Source of the DNA: Mycobacteriales bacterium
GTDB taxonomy: Bacteria; Actinomycetota; Actinomycetes; Mycobacteriales; SCTD01
DNA: 64,000 bases
NCBI GenBank assembly: GCA_030697205.1
Contig: JAUYQP010000047.1
Location: 62,001 to 126,000 of the forward strand
Direction: 5' to 3'
Below the pieces are notes generated by a model. That model worked only from the letters and a program-made list of their open reading frames with translations, had not been told where the DNA came from and searched no databases. How positions within the stretch are numbered: the first letter of the stretch is position 1; every line of letters begins with the position of its first letter. Shown here piece after piece: positions 1 to 64,000 of this stretch. Position numbers and translations under genes: made by a program.

Positions 1-2080
1 TCATGCCGTGCAGCAGAAGAGCGTGTGCCTCGCCGTTCCGGTCCTGCGCGGCAACGGCGAGGCGGTGCGCCAGCACAGCTGCCTTACGCGCCGCCAAGTG
101 CTGCCCCACCAGCTCGTGCACCTCCGCGAGAAGCAGCTGTGTGTCCAGCTGCTCCAGGTCGCAGGCGGCGTACTGCTCGAAGAGGGCTGTCACGCGCGCG
201 AGAACCGCGAGGCTCGCCGCGGGGTTCTCCTGCACGAGCCCGTGCGCATGCGCGAGCAGCGCCATCTGGGTATCGCGGGCCAGTGAGCAGTCTGGTGCGG
301 AGAGTCCTTGGCTGAGATCCAGAGCGGCCTCCAGGTGGGCCGCCCGGGCAGCAAGCGCCCCCGAGGGGAGCCGCACGGAGTACCAGTCAGCTGCCGCTCG
401 GTGCTGGTCCACGCGGCGCGCACGGGTCAGGCTCTCGTAGGCGACGTCGCGGACGAGCGCGTGGCGGAAGCGGAGCCGCGGACCAGCGGCCGACGCCTCC
501 CACTGCAGGAGACCGCGGGCGACGAGCCCGTCCGCCACGTCGGCGATGTCGCTCCTGCACAGGTGACGCAACAGATCGGGGACGACGGCCTCGCCGCTGA
601 TCGACGCAGCGGCGAGGACGTCCCGCTCGATCCCGTCGAGGAGGTCAAGGCGTCCCGTGACGAAGAGCCTCATCACGGTGGGCACCCGTCGCAGGCCTTC
701 GGGGTGCGCGATGACGGCACGCCCGCCGTCCATCTCGACGGTGCGCTCCTCGAGGAGGAGGCGCGCGCACTGCTCGAGGTAGAGCGGGACACCCCCGGCC
801 CGCGCTGTGAGGAAGTCGATGAGCTCCGGGGGAGCTCCGGGCAGCAGCTGGTCGACCACGAGCCGGCTGTCCTCGGCGGTGAGCGGCTCGACGTCGAGGT
901 CTGGGCACGCAAGGGCGGGCGTCCCGTCGCGGCGGCTGGTCGCGACGACCGACAGGCCGTCGAGCGCCAGCAGCGAGGACAGCAGGCGAAGCTCGACCGG
1001 CGTCGCCCAGTGCACGTCGTCGATGACGACGACGAGCTCGTCGCGGTGCTGGGCGAGGACGTTGACGAGCGCGGCTACCTGGTCCTCGACCCGATCGGGC
1101 TCTGCGCTGTCGACCGGCTCACCGCGCAGGCGACGCAGCCGGCGCTGTGCCGCCTCCGGCAGTCCTGCGAGCCACTCGGCCGGAACCGCGCAGGCGAGCT
1201 CGGCAACGGCAGCGACCTGCGCCTCAGCCCGGAACGACGGGCAGGCTGCAGTCAGGACACGGAGCCCCGCGACGTCCTGGCGACGCGCCGCCCACTCTCG
1301 GGCCACCCTGGTCTTGCCGACCCCCGGCTCGCCCACGAGAAGCACGCGCCCCGCCACGCGGTCCATGGCCCGCAGCACGTCGTCGCGACCGAGGAGCCTC
1401 GTGGTCGACGGCGTGCGCCGCGCATCGGGGACAGCGCCTTCGCGCCACAGCAGCCGACGGGCGAGGACGGGCAGATCACGACCCCGCACCTCGATCCGGT
1501 GCTCGTCGGACCAGCGCAGGCTGGCGGACACCGCCGTCAGCAGGGCCGACGCGACGAGCACTTCGTCGGGACCCGCAACGGCGCACAGCCGACTGCCGAC
1601 GTTGACGGCGTCGCCGGACACCGAGAACCCATCCGTCTCCCACGAAGGGGCAACGAGGACCTCCCCGAGGTTGACCCCGATGCGCAACGACGGGAGCTCG
1701 GGACCGTAGGCCGCGCGCCGGTCAGCGACGATCGACTGCATCGCGACCGCGGCGGACAGCGCCCGGAAGGCGATGTCCTCGCTGTCACGCAGTGCTCCGA
1801 AGACGGCCATGAGACCGTCCCCCTCGATCGCGGGCACCGAGCCCCCCAGATCCGTGCAGGCGCGCCGCAGCCCGTTCATGAGCGGGCGAATCAGCAGGTG
1901 CACGTCCTCGGGGTCCAGGGACGCCGCCAGGTGGGTGTAGCCCGCGAGGTCGGCGAACACCACGGCAACGACACGTCGCTGAGGTTCGAAGGACGCGGTC
2001 CCGCACTCGGCACACGGACCCTGCGGTGCCTGCGGAGCACCACACGCCGCGCACACGCGCGCGGCGCTCGCCCGAGTCAT
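1..2080 (-). CDS. Adenylate/guanylate cyclase-domain protein with AAA ATPase module (3' end beyond window)
   Basis: The first 693 codons are visible; the gene runs off the left edge. Order of parts: a zinc ribbon (Cys10, 13, 23, 26), a class III nucleotide cyclase domain at about 35-200, and an AAA/NB-ARC-like ATPase with Walker A GEPGVGKT at 250-257 and a Walker B near VVVIDDVHW. A helical repeat-rich region follows. Large actinobacterial signal-transduction ATPases share this order. The two metal-binding Asp are present (FADLAGYT, EGDG), and GDAVNVGSRL matches the transition-state loop. The Lys that selects adenine, four residues before the second Asp, is Ala84, so cyclase activity is doubtful and the domain may only bind nucleotide. 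The ATG lies 3 bp after the upstream gene's stop, so the two are probably cotranscribed. Confidence 0.85.
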   Translation of the reverse strand, partial: MTRASAARVCAACGAPQAPQGPCAECGTASFEPQRRVVAVVFADLAGYTHLAASLDPEDVHLLIRPLMNGLRRACTDLGGSVPAIEGDGLMAVFGALRDSEDIAFRALSAAVAMQSIVADRRAAYGPELPSLRIGVNLGEVLVAPSWETDGFSVSGDAVNVGSRLCAVAGPDEVLVASALLTAVSASLRWSDEHRIEVRGRDLPVLARRLLWREGAVPDARRTPSTTRLLGRDDVLRAMDRVAGRVLLVGEPGVGKTRVAREWAARRQDVAGLRVLTAACPSFRAEAQVAAVAELACAVPAEWLAGLPEAAQRRLRRLRGEPVDSAEPDRVEDQVAALVNVLAQHRDELVVVIDDVHWATPVELRLLSSLLALDGLSVVATSRRDGTPALACPDLDVEPLTAEDSRLVVDQLLPGAPPELIDFLTARAGGVPLYLEQCARLLLEERTVEMDGGRAVIAHPEGLRRVPTVMRLFVTGRLDLLDGIERDVLAAASISGEAVVPDLLRHLCRSDIADVADGLVARGLLQWEASAAGPRLRFRHALVRDVAYESLTRARRVDQHRAAADWYSVRLPSGALAARAAHLEAALDLSQGLSAPDCSLARDTQMALLAHAHGLVQENPAASLAVLARVTALFEQYAACDLEQLDTQLLLAEVHELVGQHLAARKAAVLAHRLAVAAQDRNGEAHALLLHGM

Positions 2081-2083
2081 GAC

Positions 2084-2668
2084 TCAGTCCGCGTGGACCG
2101 CTCGGCCGGCGCCGAAGCCCCGGGTGCGTCGCGGGCTGGCGTAGAGCACCCGCGCTGTGGCGACCGACGGGTGGTCGGTGACGGCGACCAGCTGGCGGTG
2201 CAGCGACTCGGAGTCGCCGGCGACGACCTCCACGACCGCGTCGACCCCCGCGGTGCCGAACGTGAGCGCGGCCAGCGTCTGCGTCCCGCCGAGCTCCTCG
2301 GCGGCACCGAGCTCCTCTGCCCAGGCGCTGAGCCGTCCGCGCAGCAGCGTCAGGAGCACGAAGGCCACCTCCACGTCCGGCGGCACGTAGCTGGGAACAC
2401 CGCGGATCGGCACCATCCGCACGAGTTCGCACGGCACGGTGTCCGGGTCAGGGCAGATGAGCGCGTAGGCAGCCTCGACGGTCTCCTCGGGAGTCCCGGC
2501 CGTGTCGTCCGGTGCAGCCACCGACGAGTAGGTCCCGAAGCCGACGCGGAAGGGCCCGTTGATGGGGTTCACGGCCGCCCGCAGGACGCCGCGATCCACG
2601 AGGTCGAGCCAGTCCTCACCGCTGATCGACCGTCGGTCCTTGAGGAACATGACGTGCAGCTCGGACAC
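2084..2668 (-). CDS. Conserved-looking protein of unknown function, cotranscribed with the cyclase/ATPase
   Basis: The product is 194 aa, soluble, acidic, and has no motif I recognise. The GTG at 2668 is chosen because AGGGGGG lies about 7 nt upstream; a longer frame to 2794 lacks a ribosome site and would overlap the divergent gene. It ends 3 bp before the start of the cyclase/ATPase gene, so the two are likely translated as a pair. It may be a partner or sensor of that protein, but this is inference from position only. Confidence 0.6.
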   Translation of the reverse strand: MSELHVMFLKDRRSISGEDWLDLVDRGVLRAAVNPINGPFRVGFGTYSSVAAPDDTAGTPEETVEAAYALICPDPDTVPCELVRMVPIRGVPSYVPPDVEVAFVLLTLLRGRLSAWAEELGAAEELGGTQTLAALTFGTAGVDAVVEVVAGDSESLHRQLVAVTDHPSVATARVLYASPRRTRGFGAGRAVHAD

Positions 2669-2805
2669 CCGAACCCCCCTTGTCTGCGCGACCCCCTGCC
2701 GCGCGAGGCGCACGCTATCGCCTGTTCTGTCCCCCGTCGTGTCGCTTGCATGACACCCGCGCGCCCGCCAGGCTGCAGCCCCCACCCACGACATCAGGAG
2801 TGCCC

Positions 2806-3102
2806 GTGCTGCTCGTCACCGCCCGCATCACCACCACGCCCGGCGCCGCCGACACGCTGCTGCCCGCTGCGAAGGAGATGGTCGAGGCGACCCGCCAGGA
2901 GGACGGCTGCCTGTCCTACGAGCTGCTCGCGTCGACCGAGGCGCCCGACACCTACCTGATGCTCGAGACCTGGCGCGACCGCGCGGCGCTCGACGCCCAC
3001 ATGGCCGCACCGGCCATGGCCGCCTTCGGAGCGGCAGCGGGCGCGCACCTCACCGGCGTGGACATCACGCTGCACGAGGTCTCGAGCAGCGGCCCGATGT
3101 AG
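2806..3102 (+). CDS. Antibiotic biosynthesis monooxygenase (ABM) family protein
   Basis: The product is 98 aa, the normal length for a single ABM ferredoxin-like domain. Typical features are the opening strand VLLVTARI, the DGCLSYEL loop, and LMLETWRD followed by an aromatic-poor helix with DAHMAAP. The family includes cofactor-free oxygenases of quinol-like substrates and YgiN-type quinone oxidoreductases; the substrate cannot be told. The GTG at 2806 has AGGAG five bases upstream. It is divergent from the hypothetical gene ending at 2084, and the roughly 140 bp between must hold both promoters. Confidence 0.8.
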   Translation: MLLVTARITTTPGAADTLLPAAKEMVEATRQEDGCLSYELLASTEAPDTYLMLETWRDRAALDAHMAAPAMAAFGAAAGAHLTGVDITLHEVSSSGPM

Positions 3103-3109
3103 CAGCCGG

Positions 3110-3460
3110 TCAGCGGTCCCCGTCGACGAGGAAACCGCGGACGGTCTCCTTGCGCGCCTCGACGCAGGCCTCCAGCGCGGCCTCCTGCCGCGGGGTGGCG
3201 CCGGTGATGACGAAACGCACCGGGAAGCGGCGCTGGATGTCCGGGTCGGGGTTGCCGCGGTCGGCGACGGCCTCGACCCCGGGCAGCCCGCCGCAGTCGG
3301 CGCGCAGCTGGTCGCGGTCGGTCTGCGTGACGCCCTGCTTCATCGTCACGACCAACACCCGGTCGCGGCCCTCCACGAAGTAGGCGAAGACCCCCGCCAT
3401 CACGATGCTGCCCGTCATGAGCGTTCCGCCGACGACGAGCAGGACCTTGTTGCTGTTCAC
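3110..3460 (-). CDS. Small membrane-anchored protein of unknown function
   Basis: The product is 116 aa with one hydrophobic segment at about residues 5-27, then a charged domain with two Cys (ADCGG and LEACVEA) that could form an extracytoplasmic disulfide. GTG 3460 is preferred over GTG 3481 because a -10-like GATGAT sits 6 nt before it. It is convergent with the monooxygenase (7 bp apart) and divergent from the PH-domain pair. I do not recognise the family. Confidence 0.5.
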   Translation of the reverse strand: MNSNKVLLVVGGTLMTGSIVMAGVFAYFVEGRDRVLVVTMKQGVTQTDRDQLRADCGGLPGVEAVADRGNPDPDIQRRFPVRFVITGATPRQEAALEACVEARKETVRGFLVDGDR

Positions 3461-3500
3461 CCCACCATCATCGGTCACCACCCCGGGTAGCGTCGCGCCG

Positions 3501-3977
3501 GTGGAGCTGATCGCCGGGGACTGGCGCCGTCCCGACCCCGCACTGCGCCGGCTGCGTCGCCTGGAGTGCGTCCTGCTGCTGGGCCTGCCAGGACTGCTGA
3601 CCTGCCTGGTCCTGACCGCCGCCGCCGGCCCGCCGGAGGGCGTCGCGGCGCTGCTCGTCGTCGGCCTCGCGGTCGCTCTCGCGGTCGGCGCCTCCGACCG
3701 CCGCGTGGCGGCGTGGGGCTACGCCGAGCGCGAGGACGACCTGCTCCTACGCCGAGGCGTGCTCGTGCGCCGGACGACCGTCGTGCCCTACGGCCGGATG
3801 CAGTACGTCGACGTCGTCGCCGGGCCGCTCGACCGGCGCTACGGGATCTCCACCGTCGTCCTGCACACCGCCGCGGCCGCCACCGACGCCGCCATCCCCG
3901 GGTTGCAGACCGCCGAGGCGGAGCGGCTGCGCGACCGGCTCGCCGCCCTGGGCGAGGCCCGCGCCGCCGGTGTCTGA
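3501..3977 (+). CDS. Bacterial PH (bPH2) domain membrane protein, YdbS-like
   Basis: The product is 158 aa. Two adjacent hydrophobic segments (about residues 20-60) are followed by one bPH2 domain, with the hallmark region around ERLRRGVL-type residues (DDLLLRRGVLVRRTTVVPYG) and MQYVDV. YdbS proteins pair with YdbT, as here. The GTG at 3501 is fixed by a TAGCGT hexamer at 3488-3493, seven bases upstream, which implies a leaderless message. It overlaps the next gene by 8 bp. In Bacillus the YdbS/YdbT pair is linked to resistance to lantibiotic-type peptides; a role here is inference. Confidence 0.8.
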   Translation: MELIAGDWRRPDPALRRLRRLECVLLLGLPGLLTCLVLTAAAGPPEGVAALLVVGLAVALAVGASDRRVAAWGYAEREDDLLLRRGVLVRRTTVVPYGRMQYVDVVAGPLDRRYGISTVVLHTAAAATDAAIPGLQTAEAERLRDRLAALGEARAAGV

Positions 3978-5241
3978 CTGGTCGCGGCTGCACCCGCTCA
4001 CGCCGCTGCTGCGCGGCGGCCGCTACCTGCTCGCGCTGATCGCCGTCGTCGGTCAGCAGGGCCTGCGCAGCGCCGACGGCCGCTTCATCGCGGTGGCTGC
4101 TGGGGTTGGGACTCCGCTCGCGCTGCTGGCGGGCTACCTCTCCTGGCGGACCACCCGCTACCGCGTCGAGGGCTCCGAGCTGCACATCACCAGCGGCGTC
4201 CTGCAGAAGCGCGACCGGCGCGTGCCGCTCCCCCGCGTCCAGAGCATCGACGTCGTACGCCCCCTCGTCGGTCGGGTCCTCGGTCTCGCTGAGCTGCGGC
4301 TCGAGGTCGTCGGCGGGGGTGACACCGAGGCCCGGCTGTCCTACCTCACCGACGACCAGGCCGTGGCCCTGCGCGGCTCGCTGCTGGCGCTGGTGTCGGG
4401 CACGCCCGAGGCGGACGAGCAGCCGACCGAGCACGTGCTCGTCGAGGTGCCGACCGAGGCGCTGGTCGGCTCGGTGCTGCGAAGCCCCGCGACCGTGCTG
4501 CTCGTGTCCCTGCCGGTGATCGCGGCGCTCACCGCGCTGGTCGACGTGCGGGCCGCCGGCACCGTCCTGCTCGGTCTGCTGCCCGCGCTCCTCGGCACCG
4601 GCAGCCTCGCGGTGCGCCGGCTGCTGCTGGAGTACGGCTTCTCCGTCGCCGAGGTGCCCGGTGGGCTGCGGCTGCGCCACGGGCTGCTCGACAAGCGGAC
4701 GCAGACCATCCCCACCGGCCGGGTCCAGACCGTGCGGGTGCGCGAGCCGCTGCTGTGGCGGCGCAAGGGGTGGGTGCGCGTCGAGGTCGACGTCGCGGGC
4801 TACGCCGGCGGCCGTGGCGAAGAGCAGGCGCAGACCTCCGCGCTGCTGCCCGTCGCTCCCCGCGAGCTGGCGCTGGCCCTCGTCGAGCGGGTGCTGGGCG
4901 GCCCGCTGCCCAAGGCGTTACTGCCCGCACCTCCCAGCGCCCGGTGGCGCGCGCCGCTGTCGGCCCGAAGGCTGCGTATCGGCTCCGACCGGCGCCTGGT
5001 CGTCTCGCGCTACGGCATCCTCACGTCGACGACCGACGTCGTACCCCTGTCCAAGGTCCAGAGCCTGCGACTGTCGAGCGGCCCGTGGCAGCGCCGGCTC
5101 GGGCTCGCCTCGGTGCACGTGGACAGCGCCGGGCGCAGCCTGCGCGAGGCGGTGCTCCAGCACCGCGGCGCCGGTGAGGCCGACGAGCTCATCACCGTCC
5201 TCACCGCCCGTGCCCGCGCCGCCCGCCAGCCGACAGGCTGA
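3970..5241 (+). CDS. Bacterial PH (bPH2) domain membrane protein, YdbT-like
   Basis: The product is 423 aa with repeated units of two transmembrane segments and one bPH2 domain. PH cores lie near residues 70-140, 225-300 and 350-410; each begins with a GVLxKR/HGLLDKR/YGILTSTT-type strand and a VxSIDV, VQTVRV or VQSLRL strand. This is the usual three-domain YdbT plan. It starts with GTG inside the end of the YdbS gene (8-bp overlap), so the two are translationally coupled and probably form one membrane complex. An 8-bp-stem hairpin overlaps its stop codon. Confidence 0.82.
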   Translation: MSDWSRLHPLTPLLRGGRYLLALIAVVGQQGLRSADGRFIAVAAGVGTPLALLAGYLSWRTTRYRVEGSELHITSGVLQKRDRRVPLPRVQSIDVVRPLVGRVLGLAELRLEVVGGGDTEARLSYLTDDQAVALRGSLLALVSGTPEADEQPTEHVLVEVPTEALVGSVLRSPATVLLVSLPVIAALTALVDVRAAGTVLLGLLPALLGTGSLAVRRLLLEYGFSVAEVPGGLRLRHGLLDKRTQTIPTGRVQTVRVREPLLWRRKGWVRVEVDVAGYAGGRGEEQAQTSALLPVAPRELALALVERVLGGPLPKALLPAPPSARWRAPLSARRLRIGSDRRLVVSRYGILTSTTDVVPLSKVQSLRLSSGPWQRRLGLASVHVDSAGRSLREAVLQHRGAGEADELITVLTARARAARQPTG

Positions 5242-5251
5242 CGCCTGTCGG
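5230..5251 (+). terminator. Hairpin over the ydbT-like stop codon
   Basis: CCGACAGG (5230-5237) pairs perfectly with CCTGTCGG (5244-5251) across a 6-nt loop that contains the TGA stop. There is no T-tract, as is common for actinobacterial terminators. The next promoter (TAGCGT at 5265) follows 13 bp later, which fits a boundary between operons. Confidence 0.55.
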
Positions 5252-5276
5252 GACCCCGCGGCGATAGCGTCGTTCG

Positions 5277-5567
5277 GTGACCGTGCGCGCTGTCCCGTTC
5301 GACGAAGGGCATCGCGTCGACGCCCTCACGCTGTCGTTGGAGATCGGGGCGCAGGCACTAGACCCGGCAGTCTTCGAGCACGCACTCGGTGCTCTGGGCG
5401 TCGCCCCCGCGGAGGCGTTGATGGTCGGCGACCGGTCCCGGCCCGACGGAGGTGCCGTCGAGTCAGGAGTCATGACGTTGCTGCTGCCGCCGCTGCGCCA
5501 CCCTGCGGATGAGCGCCTGCACCACGTGCTCGCGCTCTGCACCTCGCACGGAGCAGGCTCGCCATGA
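5277..5567 (+). pseudogene. C-terminal fragment of a HAD-superfamily hydrolase
   Basis: The product is 96 aa. The only recognisable part is the last third of a HAD phosphatase: ALGALGVAPAEALMVGD, then a SRPDGGA stretch (motif IV, here DR rather than DD/GD-xxxD). Motif I (DxDxT) and the core Rossmann domain are missing; a complete family member has about 220 aa. A good leaderless-type promoter remains (TAGCGT at 5265-5270, then 6 nt, then GTG 5277), and the frame ends in an ATGA overlap with the next HAD gene. It is probably a decayed first gene whose promoter still drives the operon. A catalytically dead accessory protein cannot be excluded. Confidence 0.6.
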
Positions 5568-6334
5568 AGCGGGCCGTCGTCTTCGACTTCTTCGGCACGC
5601 TCACCGATCCAGGCAACGAGCACAGGCGACGAGCGGTGTACGACGCCACAGCGGCCGTCCTCGGGATCGCGCCAGACCAGTTTTGGGCAGCCGTGACCGG
5701 CTCGTTCACCGAACGCGCCACGGGCGTGCTGGGCGGCACGCCATCGACGCTTCGGGAGTTGGCAGCGCGGTGCGGCACCACTCCGAGCGCGCTCGTGCTC
5801 GACGAGGCTGTCACCACTCACAGGGCCGGTGCCACCGTGCTGCACGAGCCTCGACCAGGCGCCCTTGACGTCCTCACGACGCTGCGAGCACACGGGCTGC
5901 GAATCGGTGTGCTCAGCGACTGCAGTAGCGAGCTCTGCGAGGCCTGGGACGAGCTGCCCTACGCCGGCCTTGTCGACGCGGCGGTCCTGTCGTGGCGGGT
6001 CGGCTACCGCAAGCCGGACCCACGCGGCTATCGGGCAGCGGCGGACGCGCTACGCGTCGCACCGGAGGAGTGCTGGTTCGTCGGCGACGGCGGCAGCCGC
6101 GAGCTCCAGGGCGCGGCCGCGGCAGGCATGACACCCGTCCTCGTCGCCAACACCGCCTACCCGGACCACGCTTCCTTTCGCGACGACCCCGACGCCTTCG
6201 TTCCCGACCACGTCGTGGACGACCTCGATGCTGTTCGTGGTCTCGTCGACTGGCCGAGCCAGACGGCCGCCGACGAAGGAGACCTGGAGCGTCGCCCGCC
6301 CCACGCACACACCTGGCGTCGACGAACCACATGA
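5564..6334 (+). CDS. HAD-family hydrolase (haloacid dehalogenase-like phosphatase)
   Basis: The product is 256 aa with all four HAD motifs. Motif I is VFDFFGTLTD near residue 6 (the first Asp is the nucleophile). Motif II is GVLSDCSSE, motif III the Lys of GYRKPDP, and motif IV FVGDGGSRE. DFFGT instead of DxDGT places Phe-Phe at the second catalytic position, so the general acid Asp is replaced by Phe; this is also seen in some dehalogenase-type members. The substrate is unknown. ATG overlaps the previous stop (ATGA), and its own stop overlaps the GNAT start in the same way, giving a tight three-cistron operon. Confidence 0.85.
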   Translation: MKRAVVFDFFGTLTDPGNEHRRRAVYDATAAVLGIAPDQFWAAVTGSFTERATGVLGGTPSTLRELAARCGTTPSALVLDEAVTTHRAGATVLHEPRPGALDVLTTLRAHGLRIGVLSDCSSELCEAWDELPYAGLVDAAVLSWRVGYRKPDPRGYRAAADALRVAPEECWFVGDGGSRELQGAAAAGMTPVLVANTAYPDHASFRDDPDAFVPDHVVDDLDAVRGLVDWPSQTAADEGDLERRPPHAHTWRRRTT

Positions 6335-6837
6335 CTGACAGACCGCAGGTGCGCATCCGGGTGGCCGGACCCGAGGACCTTCCAACACTGGCCCACTTGC
6401 TCTGGCTGCACGCTGCTCCTGATGAGCAAGCGATGCAGTCCCCCGACTCCTTCGCAGAAGAGGTCGTCGAGTGGTGGGGCCGCCATCAGTCCACCCACAA
6501 GGGGTTCCTCGCGCGATCGGGAGACGCGGCCGACGTCGGCATGGCGTGGTCGGCACTCTTGCCACGTACACCACGGCCCGGCAGTGTCGAGCGCTGGTCG
6601 GCCGAGATCCAGAGCGTCTTCGTGCTCTCGGAGTACCGGGGTACTGGGATCGGTTCGGCGCTCGTGCGGGCAGCAGCAGAGCATGCCGAGCTTGCTGGTG
6701 CCGCCCGGGTGACGGTCCACTCGGGCCGCAAAGCTGTCCCGGTCTACGAAAGGCTCGGGTTCACCTCCTCGCCGCAGCTCATGGACCGTATGCGGCAGGA
6801 GCGCCTCCGCACCGCGCATGATGATGCGAGCGGCTGA
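6331..6837 (+). CDS. GNAT-family N-acetyltransferase
   Basis: The product is 168 aa, typical of a single GNAT fold. The acetyl-CoA pyrophosphate loop reads EYRGTGIGSALV (R/Q-x-x-G-x-G/A), preceded by the beta-4 strand IQSVFVLS and followed by the late motif AVPVYERLGF. This class acetylates small amines or protein N-termini; no substrate can be assigned. It is translated by ATGA coupling from the HAD gene. A hairpin with a short T-run at 6876-6896 probably ends the operon. Confidence 0.85.
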   Translation: MTDRPQVRIRVAGPEDLPTLAHLLWLHAAPDEQAMQSPDSFAEEVVEWWGRHQSTHKGFLARSGDAADVGMAWSALLPRTPRPGSVERWSAEIQSVFVLSEYRGTGIGSALVRAAAEHAELAGAARVTVHSGRKAVPVYERLGFTSSPQLMDRMRQERLRTAHDDASG

Positions 6838-6875
6838 AATGGAACTGGAGTCTGGGGTAGCCGGGAGGCACATCC

Positions 6876-6896
6876 GGAAGCCCTGATGGCTTTTCT
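6876..6896 (+). terminator. Probable intrinsic terminator of the HAD-GNAT operon
   Basis: AAGCC (6878-6882) and GGCTT (6888-6892) form a stem with a CTGAT loop, extended by G-T pairs and followed by TTCT. It lies 40 bp after the GNAT stop. This is one of the few T-tailed hairpins in the window. Confidence 0.5.
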
Positions 6897-6945
6897 GGGC
6901 CTCATCGCCATCGGCGACACGACCCAGAATAGTTGTGCACACCCC

Positions 6946-6973
6946 TTGCGATCCGGAGGATCCGGGTTACTAT
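6946..6973 (+). promoter_or_regulatory. Candidate sigma-A-type promoter for the DUF222/HNH gene
   Basis: TTGCGA (6946-6951) and TACTAT (6968-6973) are separated by 16 bp. The stretch is AT-rich compared with its surroundings. It lies about 30 bp before the likely GTG start. Confidence 0.45.
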
Positions 6974-7004
6974 TAGCACAGTTGTTCGGACGGCTGGTGC
7001 GGGG

Positions 7005-8540
7005 GTGGTCACGGTGGTGCAGGCGACGGCGGGGGTCCCGGCTGACGCACGCGTGTCCGCTGCCCGAGTTGCTCTGCAGGCCGCTGTCTCGCCTTCCTCT
7101 GACGGGCTCACGGCTGCGGCGGATGTGCACGAGCTGCTTGCGATGCAGGCCGAGCTCGCCGCGGCCCTCGCTGCGCGGCTGCAGGTCGTGGATGCCACGC
7201 AGAACTGGCAGCAGACCGGGTCGCGGGCGCAGTGGGCGTGGCTCGCCCGTCACAGCGCGACGGAGACCTCTGCACCGATGAGCCCTTCGGAGGCTCGCCG
7301 GTGGGCGAAGCTCGCCCGTGGCCTGCGGCAACGACCGGTGGTGGAGCGGCTGCTCCGGTCGGCCCGGATCACCGCCGCGCATGCCTCGGTGCTGCTGACG
7401 CAGCTCGACGTGCTCGACAAGCGGGTCATCGGAAGCCCGTTGAACACCCCGGAGTGGTTGGCGGGGCAGGAGCAGGCGTTCTGCGACCTCGCGGAGCTCA
7501 CCGACCCCCTCGTGCTCCAGCGGGAGCTCGGCAAGCGCCTGCGGGCTCTCGCCCCCGAGCCGGCCGCGGAGGAGGACCGCGACAAGGTCACCGAACGCTA
7601 GGCGTCCCTGTCCGAAGGGTTCGCCGGCATGTGGAACCTCATCGGGACCCTCGACCCGCACAGCGGACAGATCCTCAAGGCCGCGATGAGCGCGTGGCGC
7701 CGCAACGACCAGACCGCAGGCGACACCCGTAACCCGGCGCAGCGGGATGTCGACGCGCTCGTCGGGATCGCCAGCGCGTGGATGTCGCGGACCGAGACCG
7801 TCACGCGAGGTCGTGGCGTCCAGCTCGTCGTCACGGTCCCCGAAGCCCGGCTCGCCGCCCATCAGAGCCAGCGTGACCTCTACGGGGTCCCGGTGACGTG
7901 CCCGGACAGCGGAGCCCGGCTGCCTGATCCGAGGGCCGAGCCGTTGTTCACCCGTGACGGGCAGCTTCTCCCGCACACCGACACCACCGGAGCGGACGCG
8001 ACCCTGCCCCCGGAGCTGCTCGGAGACCCCGTCCCACCCGCGACCTACCTCGACGGCAGCGCGGTCGCGGAGTCGGCGCTGGAGATGCTGCTGTGCAACG
8101 CGACCCTCACCCGGGTCGTGCTCGACCAGGACAGCGCCGTGCTCGACGTCGGCCGGGGCAGCCGGGTCTTCACCCACCCCCAGTGGCTCGCGAGCATGAC
8201 CCAGTGGGACTGGCAGTGCGCGACCGACGGCTGCCAAGCCCCTGCTGACCGCCTCGAGCTGCATCACGCCCTGTGGTGGCGCGACGGCGGCACCACCGAC
8301 CTCGTCAACTGCGCACCGCTGTGCCACGGCACCAGCAGCTGCCACAGCCGCGTCCACGACGGCGCGACCCTGCGACTACGCGACGGCCGGCTCCTCGACC
8401 AACGCGGCTTCCGACCCGCTACCCCCGACAGCGAGCAGCCCTGGCCACCACCCCTCACAGCACGACCAGCACAGCAGCCCCGCAGCGCGGCAGCAGCCAC
8501 CCACCGCCTGCACACCATCCTCGGCACCGCCGCTGCCTGA
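7005..8540 (+). pseudogene. DUF222 / HNH endonuclease (13E12-repeat family) interrupted by an in-frame amber codon
   Basis: One reading frame covers an N-terminal DUF222 region (about codons 1-198), a TAG at 7599-7601, and a C-terminal part with the HNH domain. The HNH has a Cys pair (CATDGC), LHHALWWRDGGTTD, then HSRVH. Sequence either side of the TAG reads as continuous family sequence: DKVTER before it, ASLSEGFAGMWNLIGTLDP after it. A single nonsense change therefore split the gene. ATG 7629 could restart the C-terminal half (303 aa), which keeps the whole HNH. These proteins are multicopy in actinobacteria and may act in mobile DNA or restriction; their role is unproven. The exact start is uncertain (GTG 7005, 7014 or 7017). 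Confidence 0.8.
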
Positions 8541-8603
8541 GCGGATCCCCCATTACAGGTCACGCTAGAGAAGCGAGCGCCCCCAACCCTGGAGTTGGCG
8601 GGG

Positions 8604-10073
8604 CTAGGGCGGGGACGTGCCGCGCAGCTGCTCCTGCTCGACGAGCGCCTCCCGGTCGCGCAGTCGATCCAGCCCGGCAAGCGGTTGGCGCATCCGGTGG
8701 TTGCCGGCAAGCAGCTCGCGGTCACGGTCGAGGAAGGCCCAGTAGCCGGCGGTGAAGGGGCACGCGGTCGGGCCGACCCGGACCTTGGGGTCGTAGGCGC
8801 AGGGCGTGCAGTAGTCCGACATGCGGTCGATGTACGCGCCGCCGGACGCATAGGGCTTGGTCGCCATGAGGCCGCCGTCGGCGTGCTGCGACATGCCGAC
8901 GACGTTGGGCAGCATCACCCAGTCGTAGCCGTCGACGAAGGCCTGATGGAACCAGCGGGTCAGCTCCTCCGGGTCGATGCCGCGCTGCAGCGCGTAACCA
9001 CCGAGGACCATGAGCCGCGGGATGTGGTGCACCCAGCCGCGGTCACGGACGTCGCGCAGCACCGAGGACAGGCAGTTCGCGGTGACCGCGTCGGCGTCGA
9101 GCTCCCACCACCAGTCGGGCAGCGGGGTCGTCGCGGCCAGGGCGTTGCGGTGGCGGTAGTCGTCGTCGATGTGCCAGTAGACCGACCAGATCCACTCGCG
9201 CCAGCCGAGCACCTGGCGGACGTAGCCCTCGACGCTGGCCAGCGGCGCCCGACCCTCGCGGTGCTCGCGCTCGGCTGCGCGGACCAGCTCGGAGGGGTGC
9301 AGCAGCCCGAGGTTCTGCGCGGGCGACAGCACGCTGTGCGACATCCACGGGTCGGCCGCGAGCATCGCGTCCTCGTGCGGTCCGAATCCGGCCAGCCGGG
9401 TGCGCATGAAGCGGACCGCTGCCTTGACCGCCTCGTCCCGGGTCGCCGGCAGCCAGCGGGGCCCGTCGACCCCGAGGAAGGACACCTCCCCGTCGCGCTC
9501 CCACCGGTCGAGGTCGGCGCGGACCTCCTCGTCGATCTCGTCCTCTTGCGGCCACCAGGGCTCGGGCGCCCCCAGCGTGGCGGACCGCGGCGGAGCCTCC
9601 CGGTTGTCGTGGTCGAAGTTCCACCGACCACCGACCGGCTCGGACCCCTCCATGAGCACCTCGAAGCGGGCGCGCTGCCAGCGGTAGAAGTCCTCCATCA
9701 GCAGCCGCTTGCGGCCACCGGCCCAGGCCGCGAAGTCCTCCCGCGACGTCGCGAAGCCCCGGTCCGGCAGGACCGTCACACCCCGGCTCTCGACGAAACG
9801 AAGCGCGCCCTTCGTCGTCGGGTGCACGCACTCGAGCGGCCCGGTCACGGCGGCGAGCGCCTCGTCGTAGGTCTCGACCTGCAGGACGGTCGCCCGGTCG
9901 CCGAGGTCGCGCGCGCGGTGGCGCAGCGCCGACAGCACCAGGTGCGCCTTCTGCCGGTGGATGCGGCGACGCCGGAAGACCGCCTTCGACTCGACCAGCA
10001 GCACGGGCTGGTCGCTGTCATCGAGGTAGTGCGGCCCGAGCTGGTCGGCGAACAGCCACCGGGTCTTCGTCAC
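8604..10073 (-). CDS. Iron-sulfur bacterial cryptochrome/photolyase (FeS-BCP), probable (6-4) photolyase
   Basis: The product is 489 aa and repairs UV (6-4) photoproducts using light and FAD. The N-terminal Rossmann part starts LFADQLGPHY; the helical FAD domain contains NFDHDNRE, GWREWIW and GMSQHADGG. Four cysteines at 334, 422, 425 and 438 have spacings 88, 3 and 13. From memory these match the [4Fe-4S] ligands of Agrobacterium PhrB exactly, so the cluster should be present. The GTG at 10073 follows CAGGGT by 6 nt, a weak leaderless-type site. The stop of the acyl-CoA ligase lies about 30 bp upstream, so cotranscription is possible. Confidence 0.9.
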   Translation of the reverse strand: MTKTRWLFADQLGPHYLDDSDQPVLLVESKAVFRRRRIHRQKAHLVLSALRHRARDLGDRATVLQVETYDEALAAVTGPLECVHPTTKGALRFVESRGVTVLPDRGFATSREDFAAWAGGRKRLLMEDFYRWQRARFEVLMEGSEPVGGRWNFDHDNREAPPRSATLGAPEPWWPQEDEIDEEVRADLDRWERDGEVSFLGVDGPRWLPATRDEAVKAAVRFMRTRLAGFGPHEDAMLAADPWMSHSVLSPAQNLGLLHPSELVRAAEREHREGRAPLASVEGYVRQVLGWREWIWSVYWHIDDDYRHRNALAATTPLPDWWWELDADAVTANCLSSVLRDVRDRGWVHHIPRLMVLGGYALQRGIDPEELTRWFHQAFVDGYDWVMLPNVVGMSQHADGGLMATKPYASGGAYIDRMSDYCTPCAYDPKVRVGPTACPFTAGYWAFLDRDRELLAGNHRMRQPLAGLDRLRDREALVEQEQLRGTSPP

Positions 10074-10105
10074 CCGCCCACCCTGTCGCGGGGGCGCACG
10101 CTGCG

Positions 10106-11644
10106 CTAGTTGACCTGGCGGTCCTGACCGGCCCAGTACTGCTCGCGCAGCTTGAACTTCTGCACCTTCCCGGTCGCGGTCCGCGGGATCTCCTCGCGGA
10201 CCTCGACGCTGGTCGGCGACTTGTAGCCGGCGAGGTTGGCCTTGCAGTGCGCGATCAGCTCGGCCTCGGTGGCGCTCGCCCCGGGCGCGAGCACGACGAG
10301 CGCCTTGATGGTCTCGCCCCACTTCTCGCTCGGCACCCCGATGACAGCGACCTCCGCGACCGCGGGGTGGCTGAACAGGCAGTCCTCGACCTCGATCGAC
10401 GAGACGTTCTCGCCGCCGGTGATGATGACGTCCTTCTTGCGGTCGCTGATGGTGAGGAAGCCCTCGTCGTCGATCGTGCCGCCGTCGCCGGTGTGGAACC
10501 ACCCGCCGTCGAGAGCGTCCGCGGTCGCCTCCGGCTGCTGCCAGTAGCCCTCGAGCACGACGTTGCTGCGGGCCAGCACCTCGCCGTGGTCAGAGGTCGA
10601 CAGGCGTACGCCGAGGGCCGGCTGCCCGGCCCGCGCCAGCCGTCGCGCCCGCTCCTCCGGCTCGCGCGCGTCGTCCTCGGCGCGCGCCCGGTTGACGGTG
10701 AGCAGCGGTGAGGTCTCGGTGAGGCCGTAGATCTGCAGGAACTCCCACCCGAGCTCGGCCTCGATGCGGGCGATGGTGCGCGAGGGCGGCGGGGCGCCCG
10801 CGCACACGACTCTCGTCGTACCCCGTCCGGGGATCTCGCCCTCCCAGGACTGCGCGGCCTCGAGCACCGAGGCGACGACGGCGGGCGCGGCGCACAGCAG
10901 GGTCACGCCGTGCTCGGCGACGCGGCGCAAGATGTCGGCACCGTCGACCTTGCGCAGCACGACTTGGGGTACGCCGAGACCGGTCAGTGCGAAGGGCATC
11001 CCCCAGCCGTTGGCGTGGAACATCGGCAGCGTGTGGAGGTAGACGTCGCGGTCGCTGACGCCGGCGTGCAGGGCGAAGGTGACCGCGTTGACCCAGATGT
11101 TGCGGTGCGTGATCTGGACGCCCTTGGGACGCGCGGTCGTGCCGCTCGTGTAGTTGATGGTCGCCGTCGCGTCCTCGTCGGGCTCCCACGCGGCCGGCTC
11201 GACACCGGGCCGCAGCAGCGCGTCGTCGGATTCCTTGCCGAGCAGGAAGCGGCGCTCGGCTGTGACCGACGCGAGCGAGGCGTCGAGCTCCGGGTCGATC
11301 AGCAGCGTCGTCGCGCCGGAGTGCTCGACGATGTAGCGGACCTCGGCGGGGGCGAGCCGGAAGTTCACCGGCACGAGCACCCGGCCCCAGGCGGTGACAC
11401 CGAAGAAGGACTCGAGCAGCCGGGCGCTGTTGTGGCTGACGACCGCGACCCGCTCACCGCGGCCGACGCCCAGCGCATCAAGCCCCGCGGCCATCGCGCG
11501 CGCCCGCCGGCCGAACTCGGCGTAAGTGACACTGCCAAGCCCGCCGTCCTGGGACGGTCCGGGCTCGTCGACGATGCCCGTACGCAGCGGGTAACAGGTG
11601 ATCGCCCGATCCAGGAAGTCGCTGGTGCCGAAGGGAACCTTCAT
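10106..11644 (-). CDS. Acyl-CoA ligase (AMP-binding family), complete copy A
   Basis: The product is 512 aa. It activates a carboxylic acid to acyl-AMP and then acyl-CoA. The P-loop is YTSGTTARPKG; the hinge and C-terminal motifs are GWFHTGDGG, ISDRKKDVIITGGENVS, and a catalytic Lys in PRTATGKVQKFKL. The chain length or substrate cannot be read; close relatives are medium- or long-chain fatty acyl-CoA synthetases. ATG 11644 follows TACGGT by 7 nt, suggesting a leaderless message. The first 631 bp recur at 15134-15764. Its upstream DNA belongs to the accessory block, not to the sirtuin side where the truncated copy sits. Confidence 0.9.
   Translation of the reverse strand: MKVPFGTSDFLDRAITCYPLRTGIVDEPGPSQDGGLGSVTYAEFGRRARAMAAGLDALGVGRGERVAVVSHNSARLLESFFGVTAWGRVLVPVNFRLAPAEVRYIVEHSGATTLLIDPELDASLASVTAERRFLLGKESDDALLRPGVEPAAWEPDEDATATINYTSGTTARPKGVQITHRNIWVNAVTFALHAGVSDRDVYLHTLPMFHANGWGMPFALTGLGVPQVVLRKVDGADILRRVAEHGVTLLCAAPAVVASVLEAAQSWEGEIPGRGTTRVVCAGAPPPSRTIARIEAELGWEFLQIYGLTETSPLLTVNRARAEDDAREPEERARRLARAGQPALGVRLSTSDHGEVLARSNVVLEGYWQQPEATADALDGGWFHTGDGGTIDDEGFLTISDRKKDVIITGGENVSSIEVEDCLFSHPAVAEVAVIGVPSEKWGETIKALVVLAPGASATEAELIAHCKANLAGYKSPTSVEVREEIPRTATGKVQKFKLREQYWAGQDRQVN
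11014..11644 (-). repeat. 631-bp direct repeat, copy A (5' part of acyl-CoA ligase)
   Basis: It aligns without net gaps to 15134-15764 (constant offset 4120). The two are almost identical from about codon 75 to codon 211 and clearly diverged over the first 70 codons. Similarity ends exactly at the start codon on one side and at the copy B breakpoint on the other. Confidence 0.85.
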
Positions 11645-11811
11645 GAGGTGCACCGTACGGTGCCGCACGTCCGCAGGACGGCACCCCAGCCGCCCGACTA
11701 TCAACGGGGCACGTACCCTTGGCCCTGCAGCACGTGCCGACGACCAAAGTCACGGCCGCGCGCCCGTCGCGTCTCTTCGCCCTCGTACGGCGACCTAACT
11801 AGCCTGCCTTC

Positions 11812-12849
11812 ATGGCCGACGTTCCTCCTTTCCCAGAAGCGATCAAAGCGATAGCGCTGGACGCGAACGCCATGCCGAAGGGCGCTTTCTCGCACGAGCA
11901 TCTAGTGAGGATTGCGGGCGTCGTCGAGGAGAACGAGCTCGACGCCGCGGTTTGGCTGCCAGAGCCGGTGCTCTGGGAGTGGGCAGAGCACCTATTCGGG
12001 CTGCTGCTCTCGGCCGATGCCGCCGTCGGCAGCGCCGTCCGCGCCCAGTCGACCGCTGGCCTTGCCCCTCACTGGAACCCGAACGACACGCGGCCGTCAC
12101 AGGTGGACCGCGTGCTCGCGGAGCTCGAACGCTGCATCGCAGACGTGGATGGAGTCGAGATCCTGCGCCTCAGCTCCTATCCAGGGATCGCGGGGGCTGC
12201 GCTGCGCGACCAGGTCCTCCAGGTGGGCACAGGGCGCCGCAAGACCAGCGGGGAGCTGCGGATCAAGACCGGCGCTTCGGACTCGGCGTCCTTCCGGCTC
12301 ATAGAGGCCGCCGCGGCTACAGCGGACGACCCGGTGATCGTCATCTCCAACGATCGCGACGCGAGGACCTACTTTGCGAGCAGCGCGACGGTCTCCGTCT
12401 TCCCGGACTGGTGGACGCTACACAGGCCGCTCTTGAGGATGTCGCCGGCGCACGAGGTGCAGCGCCTGCGAATCGCAACCGAACTCGCCGGACGGCTTGA
12501 GACCGCGAGCGACGTCGACCTCACGGGCGCGACCGTCAGCGGTGGAAGCGGCACGTTCCCGCTCCTATTTGACTCCAGCCTCTACCTGAGTGTCCAAGTG
12601 GACTTGCAGGGGATCAACCTCGCGATGGACTACCAAGAGCTCGACATCAGCCCGAACGGTAACGAGATCACGGGCGAGGTCCTCGGATCAGTCAGCCTGA
12701 CGGCGCAGGCAGCGTGGTGGAACGATAGGGAGGAGCGCCTCGAGCACGAGTGGGTCAACGACGACAACGTTGGGGCTGTGATCCGCTTTTCAGCGACGCG
12801 AGCCGCGTCGGGCTGGGACATCACCATCGTCGGCGTCGACGTTGACTAG
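11812..12849 (+). CDS. PIN-domain protein with C-terminal beta-rich domain
   Basis: The product is 345 aa. The first ~200 residues look like a PIN nuclease of the DUF4935 type. ALDANAM near residue 17 supplies the first Asp, Glu residues follow in EPVLWEWAEHL, and VIVISNDRDAR (about 178-188) supplies the distal acidic residues. Residues ~225-345 read as alternating beta strands with no family I recognise; this half may be a sensor or binding domain. PIN proteins usually cleave RNA, often as toxins, but no antitoxin-sized gene is adjacent. ATG 11812 follows TAGCCT by 6 nt (leaderless type). Base composition is less GC-biased at third positions than in the flanking genes. Confidence 0.6.
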   Translation: MADVPPFPEAIKAIALDANAMPKGAFSHEHLVRIAGVVEENELDAAVWLPEPVLWEWAEHLFGLLLSADAAVGSAVRAQSTAGLAPHWNPNDTRPSQVDRVLAELERCIADVDGVEILRLSSYPGIAGAALRDQVLQVGTGRRKTSGELRIKTGASDSASFRLIEAAAATADDPVIVISNDRDARTYFASSATVSVFPDWWTLHRPLLRMSPAHEVQRLRIATELAGRLETASDVDLTGATVSGGSGTFPLLFDSSLYLSVQVDLQGINLAMDYQELDISPNGNEITGEVLGSVSLTAQAAWWNDREERLEHEWVNDDNVGAVIRFSATRAASGWDITIVGVDVD

Positions 12850-12890
12850 CCCGCGGGTGGGCCATGTCGGCTGCGTGTGCGTAGCGGCAT

Positions 12891-13163
12891 CTACCCGCTG
12901 ATGGCCTCCGCCTGCATTCGCAGGTCGCGTAAGTCCTCGACTGCGAGCCTCGCCGCATGCGCCAACCTGTCCAAGCGACCCTCCGACACCGTGAGGATGT
13001 CCACGACCACGTTGTCCGGCGGGCTGACATCGCCGTAGCAGTCATGCCATGCGAACTCTGTCAGTTCCAGCACGTCAAGTGCAGCCTCCGCATCTGAGCC
13101 GAAGGCCGCTTCGACGCTAACCCGTCGTTGCTCACGTCGAGACGCTCGGCTGTTGACTGCCAC
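12891..13163 (-). CDS. Small conserved-looking protein of unknown function
   Basis: The product is 90 aa, rich in acidic residues and predicted helical, with a central LELTEFAWHDCYGDVSPPD segment that looks conserved in character. GTG 13163 is chosen because upstream codons lose protein-like character and overlap the facing gene; no clear ribosome site supports it. It is convergent with the PIN gene. Function is unknown. It could be a helper of a contact- or defence-type module, but nothing in the sequence proves that. Confidence 0.5.
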   Translation of the reverse strand: MAVNSRASRREQRRVSVEAAFGSDAEAALDVLELTEFAWHDCYGDVSPPDNVVVDILTVSEGRLDRLAHAARLAVEDLRDLRMQAEAISG

Positions 13164-13343
13164 GCACCGAGGGTAAAGCCGGACTGCCAACGCTGGGAAC
13201 GGCACTTCTTCGCGGTCGGTTAGCGTTGGCGCATCCGCTGAACTCGGGCTGAAGGGTCTTGCGTGGCCTCCAGTTCCCTTCCGATCGTTGTCGCGGTCCT
13301 TGAGGGCACAAGTCGTGCGTTGGCACGGGATCATCCGCCCGCC

Positions 13344-13718
13344 ATGACGGTCGGCCTCAACTCGCCTGAAGGAAGCGAGCAAGCGGACGACGCCCTGTCC
13401 GACATCCTGGCGCAGCACATGTTCGCTGCGGCGATCGTTTCCTTTCTGGCCATCGGGCTCTCTTTCGCTCTGGATGCGCTCGGGCTGTTTGCGCTTGAAC
13501 GTGCTTCCTTGTTGCCTGCCGCGGCGACGCTCGGCGCGATCGTGGGCAGTGCGCTCGGCGTGGGCCGAGTCGAGACATCGTCTCGAGGCTTGGACCAGTC
13601 TTTGCGGGAGACGCTCGCGATGTCTTTGGCCTGCCGATGGGGAACACGACTTGGCGCTGGCGTCGCCAGCACTGGGATGACGCTCGCCTATCTACTTGTC
13701 CCAGCCATTCGAACGTAG
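13344..13718 (+). CDS. Small polytopic membrane protein of unknown function
   Basis: The product is 124 aa with three hydrophobic segments at roughly residues 28-48, 58-76 and 105-121. ATG 13344 is preferred to an upstream ATG at 13263, which would add a poorly structured tail. No ribosome site is evident. It is convergent with the 76-aa gene ending at 13733. The region 13164-13343 between it and the previous gene holds no recognised feature. Confidence 0.4.
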   Translation: MTVGLNSPEGSEQADDALSDILAQHMFAAAIVSFLAIGLSFALDALGLFALERASLLPAAATLGAIVGSALGVGRVETSSRGLDQSLRETLAMSLACRWGTRLGAGVASTGMTLAYLLVPAIRT

Positions 13719-13732
13719 CGAGGGAACGGCAC

Positions 13733-13963
13733 CTACTCCTGGTTGGTCAGCAGGCTCTCCGCCCTGCGTTCTGCCATCCCGACCGCCGCTGGCGGAAGCC
13801 CGAAGGCCACGGCCTGCTGCTCCAACAGCGACACGGCCTCGTAGAGCCCGAAGGCGCGTCCGCGCTTGTACGAGTCATCGCCCGCCGTACGTCGCGCCTC
13901 GTCGGCCAGCGTCCAGAGGAGGTCGCCGAGGTCGCGGACGTAGGGCACAGCAGCGTCGGTCAC
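13733..13963 (-). CDS. Small helical protein of unknown function
   Basis: The product is 76 aa: two or three predicted amphipathic helices with no cysteine or known motif. The N-terminus MTDAAVPYVRDLGDLLW and the KRGRAFGLYEAVSLLEQQA stretch look like genuine coding sequence. It faces the membrane-protein gene end to end, 14 bp apart. Function is not recognised. Confidence 0.5.
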   Translation of the reverse strand: MTDAAVPYVRDLGDLLWTLADEARRTAGDDSYKRGRAFGLYEAVSLLEQQAVAFGLPPAAVGMAERRAESLLTNQE

Positions 13964-14028
13964 GCACGGAGGCTAATGCGTGGTTCTCCTCCTGTGGACA
14001 ACTCGCTTGAGCGGAAGCGTCGAACCGC

Positions 14029-14057
14029 GAGGCCAGGCTCCCCGCCAGGCGGGCCTC
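14029..14057 (-). terminator. Nested hairpin directly after the 84-aa gene
   Basis: An outer GAGGCC/GGCCTC stem encloses an inner CCCGCC/GGCGGG hairpin (14041-14053). It abuts the stop codon at 14058 of the minus-strand gene. No T-tract follows. Confidence 0.5.
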
Positions 14058-14312
14058 CTAGTCGTCGTCGCCGTCGTCCGCGGTGAACTCGTCCACAAGT
14101 TCGCGCTCCAAGAGCGCAGCCTGCACGCGCAACGCACCAAGGAGCTCTTCGCGGTTCGGCGCGCTGGTCGTTCGGTACACCCAGCTAGACCGACCCCCGT
14201 CGTCGAGGCACTTGATGACGACGAACGCTTCGACGGGCGTCCAGCCCGGTTGCAACGGGTGGAGCGACATACCAGGCAGGACTTCGGCCACGGGAAGGCG
14301 CTCGTCGGTCAT
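14058..14312 (-). CDS. Small acidic protein of unknown function
   Basis: The product is 84 aa. Order: a short beta-like N-terminus, a central strand VEAFVVIKCLDD, then WVYRTTSAPNREELLGAL and a strongly acidic tail (FTADDGDDD). I recall similar short actinobacterial proteins, also without a function. It is separated from the XRE gene by about 120 bp and may be transcribed with it. The hairpin after its stop suggests it is the last gene of its message. Confidence 0.55.
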   Translation of the reverse strand: MTDERLPVAEVLPGMSLHPLQPGWTPVEAFVVIKCLDDGGRSSWVYRTTSAPNREELLGALRVQAALLERELVDEFTADDGDDD

Positions 14313-14436
14313 CCCGGCAACCTACCGACGTGCAGCACATCCGCTGAGAAGGCCGGTTACCGGCGGTGCCCGGCTGTGCGCGGCACACAAGCGGAGCGGG
14401 GCTCCCGCTCGACACCAGCCACGGTAAGAAGGCTAA

Positions 14437-14676
14437 CTAGGAACGTCGCCCCTCGGCGTGGGCAATGACATCGCTCAGCTTGACACCCAGAGCAGCGCTC
14501 AAGGCTGTGGCCGTAGCCAACGTCATGCCGCGCTTACCCCGGACGATCAAGCCGATTGACGTCGCATGGAGGCCGGTGGCTTCAGCCAGCGCATCGAGGG
14601 ACTTCCCCTGCTCGTGCCGAAGCTCCTGGATGCGGTCTGCGACGCGCAGCGACAGACGCTGCCCGTCCTCGATCAC
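14437..14676 (-). CDS. XRE-family helix-turn-helix repressor
   Basis: The product is 79 aa, essentially one lambda-Cro/cI-type HTH. It contains RVADRIQELR, then KSLDALAEATGLHATSIGLI for helices 2-3, and RGKRGMTLATATALSAALG for helices 4-5. GTG 14676 is the start. A perfect 22-bp palindrome lies 35 bp upstream, over the promoter of a divergent gene; this is the normal layout of an XRE repressor with its operator. It probably represses the divergent small gene and perhaps itself. Confidence 0.85.
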   Translation of the reverse strand: MIEDGQRLSLRVADRIQELRHEQGKSLDALAEATGLHATSIGLIVRGKRGMTLATATALSAALGVKLSDVIAHAEGRRS

Positions 14677-14697
14677 GGGATCGACGCTATGGCCGTC

Positions 14698-14725
14698 TAG
14701 ACACTGGCGTCATCCAGACTATAGT
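14698..14725 (+). promoter_or_regulatory. Strong promoter of the gene divergent from the XRE repressor
   Basis: TAGACA (14698-14703, five of six matches to TTGACA), a 16-bp spacer and TATAGT (14720-14725) are present. This is the closest match to a housekeeping promoter in the window. The start codons at 14730 and 14733 fall where transcription should begin, so the message is probably leaderless. Confidence 0.65.
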
Positions 14726-14732
14726 CTGGATG
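14711..14732. promoter_or_regulatory. Perfect 22-bp palindrome, probable XRE operator
   Basis: The half-site CATCCAGACTA is followed immediately by its exact reverse complement with no spacer. The centre CTATAG is also the -10 element. Binding here would block the divergent promoter directly. Confidence 0.7.
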
Positions 14733-15047
14733 ATGCGCGAGGCGGGCAGGAAAAAAATTCTCGAACTTGCCGCCTTGCGTCTGCTCGTCGCACAGCTCCA
14801 GCGCGAGCTTGCCGAACTCAAGGGATTCTCGGGCAGCTTGACCACCGGCACGACCAGAGGACTGCCGATCAAGTGGCCCGTCCCACGGACATCACCCACC
14901 CCAGTTTCACGCTCCGTAGCTCGGCCTCCACCCGAGCGAAGGCCCACTGAGGAAGAGGCCCTTGAAAGCTTCTACCAGCTCTACGGGAAGCTCGTCGCCG
15001 CCAGGATTCGTCGGGACGAAGCTCAGCACTGCACCTCAGAGACATGA
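14733..15047 (+). CDS. Small basic protein of unknown function under the XRE operator
   Basis: The product is 104 aa (one more if ATG 14730 is used). The N-terminus is a leucine-rich amphipathic helix (KKILELAALRLLVAQLQREL). A proline-rich linker with PPPERRPTEEE follows, then a second helix ending in AARIRRDEAQH. No family is recognised. The strong leaderless promoter and overlapping repressor palindrome argue that it is real and kept silent. A toxin, a phage-like regulator or a repressor antagonist are possibilities that the sequence does not separate. Confidence 0.5.
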   Translation: MREAGRKKILELAALRLLVAQLQRELAELKGFSGSLTTGTTRGLPIKWPVPRTSPTPVSRSVARPPPERRPTEEEALESFYQLYGKLVAARIRRDEAQHCTSET

Positions 15048-15133
15048 GCAAGCTTGGGCATCGCGATCAAGCTGTCACGCGCATAGCCGCACGTCAGAGA
15101 CCTGCGGGCTGCATACCCCAAGGCTTCCATCAA

Positions 15134-15764
15134 CGTGGAACATCGGCAGCGTGTGGAGGTAGACGTCGCGGTCGCTGACGCCGGCGTGCAGGGCGAAGGT
15201 GACCGCGTTGACCCAGATGTTGCGGTGCGTGATCTGCACGCCCTTGGGCCGCGCGGTCGTGCCGCTCGTGTAGTTGATGGTCGCCGTCGCGTCCTCGTCG
15301 GGCTCCCACGCGGCCGGCTCGACACCGGGCCGGAGCAGCGCGTCGTCGGACTCCTTGCCCAGCAGGAAGCGGCGCTCGGCGGTGATCGACGCGAGCGAGG
15401 CGTCGAGCTCCGGGTCGATCAGCAGCGTGGTGGCGCCGGAGTGCTCGACGATGTAGCCGACCTCGGCGGGCGCGAGCCGGAAGTTGACCGGCACGAGCAC
15501 CCGCCCCCAGGCCGTGACGCCGAAGAAGGACTCCAGCAGCCGGGCGCTGTTGTGGCTGACGACCGCGACCCGCTCGCCTCGAGCGACGCCCAGCTCATCG
15601 AGCCCCGCGGCCATCGCGCGCGCCCGCGTGGCGAGGTCGGCGTAGGTCTGGGTCCCGAGTCCACCGTCCTGCGCCTCGCCGGGCTCGTCCACCACCCCGG
15701 TGCGGGAGCCGTAGCAGAGCGCGCCGCGCTCGAGGAAGTCACTGGTCGAGAAGGGGACCTTCAT
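15134..15764 (-). pseudogene. Truncated acyl-CoA ligase, copy B (N-terminal 211 codons only)
   Basis: It begins with a proper ATG (15764), with TAGGTT six bases upstream, and follows copy A codon for codon to HTLPMFH. It then leaves the family abruptly at about 15134 and reads unrelated residues to a stop at 15075. The P-loop (YTSGTTARPKG) is present, but the hinge and catalytic Lys domain are lost, so the product cannot be an active ligase. The breakpoint is the right boundary of the accessory block. Its upstream region faces the sirtuin gene and appears to be the older chromosomal context. Confidence 0.85.
15134..15764 (-). repeat. 631-bp direct repeat, copy B
   Basis: Same orientation as 11014-11644. 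Recombination between the copies would delete the 3.5-kb block and leave one intact ligase. Confidence 0.85.
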
Positions 15765-15828
15765 GACCGCAACCTACGACCCCGGTGTGGAACGTGCTGG
15801 ACACGCGGACGCGCGGCACACTGATGGG

Positions 15829-16647
15829 GTGAGCGAGCTGCGGGAGGTCGTCGCGGGCGGTGACGTGCTGGTGCTGACCGGTGCCGGGCTGTCGACGGCC
15901 TCGGGCATCCCGGACTACCGCGGGCCGCAGGGGTCGCTGCGGCGGCACACCCCGATGACGCACCAGGCCTTCACTGGCAGCCCCGAGGCGCGGCAGCGCT
16001 ACTGGGCGCGCAGCCACCTCGGCTGGTCGCGCTTCGGCACGGCGTCCCCCAACCCGGGCCACCTGGCCGTGACCGCTCTGCAGGACCTCGGCCTGCTCAT
16101 CGGGGTCGTCACGCAGAACGTCGACGGCCTGCACACAGCCGCCGGCACCCGCGACGTGGTCGACCTGCACGGCCGTCTCGACCGGGTGGTGTGCCTCGAC
16201 TGCGGCGACGTGACCGCCCGTGACCTGCTGGCGGCCCGGCTCGCCGACACCAACACCGGCTGGACCGCGCGGGCCGGCCACCTCAACCCCGACGGCGACG
16301 TCGAGCTCGACGACGAGAGCGGCTTCACGGTCGTGGACTGCCTGCGCTGCGGCAGTGTCCTCAAGCCTGACGTCGTGTTCTTCGGCGGCTCGGTACCGCG
16401 GGACCTCGTCGAGCAGACCTACGCGCTCGCCGACCGGGCCCGGGCGCTGCTCGTCCTCGGCTCGTCGCTGCAGGTCATGTCGGGCTACCGCTTCGCCCTG
16501 CACGCGGCCAAGCGCGGTGTGCCGGTGGTGCTGGTCAACCAGGGCGAGACGCGGGCCGACCACCTCGCAGCCCTGAAGGTCGAGGCTCCCCTGCAGGACG
16601 TCCTGCCCGCGCTGGCGAAAGCACTGGCGCCCGCGGCGATCGCCTGA
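15829..16647 (+). CDS. NAD-dependent protein deacylase, sirtuin (SIR2) family
   Basis: The product is 272 aa. It removes acyl groups from protein lysines using NAD. It contains the NAD loop GAGLSTASGIPDYR, QNVDGLH, and the catalytic His in VDLHGRL. Two zinc pairs are present (CLDCGD and CLRCG), followed by FFGGSVP and GSSLQV. The GTG at 15829 is used because family similarity starts at SELREVVAGG; an earlier ATG at 15763 overlaps the ligase start and adds 22 unrelated residues. Position next to an acyl-CoA ligase start fits a role in reversing acylation, a frequent bacterial sirtuin target, but this is inference. Confidence 0.9.
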   Translation: MSELREVVAGGDVLVLTGAGLSTASGIPDYRGPQGSLRRHTPMTHQAFTGSPEARQRYWARSHLGWSRFGTASPNPGHLAVTALQDLGLLIGVVTQNVDGLHTAAGTRDVVDLHGRLDRVVCLDCGDVTARDLLAARLADTNTGWTARAGHLNPDGDVELDDESGFTVVDCLRCGSVLKPDVVFFGGSVPRDLVEQTYALADRARALLVLGSSLQVMSGYRFALHAAKRGVPVVLVNQGETRADHLAALKVEAPLQDVLPALAKALAPAAIA

Positions 16648-16676
16648 CAGTCTCTCCCCGACTCGGGGGAGGTCCT

Positions 16677-17807
16677 GTGCGCGTCCTGCTGTCCACTACG
16701 TCCGGGACCGGTCACTTCCGGCCTCTGCTGCCGTTCGCGCGCGCCTTGCAGCGCGCGGGCCACGAGCTGGCCTGCGCGGCGCCCGCCGAAGCCGCCCAGA
16801 TGGTCGAGCGCGAGGGCTTGCGGCATCTGCCGTTCGCAGGTGTGCCCGGCGACGACCCCGACCGGATCGCGGTCTTCCGGCAGCTGCCGACGCTCGACGA
16901 GGCAGAGGGCCGGCAGCTCTTCGGCTCCGAGATCTTCGGTCGGCTCAACACCACGGCCGCGCTGCCCGGCGCCCGGACCGCTGTCGAGACCTTCGCTCCC
17001 GACCTCGTGCTTCACGAGGCGGCCGAGCTCGCGGTGCGGATCACGGCAGAGGCCGCTGGGGTGCCCCAGGTCGCGGTCAGCCCGTCGCTCACCATTCCCG
17101 CCTTCCTCACCTCGACGGCCGCGGGCATCGCCGACCTGCGCGCCGGCCTCGGCCTCGACCCGGACACGACAGGCGCGGGCATGCTCGCGGCGCCGGTGCT
17201 GTCGGCCTTCCCTGCGTCCTTCGACTTCCCGCACGCCGCCGAGCACGACGTCCACCGCTTCCGCGACCCCGACCTGGCCACCGCGGTGGCCCCGGAGGGC
17301 GACCTCGTCTACGTCACGCTCGGCAGCGAGGCGCACTCGCTGCCGTTCTTCGCGCCCGTCCTGCGCGACGTCGTCGAGGGCGCCCTGTCAGCCCGCCTGC
17401 CCGTGGTCGTCTCGACCGGAGCCGACCTCGACGGCGACGTCCTCGCCGGGCTCGTGGGCGACCTGCGCGTCGAGCGCTGGGTCGACCAGGCGGAGATCCT
17501 GTCGCGCGCCCGGGCGATCGTCTGTCACGGCGGGTCGGGCAGCACGCTCGGAGCACTCGCGGCAGGGGTGCCGCTCGTCGTCGTGCCGCTGTTCGCCGAC
17601 CAGCCCGACAACGCCGAGCGGGTCGTCGCGACGGCGACCGGCAGCCGCGTCGACCCCGGACCGGACCTCGCCGGGCGGGTGGCTTCCGCCGTACGTCTGG
17701 TGGTGGACGAGCGGCCGCCGGGGTGCGATCGGATCTCCGCCGACATCGCTGCGCTGCCCCCCGCCGACGAGGCCGTCCGGTGGCTCGAAGGCCTCACCCG
17801 TCGCTGA
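16677..17807 (+). CDS. Glycosyltransferase family 1 (UGT/MGT-like)
   Basis: The product is 376 aa, GT-B fold. The N-terminal acceptor domain opens with LLSTTSGTGHFRPLLPFARAL; the C-terminal nucleotide-sugar domain has VYVTLGSEAH and VCHGGSGSTLGALAAGVPLVVVP followed by DQPDNAERV. These match macrolide- and natural-product-type glycosyltransferases. No biosynthetic cluster surrounds it, so it may act on a xenobiotic or a lipid. GTG 16677 has GGGGGAGG upstream at good spacing. A 16-bp inverted repeat lies about 190 bp downstream. Confidence 0.85.
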   Translation: MRVLLSTTSGTGHFRPLLPFARALQRAGHELACAAPAEAAQMVEREGLRHLPFAGVPGDDPDRIAVFRQLPTLDEAEGRQLFGSEIFGRLNTTAALPGARTAVETFAPDLVLHEAAELAVRITAEAAGVPQVAVSPSLTIPAFLTSTAAGIADLRAGLGLDPDTTGAGMLAAPVLSAFPASFDFPHAAEHDVHRFRDPDLATAVAPEGDLVYVTLGSEAHSLPFFAPVLRDVVEGALSARLPVVVSTGADLDGDVLAGLVGDLRVERWVDQAEILSRARAIVCHGGSGSTLGALAAGVPLVVVPLFADQPDNAERVVATATGSRVDPGPDLAGRVASAVRLVVDERPPGCDRISADIAALPPADEAVRWLEGLTRR

Positions 17808-17999
17808 GGACAGCATTCAGGTGCGGTCCGGGTCGACGCGCCCACGTCTGAGGCGGGGCAAGCCGTGATCACCTCGCGGAACGACTCGCTACCTGCCACT
17901 GATATCGAGCGGTTCCGCGCCCTGATCAGGTGGCCGTCCCGCACCTGAAGGCCGGTCCGCGTCATGACGCGAGCGGCACCCCGCGCGGCGGTCGCTGGG

Positions 18000-18075
18000 A
18001 AGATCAACAGCACATTCGGTACGGCGGTCACGCTCACGCAGCCGCTCCCACGCGTGCAGATGTGCTGTTGATCTT
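18000..18075. repeat. Large inverted repeat with GATCAACAG core, between convergent genes
   Basis: The 16-bp arm at 18000-18015 (AAGATCAACAGCACAT) is matched exactly by its reverse complement at 18060-18075, with a 44-nt loop. It lies in the 296-bp gap between the glycosyltransferase and SDR 3' ends, which holds nothing else I recognise. The core recurs at 52338-52399. Confidence 0.75.
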
Positions 18076-18103
18076 GCGGGTGCGGGCGGGTGCGGGTGCG
18101 AGC

Positions 18104-19567
18104 TCACCAGTCGCTGACGCGGTAGTCCTTGAGGAAGCAGCCGTAGACGTCCTCGCCGGCCTCGCCGCGCACGATCGGGTCGTAGACGCGGGCCGCGCCG
18201 TCGGCGAGGTCGAGCGGCGCGCGGAAGCCCTCCTCGTGAAGGCGGGCCTTCAGCGGGTGCGGGCGCTCGTCGGTGATCCAGCCGGTGTCGACGGCGGTCA
18301 TGAGGATGCCGTCGGTCTGCAGCATCTCCTTGGCGCTGGTGCGGGTCAGCATGTTGAGGGCGGCCTTGGCCATGTTGGTGTGCGGATGCCCGGGGGCCTT
18401 GTAGCCGCGGGAGAACTGCCCCTCCATCGCCGAGACGTTGACGACGTGCTTGCGACGGTGCGGTGAGGCGGCCATGGCAGGACGCAGCCGCGACACCAGC
18501 AGGAAGGGGGCCGTGACGTTGCACAGCTGCACCTCGAGCAGTTCGAGCGGGTCGACCTCCTCGACGAGGCGGGTCCAGCTGTTGATGTCGTCGAGGTCGG
18601 GCACGAGGCCGCCGGCGTCGATGGCGGTGCCGGCGGCGACCCGCTCCAGCGAGCTCGACCCGGCGACGAGGGCGAGCGCGGTGACATCGTCGGCGGACAC
18701 CAGCCGCTGGACGGGAGGGCTCACCCCGCCGGTCAGGGCGGCCGGCCCCGCGCTGCGGAAGGCGTCGAGCGCCAGCACCTCGGGCAGCGGCCCGGCGGGC
18801 AACGGTGCGGACTCGGCCGCGACGAGGTGGCCGTAGGAGCCGGGCGAGCGCTTCACGGTCTGGCAGGCGTTGTTGACGAGCACGTCGAGCGGGCCGTCGG
18901 CCGCGACGCTGTCGGCGAGGGCGACGACCTGCGACGGGTCGCGCAGGTCGACGCCGACGACCTTGAGGCGGTGCAGCCAGTCGGCGCTGTCCTCCATGCC
19001 GGCGAAGCGACGAACCGCGTCGTGCGGGAAGCGGGTCGTGATCGTGAGGTGAGCGCCGTCGCGGAGCAGCCGCAGCGCGATGTACATCCCGATCTTCGCG
19101 CGGCCGCCGGTGAGCAGGGCGCGCCGGCCGGTGAGGTCGGTGCGGGCCTCGCGCTTGGCCCAGTTGAGCGAGGCGCACGACGGGCAGAGCTGGTGGTAGA
19201 AGGCGTGCACCCGGGTGAAGCGCTGCTTGCAGACGTAGCAGGAGCGCGGCTGCAGCAGCTCCCCGGCGCTGTCGTCGACGGTCGCGGTCGCGAGCGGGAT
19301 GCCGGCGGTCTCGTCGTCGATGCGACCCGGGGCTGCGGTGGCGGTGCGCGCGTCGACGGCCTTGTCGGCCGCGATGACCTCCTCGCGGCGCTCGCGGCGA
19401 CGCCGGACCTTCACGTCCTTGTAGAGCGCGGCGGTGGCGCGGCGGACCCGCACCGCGTCGGGGTGCTCGGGGGGCAGCTCCCCCAGCTCGTCGAGCACGC
19501 TGAAGAACGCCGCCATCCGCTCGGGGTCGATGCCCCCGCTCGCCGCGTCCTGCTCCACCATCGTCAC
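18104..19567 (-). CDS. SDR-family oxidoreductase with N-terminal zinc ribbon and no catalytic Tyr
   Basis: The product is 487 aa, twice a classical SDR. Order: a charged helical N-terminus, a zinc-ribbon-like knuckle (Cys110, 113, 128, 131), then a Rossmann domain with TGGRAKIG (153-160) and VLVNNAC (229-235). An insertion of about 90 residues follows (245-335). The expected YxxxK active site reads TNMAK: Lys401 is kept but Thr397 takes the Tyr place, with Ser379 conserved. Classical SDR chemistry is therefore unlikely. The GTG at 19567 follows TACCCT by 7 nt (leaderless type). It is divergent from phoD, 79 bp apart. Confidence 0.8.
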   Translation of the reverse strand: MTMVEQDAASGGIDPERMAAFFSVLDELGELPPEHPDAVRVRRATAALYKDVKVRRRRERREEVIAADKAVDARTATAAPGRIDDETAGIPLATATVDDSAGELLQPRSCYVCKQRFTRVHAFYHQLCPSCASLNWAKREARTDLTGRRALLTGGRAKIGMYIALRLLRDGAHLTITTRFPHDAVRRFAGMEDSADWLHRLKVVGVDLRDPSQVVALADSVAADGPLDVLVNNACQTVKRSPGSYGHLVAAESAPLPAGPLPEVLALDAFRSAGPAALTGGVSPPVQRLVSADDVTALALVAGSSSLERVAAGTAIDAGGLVPDLDDINSWTRLVEEVDPLELLEVQLCNVTAPFLLVSRLRPAMAASPHRRKHVVNVSAMEGQFSRGYKAPGHPHTNMAKAALNMLTRTSAKEMLQTDGILMTAVDTGWITDERPHPLKARLHEEGFRAPLDLADGAARVYDPIVRGEAGEDVYGCFLKDYRVSDW

Positions 19568-19646
19568 GACGACAAGGGTAGGGGCCGGATGAGCCTTTCC
19601 CGTGCCGGTGCGGTGGACGTCACCCCCGCTGGGTAGGGGCCAGGAC

Positions 19647-21233
19647 GTGCCCGTCTTCCGCCATGCCGTCGCGTCCTTCGACCCCACCGCCACCGCGGTC
19701 CTGCTCTGGACCCGCCTCACCGGCGCGACCGAGGCAGAGTGGGTTCTCGCCCGCGACGAGGCGCTCACCGACATCGTGGCGAGCGGCAGCGCCGTCACGG
19801 GACCGGCTCGGGACGCGACGGTCGTGGTCGACGTCGACGGCCTGGAGCCGGGTCAGACCTGGTGGTACCGCTTCACCGCCCTCGGCGAGCGCTCCCCCGT
19901 CGGGCGCACCCGCACGCTGCCCCTGACCGGGCCGGTCGACCTCGGGCTGGTGTCGTGCGCGCGCTACTCCGTCGCTCCGCTCACGGTCTACCGCGCCCTC
20001 GCCGAGCGCGAGGTCGACCTCGTCGTGCACCTCGGCGACTACGTCTACGAGGACGACGGCCACAAGGGGCACCGCTCCCACCGGCCGGCCCGCACCGCCG
20101 TCTCGCTCGAGGACTACCGCGACCGGATCGCGCAGATGCGCGAGGACGCCGACTGCCAGGCCCTGCACCTGCGCCACCCGGTCGTCACCGTCCTCGACGA
20201 CCACGACCTCGCCGACAACGCCTGGCGCGGCGGCGCGAAGGCCCACGACCCCGCGGAGCACGGCCCGTGGGGCGCCCGCGTCGAGGCCGCGCTCCGGGCC
20301 CGCGCGGAGTGGCTGCCGACCCGCGACCCGCGGCTGTGGCGCGCGGTCGATCTCGGCGGGGTCGGCAGCCTGCTGCTGCTCGACAGCCGGTCCGAGGGCC
20401 GCGACCTGCAGGCCGGGGAGTCGGGGGCCACGGCGTACGACGACCCGGACCGCTCGCTGCTCGGCGACGAGCAGCGGGCCTGGCTGTCGGAGCAGCTGCG
20501 TGACCCGCGACCGTGGGCGCTGGTCGCCAACGGGGTCGTCGTCAACAGCCTCGAGCTGCCCGCGACCGTGCCCGCCGCGCTGCTCCCCGAGGACTACGCC
20601 GAGCACGACGGCCACGTGCTGCGCTCCGACCTCTGGGATGGCTACGCCGCGGAGCGGGACACCCTCGTCCGCGAGCTGGCGGCCCGCGAGGGCAGCTCGC
20701 TGCTGCTGTCCGGCGACGTGCACTCCTCCTGGGCCTTCGACGGCCCGTGCCTCGACGGCGAGCCGGTCACCAACGAGCTCGTCGTCCCGTCGGTGTCGAG
20801 CGCACCGCTCGGCCGCACCCGGCTGCCCGGGGCGTGGCGGCTGCTCGACGCGCTGGCCGACCGGATGCCGCACGTCGTGTGGTCCGACCTCACCGAGCGC
20901 GGTTTCGTGCACCTGCGCGTCACCCCCGCCGAGGTCCACGCGACCTGGCACTGGGTGGACCCCTACGCCAACGACCTGCACCCGTCGACCGAGCCGGCCG
21001 CGAGCCTCACCGTCACCGCCGGCCGGGCGCGCTGGACCACGGCCGAGCCGCTCGTGATGGACACCCCGCCGGGCCCGCCGCTCGGCCCGCGACCGCCCGA
21101 CGTCGCGGCCGTCCGCCACTGGCACCAGCGGCGCCGGTGGGCCGGCCTCGCGGCCGTCGGAGCGGCCCTGGGCGCCACGGGGCTGCTGGCCGCCCGGTCG
21201 TTAGGGTCGAGGCTCCCCACCGCAAGGAGCTGA
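19647..21233 (+). CDS. PhoD-like alkaline phosphatase/phosphodiesterase
   Basis: The product is 528 aa. An N-terminal fibronectin-like domain (residues ~5-95) precedes the metallophosphatase core: HLGDYVYED, VTVLDDHDLADNAW and LLSGDVHSSWA. These supply the Asp, His and Asn ligands of the Fe/Ca centre. There is no N-terminal Tat signal. Instead, the last 30 residues hold one hydrophobic segment (GLAAVGAALGATGLLAA), an unusual C-terminal tail anchor for this family. Phosphate-ester scavenging is the known role of relatives. The next gene's start is 2 bp past its stop. Confidence 0.82.
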   Translation: MPVFRHAVASFDPTATAVLLWTRLTGATEAEWVLARDEALTDIVASGSAVTGPARDATVVVDVDGLEPGQTWWYRFTALGERSPVGRTRTLPLTGPVDLGLVSCARYSVAPLTVYRALAEREVDLVVHLGDYVYEDDGHKGHRSHRPARTAVSLEDYRDRIAQMREDADCQALHLRHPVVTVLDDHDLADNAWRGGAKAHDPAEHGPWGARVEAALRARAEWLPTRDPRLWRAVDLGGVGSLLLLDSRSEGRDLQAGESGATAYDDPDRSLLGDEQRAWLSEQLRDPRPWALVANGVVVNSLELPATVPAALLPEDYAEHDGHVLRSDLWDGYAAERDTLVRELAAREGSSLLLSGDVHSSWAFDGPCLDGEPVTNELVVPSVSSAPLGRTRLPGAWRLLDALADRMPHVVWSDLTERGFVHLRVTPAEVHATWHWVDPYANDLHPSTEPAASLTVTAGRARWTTAEPLVMDTPPGPPLGPRPPDVAAVRHWHQRRRWAGLAAVGAALGATGLLAARSLGSRLPTARS

Positions 21234-21235
21234 CC

Positions 21236-22318
21236 GTGGTCCGCGCTGCCGTCCTGTCCGCCGTCGGGTCACCGCTGTCCGTCGCCGAGCTCGTCCTGCC
21301 CGAGCCCGGGCCCGGTCAGGTGCGGGTGCGGGTCGCGGCCACCGGGGTCTGCCACAGCGACCTGTCGCTGGCCCGCGGCACGCTGCGCCAGCCGGTGCCC
21401 GCCGTCCTCGGCCACGAGACCGCCGGCACCGTCGTCTCGGTCGGCGACGGCGTCACCACCTGCTCCCCCGGTGACCGGGTCGTCCTGTGCTGGGCGCCGC
21501 CGTGCGGTGAGTGCTGGTTCTGCGGCGAGGGCGAGCCGTGGCTGTGCGAGCGGTCCTCCGACGCCGCGGCCGCGCCCTACGCCACCGTCGACGGGACGCC
21601 GGTCTACCCCGGCCTGTCCACCGGCGGCTTCGCCGAGGAGACCGTCGTGTCGGCGCGCGCGGTCGTGCCCGTGCCCGACGCGGTGCCGCTCGAGCACGCG
21701 GCCCTCGTCGGCTGCGCCGTCATGACCGGCGTCGGCGCGGTGACGTCCACCGCGAAGGTCCGGGCCGGCCAGACCGTCCTCGTCGTCGGCCTCGGCGGCG
21801 TCGGCCTGTCGGTGCTGCAGGGCGCCCGTCTCGTCGGTGCGTCGACGGTCATCGCCGTCGACCGCTCGCCGGAGAAGCTGCAGCTGGCGCTGACGATGGG
21901 CGCGACCGAGGTGCTCGAGGCGAGCGACGACCTGGCCAAGCAGGTGCGTGAGCTGACCGGCGGTCGCGGCGCCGACCACGCCTTCGACTGCGTCGGCACC
22001 GCCGGCACGATCCGCTCGTCGTGGAGCGCCACCCGGCGCGGCGGCACCACCGTCGTCGTCGGGATCGGCGGCAAGGAGCAGCAGGTGTCGTTCAGCGCGC
22101 TGGAGCTCTTCCACTTCGCGCGCACCCTCACCGGCTGCGTCTACGGCTCGACCGACCCGCTGCGCGACATCCCCGTCCTGCTCGACCACGCCGCCGCCGG
22201 CCGGCTCGACCTCGGCGCCCTCATCAGCGCGACCGTGGGCCTCGACGGCATCGAGGGCGCGTTCGCCGCGATGGAGGCCGGCACCGGCGCCCGCACCGTC
22301 GTGGTGCCTACCGCCTGA
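21236..22318 (+). CDS. Zinc-dependent alcohol dehydrogenase (MDR superfamily)
   Basis: The product is 360 aa. It oxidises alcohols to aldehydes or ketones with NAD(P). Catalytic zinc ligands are Cys39 and the GHE at 59-61. A structural-zinc lobe reads CGECWFCGEGEPWLC, and the coenzyme-binding motif is GLGGVGLSVLQGA. GTG 21236 has AAGGAG six bases upstream. The 3' end overlaps the AraC regulator by 11 bp on the opposite strand. With the regulator and the monooxygenase next door it would form an alcohol-to-ketone-to-ester route, as known for cyclic or long-chain alcohols; the substrate is inference. Confidence 0.88.
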   Translation: MVRAAVLSAVGSPLSVAELVLPEPGPGQVRVRVAATGVCHSDLSLARGTLRQPVPAVLGHETAGTVVSVGDGVTTCSPGDRVVLCWAPPCGECWFCGEGEPWLCERSSDAAAAPYATVDGTPVYPGLSTGGFAEETVVSARAVVPVPDAVPLEHAALVGCAVMTGVGAVTSTAKVRAGQTVLVVGLGGVGLSVLQGARLVGASTVIAVDRSPEKLQLALTMGATEVLEASDDLAKQVRELTGGRGADHAFDCVGTAGTIRSSWSATRRGGTTVVVGIGGKEQQVSFSALELFHFARTLTGCVYGSTDPLRDIPVLLDHAAAGRLDLGALISATVGLDGIEGAFAAMEAGTGARTVVVPTA

Positions 22319-23288
22319 CCGAGCTCGGCGGGGCGCCGCGCCACCTGCTGAAGGCGTGCGTGAAGGCCGCAGTCTCGGCGTACCCGAGTCGTCGGGCGAC
22401 CTGCTCGACGGTCATGCCCGACCCGAGGAGCTCCAGGGCCAGCGTCTCGCGGACCTCGGCGACGAGCGCGCGGTACGACGTCCCCTCCGCGTCGAGCCGG
22501 CGGCGCAGCGAACGCTCCGACAGCGCCAGGTCCGCGGCCACCTGCGCGACACTCGGCATCGCGCCGGGGGGGCGCAGCAGCCGGTCGCGGACGTCGGAGG
22601 CGACGCCGGTGCGGGTGCGGCGGCGCGCCAGCAGCGCCCGGCACTGCTGCTCGGCGAGCTCGGCGGTGACCGCGTCGGCCTGCGGCAGCGGGAGGTCGAG
22701 GAGCGCGGCGTCGAGCACCGCCGTCGTGCGCGTCGTGCCGAAGACCGGCACGACGCCGTAGACCTGCTCGTAGGCAGCGACGTCGGGTGGCTCGGGCAGC
22801 GCCAGCTCCATCCGGCGTAGCGGCACCGCGGCGCCGAAGACCTCGACCTGGATGGTGCGCAGCGCGGCGCTGTCGCGCAGGCTGACGAAACGCCGGACCG
22901 CGGCGGGCACGTCGACCGGGTCGAGGTGCAGCAGCAGCTCGTCGCCGGACTGCTCGACCGACAGCGCGCAGAAGGCGTAGGACAGATCCACGTAGCGCAC
23001 GCCCACGTCCAGCGCCGCCCGCAGCGTCGGGCTCGACAGCAGCGCGAAGCCCCAGATGCCGTAGGTCGTGAGGTGATAGCGGGTGCCGGCATCGAGGCCC
23101 AGCTCCGGCTCGTCCCCGGTCGCGGCGACGAGGTTGCGCACGACCCGGAGCTCCTGCGCCGCCGTGACGTCCGGTGGCAGGGCATCAGCGGCGAGCCCCG
23201 TGCCGGCGAGCGAGGTCTCGGCGGCGACCCCGCGGTCCAGGCCGAGCCGCACGAGCAGCCCGACGCTGGTCGCGCTGCGGCTCGTCAC
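22308..23288 (-). CDS. AraC-family transcriptional regulator
   Basis: The product is 326 aa. An N-terminal arabinose-binding-like domain of the type with GTRYHLTTYGIWGFALLSS (about residues 70-90) is followed by a C-terminal double HTH. The HTH contains VAADLALSERSLRRRL and VEQVARRLGYAETAAFTHAF. This architecture is seen in regulators next to Baeyer-Villiger monooxygenases. GTG 23288 follows TAGTTT by 7 nt (leaderless type). It is divergent from the monooxygenase, with 73 bp between, so it probably controls it and perhaps the dehydrogenase behind it. Confidence 0.85.
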   Translation of the reverse strand: MTSRSATSVGLLVRLGLDRGVAAETSLAGTGLAADALPPDVTAAQELRVVRNLVAATGDEPELGLDAGTRYHLTTYGIWGFALLSSPTLRAALDVGVRYVDLSYAFCALSVEQSGDELLLHLDPVDVPAAVRRFVSLRDSAALRTIQVEVFGAAVPLRRMELALPEPPDVAAYEQVYGVVPVFGTTRTTAVLDAALLDLPLPQADAVTAELAEQQCRALLARRRTRTGVASDVRDRLLRPPGAMPSVAQVAADLALSERSLRRRLDAEGTSYRALVAEVRETLALELLGSGMTVEQVARRLGYAETAAFTHAFSRWRGAPPSSVRR

Positions 23289-23361
23289 GTGGCCGAAACT
23301 ATCAAGCAGGTGACCGGCAGGGACGTGGGCACCGTGGTCTGCGGTCCCTAGCGTCGCCAGC

Positions 23362-24804
23362 ATGAGCCACTCCCACGTCGCCGTCGTCGGGGCCGGCTTC
23401 GGTGGGCTCGCCGTCGCGATCCGCCTGCAACAGGCCGGCGTCGACGACGTGGTGCTCTTCGAGCGGGCCGACGACGTCGGTGGCTGCTGGCGCGACAACA
23501 CCTACCCCGGCGCGGCCTGCGACGTCCCGAGCCACCTCTACAGCCTGTCCTTCGCGCCCAAGCACGACTGGAGCCGGCGCTTCGCCGAGCAGCCGGAGAT
23601 CCTCGACTACCTGCGCGGGGTGGCCACGGACTCCGGCGTACGACGCAAGGTCCGCTTCTCCACCGAGGTCGTGTCGGCGGCCTTCGACGACGGGACCTGG
23701 ACCCTCGAGCTGTCCGACGGCACGACCCACACCTGCCGGGTGCTGGTCAGCGCGACCGGCCAGCTGAGTCGGCCCGCGGTGCCGGACCTGCCAGGGCTGC
23801 CGGACTTCGAGGGCGACGCCTTCCACTCCGCCCGCTGGCGCCACGACGTCGACGTCACCGGGCGCGACGTCGCGGTGATGGGGACGGGGGCGAGCGCGAT
23901 CCAGGTCGTGCCGCACCTCGCCGCCACGGCCCGGTCGGTCACGGTCTTCCAGCGCGACGCCGCGCACGTCATCGCGAAGCCCGACCGGCCCTACCGCCGC
24001 GCCTTCCCGCCAGCGCTGCAGCGGCTCAACCGCTGGCGCAACTACTGGCAGAACGAGACCCGCATCGCGGCCTTCCAGCACCCGTCGGTGATGCGGCTGC
24101 TCGAGCGCCGCTTCATCCGCCACCTCGCATCGTCGGTCTCGGACTCGGAGCTGCGCTCGACCCTCACGTCGTCGAGCCCGATGGGCTGCAAGCGCATCCT
24201 CATCAGCAACGACTACTACGCCGCGCTCGCCCAGCCGCACGTCACGGTCGTCCCGCACGCCGTCGCCTCGGTGCGCCCCGACGGGCTCGTCGACACCACC
24301 GGCGCGCAGCACCCGGCGGACGTCCTGGTGCTCTGCACCGGCTTCGCCACCCACGACTTCCTCGCGCCGATGCGCGTCGTGGGCCGGCACGGCACCGAGC
24401 TGTCGGAGGCCTGGCGCAACGGCGCGCGCACCCACCTCGGCGTCACGGTGTCGGACTTCCCCAACCTGTTCCTGCTCTACGGCCCGGGCACCAACCTCGC
24501 CCACTCCTCGATCACGCTCATGCTCGAGACACAGGCGTCGTACGTCGTGCAGGCCGTCCGTGCGCTGGACGGCGCGGCGTGGATGGACGTCCGCCCCGAG
24601 GTGCAGGACGCCTACGACACCCGGCTGCAGCAGCGGCTGGCGGGGACGGTCTGGGCGCAGGGGTGCAGCAGCTGGTACAAGTCCGCGGACGGCCGGATCG
24701 ACACGAACTGGAGCGGGTCGGTCACTGCCTACCGCCGCCGATTGCGCAGGCTGCGGCTCGCGGACTTCCACGTCGAGCCGGTGCGCGAGCGGGTCCCGTC
24801 ATGA
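23362..24804 (+). CDS. Flavin-containing Baeyer-Villiger-type monooxygenase
   Basis: The product is 480 aa. It inserts one oxygen next to a ketone using FAD and NADPH. FAD motif: VVGAGFGGLAVA at about 9-20. The BVMO fingerprint appears as FEGDAFHSARWRHD (consensus FxGxxxHxxxWP/D). NADPH motif: VMGTGASAIQ. ATG 23362 follows TAGCGT by 7 nt, so the message is likely leaderless. Its stop overlaps the start of the hydrolase gene (ATGA), the usual pairing in which the hydrolase cleaves the ester product. Confidence 0.88.
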   Translation: MSHSHVAVVGAGFGGLAVAIRLQQAGVDDVVLFERADDVGGCWRDNTYPGAACDVPSHLYSLSFAPKHDWSRRFAEQPEILDYLRGVATDSGVRRKVRFSTEVVSAAFDDGTWTLELSDGTTHTCRVLVSATGQLSRPAVPDLPGLPDFEGDAFHSARWRHDVDVTGRDVAVMGTGASAIQVVPHLAATARSVTVFQRDAAHVIAKPDRPYRRAFPPALQRLNRWRNYWQNETRIAAFQHPSVMRLLERRFIRHLASSVSDSELRSTLTSSSPMGCKRILISNDYYAALAQPHVTVVPHAVASVRPDGLVDTTGAQHPADVLVLCTGFATHDFLAPMRVVGRHGTELSEAWRNGARTHLGVTVSDFPNLFLLYGPGTNLAHSSITLMLETQASYVVQAVRALDGAAWMDVRPEVQDAYDTRLQQRLAGTVWAQGCSSWYKSADGRIDTNWSGSVTAYRRRLRRLRLADFHVEPVRERVPS

Positions 24805-25719
24805 GGCCTGCCGACGTGCGGCTGCCCCGACCGGTCGTGCGCGCGGTGGTCCGCGGACTGGTGCAGCCGGTGATGTGCGAGGACCGGCTGCCGGTGACCG
24901 TGCGCCGGCGCTGGCTCGACGTGCTCGCGGCCACCTCGACCCGGCCCCTGCCTGGGACCCGCGTGACTCAGACGGTGCTCGCCGGGCGCCCCTGCGAGGT
25001 CGTGACCGGACCCGGGGCTGCCGGGGGTGCCGCCGTCCTGCACCTGCACGGCGGGGGCTTCACGACGGGCTCGCCGCGGGTCTACCGCGCGCTCGCCTCC
25101 CACCTGTCCGCGGCCGTCGGCACGCCGGTGCACGTCCTCGACTACCGGCTCGCCCCCGAGCGCCCCTACCCGGCAGGGCTGCAGGACTGCGTCGCGGCCG
25201 TCCGCGAGCTCGCGTCCACCGGCCCCGTCGCGGTCTCCGGAGACTCCGCGGGCGGCAACCTCGCGCTCGCCCTCACGCTGACCCTGCAGCGCGAGGGTGG
25301 CCCGACCCCTGTCGCCCTCGCGCTGCAGTCACCCCGTGACCGACCTGACCCGCGGCCACGTCCTGGCCACCCGGCACGCGGACCCGGTCCTCACCGGCAA
25401 CTGGCTGCGGGCCAACGCCCGCGACTACGCCCCGGGCGCCGACCTCTCCGACCCCCTGCTGTCCCCGGTGCACGCCGACGCCGCCGAGCTCGCGGGCCTG
25501 CCGCCCGTGCTCGTCCACGTCGCCGAGCAGGACCTGCTCCACGACGAGGGCGTGCTGCTCGCCGAGCGCCTGCGCGCCGCGGGGGTCACCGTCGACCTCG
25601 TCGAGCACCCCGGGCTGTGGCACGTCCATCACGTGCAGGCCGGACAGCTGCGCGCGGCCGACGAGTCGCTCGCCGCGGTCGGGGCCTGGCTGCGCCCCCA
25701 CGTCACCGTTGCGTCATAA
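24801..25719 (+). pseudogene. Alpha/beta-hydrolase (HSL/GDXG lipase type), frameshifted
   Basis: Frame 1 from ATG 24801 encodes the oxyanion-hole motif LHLHGGGF, the DYRLAPE stretch and the nucleophile motif GDSAGGN. It loses family character after ALALQSP at about 25332. The rest continues in the +1 frame: VTDLTRGHV, a DPVLTGNWL segment, the acid in HVAEQDLLHDE and the His in HPGLWHVHH. The junction has a CCCC run and one base too many (CGTG where relatives have a single Trp codon). A full enzyme of about 305 aa would need the frame restored. It is a recent frameshift or a sequencing error. The partner monooxygenase is intact. Confidence 0.85.
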
Positions 25720-25761
25720 CGACCGCCTCGTGGGCAAGGGGCATTTCGTATGACGCAACGG
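25706..25761. repeat. Inverted repeat with TGCGTCATA core, at the hydrolase 3' end
   Basis: CCGTTGCGTCATA (25706-25718) and its exact reverse complement (25749-25761) flank a 30-nt loop. The left arm contains most of the hydrolase stop codon. The same core recurs at 36345-36394. A terminator or REP-like element is likely. Confidence 0.7.
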
Positions 25762-25806
25762 CACGGATGGTGGCGGACAGGGCACCCTCGGGGCTAGCGT
25801 CCCGCC

Positions 25807-26001
25807 ATGACGCAGGTGCTGATCGTGCTCGCTGTCCTCGCCGTCGCGGCAACCGTCATGGCGCTGCGGGAGTCGCCGCAGGGTCGCCGCCGGCGGGCCC
25901 GCCGCACCGGTGACGGCTCAGACGGCGCGAACGCCTTCCCACCCGGGTCCACCAGCCAGGTCCTCGGCAACGGGTCGGCTGGCGGGGATCAGCAGCTCTA
26001 G
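25807..26001 (+). CDS. Short single-pass membrane protein, uncertain
   Basis: The product is 64 aa: one N-terminal transmembrane helix (LIVLAVLAVAATVMAL) and an arginine-rich then glycine-rich tail. ATG 25807 has TAGCGT six bases upstream, the same leaderless-type promoter seen at clear genes, which is the main support. Its last 84 bp overlap the facing gene, so one of the two may be shorter than drawn. Function unknown. Confidence 0.4.
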   Translation: MTQVLIVLAVLAVAATVMALRESPQGRRRRARRTGDGSDGANAFPPGSTSQVLGNGSAGGDQQL

Positions 26002-26178
26002 CTCGACGACGTCGTCGACGACCCGGTGGGCCACCGGGTCGCCCTCGGCCGTGACGGCCCGCACGGCCCCGTCGACCGTCCGCAGCAGGACCGTGCGGCC
26101 ACCGAGCAGCACCCGCACGTCGCGGTCGGCGGGCACGCGGTCGGCACGGGACACGGCCCGCCAGGTCAGCTCCACCAC
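25918..26178 (-). CDS. Small beta-rich protein of unknown function
   Basis: The product is 86 aa of alternating short strands (VRVLLGGRTVLLRTVDGAVRA). It may be a small barrel or OB/PH-like fold; no family is recognised. Two tandem GTG codons (26178, 26175) could start it; GATCAT lies 6 nt before the second. It overlaps the facing small membrane gene at the 3' end. The 60 bp to the MocR gene hold no clear signal. Confidence 0.45.
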   Translation of the reverse strand: MVELTWRAVSRADRVPADRDVRVLLGGRTVLLRTVDGAVRAVTAEGDPVAHRVVDDVVELELLIPASRPVAEDLAGGPGWEGVRAV

Positions 26179-26238
26179 GCCATGATCACGACCGGTGGTT
26201 GCGGTGCCGTATCTGCGACATGACGTGCGCGTGACGTG

Positions 26239-27663
26239 TCAGACGACGAGCTCGCGCGAGGTCTCCGCCGCCGTGCGCGGACCGAGCGACGCCCACGACT
26301 GCGCGAGCAGGTGGACGGCCCGCACCAGCACGTCTGCCGGCTGGGAGTAGGGCAGCCGCAGCCGGTCCTCGAAGGCGTGCCCCGTCCCGAAGCGCGGCCC
26401 GGCGGCGAGCCGCAGCCCTCGGGTCGCGGCCTCCGAGACCAGCGCATTGGACGCCGCCGCCGGCAGCTCGCACCACAGCACCAGCCCGCCGGCGGGGACC
26501 CGCACCCGCCAGTCGGGCAGCCGCTCGGCCAGCGCCGCCACGAGCACGTCGCGCTGACGGCGCAGCCGCGTGCGGTGGGCGGCGAGCACCTCGTCGGCGG
26601 CGTCGAGCAGGTGGCAGACCGCGAGCTGCTCGAGCACCGGGGTGCCGAGCTGGGTGCGGGTGACGGCGTTGGCGAGGGTCCGCGCGAGCTCCGGCTCAGC
26701 GCGCAGCCAGCCGACCCGCAGGCCGCCCCAGAAGGCCTTGCTCGTCGTCCCGACGGTCACGACGAGCTCGGGCCGCCCGCACGCCCCGAACGGCACCTCC
26801 GGCTGCGCGTCGAGCCCGAGGTCGACCAGGGTCTCGTCGACGACCGCCGTCGTGCCGCACTGCTCGAGCGCGACCGCGAGCCGCCGCCGCTGGGCCTCGT
26901 CGAGCAGCAGGCCGGTGGGGTTCTGGAAGTCCGGCATGAGGTACGCCGCAGCAGGTCTCGCCTCCCGAGCGGCCCGCAGGACGTCGCGCGCGAGTGCGTC
27001 GGGGTCCGCCGCGTCGACGGCGACCGGTAGCAGCCGGGAGCCCTGCGCGACGATCGCGTCGAGGACGTTGGGATAGCTGGGGTGCTCGACCAGCACGCGG
27101 TCGCCCCGGCCCGCGAGCGCCGACAGCGCCGCCACGCACGCCGACAGCGCTCCCCCGGTGACGACCACCTGCTCCGGCTTTGTCGGCAGTCCCCGCGCGG
27201 TGAAGCGCTCGGCGAGCCGGGCCCGCAGGTCCGGCAGGCCGTGCGGGTAGTAGCCGTGGGTCGGCAGCACCCGCGGCAGGTCCTGCAGCGCGGCGTGGAA
27301 GGCGGCGGGGATCTCCGGAGGGGCCGCGGCGGGCGCGGCGTGGGCGAGGTCGAGCACGCCCTCCTCGGGCGGCGTCAGCACCCACGCGCCGAGGTCGGGC
27401 CCGGCGGGCAGCCGGGTCCAGGTGCCCGACCCCTGCCGCGCGACCGCCCAGCCGTCGTCGCGCAGCCGGCCGTAGGCGGCGGTCACCGTGGCCCGGCTGA
27501 CGTGCAGCGCGGCCGCGAGATCGCGCTCCGCGGGCAGGCGGACCCCGACCGGGAGCCGGCCGTCGCCGACCAGGAGCCTGAGCCGGCGGGCCAACGCGTC
27601 GTACAGCGGTGGTCGCTCTGCTCCGAGCGCGCCGACGAGCGCCGCGAGCCGACCTGCGTCCAC
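26239..27663 (-). CDS. MocR-type regulator: GntR HTH fused to PLP aminotransferase-like domain
   Basis: The product is 474 aa. Residues ~10-80 form a GntR winged helix (PLYDALARRLRLLVGDGRLP, LPAERDLAAALHVSRATVTAAY). A linker follows, then a fold-type I PLP domain with the Schiff-base Lys in TTSKAFWGG. MocR proteins sense amino acids or PLP. GTG 27663 is chosen from a GAGGGG about 10 nt upstream and from family length; a TTG at 27705 is possible. It is divergent from a YczE-like gene, a pairing known for this family, so it probably regulates that gene. Confidence 0.85.
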   Translation of the reverse strand: MDAGRLAALVGALGAERPPLYDALARRLRLLVGDGRLPVGVRLPAERDLAAALHVSRATVTAAYGRLRDDGWAVARQGSGTWTRLPAGPDLGAWVLTPPEEGVLDLAHAAPAAAPPEIPAAFHAALQDLPRVLPTHGYYPHGLPDLRARLAERFTARGLPTKPEQVVVTGGALSACVAALSALAGRGDRVLVEHPSYPNVLDAIVAQGSRLLPVAVDAADPDALARDVLRAAREARPAAAYLMPDFQNPTGLLLDEAQRRRLAVALEQCGTTAVVDETLVDLGLDAQPEVPFGACGRPELVVTVGTTSKAFWGGLRVGWLRAEPELARTLANAVTRTQLGTPVLEQLAVCHLLDAADEVLAAHRTRLRRQRDVLVAALAERLPDWRVRVPAGGLVLWCELPAAASNALVSEAATRGLRLAAGPRFGTGHAFEDRLRLPYSQPADVLVRAVHLLAQSWASLGPRTAAETSRELVV

Positions 27664-27680
27664 GACAGCCACTTCCCCTC

Positions 27681-27707
27681 GATTGGCCCGCCCTGTCCAG
27701 TCCAATC
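27681..27707. promoter_or_regulatory. Candidate MocR operator between the divergent genes
   Basis: A tandem direct repeat GTCCA-GTCCA (27695-27704; TGGAC on the other strand) lies inside a GATTGG...CCAATC inverted pair (27681-27686, 27702-27707). Direct repeats containing CTGGAC are reported for some MocR proteins such as TauR. This is a visual match only. Confidence 0.35.
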
Positions 27708-27725
27708 ATGCCCCATCCTGGGTCC

Positions 27726-28367
27726 ATGACCACCGCCGTCGCGACCGTCCCGGGCACCACCGGCCGTCAGCTGCCGCGACGCCTCGCGCAGCTCTACGCC
27801 GGGCTCGCGCTCTACGGCATCTCGATGGCGCTGCTGGTCCGCTCCGACCTCGGCGTCATGCCGTGGGACGTCCTGCACCAGGGGCTCGCGCCGCACCTCG
27901 GCTGGTCGCTGGGCACGGTCACCATCGTCGTCGGCGCCCTGGTCCTGCTCGGCTGGATCCCGCTGCGCCAGCGCCCCGGGCTCGGGACCGTGAGCAACGT
28001 CGTCGTCATCGGGATCGTCGTCGACGCAGCGCTGCGGGTGCTGCCGGAGGTGTCGCCGCTCGCCCCGCGGGTCGGGCTGGTCGCGGCCGGCATCGGCCTC
28101 AACGCCATCGCCACGGCCGCCTACATCGGGGTGCACCTGGGGCCGGGCCCGCGCGACGGGCTCATGACCGGCCTGGTGCGCCGCACCGGTGGGTCGGTGC
28201 GGCGGGTCCGGACCCTCATCGAGGTGGTCGTGGTCGCTGTCGGCTTCGCCCTCGGCGGCACCTTCGGCGCGGCCACAGTCGCCTACGCGCTGCTCATCGG
28301 CCCGCTCGTCCAGCCCCTGATCCCCCGCCTCGAGGTCCGCACCACCCCCGCAACCGCAACCGGGTGA
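27726..28367 (+). CDS. YczE-family integral membrane protein
   Basis: The product is 213 aa with five hydrophobic segments. It has the family signature early in the protein: LYAGLALYGISMALLVRSDLG, then PWDVLHQGL, and later GPGPRDGLMTGL. YczE/YitT-like proteins are presumed transporters without known substrate. ATG 27726 follows CATCCT by 6 nt. It is divergent from the MocR gene and presumably under its control; if so, the ligand would be an amino-acid or vitamin B6-related compound. Confidence 0.82.
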   Translation: MTTAVATVPGTTGRQLPRRLAQLYAGLALYGISMALLVRSDLGVMPWDVLHQGLAPHLGWSLGTVTIVVGALVLLGWIPLRQRPGLGTVSNVVVIGIVVDAALRVLPEVSPLAPRVGLVAAGIGLNAIATAAYIGVHLGPGPRDGLMTGLVRRTGGSVRRVRTLIEVVVVAVGFALGGTFGAATVAYALLIGPLVQPLIPRLEVRTTPATATG

Positions 28368-28376
28368 TCGTGACCG

Positions 28377-30311
28377 TCAGGCCGCGCCCTCGGTGACGCG
28401 CGGGGGCTCGGTCGGGTCTTCCTGCCGGGCGAACTGCGTGCGGTAGAGCTCGGCGTAGAGACCACCGCGGGCGAGCAGGTCGTCGTGGCGGCCGCTCTCC
28501 ACGACCTGGCCGTCGTCGACGACGAGGATCTGGTCGGCCTCGCGCACGGTGGAGAGCCGGTGCGCGATGACCAGCGAGGTGCGGCCCTGCAGCGCGGTCG
28601 ACAGCGCCCGCTGCACCGCCGCCTCGGACTCGCTGTCGAGATGGGCGGTCGCCTCGTCGAGCACGACGATCCCGGGCGCCTTGAGCAGCAGCCGGGCGAT
28701 AGCCATCCGCTGCTTCTCCCCGCCCGACAGGCGGTAGCCGCGGTCACCGACGACGGTGTCGAGCCCGTCGGCGAGCGAGCGCGCGAGCGGCCCGACCTGA
28801 GCGGCCTCCAAGGCCGCCCACAGCTGCTCGTCGGTGGCGTCGGGGCGGGCGTAGAGCAGGTTCGCGCGGATCGTGTCGTGGAACATGTGGGCGTCCTGGG
28901 TGACGACGCCGACGGTCTCGCGCAGCGACTGCATGGTGACGTCGCGGACGTCCTGCCCGGCGACGCGCACCGCACCGGCCTGTACGTCGTACATCCTGGT
29001 GACGAGCTGGGAGATGGTGGTCTTCCCGGCGCCGGAGGGCCCGACGAGCGCGACGAGCTGGCCCGGCTCGGCGCGGAAGGACACGCCCTTGAGGACCGGC
29101 ACCGACGGGGTGCTGTCGAGGACCGCGACCGACTCGAGCGAGGCGAGCGAGACCTCGGAGGCCTGCGGGTAGCGGAAGTGCACGTCGTCGAACTCGATCG
29201 CTCCCGGGCCAGGCTGCACCGTGACGGCACCGGGTCGGTCGGCCACCATCGGCTCGAGGTCGAGCACCTCGAAGACCCGCTCGAAGGACACCAGCGCGGT
29301 CATGACGTCGACGCGGACGTTGGACAGCGCGGTCAGCGGTCCGTAGAGACGGGTGAGGTAGGCGGCCAGGGCGACGACGGTGCCGACACCGAGCGAGCCG
29401 TTGGCGGCCAGGGTCCCGCCGACGCCGTAGACGAGCGCGGTCGCCAGGGAGGCGACGAGGGTGAGCGAGGCGAAGAACACCCGGCCGTACATCGCGGACG
29501 TGACCCCGATGTCGCGGACCCGGCCGGCCTTGTCGCGGAAGGCGCCGTCCTCCTGCTCGGGGCGGCCGAAGAGCTTGACGAGCAGCGCGCCGGAGACGTT
29601 GAAGCGCTCGGTCATCGAGTTGTTCATCGACGCGTTGAGGGCGTAGCTCTCGCGGGTGAGGTCCTGCAGCTTCTGCCCGACGATCTTGGCGGGGATGACG
29701 AAGACGGGCAGCAGCACCAGCGACATCAGTGTGATCTGCCACGACAGGACGAACATCGCGACCAGGGTCAGCGTCACGCCGATGACGTTGCTGACGACCT
29801 GCGACAGCGTGCCGGTGAAGGCCTGCTGCGCCCCGAGCACGTCGTTGTTGAGCCGGCTGATCAGCGCGCCGGTCTGGGTGCGGGTGAAGAACGCGATCGG
29901 CATCCGCTGGACGTGGGAGTAGACCTCGGAGCGCAGGTCGTAGATGAGGCCCTCGCCGATCCGCGCGGAGTACCACCGGCTGAACAAGCTGAGGACCGCC
30001 TCGAGCACGGCGAGCCCGGCGACGACCAGCGCCATCGCGAGGACCAGCCCTGGCCGACCGGTCTCCGGCGGGGCCGTGCCGATGCCGTCGTCGATGATCT
30101 TCTTGAAGACCAGCGGGTTGGCGACCGAGGCCACGGACCCGATCACGATGACGACGAGGAAGCCCAGCAGGTCTCGGCGGTAGGGCGCGGCGAAGCGGCC
30201 GATCCGCCGGGCCGTGCCCGGTGCGAGCTTCTTCTCCGTCACCGAGGGGTCGCGGCGGAACGACCGCATCATCTGCCAGGGGGCCATGCCTCCGGGGCCG
30301 TCAGGTCCCAT
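28377..30311 (-). CDS. ABC exporter, fused permease and ATPase (MsbA/LmrA-type half transporter)
   Basis: The product is 644 aa. Residues ~30-330 are a six-helix ABC transmembrane domain containing MPIAFFTRTQTGALISRLNND. Residues ~375-620 are the ATPase: Walker A GPSGAGKT, Q-loop VTQDAHMFHDT, signature LSGGEKQRM, Walker B GIVVLDEATAHLD and switch His in IAHRLST. It works as a homodimer exporting a lipid or drug; the substrate is unknown. It ends 10 bp from the YczE stop (convergent). The acyl-CoA dehydrogenase gene upstream ends 12 bp before its start, so they share an operon. Confidence 0.9.
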   Translation of the reverse strand: MGPDGPGGMAPWQMMRSFRRDPSVTEKKLAPGTARRIGRFAAPYRRDLLGFLVVIVIGSVASVANPLVFKKIIDDGIGTAPPETGRPGLVLAMALVVAGLAVLEAVLSLFSRWYSARIGEGLIYDLRSEVYSHVQRMPIAFFTRTQTGALISRLNNDVLGAQQAFTGTLSQVVSNVIGVTLTLVAMFVLSWQITLMSLVLLPVFVIPAKIVGQKLQDLTRESYALNASMNNSMTERFNVSGALLVKLFGRPEQEDGAFRDKAGRVRDIGVTSAMYGRVFFASLTLVASLATALVYGVGGTLAANGSLGVGTVVALAAYLTRLYGPLTALSNVRVDVMTALVSFERVFEVLDLEPMVADRPGAVTVQPGPGAIEFDDVHFRYPQASEVSLASLESVAVLDSTPSVPVLKGVSFRAEPGQLVALVGPSGAGKTTISQLVTRMYDVQAGAVRVAGQDVRDVTMQSLRETVGVVTQDAHMFHDTIRANLLYARPDATDEQLWAALEAAQVGPLARSLADGLDTVVGDRGYRLSGGEKQRMAIARLLLKAPGIVVLDEATAHLDSESEAAVQRALSTALQGRTSLVIAHRLSTVREADQILVVDDGQVVESGRHDDLLARGGLYAELYRTQFARQEDPTEPPRVTEGAA

Positions 30312-30323
30312 GCAGGCCCCCTC

Positions 30324-31478
30324 TCAGAACGCGCTGATCCCGGTGAGGGCGCGCCCGATGATGAGCTGCTGGATCTGCGAGGTGCCCTCGTACAGCGTCG
30401 TAACGCGGGCGTCGCGCAGGTACTTCCCCGCGGCGTACTCGTCGATGTAGCCGTAGCCGCCGTGCGCCTGCACGCAGGCGTTGGCGGCGCGCACCGACAT
30501 CTCGCTCGCGTAGTACTTCGCCTTCGACGCGGCCAGGGAGTAGTCCTCGCCGCGGGTCTTGAGGTCGGCGACCCGCCAGGTCAGCAGCCGGGCGCAGTCG
30601 ACCTCGACCGCGGTGTCGGCGATGAGGGCCTGCACCAGCTGGTGACCGGCGACGGGCTTGCCGAACTGCACGCGGTCCTTGGTGTAGGCGACCATCGTGT
30701 CGAGCGCGGCCTGGCCGAGCCCGGTGCAGGACGCGCCGAGCGACATCCGGCCGTCGTTGAGGGCGGTCAGCGCGACCCGGATCCCCTTGCCCTCCTCGCC
30801 GCCGAGCAGCGCCTCGGGGCCGACCTTGACGTCGCGCAGGACGAGCTCGGCGGTGTCGCAGGAGCGCAGGCCGAGCTTGCCGTGGATGGGGCGGGCCTCG
30901 AAGCCCGGCGCGTCGTTGGGCACCAGGAAGGCGCTGACGCCGCGGGCGCCCTCACCGCCGGTGCGGGCCATGAACAGCGTGACCCCGGCGATCGTGCCGT
31001 TGGTGATGAAGATCTTGTTGCCGTTGAGGACGTAGCCGCCGTCGCTCTGCTTGACCGCGGTGGCCTGCAGGTCGGCGGGGTTGCTGCCGTAGTCGGGCTC
31101 GGTGAGGCCGAAGCAGCCGAGCACCTCGCCGGTCGCCATCCGCGGGAGCCACTGGTCCTTCTGCGCGTCGGTGCCCCAGCGCGCGATGGAGCCGGCGACC
31201 AGGCCGAGGTGGACGCTGACGACGGAGCGCACGTTGGCGTCACCGCGGCCGAGCTCCTCGATGAACAGCACGTAGGACAGCGGGTCACCGCCGCCACCGC
31301 CCCACTGCTCGGGGATCGACAGCCCGATGAAGCCGGTCTGGCGCAGCCCGTCGAGGGCCTCCTGGGGGAAGCGCTCCTCGCGGTCGTTGGCGAGCGCGCG
31401 CGGCGCGACGACGTCGTCCACCCACTCCTTGACCGCCTTGCGGACGGCCTCCTGCTCGGCGCTGAGCGTGAGGTCCAC
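30324..31478 (-). CDS. Acyl-CoA dehydrogenase
   Basis: The product is 384 aa. This FAD enzyme introduces the 2,3 double bond in acyl-CoA. Signatures are CFGLTEPDYGSNPADLQ, the INGTIAG region, and the C-terminal catalytic-base segment YEGTSQIQQLIIGRAL. The Glu in YEGTSQ is the typical base of short/medium-chain members. GTG 31478 has AGGGGAG upstream. It is 4 bp downstream of the enoyl-CoA hydratase stop, and together they provide the first two steps of beta-oxidation. Confidence 0.9.
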   Translation of the reverse strand: MDLTLSAEQEAVRKAVKEWVDDVVAPRALANDREERFPQEALDGLRQTGFIGLSIPEQWGGGGGDPLSYVLFIEELGRGDANVRSVVSVHLGLVAGSIARWGTDAQKDQWLPRMATGEVLGCFGLTEPDYGSNPADLQATAVKQSDGGYVLNGNKIFITNGTIAGVTLFMARTGGEGARGVSAFLVPNDAPGFEARPIHGKLGLRSCDTAELVLRDVKVGPEALLGGEEGKGIRVALTALNDGRMSLGASCTGLGQAALDTMVAYTKDRVQFGKPVAGHQLVQALIADTAVEVDCARLLTWRVADLKTRGEDYSLAASKAKYYASEMSVRAANACVQAHGGYGYIDEYAAGKYLRDARVTTLYEGTSQIQQLIIGRALTGISAF

Positions 31479-31482
31479 GGTG

Positions 31483-32247
31483 CTACTCCCCTGCGGTGTC
31501 GATGAGGTCGGTGTCGATGAGGTCGCGCAGCCGCCTCAGCTGCGCATCGCGCTCAGCCTCGCACTGCTCGTCGTAGGTCCGCGACCCGGCTCCGTCGACG
31601 AGGGCCTTGACCTCGATGACGGCGTCGCGGGGCGGGGCCAGCAGCTGCTGCGTCAGCTCGGCCGTGGCGGCCTCCAGGTCGGCCGCTGGCACCACCCGGT
31701 TGACCAGGCCGGCGGCCAGCGCCTCCTGCGCGCCGACCCGCCGACCGGTCGCGCACCACTCCAACGCACGGGCCCGACCGACCGCCGCCACGAGCGGATG
31801 GGTGCCGGCGAGGTCCGGCACGATGCCGTAGCCGACCTCCGCCATCGCGAACTGCGCGTCGTCGGCGGCGATCCGCAGGTCGCAGGCCAGCGCGAGCTGG
31901 AAGCCGGCACCGACCGCGTGGCCCTGGACCGCCGCGATGCTGACGAACGACGGCCGACGCAGCCAGGTGAAGGCCTGCTGGTACGACGACAGCGTCGCGT
32001 GGGCGTCGTCGTCGGAGCCGGCGACCGTGTCCCCGAGGGTCGCGAACAGCGCGCGGTCTAGGCCGGCACTGAAGGACGGGCCTTCGCCTCGCACCACGAC
32101 GACCCTGACCTCGCCGGTGAGGTCGCGGGCGAACCCGTGCAGCGCCGCCCACAGCGCAGGGTCTTGGCAGTTGCGCCGGTCCGGCCGGTCGAGGACGACC
32201 GTGGCCACGGGGCCACGGACCTCGAGCCGGACACCGGTCTCGGTCAG
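31483..32247 (-). CDS. Enoyl-CoA hydratase/isomerase, probable CTG start
   Basis: The product is 254 aa in the crotonase fold: an N-terminal strand VRLEVRGPVATVVLDRP, the oxyanion loop with GPSFSAGLD, and QGHAVGAGFQLALACD. The essential first strand extends beyond the only GTG (32208). The sole upstream start in frame is CTG at 32247, which overlaps the previous gene's TGA as CTGA, exactly where ATGA would be expected. I therefore call CTG. The catalytic Glu pair is not obvious: the second region reads AEVGYGIVPDLAGTHPL, with Asp and Gly at the usual positions. Confidence 0.8.
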   Translation of the reverse strand: MTETGVRLEVRGPVATVVLDRPDRRNCQDPALWAALHGFARDLTGEVRVVVVRGEGPSFSAGLDRALFATLGDTVAGSDDDAHATLSSYQQAFTWLRRPSFVSIAAVQGHAVGAGFQLALACDLRIAADDAQFAMAEVGYGIVPDLAGTHPLVAAVGRARALEWCATGRRVGAQEALAAGLVNRVVPAADLEAATAELTQQLLAPPRDAVIEVKALVDGAGSRTYDEQCEAERDAQLRRLRDLIDTDLIDTAGE

Positions 32248-32453
32248 GTGGCCTTCTTGCGGGTGGCACCGCCGCGGCCGCGCAGGGTGACCCCTGACTC
32301 GCTGAGGATGCGGTGCACGAAGCCGTAGGAACGGCCCGAGTCCTCGGCCAGCAGCCGGATCGACTGCCCGCCCTCGTACTTCTTCTTCAGGTCAGCCGCC
32401 ATCTTGTCGCGGTCGCCGCCGGTGATCCGGCTGCCCTTCTTGAGCTCTGCCAC
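32244..32453 (-). CDS. Small helix-turn-helix protein conserved in actinobacteria
   Basis: The product is 69 aa. Basic N-terminus AELKKGSRITGGDR, then MAADLKKKYEGGQSIRLLA and EDSGRSYGFVHRILSESG form a resolvase/AsnC-like HTH, and the C-terminus is RGRGGATRKKAT. I recall near-identical short proteins across Streptomyces and relatives, annotated only as HTH proteins. GTG 32453 has GGAGGG seven bases upstream. It is the first gene of an operon with the hydratase, dehydrogenase and exporter. A DNA-binding role is likely but untested. Confidence 0.8.
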   Translation of the reverse strand: MAELKKGSRITGGDRDKMAADLKKKYEGGQSIRLLAEDSGRSYGFVHRILSESGVTLRGRGGATRKKAT

Positions 32454-32640
32454 GTCGTGCCCTCCGTCGGTGTCACCAGTCGGGTCGCCTGTCGCGGGGC
32501 GCGGGGGTGATCGTCCCGGCCCGCCCACGTCGTTACTACCTGCCCCTGATCATCGCAGGCAACCGCTCTGCATGTGGCGTCGTGGTGACGGTCCTGAGAC
32601 CCCGCGATCGGGCCGGCCGCAGAGAACCGCTAGGGTTTGG

Positions 32641-32659
32641 TGAGGTTGCCCTAAGTCCT
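32641..32659 (+). promoter_or_regulatory. Candidate DtxR/IdeR-like iron box
   Basis: TGAGGTTGCCCTAAG matches the left half and centre of the 19-bp DtxR/IdeR consensus (TTAGGTTAGGCTAACCTAA); the right end is poor. It sits 31-49 bp before the start of the ferric-iron binding protein gene, a sensible place for iron repression. Confidence 0.4.
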
Positions 32660-32689
32660 ACCTCCCGCCCTCTCCCGACAGGAGCCCCC

Positions 32690-33718
32690 GTGACGCCCCG
32701 CCGGCTGCTCGCCGCCGCCCTCGCCGCAGCGCTGCTCGCACCGCTCGCCGCCTGCTCGCAGAGCGAGGCCGACAAGCTCGCCGACAGCGAGGGCCTGGTG
32801 GTCTACAGCGGGCGCAACGAGGGGATCATCTCGCCCCTGTTCGACGCGTTCACCAAGGCCACCGGCATCGAGGTGGCGGTGAAGTACGGCTCGAGCGCCA
32901 ACCTCGCCGCCACGCTGCTCGAGGAGGGCGACAAGACGCCCGCGGACCTCTTCCTGTCGCAGGACGCGGGCGCCCTTGGCGCACTGCAGGACGCCGACCG
33001 GCTGCGGGCGCTCGACCAGCCGCTGCTGTCGAAGGTGCCCGCCGAGCTGCGCAGCCGCGAGGGCCGCTGGGTGGGCGTGAGCGGCCGGGTCAGGGTGCTC
33101 GTCTACAACCCTGACCTCGTGCCCGCGTCGATGCTGCCGAAGACGGTCTTCGACCTCACCGGTCGGCAGTGGAAGGGCAAGCTCGGCATCGCGCCGCCCA
33201 ACGCGTCGTTCCAGGCCTTCGTCACCGCGCTGCGGGTGCAGGAGGGCGAGGCCAGGGCCAAGGAGTTCCTCGAGGCGCTGAAGGCCAACGAGCCCAAGAC
33301 CTTCGAGGGCAACGCGCTGATCGTCGACGAGGTCGACGCCGGCCGGCTCGCCGCGGGCCTGGTCAACCAGTACTACCTCGCGGAGAAGATCGCCGAGGCG
33401 GGCGCGGGCACGGTGAAGGCCAAGAACTTCTACTTCCCGGCAGGCGACCTCGGTGGGCTCGTCAACGTCGGCGGGGTCGGCATCCTCGACGACGCCGACA
33501 CCGACCCGCGGGCGGCGCAGTTCGTGGAGTTCCTGCTCGGCAAGGCCGGCCAGGAGTTCTTCGCCGACGTCACCAAGGAGTACCCCCTCGTCGCCGGCTT
33601 CGACGCCGACCCGTCGCTGCCGCCGCTGGCCTCCCTCGAGACGCCCGACATCGACCTGTCGAAGCTGGACTCTCTCGAGCAGACGTTGGCCCTGCTCGAC
33701 GAGGTCGGTCTCACTTGA
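32690..33718 (+). CDS. fbpA: Ferric-iron ABC transporter substrate-binding lipoprotein
   Basis: The product is 342 aa. The signal peptide RRLLAAALAAALLAPLAAC ends in a lipobox (LAAC), so the protein is tethered outside the membrane. The mature part begins with VVYSGRNEGIISPLFDAF, typical of FbpA/FutA, and contains VNQYYL, whose two Tyr are the usual Fe(III) ligands. GTG 32690 has AGGAG nearby. TGA overlaps the TTG start of the permease. Gene order binding protein-permease-ATPase is that of the fbp system. Confidence 0.85.
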   Translation: MTPRRLLAAALAAALLAPLAACSQSEADKLADSEGLVVYSGRNEGIISPLFDAFTKATGIEVAVKYGSSANLAATLLEEGDKTPADLFLSQDAGALGALQDADRLRALDQPLLSKVPAELRSREGRWVGVSGRVRVLVYNPDLVPASMLPKTVFDLTGRQWKGKLGIAPPNASFQAFVTALRVQEGEARAKEFLEALKANEPKTFEGNALIVDEVDAGRLAAGLVNQYYLAEKIAEAGAGTVKAKNFYFPAGDLGGLVNVGGVGILDDADTDPRAAQFVEFLLGKAGQEFFADVTKEYPLVAGFDADPSLPPLASLETPDIDLSKLDSLEQTLALLDEVGLT

Positions 33719-35307
33719 CCGAGGTCCTCCTCCGACCGGCCCGGCCCGACGACCCCGACGTCGTCGCACCGGGCCGTCGGGCTGCCCAGGGCCTGCGCCC
33801 ACCGCTGCTGCTCGTCGTACCCGCCCTCGTCACCGCGGCGGTCGCGCTCGTCCCCGTGCTCTACCTCGTCGTGCGGGCCCTCGACGGCGGCCCCGGCGAG
33901 CTGGCCGACCGGCTCTGGCGCCCGCGCACCCTCGAGCTGCTCACCCGCAGCCTCGTCCTGGCCGGGTCGGTGACCGCAACCTGCCTCGTCCTCGGCGTCG
34001 CCCTGGCCTGGCTGGTCGTGCGCAGCGACGTGCCGTGGCGGCGCGGCTGGGTCGTGCTCGCCGCGCTGCCGCTCGCCGTGCCGACCTACGTCGCGGGCTT
34101 CGCCTGGATCTCGTTCTTCCCCGACCTGGTGGGCTTCCGGGGCACCTTCGTCGTGCTCACCGCCTGCAGCTACCCCTACGTCCTGCTGCCCGTCGTCGCG
34201 GCGCTGCGCCACCTCGACCCGGCCGGCGAGGAGGTCGCCCGCTCCCTGGGCCTGTCCTCGCGGCAGGCCTTCCTGCGGGTCGTGCTCCCCCAGCTGCGCC
34301 CGGCGCTGGCCACCGGCGGACTGCTCGTCGCGCTCTACGCGCTGTCCGACTTCGGGGCGCCGTCGATCATGCGCCACGACGTCTTCACCCGCGCCATCTA
34401 CACCTCCTACAACGCCTCGACCAACCGGCAGACCGCCGCGGTGCTGTCGCTCGTGCTCGTCGCGGTCACCGTCGTCCTGGTCGTGCTGGAAGGCCGCACC
34501 CGCGGCCGCGCCCGCTACTCCCGGGTCGGCCAGGGCGGCGCGCGGAGCCAGCAGACCGTCGGCCTCGGTCCGCTGCGCTGGCCGTCACTCGGACTGCTCG
34601 CCGCCGTCACCACGACCTCGCTCGGCGTGCCCGCGGCCGCGCTCGTCTACTGGACGGCCAAGGGCACCGGCGACTCCTTCCCCGGCGAGCGGCTCGCCTC
34701 CGCCGCCACGACCTCGCTGACGCTGGCCGCCCTCGGGGCCGTCGCGACGACCGTGCTGGCCATCCCCGTGGGCCTGCTCGCCGCCCGTCGCGCGGGCCGG
34801 CTCCCCCGCCTGCTGGAGCAGTCGTCCTACGTCGGCCATGCTCTGCCCGGCGTGGTCATCGCGCTCGCCATGGTGTTCCTGTTCATCCAGGTCGACGCGC
34901 TCTCGCCGCTCTACCAGCGGACCCCGATGCTGGTGCTGGCCTACGTCGTGCTCTTCCTGCCGCTGGCCGTCGGCGCGGTGCACACCTCGGCCGCGCAGGC
35001 CCCGCCGGTCCTCGAGGAGGTCGCCCGCGCGAGCGGCTCCGGGCCCCTCGACGTGCTGCGGCGGGTGACGCTGCCGCTGGCGATGCCGGGCATCGCGTCG
35101 GGCGCCGCGCTCGTGCTGCTCACCTGCATGAAGGAGCTGCCCGCGACGCTGCTCGTGGCGCCGCCGGGCACGGCGACCCTGGCGACCCGGCTCTGGACCG
35201 AGACCGGGGTCGCGAGCTACTCCGCCGCGGCCCCCTACGCTGCACTGCTCGTGGCCCTCTCCGCCGTCCCGACCTACCTGCTCGTCGTGCGCGGCGGCAC
35301 CCGGTGA
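33715..35307 (+). CDS. fbpB: Ferric-iron ABC transporter permease (two fused permease domains)
   Basis: The product is 530 aa with about 12 transmembrane segments: two copies of a six-helix permease, as in FbpB. Both EAA loops are visible: EEVARSLGLSSRQAFLRVVLP (about 180-200) and EEVARASGSGPLDVLRRVTLP (about 440-460). The TTG at 33715 is the start; it overlaps the fbpA stop as TTGA and no other start gives the N-terminus. The end overlaps the ATPase start as GTGA. Confidence 0.88.
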   Translation: MTEVLLRPARPDDPDVVAPGRRAAQGLRPPLLLVVPALVTAAVALVPVLYLVVRALDGGPGELADRLWRPRTLELLTRSLVLAGSVTATCLVLGVALAWLVVRSDVPWRRGWVVLAALPLAVPTYVAGFAWISFFPDLVGFRGTFVVLTACSYPYVLLPVVAALRHLDPAGEEVARSLGLSSRQAFLRVVLPQLRPALATGGLLVALYALSDFGAPSIMRHDVFTRAIYTSYNASTNRQTAAVLSLVLVAVTVVLVVLEGRTRGRARYSRVGQGGARSQQTVGLGPLRWPSLGLLAAVTTTSLGVPAAALVYWTAKGTGDSFPGERLASAATTSLTLAALGAVATTVLAIPVGLLAARRAGRLPRLLEQSSYVGHALPGVVIALAMVFLFIQVDALSPLYQRTPMLVLAYVVLFLPLAVGAVHTSAAQAPPVLEEVARASGSGPLDVLRRVTLPLAMPGIASGAALVLLTCMKELPATLLVAPPGTATLATRLWTETGVASYSAAAPYAALLVALSAVPTYLLVVRGGTR

Positions 35308-36317
35308 CGGCTGCGCTGCGGGTCCGGGGGCTCGAGAAGGCCTACGACGCGCCCGTGCTGCGCGGGCTCGACCTCGACGTGCCGGCGGGCTCGCTGGTGG
35401 CGCTGCTCGGCCCGTCCGGCTGCGGCAAGACGACGCTGCTGCGGTGCGTCGCGGGCTTCGAGCGGGCCAGCGCCGGCACCATCGAGGTCGACGGCCGCGA
35501 CGTCACCGCGCTGCCGCCCGAGAAGCGCCGGGTCGGGGTCGTGCCTCAGGAAGGTGCGCTCTTCCCCCACCTGTCGGTGCGGGCCAACGTCGGCTTCGGG
35601 CTGCCGCGCGCTGAGCGCCACGGGCCTCGGGTGGACGAGGTCCTCGACCTCGTCGGCCTCACCGGCTACGCCGACCGGATGCCGCACGAGCTGTCCGGCG
35701 GCCAGCAGCAGCGGGTCGCGGTCGCCCGCGCGCTCGCGCCCGCACCCGCACTGGTGCTGCTGGACGAGCCCTTCAGCGCCCTCGACGCGGGCCTGCGCGC
35801 GGCCGTGCGCGCCGAGGTCCGCGCCTGCCTGCAAGCCGCCGGCGCGTCCGCCGTCCTCGTCACCCACGACCAGCAGGAGGCGCTGTCGGTCGCCGACGTC
35901 GTGGCGGTCGTGCGCGACGGCCGGGTCGTGCAGGCCGCCGACCCGTGGGAGGTCTACGCCCACCCGGCCGATCTCGGGGTCGCGATGTTCGTCGGTGAGG
36001 CGGTGGTGCTGTCCGGCGCGGTCGTCGACGGCCGGGTCGAGTCACCGCTCGGGGAGCTGACCGTGGAGGACCGCTCGCTGTCCGGGCCGGTCGCGCTGGT
36101 CGTGCGACCCGAGCAGCTCGAGGTCGCGCCCGACGACCTGCCCGTCGTCTCGGCCCTCGTGGTCGACCGGGTCTTCTACGGCCACGACGCGCTGCTGCGC
36201 CTCGAGCTGCCGGGTGGCGCGACCGCGACGGCCCGCACCCCGGGCCACCCACTGCCGCCTGTCGGCTCATCGGTGGCCGTCGGCGTACGCGGTCCCGTCG
36301 TCGCCTTCCCCCGCTGA
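35304..36317 (+). CDS. fbpC: Ferric-iron ABC transporter ATP-binding protein
   Basis: The product is 337 aa. Walker A GPSGCGKTT, Q-loop VVPQEGALFPHLSV, signature ELSGGQQQRVAVARAL, Walker B LVLLDEPFSALD, switch His VTHDQQEAL. The last ~110 residues form a TOBE/OB regulatory domain (LVVRPEQLEVAP). The LFPHLSV context is characteristic of the CysA/PotA/FbpC group. It drives import through the coupled permease. A GCGTCATA-type inverted repeat lies 28 bp after the stop. Confidence 0.88.
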   Translation: MTAALRVRGLEKAYDAPVLRGLDLDVPAGSLVALLGPSGCGKTTLLRCVAGFERASAGTIEVDGRDVTALPPEKRRVGVVPQEGALFPHLSVRANVGFGLPRAERHGPRVDEVLDLVGLTGYADRMPHELSGGQQQRVAVARALAPAPALVLLDEPFSALDAGLRAAVRAEVRACLQAAGASAVLVTHDQQEALSVADVVAVVRDGRVVQAADPWEVYAHPADLGVAMFVGEAVVLSGAVVDGRVESPLGELTVEDRSLSGPVALVVRPEQLEVAPDDLPVVSALVVDRVFYGHDALLRLELPGGATATARTPGHPLPPVGSSVAVGVRGPVVAFPR

Positions 36318-36344
36318 TCCCCTGCCCTGCCGCCCCCACCTCCG

Positions 36345-36394
36345 CTACGTCATAGCTGGTGAGCGTGGGCAGCTCCTGAGCCGCTATGACGCAG
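36345..36394. repeat. Inverted repeat with GCGTCATA core between convergent genes
   Basis: CTACGTCATAGC (36345-36356) pairs with GCTATGACGCAG (36383-36394), with one mismatch. Flanks extend the pairing weakly. It lies between the fbpC and ABC-F 3' ends and shares its core with 25706-25761. Confidence 0.65.
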
Positions 36395-36412
36395 TGGGGT
36401 GGGCCGCAGCGG

Positions 36413-38005
<1,593 letters not shown>

Positions 38006-38111
38006 GGGACAGGCTCCTGGGACGGCGTGGCAGAAGGACGGCGGTAGCGCCGGCTCACGGCGTCGGGCGGGTCACGATCGACAAGGCTACCGGCTGGGTA
38101 CCGTCAACACC

Positions 38112-38978
38112 GTGGACTTCAACGACGGGGCCCGGCTCGACACCTCCCAGGTCCGCGACGCCCGCGGTCGCGGACGTGGCCTCGCGGCGGGCGGCGGTGG
38201 CATCAGCATCGTCGGCCTGATCCTGTTCCTCGTGCTGGGCGGCGACCCGCAGTCGCTCGTTCAGCAGGACCCAGGAGGGAGTACGCCGGGGGCGACCTCC
38301 GACCTCGCCGAGCGGTGCGCCACGGGCGCCGACGCCGACCGGGACGTGGACTGCCGCGTCGTCGGGGTCGTCAACTCCGTGCAGGCCTACTGGACAGGCG
38401 CGTTCGAGCGGACCAACCGCACCTACCAGGAGGCCGACACCGAGATCTTCCAGGGCTCGACGACCACGCAGGGGTGCGGCTCCGCGACCTCGGCCGTCGG
38501 GCCGTTCTACTGCCCGGCCGACGCCACCGCCTACCTCGACCTGGGCTTCTTCGAGAGCCTGCGCGACGACTACGGCGCGTCCGGCGGTCCCTTCGCGGTC
38601 GCCTACGTGCTGGCCCACGAGTACGGCCACCACGTGCAGAACCTGCTCGGCACCACCGAGAAGCGCCAGCGCAGCCGCGACACCGGGCCGCAGTCGGTCG
38701 CCGTCCGCATCGAGCTGCAGGCGGACTGCTTCGCCGGGGTGTGGGCGGCCAACGCCGTCGACACCGGATTCCTCGCGCGCATCACCGAGGCCGACGTCAA
38801 GGACGGACTGTCCGCCGCCGCGGCCGTCGGCGACGACCGCATCCAGGAGGCCTCGACCGGGCGGGTCGACCAGGAATCGTGGACGCACGGCTCGGCCGAG
38901 CAGCGCCAGACCTGGTTCCTCAAGGGCTACCGCGGCAAGGACCCCGGCGACTGCGACACCTTCACCGGCCGGGTCTGA
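38112..38978 (+). CDS. Neutral zinc metallopeptidase, YpfJ family
   Basis: The product is 288 aa. An N-terminal transmembrane segment (ISIVGLILFLVLGG) anchors an extracytoplasmic domain. The zinc motif is VLAHEYGHHVQNLLG, with the third ligand likely in ELQADCFAG. Two Cys pairs may form disulfides. The start MDFNDGARLDTSQVRDARG is characteristic of the family. GTG 38112 follows TACCGT by 7 nt (leaderless type). Its proteolytic target is unknown. Confidence 0.88.
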   Translation: MDFNDGARLDTSQVRDARGRGRGLAAGGGGISIVGLILFLVLGGDPQSLVQQDPGGSTPGATSDLAERCATGADADRDVDCRVVGVVNSVQAYWTGAFERTNRTYQEADTEIFQGSTTTQGCGSATSAVGPFYCPADATAYLDLGFFESLRDDYGASGGPFAVAYVLAHEYGHHVQNLLGTTEKRQRSRDTGPQSVAVRIELQADCFAGVWAANAVDTGFLARITEADVKDGLSAAAAVGDDRIQEASTGRVDQESWTHGSAEQRQTWFLKGYRGKDPGDCDTFTGRV

Positions 38979-38984
38979 GTCCCG

Positions 38985-39152
38985 TCAGGGCCCGGCCGGA
39001 CCGCGCCGGCCGCGCGAGACCGCGTCGCGGGCCCGCTGCCGGTTGGCCGGGGTGTCCACCTTCGCGCGGGCGTCGCGCAGCATCCGCTGCCCGCGCTGAC
39101 TGCGCGCGAAGGAGAGAGCCAGTCCGATGATCCCTGCACGTCCGAGTCGCAT
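38985..39152 (-). CDS. Short protein of unknown function
   Basis: The product is 55 aa, very basic: RLGRAGIIGLALSFARSQRGQRMLRDARAKV and a tail rich in Arg and Pro. A short hydrophobic patch near the N-terminus could be membrane-associated. Similar small basic proteins occur in actinobacteria. ATG 39152 is preferred over 39185, which would abut the preceding gene. It is convergent with the metallopeptidase (6 bp). Confidence 0.5.
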   Translation of the reverse strand: MRLGRAGIIGLALSFARSQRGQRMLRDARAKVDTPANRQRARDAVSRGRRGPAGP

Positions 39153-39185
39153 GAGGCTGCTCTGCCCACGACCGGACGACGTCAC

Positions 39186-39443
39186 TCAGCCGTAGCGGTG
39201 GTTCTTCTCGCTGTGCCCGGCGTCGCGGGTACAACTGCGGCCGTTCATGCTGCGGTGCCCGCACAGGCCGGTGCTTGCCGCAGCACCCTCTGCCGGGAGC
39301 TCCTCAGCCGGGGACTGCGCGGCCTTCGAAGCGGACGCCTTGGCAGCGGGCGCTGCGGGGCGCGCAGCGACCCGGGCGGCAGGGGCGGCCGCGGCAGCCC
39401 GACGGGCCTCGCGGAGGGCACGCATGGCGTCGACCTTGCTCAT
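39186..39443 (-). CDS. Small Ala-rich protein with conserved Cys/His tail
   Basis: The product is 85 aa. The N-terminus SKVDAMRALREARRAA precedes an alanine/proline-rich middle and a compact tail, CGHRSMNGRSCTRDAGHSEKNHRYG, read as C-x2-...-C-x5-H-x4-H, which could bind zinc. ATG 39443 follows TAGGTT by 6 nt (leaderless type), supporting it as a real gene. Function unknown. Confidence 0.6.
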   Translation of the reverse strand: MSKVDAMRALREARRAAAAAPAARVAARPAAPAAKASASKAAQSPAEELPAEGAAASTGLCGHRSMNGRSCTRDAGHSEKNHRYG

Positions 39444-39485
39444 CGCGCCAACCTAGCGGTGCCGACCGTCAGCCGAGCGGCTGCG

Positions 39486-40367
39486 TCACCACGGCGCGCC
39501 CCTCGAGCGCATGAGGGCGACCCCGGCGTTGCCCAGTGGCCCTCGCTGCGGAGCGGTGTCAGCTCTGCGCGGCCTCTCTGCAGTGACCACGAGGGCGGCC
39601 ATGTGTCCCACGACAGGGCCCGCCCCGAAGGCGCCCACCAGCGAGGCCGCCACGGCGCGCGTGGCGGTGTCGAGGTCGCCACGAGCCTCGATCTCCGCCC
39701 GCAGCGGAGTACCCCGGCAGTACCCGCGTGCCAGGTCGACAGCCGATCTACCCCGGCACTCGAGCTCGATCGGCTCGATGCGGATTCCGCGCAGGCCCGC
39801 CGCGAGAAGGTCGGCAGTGATGCGCTCCTGGTCGTGGTAGCCGTGCGGCACCCGGTCCAGGAAGCTCGGGGGGTCCTGCGGGAACACCTCCTCCAGCGCC
39901 TTCAGGACAGCCGCCTCCACGTCGTGTGTCGCGAGCGGGCACCAGGCGGTGAAGACGACGTGCCCACCGGGCTTCAGCACCCGCGCGACCTCGGCGTAGG
40001 CAGCTGGCCGGTCCGGGAAGAACATGACCCCGAACTGGCACGCGACGAGGTCGACCATCGCGTCGGGGAACGGCAGCCGCATCGCATCTGCCTGCTGCCA
40101 GGTCGCTGCGGGCACCCGAGCCGATCCCAGATCGACCATCGCCACGTTGAGGTCGGTCGCCGTGACGCGGACCCCTGGCAGGCGCTGAAGGAGGGCACCG
40201 GTCAGCACCCCCGTGCCCGCAGCGAGCTCGAGGACGTCCCTCGGCCGCTGGCTCGCCACCCGGGCGGCGAGATCGTCGGCGAAGGGCCGGAAGACCGCAG
40301 GGACGAGGTGCTCGTCGTAGGCCTCGGACATGTCAGCGGCCCACACCCGACTCGCGGAGTCCGACAT
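39486..40367 (-). CDS. SAM-dependent class I methyltransferase
   Basis: The product is 293 aa. The SAM site is visible as VLELAAGTGVLTGALLQRLP (motif I), VTATDLNVAMVD (acidic loop) and DLVACQFGVMFFPD. VLKPGGHVVFTAW is the usual post-motif strand, as in UbiE-like enzymes. ATG 40367 matches family length. The substrate is unknown. It is separated from the sensor gene by about 70 bp and may be its own transcript. Confidence 0.85.
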   Translation of the reverse strand: MSDSASRVWAADMSEAYDEHLVPAVFRPFADDLAARVASQRPRDVLELAAGTGVLTGALLQRLPGVRVTATDLNVAMVDLGSARVPAATWQQADAMRLPFPDAMVDLVACQFGVMFFPDRPAAYAEVARVLKPGGHVVFTAWCPLATHDVEAAVLKALEEVFPQDPPSFLDRVPHGYHDQERITADLLAAGLRGIRIEPIELECRGRSAVDLARGYCRGTPLRAEIEARGDLDTATRAVAASLVGAFGAGPVVGHMAALVVTAERPRRADTAPQRGPLGNAGVALMRSRGAPW

Positions 40368-40438
40368 GCCTCGATCATGCCTCTGGTGGACCCGCCAGGG
40401 AAGCCGTGCCCACGTAGAGCTGCCCTGACGTTCGAGGG

Positions 40439-41737
40439 TCAGACAGCGTCCCCGAGGGGGTCGATCCAGGCGAGGTACAGCTCCCTGCCCCGCCCTGTGC
40501 GGCGGGTCTCCAGCAGGAAGCGGCACCTGATCTCGCGCCCGTCCCGGTGCAGCAGCGGCAGCTCGAGCGGCACACCCGTGACCGTCGTCGCACCCGTGCT
40601 GACGTGGCGGATGAAGCCCGCCACGTGGGCCTGGCGGAACTGCTCGGGGACGAGGACCACGACCCGGCGTCCGACGAGGTCCGCTTCCTGCCAGCCGAGC
40701 GCCTGGGCGAGGGACGGGCTGATGCTGAGGATCCGGTTGGTCTCGTCGGCAGCCACGACGCTGCCGCCAGCGGCACGCAGCGCGTCCAAGCTGGCGTCGA
40801 GGCGCGGGACGACCGCCGCGTCGGACACGGCGGTGGCACTCAGCCCGCCCCAGCGCTCAGGTGGCCGGCCGTCCAGCTGCGCCAGCACCTGGGCACAGGC
40901 CCACGCGCGCATGTCAGCGACCTCGGGCAGGGACGGGGGCACCAGCAACCGCTGCGCGGCGGCGGCGCGCTCGGCCGCCTCGAGCACCGCGTGCAGGGCG
41001 TCGAACGCGACCCGGTCCTCGCCGGTCGCGGCGACGTGGACGTCGAGCTCCCCCGGGACGTCCTTCGATGCTGCCTGTGCTGCGACCTCTCCTGGCTCGG
41101 CCCACTGCGAGACCGCGCGGCCCACGGCGTCGCGCAACCGGGCGCGCGCGATGTCTGCGCCCGCGAGCTGCGCCTCGAGCACGCACCCCACCAGGGCCAG
41201 TTCGCGCAGCAGGGCGTCCTCGTGCTGGCAGGCTGCCAGCCACAGCAGCGGAGGCAGGCCCTGGAGCACGACACCGTCTCCGGCCACGCTCGCAGGGGCC
41301 ACCCCCTCCGCGCGCACACCGCCCACGGCGGGGTCCCTGGAGTCGCGCAGCTCGGACGTGTCGCCCAGCACGAACCAGACGACCTTCCCACCCGCGCTGA
41401 GCTCCTGCACGCCGTGAGCGTCGGTCACGGCCGCGACCAGCGCCATGCCACGGCCCGTGGTCGCCTCGTCGTCGTAGTGGCGCAGCGCGGGCAGGCGGGC
41501 GCTCCCGTCACGCACCTCCACTCTGAGCCGGTGCTGGTCGAGCGAGACGGTCACCCACGCCGTGCTGTGACCGTGCAGGACAGCGTTGGTCACCAGCTCG
41601 CTCACCGCGAGCTCCGCGGCCTCCTGCCAGATCGCCCGTTGAGCGACGAGCAAGGCCTCCCGGACGAAGCGGCGCGCCTGACGCACCGAGACGGGCTCCG
41701 GTGGCAGCTCGAGCGTGCGCTCCAGAACGGCGGTCAC
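40439..41737 (-). CDS. Anti-sigma-type HATPase fused to a PAS domain
   Basis: The product is 432 aa. Residues ~10-130 form a GHKL ATPase of the RsbW/SpoIIAB class: N-box AELAVSELVTNAVLHG, G1 VEVRDGSARLP, G2 ATTGRGMALV. A helical central region with few landmarks follows (about 150-300). The C-terminal PAS domain spans 310-420, with LSISPSLAQALGWQEADLVG. GTG 41737 overlaps the phosphatase stop as GTGA. It probably acts with that phosphatase in a partner-switching pathway; no anti-anti-sigma gene is nearby. Confidence 0.8.
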   Translation of the reverse strand: MTAVLERTLELPPEPVSVRQARRFVREALLVAQRAIWQEAAELAVSELVTNAVLHGHSTAWVTVSLDQHRLRVEVRDGSARLPALRHYDDEATTGRGMALVAAVTDAHGVQELSAGGKVVWFVLGDTSELRDSRDPAVGGVRAEGVAPASVAGDGVVLQGLPPLLWLAACQHEDALLRELALVGCVLEAQLAGADIARARLRDAVGRAVSQWAEPGEVAAQAASKDVPGELDVHVAATGEDRVAFDALHAVLEAAERAAAAQRLLVPPSLPEVADMRAWACAQVLAQLDGRPPERWGGLSATAVSDAAVVPRLDASLDALRAAGGSVVAADETNRILSISPSLAQALGWQEADLVGRRVVVLVPEQFRQAHVAGFIRHVSTGATTVTGVPLELPLLHRDGREIRCRFLLETRRTGRGRELYLAWIDPLGDAV

Positions 41738-43803
41738 CGCCCCATCCCGTCGTGGGCCTGCACCAGCAGCAGCGCCGTGTCGTCGTCCTGGAGGCCGCGC
41801 TGCACGGCCTCGAGGAGCCGGTCGAGGTCGATCTGCCCTCTGTGCTGCCCCACCTCGTCGCACAGCCGCGCGAGCCCCACGTCGATGCTCTCGCTACGCC
41901 GCTCGACGAGACCGTCGGTGAACAGCAGCAGGCTGCTGCCCGGCGGGAACGCGACGGTGGTGGGCACCGGCCGCTGACCGAGCGCCCCCAGCGGCCCGGC
42001 CGGCTCGCCGCTGACCAGCTCAGGGGCGTGGCCCGGACGCAGGAGCAGCAGGGGCAGGTGTCCGGCGCTGACCAGCTCCAGAGAGTGCGCGCCGGGGTCG
42101 TGCACCGCCACAGCGCACGTCGCGATCCGCTCACCGGGCAGGTGCTGGAGCAGGTCGTCGAGGCGCTCGAGCGCCTCCCCAGCGCTGTGACCGGCCAGGA
42201 GGAGCACCCGCAGAGCGGTGCGCAGCTGGCCCATGGCGGCGGCGGCCCGCAGCCCGCGGCCCATGACGTCGCCGACGACCATCGCGGTGCGCCGGCCCTC
42301 ACCCCCGATGACGTCGTACCAGTCTCCGCCGACCGTCGCCTCGGCCCCGCCACCGGGGAGGTAGCGCGCGTCGAAGGACAAGCCGGGCCGGGGTGGGAGG
42401 TCGGGCGGCAGCAGGCTGCGCTGCAGCTCCGTCGCCGCGTCTCGCTGGTGGCTGAACAGGCGCGCGTTGTCGAGGCCAAGAGCGGCGTGACCGGCGATGC
42501 CGACGAGGAGAGCCTCCGCCCTCGCGCCGAACGCGGTAGGGGCGGGGTGACCCAGCAGAACAGCGCCCAGCACCCGTCCGCACCGAGCCACCACCGGCGC
42601 AGCCAGGTAGCTGCCCACGCCGTCGAGGGCCAGCGCCTCGGCCCGCAGCACGCCCTCCCCCAAGCGGGCCAGCTCGGCCATCTCGACGAGCGCCGCCGCC
42701 GTGGGCGCGTCCTCGGCCAGGCCGAGCAGGTGGCTGCCTCGACGGGTGTCGCCGTCCGCATCCACGTGGTCGAAGACGCAGACACCGACCGTCGCACCCG
42801 TGGTCCGGACGGCGGAGCGGACGACGAGGGCGACCAGCGCCTCGAGGTCCAGCTCGCAGGCCAGCTCGCTCCCCAACCGCTGGAGCTCCTCGACGAGCGC
42901 CGCCTCGGAGCGCAGCTCGACCGCCTGCCGCTGCAGGTCGTCGCCGAGCACGGTGACGAGCTGCTCCAGCGCGTGCCGCTCGGCCGCCTCAAGGGCCGCG
43001 GCCGCCCCCGGCCTGACCGTGGGCGCGGTCCCCGCGCCGGCGAAGACCGGGGCGTCCGTGAGCGGAAGCAGAGCCAGTCGCAGGCTGACCGCGAGCGCCC
43101 CGAACAGCTGCGCGCGCCAGGCCGGCAGGGGGACGCGCGTGAACTGCACGACCGCGATCACGCGACCGTCGGCCAGCGCGCAGCCGACACCCAGGACCGA
43201 GCGCACACCGAAGTCGTGGACGAAGTCCTGCGCCGGCACCAGGGGGCTCCCTGCTGCCTCCTCGACGTGGAAGACGCTGAAGTCGGCGGCAGCGGAGCGG
43301 TGCGCGTACTGACCGAACGCGTCGGGGACGAGCCCGAACTGCTCGAACAGGCCGTTGATCATCGGCATCCCGGCCAGCGGGTTGGCGTCGGAGCTGCTCA
43401 GCGCCAGCACCTGGTGCGCCTGCGACTGCCGTCTGTCGTCCCAGTCCGTCACCGCACCCCTGGTCGCCAGCAGGGCCAGGCAGGGGGCAGCGTCCGGACC
43501 CGGATCGAGGAGGGCGCGCACCTCGTCCTCGAGCTCATCGGCACGCGTGGTCACGAAGACGCGGGTCAGGAGCGCGCAGGAGCCGAACTCGTCGCCGAAG
43601 GCCTGGTGCAGGTGGGTCGCGACCTGCTGCGCCGCCTCCTCGAGCGAGCTCGCCTCGCGGACGACACGCCGCAGCTGCGCACCGCAGGCGGCCACCGCAG
43701 CCAGGTCGACCCGCGCCAGGGAACCGAGGGAGCCCGGCTCGAGATCGATCTCCGACCTCGGCGCTGCGCGCCCGCTCGCCACCGTCACGTGCGGCACGCT
43801 CAC
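41734..43803 (-). CDS. GAF-domain PP2C/SpoIIE-type serine phosphatase
   Basis: The product is 689 aa. N-terminal ~260 residues are sensor-like (helical start, then a GAF-like fold with VRSVLGVGCALADGRVIAVVQF). A second GAF lies at ~300-450 (VGVCVFDHVD, YLAAPVVARCGRVLGAVLLG). The RsbU-type phosphatase at ~460-680 has GGDWYDVI, VVGDVMGRG, LLFTDGLVERR and QDDDTALLLV, which supply the metal-binding Asp. It dephosphorylates an anti-sigma antagonist in known systems. The next gene, a kinase-like partner, is translationally coupled. Confidence 0.88.
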   Translation of the reverse strand: MSVPHVTVASGRAAPRSEIDLEPGSLGSLARVDLAAVAACGAQLRRVVREASSLEEAAQQVATHLHQAFGDEFGSCALLTRVFVTTRADELEDEVRALLDPGPDAAPCLALLATRGAVTDWDDRRQSQAHQVLALSSSDANPLAGMPMINGLFEQFGLVPDAFGQYAHRSAAADFSVFHVEEAAGSPLVPAQDFVHDFGVRSVLGVGCALADGRVIAVVQFTRVPLPAWRAQLFGALAVSLRLALLPLTDAPVFAGAGTAPTVRPGAAAALEAAERHALEQLVTVLGDDLQRQAVELRSEAALVEELQRLGSELACELDLEALVALVVRSAVRTTGATVGVCVFDHVDADGDTRRGSHLLGLAEDAPTAAALVEMAELARLGEGVLRAEALALDGVGSYLAAPVVARCGRVLGAVLLGHPAPTAFGARAEALLVGIAGHAALGLDNARLFSHQRDAATELQRSLLPPDLPPRPGLSFDARYLPGGGAEATVGGDWYDVIGGEGRRTAMVVGDVMGRGLRAAAAMGQLRTALRVLLLAGHSAGEALERLDDLLQHLPGERIATCAVAVHDPGAHSLELVSAGHLPLLLLRPGHAPELVSGEPAGPLGALGQRPVPTTVAFPPGSSLLLFTDGLVERRSESIDVGLARLCDEVGQHRGQIDLDRLLEAVQRGLQDDDTALLLVQAHDGMGR

Positions 43804-43911
43804 AGCCCACCCTCCCCGGACAGCAGCTGGTGGGTCAGGTCCGCCGTTGTGGTGACATCGTGCCAGAGGTGGTCACCGACGGCTAGAAGCACCACGTCCG
43901 AGTCCTCGGGC

Positions 43912-44271
43912 TCAGACGTTGAAGCCGAGCGCCCGCAGCTGGTCCCGACCGTCGTCGGTGATCTTGTCGGGGCCCCACGGCGGCATCCAGACCCAGTTGA
44001 TGCGGACCGCGTCGACGAGCGGGGCCAGCGCGTTGTTGGTCTGGTCCTCGATGACGTCGGTCAGCGGGCAGGCCGCCGACGTCAGCGTCATGTCGAGGGT
44101 GACGGTGCGGTCGGCGTGCACCTGCGCGCCGTAGACCAGGCCGAGGTCGACGACGTTGATGCCGAGCTCGGGGTCGACGACGTCCTTCATCGCCTCGATG
44201 ATGTCGGCCACGCTGGTGTCCGGCTTCGGGGCGTCACCGACGGTCGGGGTGTCGAGCACAGGGTCGGTCAT
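43912..44271 (-). CDS. sufT: SufT/MIP18-family Fe-S assembly factor (DUF59)
   Basis: The product is 119 aa. A DUF59 domain spans ~20-115, with DVVDPELGINVVDLGLVYG and the conserved Cys in TSAACPLTD; it ends WGPDKITDDGRDQLRALGF. It is the last gene of the suf operon, overlapping sufU as ATGA. Relatives help deliver Fe-S clusters to client enzymes. Confidence 0.88.
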   Translation of the reverse strand: MTDPVLDTPTVGDAPKPDTSVADIIEAMKDVVDPELGINVVDLGLVYGAQVHADRTVTLDMTLTSAACPLTDVIEDQTNNALAPLVDAVRINWVWMPPWGPDKITDDGRDQLRALGFNV

Positions 44272-44729
44272 GACGTCTCCTTGTCCTGCGCGACGGCCTG
44301 TGCCGTCGCGTCCTTCCACGCCATCCAGCCCAGCAGCGCGCACTTCACGCGCGCCGGGTAGCGCGAGACGCCGGCGAAGGCGATCCCGTCCTCCAGCACG
44401 TCCTCGTCCGGCTCGAGCTGCCCACGGCTCTGCATCAGCTCGAGGAACGCCTCGTGCTTGGCGAGCGCGCCGCCGACCGGCTGGCCGATGACGAGGTCGG
44501 TCATCACCGAGGTGGACGCCTGCGAGATCGAGCAGCCCTGTCCGTCGTAGGACACGTCGGTCACCACACCGTCGACGACGTGGACGCGGAGCGTCACCTC
44601 GTCGCCGCAGGTCGGGTTGACGTGGTGCACCTCGACGACCCCGGGACCGCTGGAGGGGTCGCGCAGACCCTTGTGGTGGGGGTTGCGGTAGTGGTCGAGG
44701 ATGATCTCCTGGTACATCGACTCGCTCAT
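44268..44729 (-). CDS. sufU: SufU sulfur-transfer protein
   Basis: The product is 153 aa. Zinc/sulfur ligands Cys41, Asp43, Cys66 and Cys130 lie in NPTCGDE, GQGCSIS and VKCALLGW. The ~20-residue insertion between the second and third Cys marks SufU rather than IscU. It accepts persulfide sulfur from SufS and passes it to SufBCD. It overlaps neighbours on both sides by 4 bp. Confidence 0.92.
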   Translation of the reverse strand: MSESMYQEIILDHYRNPHHKGLRDPSSGPGVVEVHHVNPTCGDEVTLRVHVVDGVVTDVSYDGQGCSISQASTSVMTDLVIGQPVGGALAKHEAFLELMQSRGQLEPDEDVLEDGIAFAGVSRYPARVKCALLGWMAWKDATAQAVAQDKETS

Positions 44730-46000
44730 CCGCCCGCCCCCCAGAAGCGCTGGACGCCGACGATGCCCTCGAGCAGCGCGTCGATCTCGGCCTCGGTGTT
44801 GTAGAGGTAGGTCGACGCGCGCGCGGTGGCGGGCACGCCGTAGCGGCGGCAGACCGGCGCGGCGCAGTGGTGGCCGACGCGCACGGCGATGCCGAGGTCG
44901 TCGAGCGACTGGCCGACGTCGTGCGGGTGCACCCCGTCGACGACGAAGGACACGGCACTGCCCCTGCGCTCGGTCGTGTCGGGCCCGATGACCGAGACCC
45001 CAGGAGTACGCCGGATGCCGTCGAGCAGGCGAGCCGTCAGCAGCTGCTCATGGCTGTGGACGCGCTCGAGCCCGACCTCGGTGAGGTAGTCGCAGGCGGC
45101 GGCCAGTGCGACGGCCTGGCTGATGACGGGAGTGCCGGCCTCGAACCGCTCGGGGGCGGGCGCGTAGGTCGAGCCGGCCATCTCGACGACCTCGATCATC
45201 GACCCGCCGCCCATGAAGGGAGGCAGCGCGTCGAGCAGGTCGAGCCGCCCCCAGAGCACGCCGACACCGGTGGGCGCGAGCATCTTGTGGCCGGTGAAGA
45301 CGACGAGGTCGGCGCCAAGCGCCTGCACGTCGACCGGCTGGTGCGGCACGGACTGGGCGGCGTCGACGAGGGTGAGCGCACCGACCTCGCGGGCCCGCGC
45401 GACGAGGACGTCGACGGGGTTCTCGGTGCCGAGCAGGTTGCTGACGTGGGTGAAGGCCAGCACCTTGGTGCGCTCGTTGACCAACGACGCGAGGTCGGTG
45501 AGATCGAGCCGCCCCTCGTCGGTGAGCGGCAGCCAGCGCAGGGTCGCGCCGGTCCGCTCGCAGAGCATCTGCCACGGCACGAGGTTGGAGTGGTGCTCCA
45601 TCTCGGTGACGCAGACCTCGTCGCCGGGGCCGACGTGGAAGGGACTGCCGGGCGTGGCGTTGCCCATCGCGTAGGCGACGAGGTTGACCGACTCGGTGAC
45701 GTTCTTGGTGAAGACGACCTCGCGGGCGTCGGCCGCGCCGAGGAAGCGCGCCACGGTGGCGCGCGCCCGCTCATAGGCGTCGGTGGCCTCCTGCGAGAGC
45801 GTGTGCACGCCGCGGTGGACGTTGCTGTAGTGCTGCTCGACGAAGGCCCGCTCGGCGTCGAGGACCTGCCGCGGCTTGTGCGACGACGAGGCGCTGTCGA
45901 GGTAGACCAGCGGCTTGCCGTTGACGGTGCGCGACAGCACCGGGAAGTCGGCGCGCAGGGCGTCGACGTCCAGGGCGGTCGCGACCGTCAGCGTGGTCAT
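44726..46000 (-). CDS. sufS: Cysteine desulfurase SufS
   Basis: The product is 424 aa. This PLP enzyme releases sulfur from cysteine as a persulfide. Lys of VVFTGHKMLAPTGVG binds PLP; the catalytic Cys is in GHHCAAPVCRRYG; EHHSNLVPWQ is the cofactor-stacking His region. Overlaps sufC and sufU by 4 bp each. The ATG start and full length agree with the family. Confidence 0.95.
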   Translation of the reverse strand: MTTLTVATALDVDALRADFPVLSRTVNGKPLVYLDSASSSHKPRQVLDAERAFVEQHYSNVHRGVHTLSQEATDAYERARATVARFLGAADAREVVFTKNVTESVNLVAYAMGNATPGSPFHVGPGDEVCVTEMEHHSNLVPWQMLCERTGATLRWLPLTDEGRLDLTDLASLVNERTKVLAFTHVSNLLGTENPVDVLVARAREVGALTLVDAAQSVPHQPVDVQALGADLVVFTGHKMLAPTGVGVLWGRLDLLDALPPFMGGGSMIEVVEMAGSTYAPAPERFEAGTPVISQAVALAAACDYLTEVGLERVHSHEQLLTARLLDGIRRTPGVSVIGPDTTERRGSAVSFVVDGVHPHDVGQSLDDLGIAVRVGHHCAAPVCRRYGVPATARASTYLYNTEAEIDALLEGIVGVQRFWGAGG

Positions 46001-46833
46001 GCGGGGGTCACCGCACCGGGCAGCACCGCACCGGGGAGCGCGCGGCCACCGGGAAGCGACCGGCCCGCGACCGCCGCGTCAGCGGCGGCGCCGTACTTCT
46101 CGTAGCCGTGGGCCTCAAGCTCGTCGGCGAGCTCCGGGCCGCCCTGCTCGACGATGCGACCCTTGACGAAGACGTGCACGAAGTCGGGCTTCACGTAGCG
46201 CAGGATCCGGGTGTAGTGGGTGATGAGCAGCGTGCCCGTCTCGCCCGCCGCGTGGACCCGGTTGATGCCCTCGGAGACGTCCTTGAGGGCGTCGACGTCG
46301 AGGCCGGAGTCGGTCTCGTCGAGGATCGCGATCTTGGGCTTGAGCAGCTCGAGCTGCAGGATCTCGTGGCGCTTCTTCTCGCCACCGGAGAAGCCCTCGT
46401 TGACCGAGCGCTCCGCGAAGGCGGTGTCCATCTTGAGCTGGACCATGGCCTCCTTCTGCTCCTTGACCCAGAGCCGGAGCTTGGGGGCCTCGCCGCGCAC
46501 GGCGGTGGCCGCGGAGCGCAGGAAGTTGGCGACCGAGACGCCCGGGACCTCGACGGGGTACTGCATGGCGAGGAACAGCCCTGCGCGGGCCCGCTCGTCG
46601 ACGGTCATGGCCAGCACATCCGCCCCATCGAGCGTGACGGTGCCACCGGTGACGGTGTACTTCGGGTGACCGGCGAGCGCGTAGGCGAGCGTCGACTTGC
46701 CCGAGCCGTTGGGACCCATGATGGCGTGGACCTCACCGGCCCGGATCGTCAGCGTGACGCCGGTGAGGATCTCGCGGGTGCCGCCGTCTGCGTCGACGGT
46801 GACGGTGAGGTCGCGCACCTCGAGGGTGGCCAT
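45997..46833 (-). CDS. sufC: Fe-S assembly ATPase SufC
   Basis: The product is 278 aa, a soluble ABC ATPase. Walker A is GPNGSGKST, signature FSGGEKKRHEILQ, Walker B IAILDETDSGLDVDALK and switch His LITHYTRIL. It powers the SufBCD scaffold. The C-terminal ~25 residues are a variable Ala/Gly/Pro tail (SLPGGRALPGAVLPGAVTPA), a little longer than usual. Confidence 0.95.
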   Translation of the reverse strand: MATLEVRDLTVTVDADGGTREILTGVTLTIRAGEVHAIMGPNGSGKSTLAYALAGHPKYTVTGGTVTLDGADVLAMTVDERARAGLFLAMQYPVEVPGVSVANFLRSAATAVRGEAPKLRLWVKEQKEAMVQLKMDTAFAERSVNEGFSGGEKKRHEILQLELLKPKIAILDETDSGLDVDALKDVSEGINRVHAAGETGTLLITHYTRILRYVKPDFVHVFVKGRIVEQGGPELADELEAHGYEKYGAAADAAVAGRSLPGGRALPGAVLPGAVTPA

Positions 46834-46834
46834 G

Positions 46835-47149
46835 TCAGGTCTCCTGGATCTCGATGAGGACGTCGTCGCCCTCGATCGTCACGGGGTAGGTGGGGACGGG
46901 GCGGTTGGCCGGCAGCCCGGTCGGCTTGCCGGTGCGAAGGTCGAAGCGCGAGCCGTGCAGCCAGCACTCGACGGCGCCCTTCTCGACGTCGCCCTCGGAC
47001 AGCGACACGTCGGCATGGCTGCAGACGTCGCCGATCGCGAAGACCTCGCCGCCACTGCGGGCGAGGCAGATCGGCGTGCCGGCGACCTCGACGCGGGTGG
47101 CGCTGTCGTCGGCGAGGTCGGCCAGCGAGGCGACCCGGTGGGCGGTCAT
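46835..47149 (-). CDS. Rieske [2Fe-2S] ferredoxin-like protein in the suf operon
   Basis: The product is 104 aa. The cluster-binding motif is C-x-H (VCSHADV) and C-x2-H (ECWLHGSRF). A small NirD/ferredoxin-type Rieske protein sits between sufD and sufC in many actinobacteria; it may be a client or an electron donor for assembly. It overlaps the sufD stop by 4 bp and ends 1 bp before sufC. Confidence 0.92.
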   Translation of the reverse strand: MTAHRVASLADLADDSATRVEVAGTPICLARSGGEVFAIGDVCSHADVSLSEGDVEKGAVECWLHGSRFDLRTGKPTGLPANRPVPTYPVTIEGDDVLIEIQET

Positions 47150-48390
47150 GCCGTGGCTCCGACGGGGTCGCGGCGGGAGAGCTCCGCGTCGACGGCGGCC
47201 AGCAGTCGCTCCTCGAGCTCGGGGATCCCGAGGTCGACGAGCAGCTCGGCGAAGAAGCCCTTCACGACCATCCGGCGCGCGGTGTCGGCCGGGATGCCGC
47301 GTGACTGCAGGTAGAACAGCTGCTCGTCGTCGAAGCGACCGGTGGCGCTGGCGTGACCCGCCCCGGCGATCTCGCCGGTCTCGATCTCGAGGTTGGGCAC
47401 CGAGTCGGCGCGGGCCTCAGGGGTCAGCAGCAGGTTGCGGTTGAGCTCGTAGGTGTCGGTGCCGTCGGCTCCGGCCCGGATGAGCACGTCGCCCACCCAG
47501 ACCGTGTGGGCCCGGTCCCCCTGCAGCGCGCTCTTGTAGGTGACCCGGCTGCGGCAGTGCGGCACCGCGTGGTCCACGAACAGCCGGTGCTCGAGGTGCT
47601 GCCCGTCGTCGGCGAAGGAGAGCCCGCGCAGGTCGACGTCGCCGCCAGGGCCCGCGAAGGCGACCGTCTCGGTCACCCGCACCAGCGAGCCGCCGAGCGT
47701 GACCTGGGTGGAGCGCAGCCGCGCGTCGCGACCGACCCGGGTGGCGACGTGCACCGCGTGCACGGCGTCGTCGTCCCAGGACTGGACCTGCACCAGATCG
47801 AGCGACGCGCCGTCGCCAAGCAGCACCGAGACCGCCGCGGCGTAACGCGCGGACCCGGAGTGCTCGAGCACGACCCGCACGACGGCCTGGTCGGCGACGT
47901 CGAGGACGACGTGGCCCCACACGACCTCGTCCGTGCCGGTGCCGGTCAGTCGCAGGACGACCGGCTCGGACACCTCGGCTGCCTTGGGCACCCGCACGAC
48001 GAGCGCCCCACCGCTCCGGCGTAGAGCCAGCGCGGCGAGCCGGTCAGCGGGGGCTGGGACCGTCGCCAGCAGCGGGTCGTCGACCGCCAGCGTGAGCAGC
48101 TCGACGCCCTCGGGCAAGTCCGTGTCGATGCGCAGGTGCGCGTCGGACTCGGGTGCGTCGAGGAGCACGCGGAGCCGGTCGAGCGGCGTGAAGCGCCACT
48201 CCTCCTCGCGACCCGTGACGGCCGGGAAGGCGTCCGGGTCGAACGACGTCATCCGCTCAGGACGGATGTCCGCCGGCTGCCGCGGCGTCGAGGGCTTGAC
48301 GCCCACCGCGACGCTGCCGTCGGTCACACCGCCCTGGTCCCCCAGTGCGTCGCGCTCGGTGGCGAGAGCGGCCTGCATGGACTCAGCCAA
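47146..48390 (-). CDS. sufD: Fe-S scaffold protein SufD
   Basis: The product is 414 aa. The beta-helix region includes [36 protein letters not shown], and the C-terminal core reads [21 protein letters not shown]. The acidic N-terminal ~50 residues are variable. It pairs with SufB. It overlaps sufB by 8 bp. Confidence 0.93.
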
Positions 48391-49795
48391 CGGAGCCCTC
48401 CATCTGGAGCTCGATGAGGCGGTTGAGCTCCAGCGCGTACTCCATGGGCAGCTCGCGGGCGACCGGCTCCACGAAGCCGCGCACGACCATCGCCATCGCC
48501 TCGTCGTCGGTGAGGCCGCGGCTCATCAGGTAGAAGAGCTGGTCCTCGCCGACCTTGCTCACGGTCGCCTCGTGGCCCATCGACACGTCGTCCTCGCGGA
48601 CGTCGACGTAGGGGTAGGTGTCGCTGCGGCTGATGGTGTCGACGAGCAGGGCGTCGCACTTCACGTTGGCCTTGCTGCCGTGCGCGCCCTCCTGCACCTG
48701 CACCAGACCGCGGTACGACGTGCGGCCCCCGCCACGCGCCACCGACTTGCTCACGATGTTGGAGCTGGTGTTGGGGGCGGCGTGGACCATCTTCGCGCCG
48801 GCGTCCTGGTGCTGGCCCGGGCCCGCGAAGGCCACGGACAGCGTCTCGCCCGACGCGCGCTCGCCGAGCAGGTAGCAGGCGGGGTACTTCATGGTGACCT
48901 TGGAGCCGATGTTGCCGTCGATCCACTCCATGCGGCCGCCCTCGTGCACCGCGGTGCGCTTGGTGACGAGGTTGTAGACGTTGTTGGACCAGTTCTGGAT
49001 GGTCGTGTAGCGGACGTGGGCGTCCTTCTTCACGATGATCTCGACGACCGCTGAGTGCAGGCTGTCGGAGCTGTACGTCGGAGCGGTGCAGCCCTCGACG
49101 TAGTGCACGCTCGAGCCCTCGTCGGCGATGATCAGCGTCCGCTCGAACTGGCCCATGTTCTCGGTGTTGATCCGGAAGTAGGCCTGGAGCGGGATGTCGA
49201 CCTTCACGCCCTTGGGCACGTAGATGAACGACCCGCCGGACCAGACGGCGGTGTTGAGCGCCGCGAACTTGTTGTCACCGACGGGGATCACGGAGCCGAA
49301 GTACTCCCGGAAGAGCTCCTCGTGCTCGCGCAGCCCGGTGTCGGTGTCGACGAAGATGACGCCCTTCTCCTCGAGGTCCTCGCGGATCTGGTGGTAGACG
49401 ACCTCGGACTCGTACTGCGCGGCGACGCCGGCCACGAGGCGCTGCTTCTCGGCCTCCGGGATGCCGAGCCGGTCGTAGGTGTTGCGGATGTCCTCGGGCA
49501 GGTCGTCCCACGACGTCGCCTGCTTCTCCGTGGACCGCACGAAGTACTTGATGTTGTCGAAGTCGATACCCGACAGGTCGGAGCCCCAGGTCGGCATCGG
49601 CTTCTTGGCGAACAGCCCCAGGCCCTTGAGCCGCAGGTCGAGCATCCACTGCGGCTCGGACTTCAGCGCCGAGATGTTCTCGACGACCTCGGCGTTGATG
49701 CCGCGCCGCGCGGTCGAGCCCGCGACGTCGGAGTCGGCCCAGCCGAACTTGTAGGTGCCGAGCCCTTCGAGCGCGGCGTCCTGGGTCGTGGTCAT
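48383..49795 (-). CDS. sufB: Fe-S scaffold protein SufB
   Basis: The product is 470 aa. Highly conserved: the [19 protein letters not shown] region, [26 protein letters not shown] (the Cys implicated in cluster assembly) and [12 protein letters not shown]. The ATG at 49795 overlaps the sufR stop (ATGA), so sufR and sufB are translated together. Confidence 0.95.
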
Positions 49796-50436
49796 CGTGG
49801 TGCCTTCCCGGTCGGGATGAAGGTGGTGCACACGCCGTCGCCGTGGGCGATGGTCGCGAGTCGTTGGACGTGCACGTCGAGCACGCGCCCGAGGGCGGCG
49901 GTCTCGGCGTCGCACAGCACGGGGAACTCCTGCGCGACGTGCTGGACGGGGCAATGGTGCTGGCAGAGCTGGACGCCGAGCCCCTGGTCGGTGACGCCCG
50001 CGGCGTAGCCGTCGGCGGACAGCGCGGCCGCGAGGGCGGCGGGCTTGTCGTCGGCGCCGGCGACGATCGCGGCGTAGCGGCGCTCGAGGTCGGCGCCGCG
50101 GGCCTCGGCGAAGCGCTCGACGGCGTCCTCTCCCCCGAGGTCGGCGACGAAGCGCAGCGCCGCGGCCGCGAGGTCGTCGTAGCCGCTGGGCCCAGCGGCG
50201 TGGCCCGCGTCGGTGAGCGCGTAGAGCCGCGCGGGGCGGCCCCGGGTGACGGCGCGCAGCCGGGGCTCCCGGGTGCTGACGGTGCCGTCGGCGAGCAGCG
50301 CGTCGAGGTGCTTGCGGATCGCCGCGGGCGAGAGCCCGAGCTGCTCGCCGAGCACGGCGGCGGTCGACGGGCCGAGCTCGAGGAGCAGCCCACGGACGCG
50401 CTCGCGCGTGCCCGTCTGCTCTCCCACGATTTTCAC
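49792..50436 (-). CDS. sufR: Fe-S-sensing repressor SufR
   Basis: The product is 214 aa, a DeoR/MarR-like winged helix. HTH at ~12-55 ([33 protein letters not shown]). The cluster ligands are Cys158, Cys162 and Cys175 in CQHHCP...VLC. Known SufR proteins repress suf when the [4Fe-4S] cluster is intact. The GTG at 50436 is part of a matching operator and follows GACACT by 6 nt, so the message is probably leaderless and self-repressed. Confidence 0.93.
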
Positions 50437-50447
50437 AACGTCAGTGT
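50433..50447 (-). promoter_or_regulatory. SufR operator overlapping the sufR start codon
   Basis: On the minus strand the sequence reads ACACT-GACGT-TGTGA, an exact match to the ACACT-N5-TGTGA palindrome I recall for mycobacterial SufR. It covers the -10 hexamer and the GTG start. Confidence 0.75.
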
Positions 50448-50571
50448 CGCGTAAATGCTGCCCGACGTCGAACCCGGACCCGCGTCGGCGGCGTGGCGTC
50501 GCTCACTGAGGGTGCCCTCACCTGCCCTTACGGCAGGCTCGGGGGCCCGCGGACGGCTAGCCTTCCGCCCC

Positions 50572-51519
50572 GTGACCGCCCCCGCTCCCCCGGTCGCCGC
50601 GCCATCCGGCCAGCCGGCGCTCGTCGTGAGCGGCCTGGTGAAGCGCTACGGCGCGCGCACCGCGGTCGACGGCCTGTCCTTCTCGGTCGAGACCGGCACC
50701 GTGCTCGCCCTGCTCGGCCCCAACGGCGCGGGCAAGACCTCCACGGTCGAGGTCTGCGAGGGGTTCCGGTCCGTCGACGGCGGGACGGTGCGCGTCCTCG
50801 GGCTCGACCCGCGCGACCCGGCGTTGCGCCCACGGGTCGGCGTGATGCCGCAGTCCGGCGGCGCCTACCCCGGGCTGCGGGCCGGTGAGGTGCTCAGGCT
50901 CTTCGCGTCGTACCACCGCGACCCGCTCGACCCCGGCGACCTGCTGGACCGGCTCGGCCTGACCGGCAGCGCCCGCACCGCCTGCCGTCGGCTGTCCGGC
51001 GGCGAGGCGCAGCGGCTCTCGCTGGCGCTCGCCGTCGTCGGCCGGCCCGAGCTTGTCTTCCTCGACGAGCCGACCGCCGGCCTCGACCCGCAGGCCCGCC
51101 GGGGGGTGCACGAGCTCGTCGAGAGCCTGCGCCGCGACGGCGTCACCGTCGTGCTCACCACCCACCTCATGGACGAGGCCGAGCGGCTCGCCGACCACGT
51201 CGTCGTCGTCGACGAGGGCCGGCTGGTCGCCGAGGGCACGGTGGCCGACCTGACCCGCCGCGGCGCGGTCGGCCAGCTGCGCTTCCGCACCACCGCGTCC
51301 CTGCCGCTCGACGGGCTGGTGGCCGCGCTGCCCGACGGGTGCACCGCCGCCGAGACCACACCAGGCAGCTACCTCGTGACCGGCCCCGTCGACCCTCGGC
51401 TGCTCGCCACCGTCACCGCCTGGTGCGCGTCGGTCGGCGCGCTCGCCGAGGACCTGCGCGTCGAGACCCGCTCGCTCGAGGAGGTCTTCCTCGAGCTGAC
51501 CGGCAGGGAGCTGCGATGA
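50572..51519 (+). CDS. ABC-2-type exporter ATP-binding protein
   Basis: The product is 315 aa. Walker A GPNGAGKTST, Q-loop MPQSGGAYPG, signature RRLSGGEAQRLSLAL, Walker B LVFLDEPTAGLDPQ, switch His LTTHLMDEAE. The C-terminal ~90 residues are the usual DrrA-like extension. The GTG at 50572 follows TAGCCT by 8 nt. It overlaps the permease as ATGA. In this conserved neighbourhood (suf on one side, heme A genes on the other) a similar exporter is common; its substrate is unknown. Confidence 0.9.
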   Translation: MTAPAPPVAAPSGQPALVVSGLVKRYGARTAVDGLSFSVETGTVLALLGPNGAGKTSTVEVCEGFRSVDGGTVRVLGLDPRDPALRPRVGVMPQSGGAYPGLRAGEVLRLFASYHRDPLDPGDLLDRLGLTGSARTACRRLSGGEAQRLSLALAVVGRPELVFLDEPTAGLDPQARRGVHELVESLRRDGVTVVLTTHLMDEAERLADHVVVVDEGRLVAEGTVADLTRRGAVGQLRFRTTASLPLDGLVAALPDGCTAAETTPGSYLVTGPVDPRLLATVTAWCASVGALAEDLRVETRSLEEVFLELTGRELR

Positions 51520-52304
51520 CCACCCCCTGGGCGCCCGGAGCCCTCGCTCCACGCCCCGGCGCCGCCTCCCGCGCCTCGATGCTCGCGTCGCAGCTGCGCA
51601 CGGAGCTCGTGCTGCTGCTGCGCAACGGCGAGCAGCTGCTGCTCACCCTCGTGATCCCGCTCGGCCTGCTGGTGGTCCTCACCGCGCTCGACTTCGTCGA
51701 GGTCGCCGGCGCCACGACTCGCGGCGAGCGCGCCGACTTCTTCGTCCCGGGCCTGATGGCCCTGGCCGTCATGTCGACCGCCTTCACCGGCCAGGCGATC
51801 GGGACCGGCTTCGAGCGCCAGTACGGCGTGCTCAAGCGCCTCGGCGCGACGCCCCTGCCCCGGTCGGTGCTGCTGCTGGCCAAGACCCTCGCGGTGCTGG
51901 CTGTCGAGGTGCTCCAGCTCTCGCTCATCGCCGGCGTCGGCCTCGCCCTCGGCTGGTCGCCCACCGGCAGCCCGCTCGGCGTCGTCGGTCTGGTCGCCCT
52001 CGGCACCGCGGCCTTCAGCGGCCTGGGCCTGCTGCTCGGCGGGACCCTGCGCGGGCTCACCACCCTCGCCGCGGCCAACCTCGTCTGGCTCGTGCTGCTC
52101 GTGCTCGGTGGAGTGGTCTTCCCGGTCGACGAGCTCGGCCCGGTCGCGGGGCTCGCCGGGCTGCTGCCCACCGCCGCGCTGTCCGACGGCCTGCGCGCCG
52201 TCCTCGCGGACGGCTCCGGCGTACCCCTGTCGTCGCTGGCCGTGCTGGGAGCCTGGGCCGTCGCGGCCCTCACCGCCGCGTCGCGCCTCTTCCGTTGGGA
52301 GTGA
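51516..52304 (+). CDS. ABC-2-type exporter permease
   Basis: The product is 262 aa with six hydrophobic segments. The first is LLLTLVIPLGLLVVLTAL; the ABC-2 signature is around GFERQYGVLKRLGATPLPRS; the conserved VFPVDELGP loop precedes the last helices. ATG overlaps the ATPase stop. An inverted repeat follows 34 bp downstream, at the convergent junction with chorismate mutase. Confidence 0.88.
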   Translation: MTTPWAPGALAPRPGAASRASMLASQLRTELVLLLRNGEQLLLTLVIPLGLLVVLTALDFVEVAGATTRGERADFFVPGLMALAVMSTAFTGQAIGTGFERQYGVLKRLGATPLPRSVLLLAKTLAVLAVEVLQLSLIAGVGLALGWSPTGSPLGVVGLVALGTAAFSGLGLLLGGTLRGLTTLAAANLVWLVLLVLGGVVFPVDELGPVAGLAGLLPTAALSDGLRAVLADGSGVPLSSLAVLGAWAVAALTAASRLFRWE

Positions 52305-52337
52305 CCCGCCCCGCCGACGGCCCGCACCCCACTTGCA

Positions 52338-52399
52338 TGATCAACAGGCGGTGTGCACGCAACTCGCCGGCGCGTCGCGTGCGGACCCCCTGATGATCA
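52338..52399. repeat. Imperfect 23-bp inverted repeat with GATCAACAG core
   Basis: The left arm 52338-52360 and right arm 52377-52399 pair with about four mismatches, around a 16-nt loop. The right arm includes the chorismate mutase stop codon. The core is shared with 18000-18075, also between convergent genes. Confidence 0.65.
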
Positions 52400-52672
52400 A
52401 CCGCGGCAGAGGGTGAGCAGCTCCATCGCGATCGCGGCGCCGGGGCGGCCGAGGGCGTCGCTGTAGCCGCGGATCACCTCGACCTCGCGGACGTGCTGGT
52501 TGCCCCGCAGCCCCTCGACCGCGCGGCAGGCCTGGATCTGCTGGGACATCTCGACCCGGCGGGCGACGAGCGCCCGGATCTCGGCGTCGATCGCGTCCAT
52601 CTCGGCCCGGCCGGCGGACACGGTCGGGACGGTGCCGGTGACAGCGGGGGTGTCGATCACGGTGACGTTCAC
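52397..52672 (-). CDS. Chorismate mutase, AroQ type
   Basis: The product is 91 aa. It converts chorismate to prephenate, the branch to Phe and Tyr. The helical AroQ fold is visible: MDAIDAEIRALVARRVEMSQQIQACR (helix 1, with the Arg of the active site), then RGNQHVREVEVIRGYSDALG and a final helix IAMELLTLCRG. The ~20-residue N-terminal extension is Thr/Val-rich. GTG 52672 has GGAGGAG seven bases upstream. A 17-codon leader frame and a set of alternative hairpins precede it. Confidence 0.85.
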   Translation of the reverse strand: MNVTVIDTPAVTGTVPTVSAGRAEMDAIDAEIRALVARRVEMSQQIQACRAVEGLRGNQHVREVEVIRGYSDALGRPGAAIAMELLTLCRG

Positions 52673-52699
52673 GGTGGTGCTCCTCCTCGTTCGGGGTCC

Positions 52700-52766
52700 G
52701 ACCCGGGAGGCGCCCGGGTCGCTGACCCGGGGTGTGCGCGGCTAGGAGCCGGACCCGTCCCGGGTC
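52700..52766 (-). promoter_or_regulatory. Candidate attenuator of chorismate mutase (four alternating complementary 8-mers)
   Basis: On the minus strand, in order: GACCCGGG (52766-52759, inside the leader frame), CCCGGGTC (52731-52724), GACCCGGG (52720-52713) and CCCGGGTC (52707-52700). Segments 1:2, 2:3 and 3:4 can each pair perfectly over 8 bp, with loops of 3 nt (2:3) and 5 nt (3:4). The geometry is that of a trp-type attenuator. Confidence 0.55.
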
Positions 52767-52795
52767 TCGGCGAAGTAGCGGCGCTGGTGCGTCAT
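52742..52795 (-). CDS. Putative 17-residue leader peptide (aromatic codons)
   Basis: The frame reads MTHQRRYFAETRDGSGS and stops 69 bp before chorismate mutase. ATG 52795 follows TAGGGT by 6 nt, like the leaderless genes elsewhere in the window. Adjacent Tyr and Phe codons lie just upstream of hairpin segment 1, where a stalled ribosome would cover it. The peptide itself probably has no other function. Confidence 0.55.
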   Translation of the reverse strand: MTHQRRYFAETRDGSGS

Positions 52796-52895
52796 GCGCC
52801 CACCCTAGGCCACCCGCGCCGCCGCCGTCCCGGCTTTCCCGACGAGGTGGCGTCACCGATCACCACGTTCCGGGACAGACCGGACCGCGCGGCGG

Positions 52896-53219
52896 TCAGT
52901 CGAGGGGGCGACCGTGGGCGTCGACGTCGTCGAGCGCGGCGCGCAGCAGCTGCAGCCCGTTGCGGGTGAGCGCGTCGGCGTCCTCGACGTCGAGGTCGAG
53001 CTCCATCGCCGCGCCGACCGGCCCGCCGGCGTAGCCGATCGCCGCCACCACCGCGGTCCGCTCCGCGTCGGGCAGGTCGGCGAGGGCGTGGCCGAGGCGG
53101 TGCAGCAGCTCGGCCTCCTGGTGCTCGTGCGCGTCGTCGGCGACCTCGGCGACGACCGACGGCGGCAGCGGCCGGCAGCGCGGCGGGCGCGGGGCATGCG
53201 CCGGGTGCTCCTCGCTCAT
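52896..53219 (-). CDS. Small acidic protein of unknown function
   Basis: The product is 107 aa. A proline-rich start is followed by helices: LPPSVVAEVADDAHEHQEAELLHRLGHALADLPDAERTAV, then MELDLDVEDADALTRNGLQLLRAAL. The look recalls sigma-70 accessory or helical bundle proteins but no family is assigned. ATG 53219 has AGAGGA upstream. A 9-bp-stem hairpin (53252-53273) lies in its upstream region. It is separate from the chorismate mutase unit, which has its own promoter. Confidence 0.55.
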   Translation of the reverse strand: MSEEHPAHAPRPPRCRPLPPSVVAEVADDAHEHQEAELLHRLGHALADLPDAERTAVVAAIGYAGGPVGAAMELDLDVEDADALTRNGLQLLRAALDDVDAHGRPLD

Positions 53220-53488
53220 CGGGGTCCTCTCGCAACGGGCTGACAGGAGAACGGCCGCCCCGAGGGACGGCCGCTCTTCCAAGAACGCACCCACCCGGTC
53301 AGGTCGCCTCACGGCGGTGTGTCGCTCTTGGCGACGCTTTTAGGGACCGGGGGCCATGTATCCGGGCAGGTACGCCTGGACAACGCTAGCCCCCGGACCG
53401 GTGTTCCACCAGTGCCCCGGCGGCCAGGGTGGTGCAGACCACGCGGCTCCACCCGGACGGGTGACGCCGCCGGCCGTACGCTCGACGG

Positions 53489-54382
53489 GTGCTGCTCCGC
53501 CGCCTCGCGCTCGCCTCGGTGGTCGCCAACAGCGTCATCGTCGTCACCGGCGGGGCGGTCAGGCTGACCTCGAGCGGTCTGGGCTGCCCGACCTGGCCGC
53601 GCTGCACCGACAGCACCTTCACCCCGACCGAGGAGTACGCCGTCCACGGCGTCATCGAGTTCGGCAACCGGTTGCTCACCTTCGTGCTCCTCGCGGTCGT
53701 GGTCGCGCTGCTCGTCGTCGCCCTGCGGCAGGGCAGCCGCCGGGTGAAGCGCCTGGCGGTGCTGGGCTTCCTCGGCATCCCGGCGCAGGCCGTCCTCGGC
53801 GGGATCACGGTCCTCACCGGCCTCAACCCGTGGACCGTCATGGGCCACTTCCTGCTCTCGATGGTCCTGATCGGGCTGGCCGTCAGGCTCCACGACGAGG
53901 TCCGCGCCGAGCCCCGCCGCCCGGTCCTGCCGCTGCTGCAGCGCAGCGCGACCGCGCTGCTGTGGCTCACCGCCGCCGTCCTCGTCGTCGGCACCGTCGT
54001 CACCGGCAGCGGCCCGCACTCCGGTGACGTCCTCGCGACCCGCACCGGTCTGGACCCCGCGTCGATGAGCCAGCTGCACGCCGACCTGGTGATGCTGCTC
54101 GTCGGCGCCACCGCCGGCCTGTGGGTCGCCCTGCGGGCCACCGGCTCCCCCGACCACGCGGTCCGGGCGGTGCGCGACCTGCTCGTCGTCGAGGTCGCCC
54201 AGGGCGCGCTCGGCTTCGTGCAGTACGCCACGGACCTGCCGGTGGTGCTGGTCGCGCTGCACCTCGTGGGCGCCTGCGTGACCCTCGTCGCAGCCGTCCG
54301 GCTGGTCCTCGCGACCCGTCCGCGCGAGACCGCTCAGCCGGTCGAGGCTGCCCGCACGGCCCCGGCGACCGCCCGCGCGTAG
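53489..54382 (+). CDS. ctaA: Heme A synthase, CtaA/COX15 family
   Basis: The product is 297 aa with eight hydrophobic segments. It oxidises heme O to heme A for cytochrome aa3 oxidase. The first extracytoplasmic loop has the Cys pair GLGCPTWPRC; heme-ligand His lie in HGVIEFGNRLL, VMGHFLLSM, QLHADLVML and ALHLVGA. GTG 53489 follows TACGCT by 6 nt (leaderless type). Its last 49 bp overlap the ATP-grasp gene on the other strand. Confidence 0.92.
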   Translation: MLLRRLALASVVANSVIVVTGGAVRLTSSGLGCPTWPRCTDSTFTPTEEYAVHGVIEFGNRLLTFVLLAVVVALLVVALRQGSRRVKRLAVLGFLGIPAQAVLGGITVLTGLNPWTVMGHFLLSMVLIGLAVRLHDEVRAEPRRPVLPLLQRSATALLWLTAAVLVVGTVVTGSGPHSGDVLATRTGLDPASMSQLHADLVMLLVGATAGLWVALRATGSPDHAVRAVRDLLVVEVAQGALGFVQYATDLPVVLVALHLVGACVTLVAAVRLVLATRPRETAQPVEAARTAPATARA

Positions 54383-55188
54383 CTCCCGGCAGCGCCGTCG
54401 GCGAAGCCCAGGAACAGCGACGGCTCGGTGACCTCGACCTCGAGCACCGTCGGCCCGTCGGGCCCGGGCACCATGTCGACCCGCGCGTAGAGGACCTCGC
54501 CCGGGACGGCGGCGACGGCGGCCGCCGCGACCGCGACCTGCTCGGGTGTCGCGGTCCGCGCCGAGATGACCTCGAGCCCGGGCGACCGCTCCACGACCCC
54601 GGCTCCGGGGTAGAGGATCTGCGCCTTGCGGATCGCGTGGCTCACCTCGCCGCCGAAGGACAGCACCGAGGTCTCCCCCTCGCCGTCCACGCCCGCGACG
54701 TAGGGCTGGACCATGACGTGCTTGCCCACCGCGTGGACCCGGGCGACCAGCGCTGCCGCGTCCGCCGCCTCACCGGGCCCGAACCGCGCGGTGTCCGACG
54801 AGCCGGCCGACACCGAGGGCTTCACGACGTACTCCCCCTCGGGTGCCGCGAAGGGCTCGCCCGGCGCGAGGAACGTCGTGGGGACCACCGGCACGCCCGC
54901 GTCGGCGAGGTCGCGCAGGTAGCGCTTGTCGGTGTTCCAGCGGATCACCGACGCCGGGTTCGCCAGCCGCGGGACGGCCTCGGCCCACGCGAGGTACTCG
55001 GGCAGCCGGTCCCAGTAGTCCCAGGTCGTGCGGACCACGACGAGGTCGTAGGAGCCCCAGTCGGCGCTCGGGTCGTCCCAGGCGCGGACCTCGGCAGCGA
55101 GCCCCTCGTCGGCGAGGGCCGCCAGCAGGGCGGGCCCGTCGTCGTCGAGCGCGGGCAAGGCCGTGCAGGTGGCGAGGCAGACGCGCAC
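54334..55188 (-). CDS. ATP-grasp ligase-like protein (RimK/glutathione-synthetase-like)
   Basis: The product is 284 aa. ATP-grasp features: TTWDYWDRLPEYLAW (N-domain), [32 protein letters not shown] (glycine-rich loop) and the metal-binding end VLEVEVTEPSLFL. DcsG/cycloserine-type and other small peptide ligases look similar; the substrate is unknown. It ends 1 bp before the ctaB stop region in the same direction (ctaB stop at 55190), so it is probably cotranscribed with ctaB. Confidence 0.8.
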   Translation of the reverse strand: MRVCLATCTALPALDDDGPALLAALADEGLAAEVRAWDDPSADWGSYDLVVVRTTWDYWDRLPEYLAWAEAVPRLANPASVIRWNTDKRYLRDLADAGVPVVPTTFLAPGEPFAAPEGEYVVKPSVSAGSSDTARFGPGEAADAAALVARVHAVGKHVMVQPYVAGVDGEGETSVLSFGGEVSHAIRKAQILYPGAGVVERSPGLEVISARTATPEQVAVAAAAVAAVPGEVLYARVDMVPGPDGPTVLEVEVTEPSLFLGFADGAAGSYARAVAGAVRAASTG

Positions 55189-55189
55189 G

Positions 55190-56149
55190 TCAGACCAGCT
55201 GGTCGACGGCCACCGCGAGGAACAGCAGCGCGAGATAGCTGATCGACCAGTGGAACAGCCGCATCGGGTTGACGTCGGCGCCGCGCTTGACCTTGGCCTG
55301 CAGGCGGTGCGCCTCGGCGAGGAAGACCCCGCCGAGCACGACCGCGCTGACGGTGTAGATCGCGCCGGAGGACCCCAGCGGCCAGGCCAGCAGCACCGAG
55401 GTCGCGACCATCGCCCAGGAGTACGCCGTCATCCGCACGGTGACCTGGCGGGGAGTGGCGACGACCGGCAGCATCGGGACACCGGCTGCGGCGTAGTCGT
55501 CGCGGTAGCGCATCGCGAGCGCCCAGAAGTGCGGCGGCGTCCAGAAGAAGACGACGAGGAAGAGGACCAGGGCCTCCCACGCGAGGGTGCCCGTCACCGC
55601 GGACCAGCCGATGACGACCGGCATGCAGCCCGCGGCCCCGCCCCACACGATGTTCTGCGACGTGCGGCGCTTGAGCACCATCGTGTAGACGAGCACGTAG
55701 AAGGCGATCGCGGCGTCGGCGAGCAGCGCCGACAGCAGGTTGGTCGTGGCGGCGAGCCAGGCCGTCGCGACCACACCGAGCACGAGGCCGAAGACGAGCG
55801 CGCCGCGGTCGGAGACGGTGTGGCGCACCAGGCTGCGGCGCTGGGTGCGCTGCATCACCGAGTCGATGTCGCGGTCGTACCAGCAGTTCAGCGCGTTGGC
55901 GCTGCCCGCGGCGAGCGAGCCGCCGACCAGGGTCGCGGCGACGAGCCACAGCGACGGCAGGCCGCGCTCGGCGAGGACCATCGTCGGGACCGTCGTGACG
56001 AGCAGCAGCTCGATGATGCGCGGCTTGGTGAGCGCGACGTAGGCCATCACGACGGCGCGAGTGCGCGCCGCCCGCGAGACGGGTTCGACGGTCGCCGCGT
56101 CAGCACCAGCGGCCGCGGGCGCACCGGTCGGCCCCGCCAGCGTCGTCAC
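55190..56149 (-). CDS. ctaB: Protoheme IX farnesyltransferase CtaB
   Basis: The product is 319 aa with about nine transmembrane helices. It makes heme O from heme B and farnesyl-PP. The UbiA-family motif is [15 protein letters not shown] (N-x2-D-x3-D), and the family-specific loop is [21 protein letters not shown] 56149 follows TAGAGT by 7 nt (leaderless type). It is divergent from tkt; ctaA lies on the other strand past the ATP-grasp gene. Confidence 0.93.
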
Positions 56150-56219
56150 GGCGCAGACTCTACCGACGCGACGCCCGTCCGACCTGCCGGGACCCGCGTG
56201 GGCCGTGTCACGCCCCCGC

Positions 56220-56254
56220 GACGCCCTCCCGGGTCCGGCCCCTCGGAGGGCGTC
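56220..56254. promoter_or_regulatory. 10-bp inverted repeat over the tkt promoter -35 region
   Basis: GACGCCCTCC (56220-56229) and its exact complement GGAGGGCGTC (56245-56254) flank a 15-nt loop. A -10-like TAGGCT (56266-56271) follows 11 bp later, so the repeat would cover the -35 region of the tkt promoter. An operator or a terminator of an antisense message are both possible. Confidence 0.4.
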
Positions 56255-56329
56255 GGGGCCAACGCTAGGCTCCGGGCACGCGCCGGATCCCGCCCCGGAC
56301 GCCTGCAGACGAAGGGCTCGCCCGCTCCC

Positions 56330-58435
<2,106 letters not shown>

Positions 58436-58444
58436 GAGCTTCCT

Positions 58445-59617
58445 GTGACCGTCCCTCTCGCCGACCTCTCCGCCGCGGGGGTGGCGGTCTGGCTCGACGA
58501 CCTGTCCCGCGCCCGCCTGACGAGCGGCAACCTCGCCGCGCTCGTCGCCGACTCCCACGTCGTCGGCGTGACGACCAACCCGTCGATCTTCCAGAAGGCG
58601 CTGTCCGACGGCGCCGCCTACGACGAGCAGGTCCGCGACCTCGCGCTGCGCGGGACCGACGTCGGGGAGAGCGTCCGCGCGCTCACGGCGTACGACGTGC
58701 GGTGGGCCTGCGACGTCCTGCGCCCGGTCTACGACACGACCGACGGCGTCGACGGGCGGGTCTCGATCGAGGTCGACCCGCGGCTCGCACACGACACCGC
58801 GCGCACCGTCGCGGAGGCCAAGGCCCTGTGGTGGCTGGTCGACCGGTCCAACCTGCTCATCAAGATCCCGGCGACCCTGGCCGGCCTGCCCGCGATCACC
58901 GCCGTGCTCGCGGCAGGCATCAGCGTCAACGTGACGCTGATCTTCTCCCTCGAGCGCTACGACGCCGTGATGGAGGCCTTCCTCGCCGGGCTCGAGCAGG
59001 CCCGCGACAACGGCCATGACCTGTCGACGATGGCGTCCGTCGCGTCGTTCTTCGTCTCGCGCGTCGACACCGAGATCGACGCCCGCCTCGACAAGGCAGG
59101 TCGCCCGGACCTGCGCGGCCGCGCCGCCATCGCCAACGCGCGACTGGCCTACCAGGCCTACGAACGGGTCTTCTCGACCACGCGCTGGGCCTCGCTCGCC
59201 ACCGACGGCGCGACGCCGCAGCGCCCGCTGTGGGCCTCGACCGGGGTCAAGGACCCGGCGTACGACGACACGCAGTACGTCGTCGAGCTGGTCGCCGCGG
59301 GCACCGTCAACACTATGCCGGAGGCCACCCTGGAGGCCGTCGCCGACCACGGCGTCGTCCGCGGTGACACGGTGACGTCGACCTACGCCGACGCCGAGCA
59401 GGTGCTGCGCGACCTCGCCGACGCGGGCATCGACCTCGCCGAGGTGACCGAGCTGCTCGAGGTCGAGGGGGTCGCGAAGTTCGAGGACGCCTGGAACTCC
59501 CTCATCGAGTCGGTCACCGCGCAGCTGGAGGCGGCAGGGGCCGAGGTCATGCCCGCGGGTGCCGTGAAGCCCGTCGGCGAGGGACCCGCCGCGGCGTCGC
59601 GGGAGGGCAGCGCGTGA
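58445..59617 (+). CDS. tal: Transaldolase
   Basis: The product is 390 aa, the long actinobacterial type. The Schiff-base Lys is in [24 protein letters not shown] and [12 protein letters not shown] are the other signature strands. GTG 58445 has AGGAG upstream and lies 9 bp after tkt. The stop overlaps pgi (GTGA). Confidence 0.95.
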
Positions 59618-61161
59618 CGGTGCAGGTCCGCACCACCGGGGCCGCCGCCGTCGCGCAGGCCGCTGCCCTGGGGCGACTGCGCGCCGACGACGTCGCGACC
59701 CGGCTGGCTGCCGGCGACCCGACGCTGTTCGTCGACGGCTCCGAGGCCGCGACCCGGCTGGGCTGGCTGCACGCCGTCGAGCGCTCGCGGCCGCTGCTCC
59801 CCGGGCTGCTGGCCCTGCGCGACGCCCTGCGCGCCGAGCGCGTCGACCGCGTCGTGCTCTGCGGCATGGGCGGCTCCTCGCTCGCTCCCGAGGTCATCTG
59901 CGCCTCGGCCGGCCGGCCGCTGGTCGTCCTCGACTCCACCCATCCCGACCAGGTCCGCACCGCGCTGTCCGGCGACCTCACCCGCACCGTCGTCGTGGTG
60001 TCGAGCAAGAGCGGCGGCACCGTGGAGACCGACAGCCAGCGGCGCGCCTTCGCGGCCGCCTTCGAGGGCGCCGGCGTCGACGCCGCCTCTCGGATGGTCG
60101 TCGTGACCGACCCGGGCTCGCCCTTCGCCTCGCTCGCCGCGGAGCTCGGCTACCGCGCGGTCTTCCTCGCCGACCCGACCGTCGGCGGCCGCTACAGCGC
60201 GCTGACCGCCTTCGGCCTGGTGCCCTCCGCGTTGGCGGGCGTCGACGTCGAGGCTCTGCTGGCCGAGGCCTCCGCTCCCGGCCTGATCGAAGTTGGGGTG
60301 GAGCTCGGCGCGGCGCTCGCCGGCGACCCCTCGCGCGACAAGCTCGCGATCGACGCCTCCGGCTCGACGCTCGTCGGCTTCGGCGACTGGACCGAGCAGC
60401 TCGTCGCGGAGTCCACCGGCAAGCTCGGCCGTGGCCTGCTCCCCGTCGTCGTCGACGCCTCCGCGCCCGAGGTGCGCTTCCCTGCCCCCGACGTGCACGT
60501 CGTGCGGATCGGTGACGCCCCCGCGGAAGGCACCGGGGTCACCGGCCCACTGGGGGCCCAGCTGGTCGTCTGGGAGGTCGCGACCGCCGTCGCCGGCCAC
60601 CTGCTCGGGCTCGACCCCTTCGACCAGCCCGACGTCGAGAGCGCCAAGGTCGCTGCCCGCGGGCTGCTCGAGGCCCAGCCCGAGCCGGCCGCTCCCGCCT
60701 TCGTCGACGACGGCGTCGAGGTCCACGGCACCCCCGGACTGCTCGACGGCGTCACCACGGTGGAGGGGGCGGTGGAGGCGCTGCTCGGCCGACTCGACGA
60801 CCGCGGCTACCTCGCGGTGATGGCCTATCTCGACCGCGAGCGCGACGCCGCACTGGCCCGCGTGCGCGGGTCTCTGGCGCAGCAGTGCGAGCGGCCGACG
60901 ACGTTCGGGTGGGGGCCGCGCTTCCTGCACTCCACCGGCCAGTTCCACAAGGGCGGGACCCCGGTCGGCTGCTTCCTGCAGGTCACGGGACTGGTGACCG
61001 ACGACCTCGAGGTGCCTGACCGGCCGTTCAGCTTCGGCACCCTGCTCGCCGCGCAGGCCGCCGGTGACGCGACCGTGCTCGCCGACAAGGGCCGCCCGGT
61101 GCTGCGACTGCACGTCACCACCAGCGCGGGGCTCGAGCGCGTGGTCGAAGCGCTGTCGTGA
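59614..61161 (+). CDS. pgi: Glucose-6-phosphate isomerase
   Basis: The product is 515 aa, of the divergent actinobacterial family found in this operon. The sugar-phosphate loop is [26 protein letters not shown] is the first SIS strand-loop; [18 protein letters not shown] near residue 435 supplies the catalytic His/Lys area. It links glycolysis with the pentose cycle. GTG start overlaps tal; its stop overlaps zwf. Confidence 0.9.
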
Positions 61162-62693
61162 CCGACCCGCTGACCAACCCGCTGCACGACCCGCGCGACC
61201 GCCGGCTGCCCCGCGTCCCGTCGCCCTGCGCGCTGGTCGTCTTCGGCGTCACCGGTGACCTCGCCCGCAAGAAGCTCATCCCGGCCGTCTACGACCTGGC
61301 CAACCGCGGCCTGCTCCCGCCCGGCTTCGTGCTGCTCGGCTTCGCCCGCCGCGACTGGGGCGACGGCGAGTTCGAGGAGGTCGCGCGCAAGGCCGCGCAG
61401 GCCGGAGCCCGCACCGAGTGGCGCGAGGAGGTCTGGCAGCGGCTCGCCGAGGCGACGAAGTTCCTGCCCGGGTCCTTCGACGACGACGCGGCCTTCGACA
61501 CCCTCGCCACGACGCTCACCGACCTCGATGCGAGCCACGGCACGGGCGGCAACGCGGCCTTCTACCTCTCCATCCCGCCCGCGGCCTTCCCGACGGTGCT
61601 GCGCCAGATGCAGCGAACCGGCATGGCCGACAACGAGGCGACCGGCTCGTGGCGGCGCGTGGTCGTCGAGAAGCCCTTCGGCCACGACCTGCCGAGCAGC
61701 CGCGAGCTCAACGCCCTCGTCGACGAGGTCTTCACGGCCCGCGACGTCTTCCGCATCGACCACTACCTCGGCAAGGAGACCGTCCAGAACCTGCTCGCGC
61801 TGCGCTTCGCCAACACCCTGTTCGAGCCGATCTGGAACAGCCACCACGTCGACCACGTGCAGATCACGATGGCCGAGGACGTCGGCATCGGCACCCGCGC
61901 CGGCTTCTACGAGGAGACCGGTGCGGCCCGTGACGTCCTGCAGAACCACCTGCTGCAGCTGCTCGCGCTCACCGCGATGGACGAGCCGGTCGACTTCGAC
62001 GCGGAGTCCCTGCGCACCGAGAAGCGCAAGGTCCTCGGTGCGGTCCGACTGCCCAAGGACCTCGCGTCCTACGCCGTTCGCGGCCAGTACGACCAGGGCT
62101 GGCTCGCCGGCGAGCGGGTCAAGGGCTACCTCGCCGAGGAGGGCGTCGCAGCCGACTCCACCACCGAGACCTTCGCCGCGGTGCGGCTTGACGTCGACAC
62201 CCGCCGCTGGGCCGGCGTGCCCTTCTACCTGCGCACCGGCAAGCGCCTCCCCCGCCGCGTCACCGAGATCGCCGTGGTCTTCAAGCGCGCCCCCCACCTT
62301 CCCTTCAGCACCTCCGACACCGAGGAGCTCGGCGCCAACCAGCTCGTCGTGCGGGTGCAGCCCGACGAGGGCATGACGCTGCGCTTCGGCTCCAAGGTCC
62401 CTGGTACGACGATGGAGGTCCGCGACGTCGCCATGGACTTCCTCTACGGCGAGGCGTTCACCGAGGGCTCCCCCGAGGCCTACGAGCGACTGCTGCTCGA
62501 CGTGCTGCTCGGCGACGCGTCGCTGTTCCCGCGCAACGAGGAGGTCGAGGAGTCGTGGCGCATCGTCGACCCGATCGAGCAGCTGTGGCTGTCCCAGGAC
62601 GACGGACCCCAGCCCTACCGCGCCGGCGAGTGGGGGCCGCGGGCCGCCGACGAGATGCTGGCCCGCGACGGCCGCACCTGGCGCCGGCCGTGA
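61158..62693 (+). CDS. zwf: Glucose-6-phosphate 1-dehydrogenase
   Basis: The product is 511 aa. The NADP motif is VVFGVTGDLARKKL near residue 28; the substrate site is RIDHYLGKETVQNLLALRFAN; EKPFGHDL is the conserved Lys-Pro strand. It commits glucose-6-phosphate to the oxidative pathway. GTG overlaps the pgi stop. Confidence 0.96.
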   Translation: MTDPLTNPLHDPRDRRLPRVPSPCALVVFGVTGDLARKKLIPAVYDLANRGLLPPGFVLLGFARRDWGDGEFEEVARKAAQAGARTEWREEVWQRLAEATKFLPGSFDDDAAFDTLATTLTDLDASHGTGGNAAFYLSIPPAAFPTVLRQMQRTGMADNEATGSWRRVVVEKPFGHDLPSSRELNALVDEVFTARDVFRIDHYLGKETVQNLLALRFANTLFEPIWNSHHVDHVQITMAEDVGIGTRAGFYEETGAARDVLQNHLLQLLALTAMDEPVDFDAESLRTEKRKVLGAVRLPKDLASYAVRGQYDQGWLAGERVKGYLAEEGVAADSTTETFAAVRLDVDTRRWAGVPFYLRTGKRLPRRVTEIAVVFKRAPHLPFSTSDTEELGANQLVVRVQPDEGMTLRFGSKVPGTTMEVRDVAMDFLYGEAFTEGSPEAYERLLLDVLLGDASLFPRNEEVEESWRIVDPIEQLWLSQDDGPQPYRAGEWGPRAADEMLARDGRTWRRP

Positions 62694-62700
62694 GCGCCTC

Positions 62701-63693
62701 ATGACCACGCTGTGGGACACCTCGGGCACCTCGGTCGTGAAGGCGCTCGCCGCGGAGCGACGGCTGGCCGGCTCGGTGTCGAGCGGGCTGGCCCTCACGC
62801 TGGTCGCCGTCGTCGACGAGAACCTCGTCGCGGAGGCCGAGCAGGCCGCCACGCGCGCCGCCGCCCAGCACCCGTGCCGACTGCTGGTCGTCGTACGCCG
62901 CAGGCCTGATGCGCCGGAGCCCCGGCTCGACGCGGAGGTCTCCGTCGGCGGGCGGCTCGGGCCGGGCGAGGCGGTCGTCATGCGGATGTACGGCCGGCTG
63001 GCCCTGCACGCCGAATCGGTCGTCCTGCCACTGCTCGCCCCCGACGCGCCCGTCGTGACGTGGTGGTTCGGCGAGCCCCCGCACCTCATCGCGCACGACC
63101 CGCTGGGCGTCATCGCCGATCGCCGCATCACCGACGCCGCTGCCGCCGCCGACCCGCTCGCGGCGCTGCGGACCCGGGGCGGCGACTTCGCGCCTGGCGA
63201 CACCGACCTCGCCTGGGCACGCACCACGCTGTGGCGCTCGCTGTGCGCGTCGGCCTTCGACGCGCTGTCCGGTGACGTCGAGGCGGTGGAGGTCTCCGGC
63301 GAGGCGACCAACCCGTCGAGAGCGCTGCTGGCCGGCTGGCTCGGCGGTCGGCTCGGGGTCGACGTCACCGTCGAGGACTCCCCCGGACCGGGCGTCACCG
63401 GGGTGCGGCTGGCTGTCGGCGGCCAGGAGGTGCGCCTGACGCGCACCGACGGGCGCACCGCCACCATGTCGCGCACGGGCCAGCCCGACCGCGCGCTGCC
63501 GCTGCCCCGCCGCGACCTCGGCGACCTGCTGGCCGAGGAGCTGCGCCGCCTCGACGCCGACGAGACCTACGCCGAGGCGCTCGGCCACGTCACCGGCATC
63601 GCAGGGCTCGCGACCCTGTCCCCCCTGCGCACCCACGTCTGGCAGGACCCCGCGCTCGACAGCGACCCCGACCCCGCGCTCACGACCAGCTGA
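62701..63693 (+). CDS. opcA: G6PDH assembly/allosteric protein OpcA
   Basis: The product is 330 aa. WDTSGTSVVKALAAER at the start and VTWWFGEPPHLIAHDPLG in the middle are typical of OpcA. The C-terminal half is variable. OpcA activates Zwf in cyanobacteria and corynebacteria, and is always found next to it, as here. ATG 62701 lies 7 bp after zwf. Confidence 0.93.
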   Translation: MTTLWDTSGTSVVKALAAERRLAGSVSSGLALTLVAVVDENLVAEAEQAATRAAAQHPCRLLVVVRRRPDAPEPRLDAEVSVGGRLGPGEAVVMRMYGRLALHAESVVLPLLAPDAPVVTWWFGEPPHLIAHDPLGVIADRRITDAAAAADPLAALRTRGGDFAPGDTDLAWARTTLWRSLCASAFDALSGDVEAVEVSGEATNPSRALLAGWLGGRLGVDVTVEDSPGPGVTGVRLAVGGQEVRLTRTDGRTATMSRTGQPDRALPLPRRDLGDLLAEELRRLDADETYAEALGHVTGIAGLATLSPLRTHVWQDPALDSDPDPALTTS

Positions 63694-63712
63694 CCGCCCG
63701 GGAGGCACCTCG

Positions 63713-64000
63713 ATGAGCGCAGCGCCGACGGTCGTCGTCCACCGCGACCCCGACGTGCTCGCGGCCGCCGTCGCCGCGCGGCTCGTCACCCGGCTCGCCG
63801 ACGCCCAGGCCGCCCGGGGCACCGCGTCGGTCGTGCTCACCGGAGGCGGGGTCGGCATCGCCTCCCTGCGGGCGCTGCGGGAGTCGCCCGCACGGTCCGC
63901 GGTCGACTGGAGCCGGGTCGACGTGTGGTGGGGCGACGAGCGCTTCGTCGCCTCCGAGGACCCGGAGCGCAACGAGCGGCAGGCCCGCGAGGCCCTGCTC
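63713..64000 (+). CDS. pgl: 6-phosphogluconolactonase (3' end beyond window)
   Basis: The first 96 codons are visible. SVVLTGGGVGIASLRAL is the phosphate-binding loop (SGG in relatives, TGG here) and VDVWWGDERFV is the SIS-fold active-site strand. ATG 63713 has GGGAGG seven bases upstream and is 19 bp after opcA. It hydrolyses the lactone made by Zwf. The right edge cuts the gene. Confidence 0.92.
   Translation, partial: MSAAPTVVVHRDPDVLAAAVAARLVTRLADAQAARGTASVVLTGGGVGIASLRALRESPARSAVDWSRVDVWWGDERFVASEDPERNERQAREALL

What the first reader, a model, noticed from the sequence alone, without database searches (positions are those of the whole stretch)
52673..52795. Ribosome-mediated attenuator-like leader in front of chorismate mutase
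Seen: a 17-codon frame (ATG 52795) with a TAGGGT -10 six bases upstream and adjacent Tyr-Phe codons. It is followed by four alternating perfect complements (GACCCGGG / CCCGGGTC, twice) at 52766-52759, 52731-52724, 52720-52713 and 52707-52700. Segment 1 lies inside the frame just after the aromatic codons. Segment 2 can pair with 1 or 3, and 3 with 2 or 4. Known: the trp attenuator has this 1-2-3-4 logic, and I recall a Phe-sensing leader (aroR) before aroF in Corynebacterium. Inference: low charged Tyr/Phe tRNA stalls the ribosome over segment 1, 2:3 forms, and the mutase is expressed. Weak point: only one Tyr and one Phe codon, and no U-tract after 3:4.
Basis: partly seen in the sequence, partly recalled or inferred. 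Interest (0 to 1): 0.82.

Follow-up and report, generated by a model that had tools for sequence, protein, structure and literature searches.

The report
Aromatic-sensing attenuator before chorismate mutase
Just before a gene for making phenylalanine and tyrosine lies a tiny leader gene that probably lets the ribosome sense whether those two amino acids are scarce; the same switch, absent from the RNA-family library searched and not found in the papers I could search, sits before this gene across much of the actinobacteria.

Summary
In 5000 dinucleotide shuffles the four-segment pattern arose once and the frame twice.

Attenuator reading: supported, with the segment roles shifted by one. In 69 of 80 CM genes sampled from the order, a short, probably leaderless frame ending ...FFYGYRxPVPV sits upstream. 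Three RNA helices covary: a hairpin inside the frame, an antiterminator and a terminator. Of 80 loci fetched by leader DNA alone, 77 have CM downstream.

Leader codons follow the pathway: unique CM leaders carry Phe and Tyr (Trp in 6 of 110), whereas leaders before DAHP synthase in other families mostly add Trp (9 of 11). Nothing in Rfam matches; a 2005 survey reported no Phe/Tyr attenuators in Actinobacteria.

The window copy is diverged: two aromatic codons, no U-tract, invisible to the order-wide model. Expression data are needed. Known mechanism; apparently undescribed family.

The parts
52802..52807 (-). -10 element TAGGGT; implies transcription starting at or next to the ATG (leaderless leader frame)
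   Evidence: A and T of the hexamer are invariant columns in 25 related leaders. Start site inferred, not mapped.
52742..52795 (-). leader frame MTHQRRYFAETRDGSGS with adjacent Tyr (52777-52775) and Phe (52774-52772) codons
   Evidence: homologous frames upstream of CM in 69 of 80 sampled genes.
52752..52766 (-). hairpin inside the frame, GACCCG (52766-52761) / GGA / CGGGTC (52757-52752); counterpart of the conserved GGGTACCGG-nnn-CCGGTACCC hairpin
   Evidence: pairing probability 0.98 in free RNA; family helix covaries.
   Evidence: the family donor:terminator-5' helix covaries.
   Evidence: no U-tract follows.
   Evidence: self -18.9 vs permuted -17.9 +/- 0.28 kcal/mol, 0 of 2000.
52680..52688 (-). 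Shine-Dalgarno-like GAGGAGGAG of the CM gene
52397..52672 (-). chorismate mutase, AroQ/CM_2 type, 91 aa, GTG start

Best explanation
The 52807-52673 region is a diverged member of a conserved actinobacterial attenuator that makes chorismate mutase expression depend on charged Phe and Tyr tRNA. Transcription starts at the ATG, and a ribosome translates the 17-codon leader behind RNA polymerase. When Tyr- or Phe-tRNA is short, the ribosome stalls at the TAC-TTC pair, opens the hairpin inside the frame, and frees the following bases to pair with the terminator's 5' arm (segment 2). Segment 3 is then free to pair with segment 4 and the gene is expressed. Shown by sequence comparison: the frame, its aromatic codons, and covariation of the three main helices in the family. 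Inferred: the start site, stalling, the switch itself, and in this genome whether the OFF state acts by terminating transcription or on translation.
For: Conservation: leader frame upstream of CM in 69 of 80 sampled genes of the order; 77 of 80 loci fetched by leader DNA alone have CM 84-273 nt downstream, the other three matches lying within 225 nt of a locus end. Covariation: frame hairpin 90.6% paired against at most 86.6% in 1000 between-species swaps, one pair with five types; hairpin plus terminator 90.3% vs 84.2 +/- 0.7% shuffled; antiterminator self energy -19.0 vs -16.4 +/- 0.31 kcal/mol permuted, and 80.2 vs 74.3 +/- 1.3% of cells paired; terminator -25.3 vs -21.5 +/- 0.29. The negative control, terminator 5' arm with segment 4, shows no signal (636 of 2000). 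Codon logic: CM leaders have Phe and Tyr, Trp in 6 of 110; DAHP synthase leaders have Trp in 9 of 11, Fisher p = 2e-8 uncorrected for relatedness. In leaders of family f33 (probably Streptomyces) a 4-base loop shifts the frame after the hairpin, so the peptide changes while the hairpin stays. Window: best hit in 64 kb of the family-only model is 2:3 in register with the stop; folding with a ribosome stalled at the Tyr or Phe codon shifts the window from 2:3 to 3:4 (0.05 to 0.41-0.67).
Against: The order-wide model does not find the window leader, and the family model does so only weakly (E = 0.41 over 64 kb) and not in a whole-genome search. Only two aromatic codons remain and no U-tract follows. 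Equilibrium folding keeps the terminator in nearly all relatives tested even with a stalled ribosome, so the antiterminator would have to win by forming first. Segment 1 overlaps the estimated footprint of a ribosome stalled at the Phe codon. Occlusion of the Shine-Dalgarno site changes little between states (0.49 vs 0.55). No expression data.
Confidence: 0.77

Rival explanations
1. In this genome's family the switch has become a translation attenuator, or relies on Rho: the hairpins no longer end transcription but control access to the Shine-Dalgarno site of the mutase gene.
For: No U-tract in the window or in family members L004-L008, unlike many other families. GCCTCC just after segment 3 can pair with the GGAGG of the Shine-Dalgarno site when 2:3 forms (free RNA). 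In L004, L006 and L007 CCTGG/CCAGGA pairing covers the Shine-Dalgarno site.
Against: Computed access to the site hardly changes between states in the window (0.49 vs 0.55) and the relatives. Actinobacterial attenuator leaders without U-tracts have been reported (LeuL1 and TrpL2 in Streptomyces lividans, PMC8079986).
Confidence: 0.3
2. The window copy is a decayed leftover of the family attenuator: the leader is still read, but too few aromatic codons and no terminator remain for regulation.
For: Two rather than three or four aromatic codons; the order-wide model misses it; no U-tract.
Against: The four 8-mers are still perfect complements and the hairpin inside the frame is intact, which shuffled sequence almost never gives. 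The CM gene is the only one in the genome.
Confidence: 0.15
3. The leader makes an arrest peptide: its FFYGYRxPVPV sequence stalls the ribosome by itself when an aromatic compound is present.
For: The peptide end is strongly conserved in much of the order.
Against: Residues after FFY change together with compensated RNA pairs (YR/VP, HR/VS, TR/AP), and in family f33 the frame shifts after the hairpin while the hairpin stays. The window has lost the motif.
Confidence: 0.05
4. The complementary 8-mers are GC-rich chance repeats and the frame is an accident.
For: A G+C-rich genome; 6 of 2278 stretches in the window show some four-segment pattern.
Against: 1 of 5000 shuffles for the segments, 2 of 5000 for the frame, none for frame plus three segments; the same anatomy in the same place in relatives.
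Confidence: 0.03

Closest known systems
AroR leader before aroF (DAHP synthase) in Corynebacterium glutamicum (Neshat et al. 2014, read through PMC11802643 and PMC4046766)
   Same: Actinobacterial leader peptide with Phe-Tyr-Phe codons controlling an aromatic-pathway gene by ribosome stalling.
   Different: Different gene (DAHP synthase, not chorismate mutase). DAHP synthase leaders in three other actinobacterial families did match the CM-leader model.
pheL-pheA attenuator of Escherichia coli and the trp attenuator
   Same: Leader codons for the end product and mutually exclusive terminator and antiterminator; pheA also encodes a chorismate mutase activity.
   Different: E. coli leaders have a ribosome-binding site and a classical U-tract (general knowledge). 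Here the frame is probably leaderless and the first hairpin lies inside the frame. No Rfam match in the window or in relatives' leaders.
Leaderless amino-acid attenuators of Actinobacteria (leuL, trpL, ilvL in Streptomyces lividans, PMC8079986; ilvB1 in Mycobacterium tuberculosis, PMC13236596)
   Same: Short frames, leaderless in the S. lividans cases, coupled to alternative hairpins; some reported without a U-tract.
   Different: None of those listed senses Phe/Tyr or precedes chorismate mutase.

Membership tests
Ribosome-mediated amino-acid attenuators (trp/phe type) | Short translatable frame with codons for the end product of the gene it precedes | tested here: met
   Window: adjacent Tyr-Phe. 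Family: Phe and Tyr in all 110 unique CM leaders, Trp in 6 (leaders were selected by motifs containing F/Y).
Ribosome-mediated amino-acid attenuators (trp/phe type) | Mutually exclusive terminator and antiterminator helices | tested here: met
   Both covary in relatives; in the window the perfect complements are present, but their switching is only a computed shift.
Ribosome-mediated amino-acid attenuators (trp/phe type) | Intrinsic terminator with U-tract between leader and gene | tested here: not met
   Window: no U-tract after 2:3 or 3:4. Many relatives in other families have one. Filed as works-like-an-attenuator; the transcription-termination mode is not claimed for the window.
Ribosome-mediated amino-acid attenuators (trp/phe type) | Response to charged tRNA level | not testable with these tools
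   Needs reporter or RNA data.
The CM-leader family described here | Leaderless-type frame directly upstream of AroQ-type CM, hairpin after the aromatic codons, terminator-like hairpin 3' of the stop | tested here: met
The CM-leader family described here | Recognised by the order-wide covariance model R1 | tested here: not met
   No hit at 52.7 kb; the family-only model R2 gives a weak, correctly placed top hit.
C. glutamicum aroR | Precedes aroF (DAHP synthase) | tested here: not met
   The window leader precedes CM; this genome's type I DAHP synthase gene (L313) shows no aromatic leader frame close upstream.
T-box, riboswitches and other Rfam families | Match to a curated covariance model | tested here: not met

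The most novel reading that the evidence does not exclude
A widespread, undescribed actinobacterial attenuator family whose leader codons follow the branch point it guards (Phe/Tyr before chorismate mutase; Phe/Tyr/Trp before DAHP synthase), and which in the window's family has moved from transcription termination to another output while keeping the four-segment switch.
Probability: 0.45. Interest if true: 0.68.

Novelty: new member of a known kind. Interest (0 to 1): 0.56.

Why it matters
A survey of RNA control of amino-acid genes in Actinobacteria found no conserved Phe or Tyr elements (PMC1262725), and Rfam 15 has no matching family. If the switch is real, chorismate mutase, the first step committed to Phe and Tyr, is under direct tRNA-sensing control in much of an order that includes Rhodococcus, Mycobacterium and many antibiotic producers (Pseudonocardiaceae), and in at least one further family. 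The contrast between CM leaders (Phe/Tyr) and DAHP synthase leaders (usually plus Trp) is a ready-made test of how leader codons are matched to pathway branch points, and the families without a U-tract allow a test of how an attenuator changes its output.

Tried and rejected
Covariance model R1's best hit in the own genome outside the window (G000:C13:2880-2973) is a tRNA followed by a terminator, hence a false positive; weak hits of R1 (E above about 1e-4) were therefore not counted as evidence unless the downstream gene was read. Shine-Dalgarno occlusion as the general output: folding gives no consistent difference. Equilibrium folding of stalled complexes in relatives: the terminator wins nearly everywhere, so thermodynamics alone neither proves nor excludes the switch. 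An exact DNA pattern over the class gave no match because it was too strict, also missing known members. A single-protein scan of genome contigs found no relatives and the protein alignment was too diverse for that scan. My first orientation of minus-strand loci was wrong and was redone. An own type I DAHP synthase leader was looked for and not found. D'Halluin et al. 2023 on M. tuberculosis uORFs is not held, so earlier description there cannot be excluded.

Full report
What is there. The spacing of the -10 to the ATG implies a leaderless message. Shuffles of the intergenic region give the four segments 1 time and the aromatic frame 2 times in 5000, never the frame with even three segments.

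Relatives. Using the CM protein, I fetched the upstream DNA of CM genes from related genomes. A short frame with a GTG or ATG start placed 6-8 bases after a -10-like element, ending in ...FFYGYRxPVPV or close variants, stands upstream of CM in 69 of 80 sampled genes of the order (candidates missed by the stricter pattern were read by eye, and two doubtful ones left out). Most of the clear absences are in one family (f8). A DNA pattern for the leader alone, run over one genome per species, fetched 80 loci, largely Pseudonocardiaceae with a few Rhodococcus and Mycobacterium; 77 have CM 84-273 nt downstream and in the other three the match lies within 225 nt of an end of the fetched stretch. So the leader was found only with CM in that scan. 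Because the pattern fixes part of the hairpin, those loci were not used for covariation.

Structure. Three helices are supported by covariation on sequences not selected for them: the hairpin inside the frame (GGGTACCGG-nnn-CCGGTACCC in canonical members; 90.6% of cells paired against a maximum of 86.6% in 1000 swaps; one position uses UG, CG, AU, UA and GC), the terminator (duplex energy -25.3 against -21.5 +/- 0.29 kcal/mol when partners are permuted), and an antiterminator between the loop plus 3' arm of the frame hairpin and the 5' arm of the terminator (-19.0 against -16.4 +/- 0.31; for example GGACTCCGG with CCGGAGTCC, GGTCCGCGG with CCGCGGTCC). Column counts on a 32-sequence alignment agree. 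Related sequences inflate such statistics; the size of the effects and the several independent pair types argue against that as the whole explanation.

Peptide or RNA. After the FFY codons the amino acids change together with compensated RNA pairs (YR..VP, HR..VS, TR..AP). In the leaders of family f33 (probably Streptomyces) the hairpin loop has four bases instead of three, so the peptide continues in another frame (YGNRPTGCHGRAA) while the hairpin is kept. Selection is therefore on the RNA and on the aromatic codons, not on a functional peptide.

Beyond the order. A covariance model from 32 leaders (R1) searched in 198 genomes of the class gave strong hits outside the order. In f33 they precede CM. 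In f31 and f22 they precede the AroF-type DAHP synthase, with leaders such as MQRNFWRFYGYRP... and MRTAWSFWYGDGP..., which add Trp; in f41 DAHP synthase leaders have Phe and Tyr only. Across unique peptides Trp occurs in 6 of 110 CM leaders and 9 of 11 DAHP synthase leaders (Fisher p = 2e-8, not corrected for relatedness, and largely resting on two families). Chorismate mutase leads to Phe and Tyr only; DAHP synthase feeds all three. DAHP synthase was named from its sequence by reading, not by a family search. I did not survey upstream regions of other genes, and R1's weak hits include a tRNA-plus-terminator false positive.

The window copy. R1 does not find the window copy. Read against relatives, the window has Tyr-Phe-Ala where the family has Phe-Phe-Tyr, keeps the hairpin in the frame, and lacks the U-tract, as do its family members L004-L008. 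Thermodynamic folding of the leader downstream of a ribosome moves the window from frame hairpin + 2:3 (free RNA) to 3:4 when the ribosome stands at the Tyr or Phe codon (2:3 0.89 to 0.50 and 0.31; 3:4 0.05 to 0.41 and 0.67).

How it most likely works. Enough Phe and Tyr: the ribosome reaches the stop, 2:3 forms, expression is low. Shortage: stalling at TAC-TTC opens the frame hairpin, the sequence after the aromatic codons pairs with segment 2, 3 pairs with 4, expression rises. Whether OFF is a terminated transcript or blocked translation in this family is open: there is no U-tract, but Shine-Dalgarno occlusion is not convincing either. In relatives equilibrium folding nearly always leaves the terminator in place even with a stalled ribosome, so the antiterminator would need to form before the terminator's 3' arm is made, which is plausible for co-transcriptional folding but unproven.

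Known or new. Ribosome-mediated attenuation is classical, and AroR of C. glutamicum (Phe-Tyr-Phe before aroF) is the nearest described case. A 2005 survey of Actinobacteria found no conserved RNA regulatory structure before Phe or Tyr operons; the S. lividans reannotation lists eight leaders, none aromatic except Trp; Rfam has no match; my searches of the held literature found no attenuator before CM in Actinobacteria. Subscription papers were mostly out of reach, so priority is not established. I file it as a new member of a known kind.

Noticed in passing
L289, L291, L292, L293, L294, L298-L301, L307: DAHP synthase (AroF-type) genes outside the order carry a related leader with Phe, Trp and Tyr codons, e.g. 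MQRNFWRFYGYRP... and MRTAFWFWYGDGP...
   Followed up: partly
L003 (G028), 374-833: The CM closest to the window's by sequence (50%) has a leader with many aromatic codons, MTGRAYPRFVFAYAYAFAGTGPVFAR.
   Followed up: no
L196, L198, L200-L202, L204, L205, L241, L246: Some genera of family f8 have lost the leader; in several the CM gene itself seems to start close to its promoter.
   Followed up: no
L313 (G000:C7): The genome's own type I DAHP synthase gene has no aromatic leader frame close upstream and looks leaderless itself (GAGACT then ATG).
   Followed up: partly
G000:C13:2880-2973 (L256): A tRNA directly followed by a GCCCCGAGG/CCGGGGC terminator scores 26 bits with the leader model; a false positive to beware of.
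   Followed up: yes
L038 (CAJCJE010000173.1): A contig labelled Candidatus Melainabacteria carries a leader and CM like those of Pseudonocardiaceae; probably a mislabelled or contaminating contig.
   Followed up: no
L163-L173, L175 (family f1): Several genomes of the window's own family show only weak CM matches lying inside long open frames (mostly about 380-790 aa); whether these are fused mutases was not checked.
   Followed up: no
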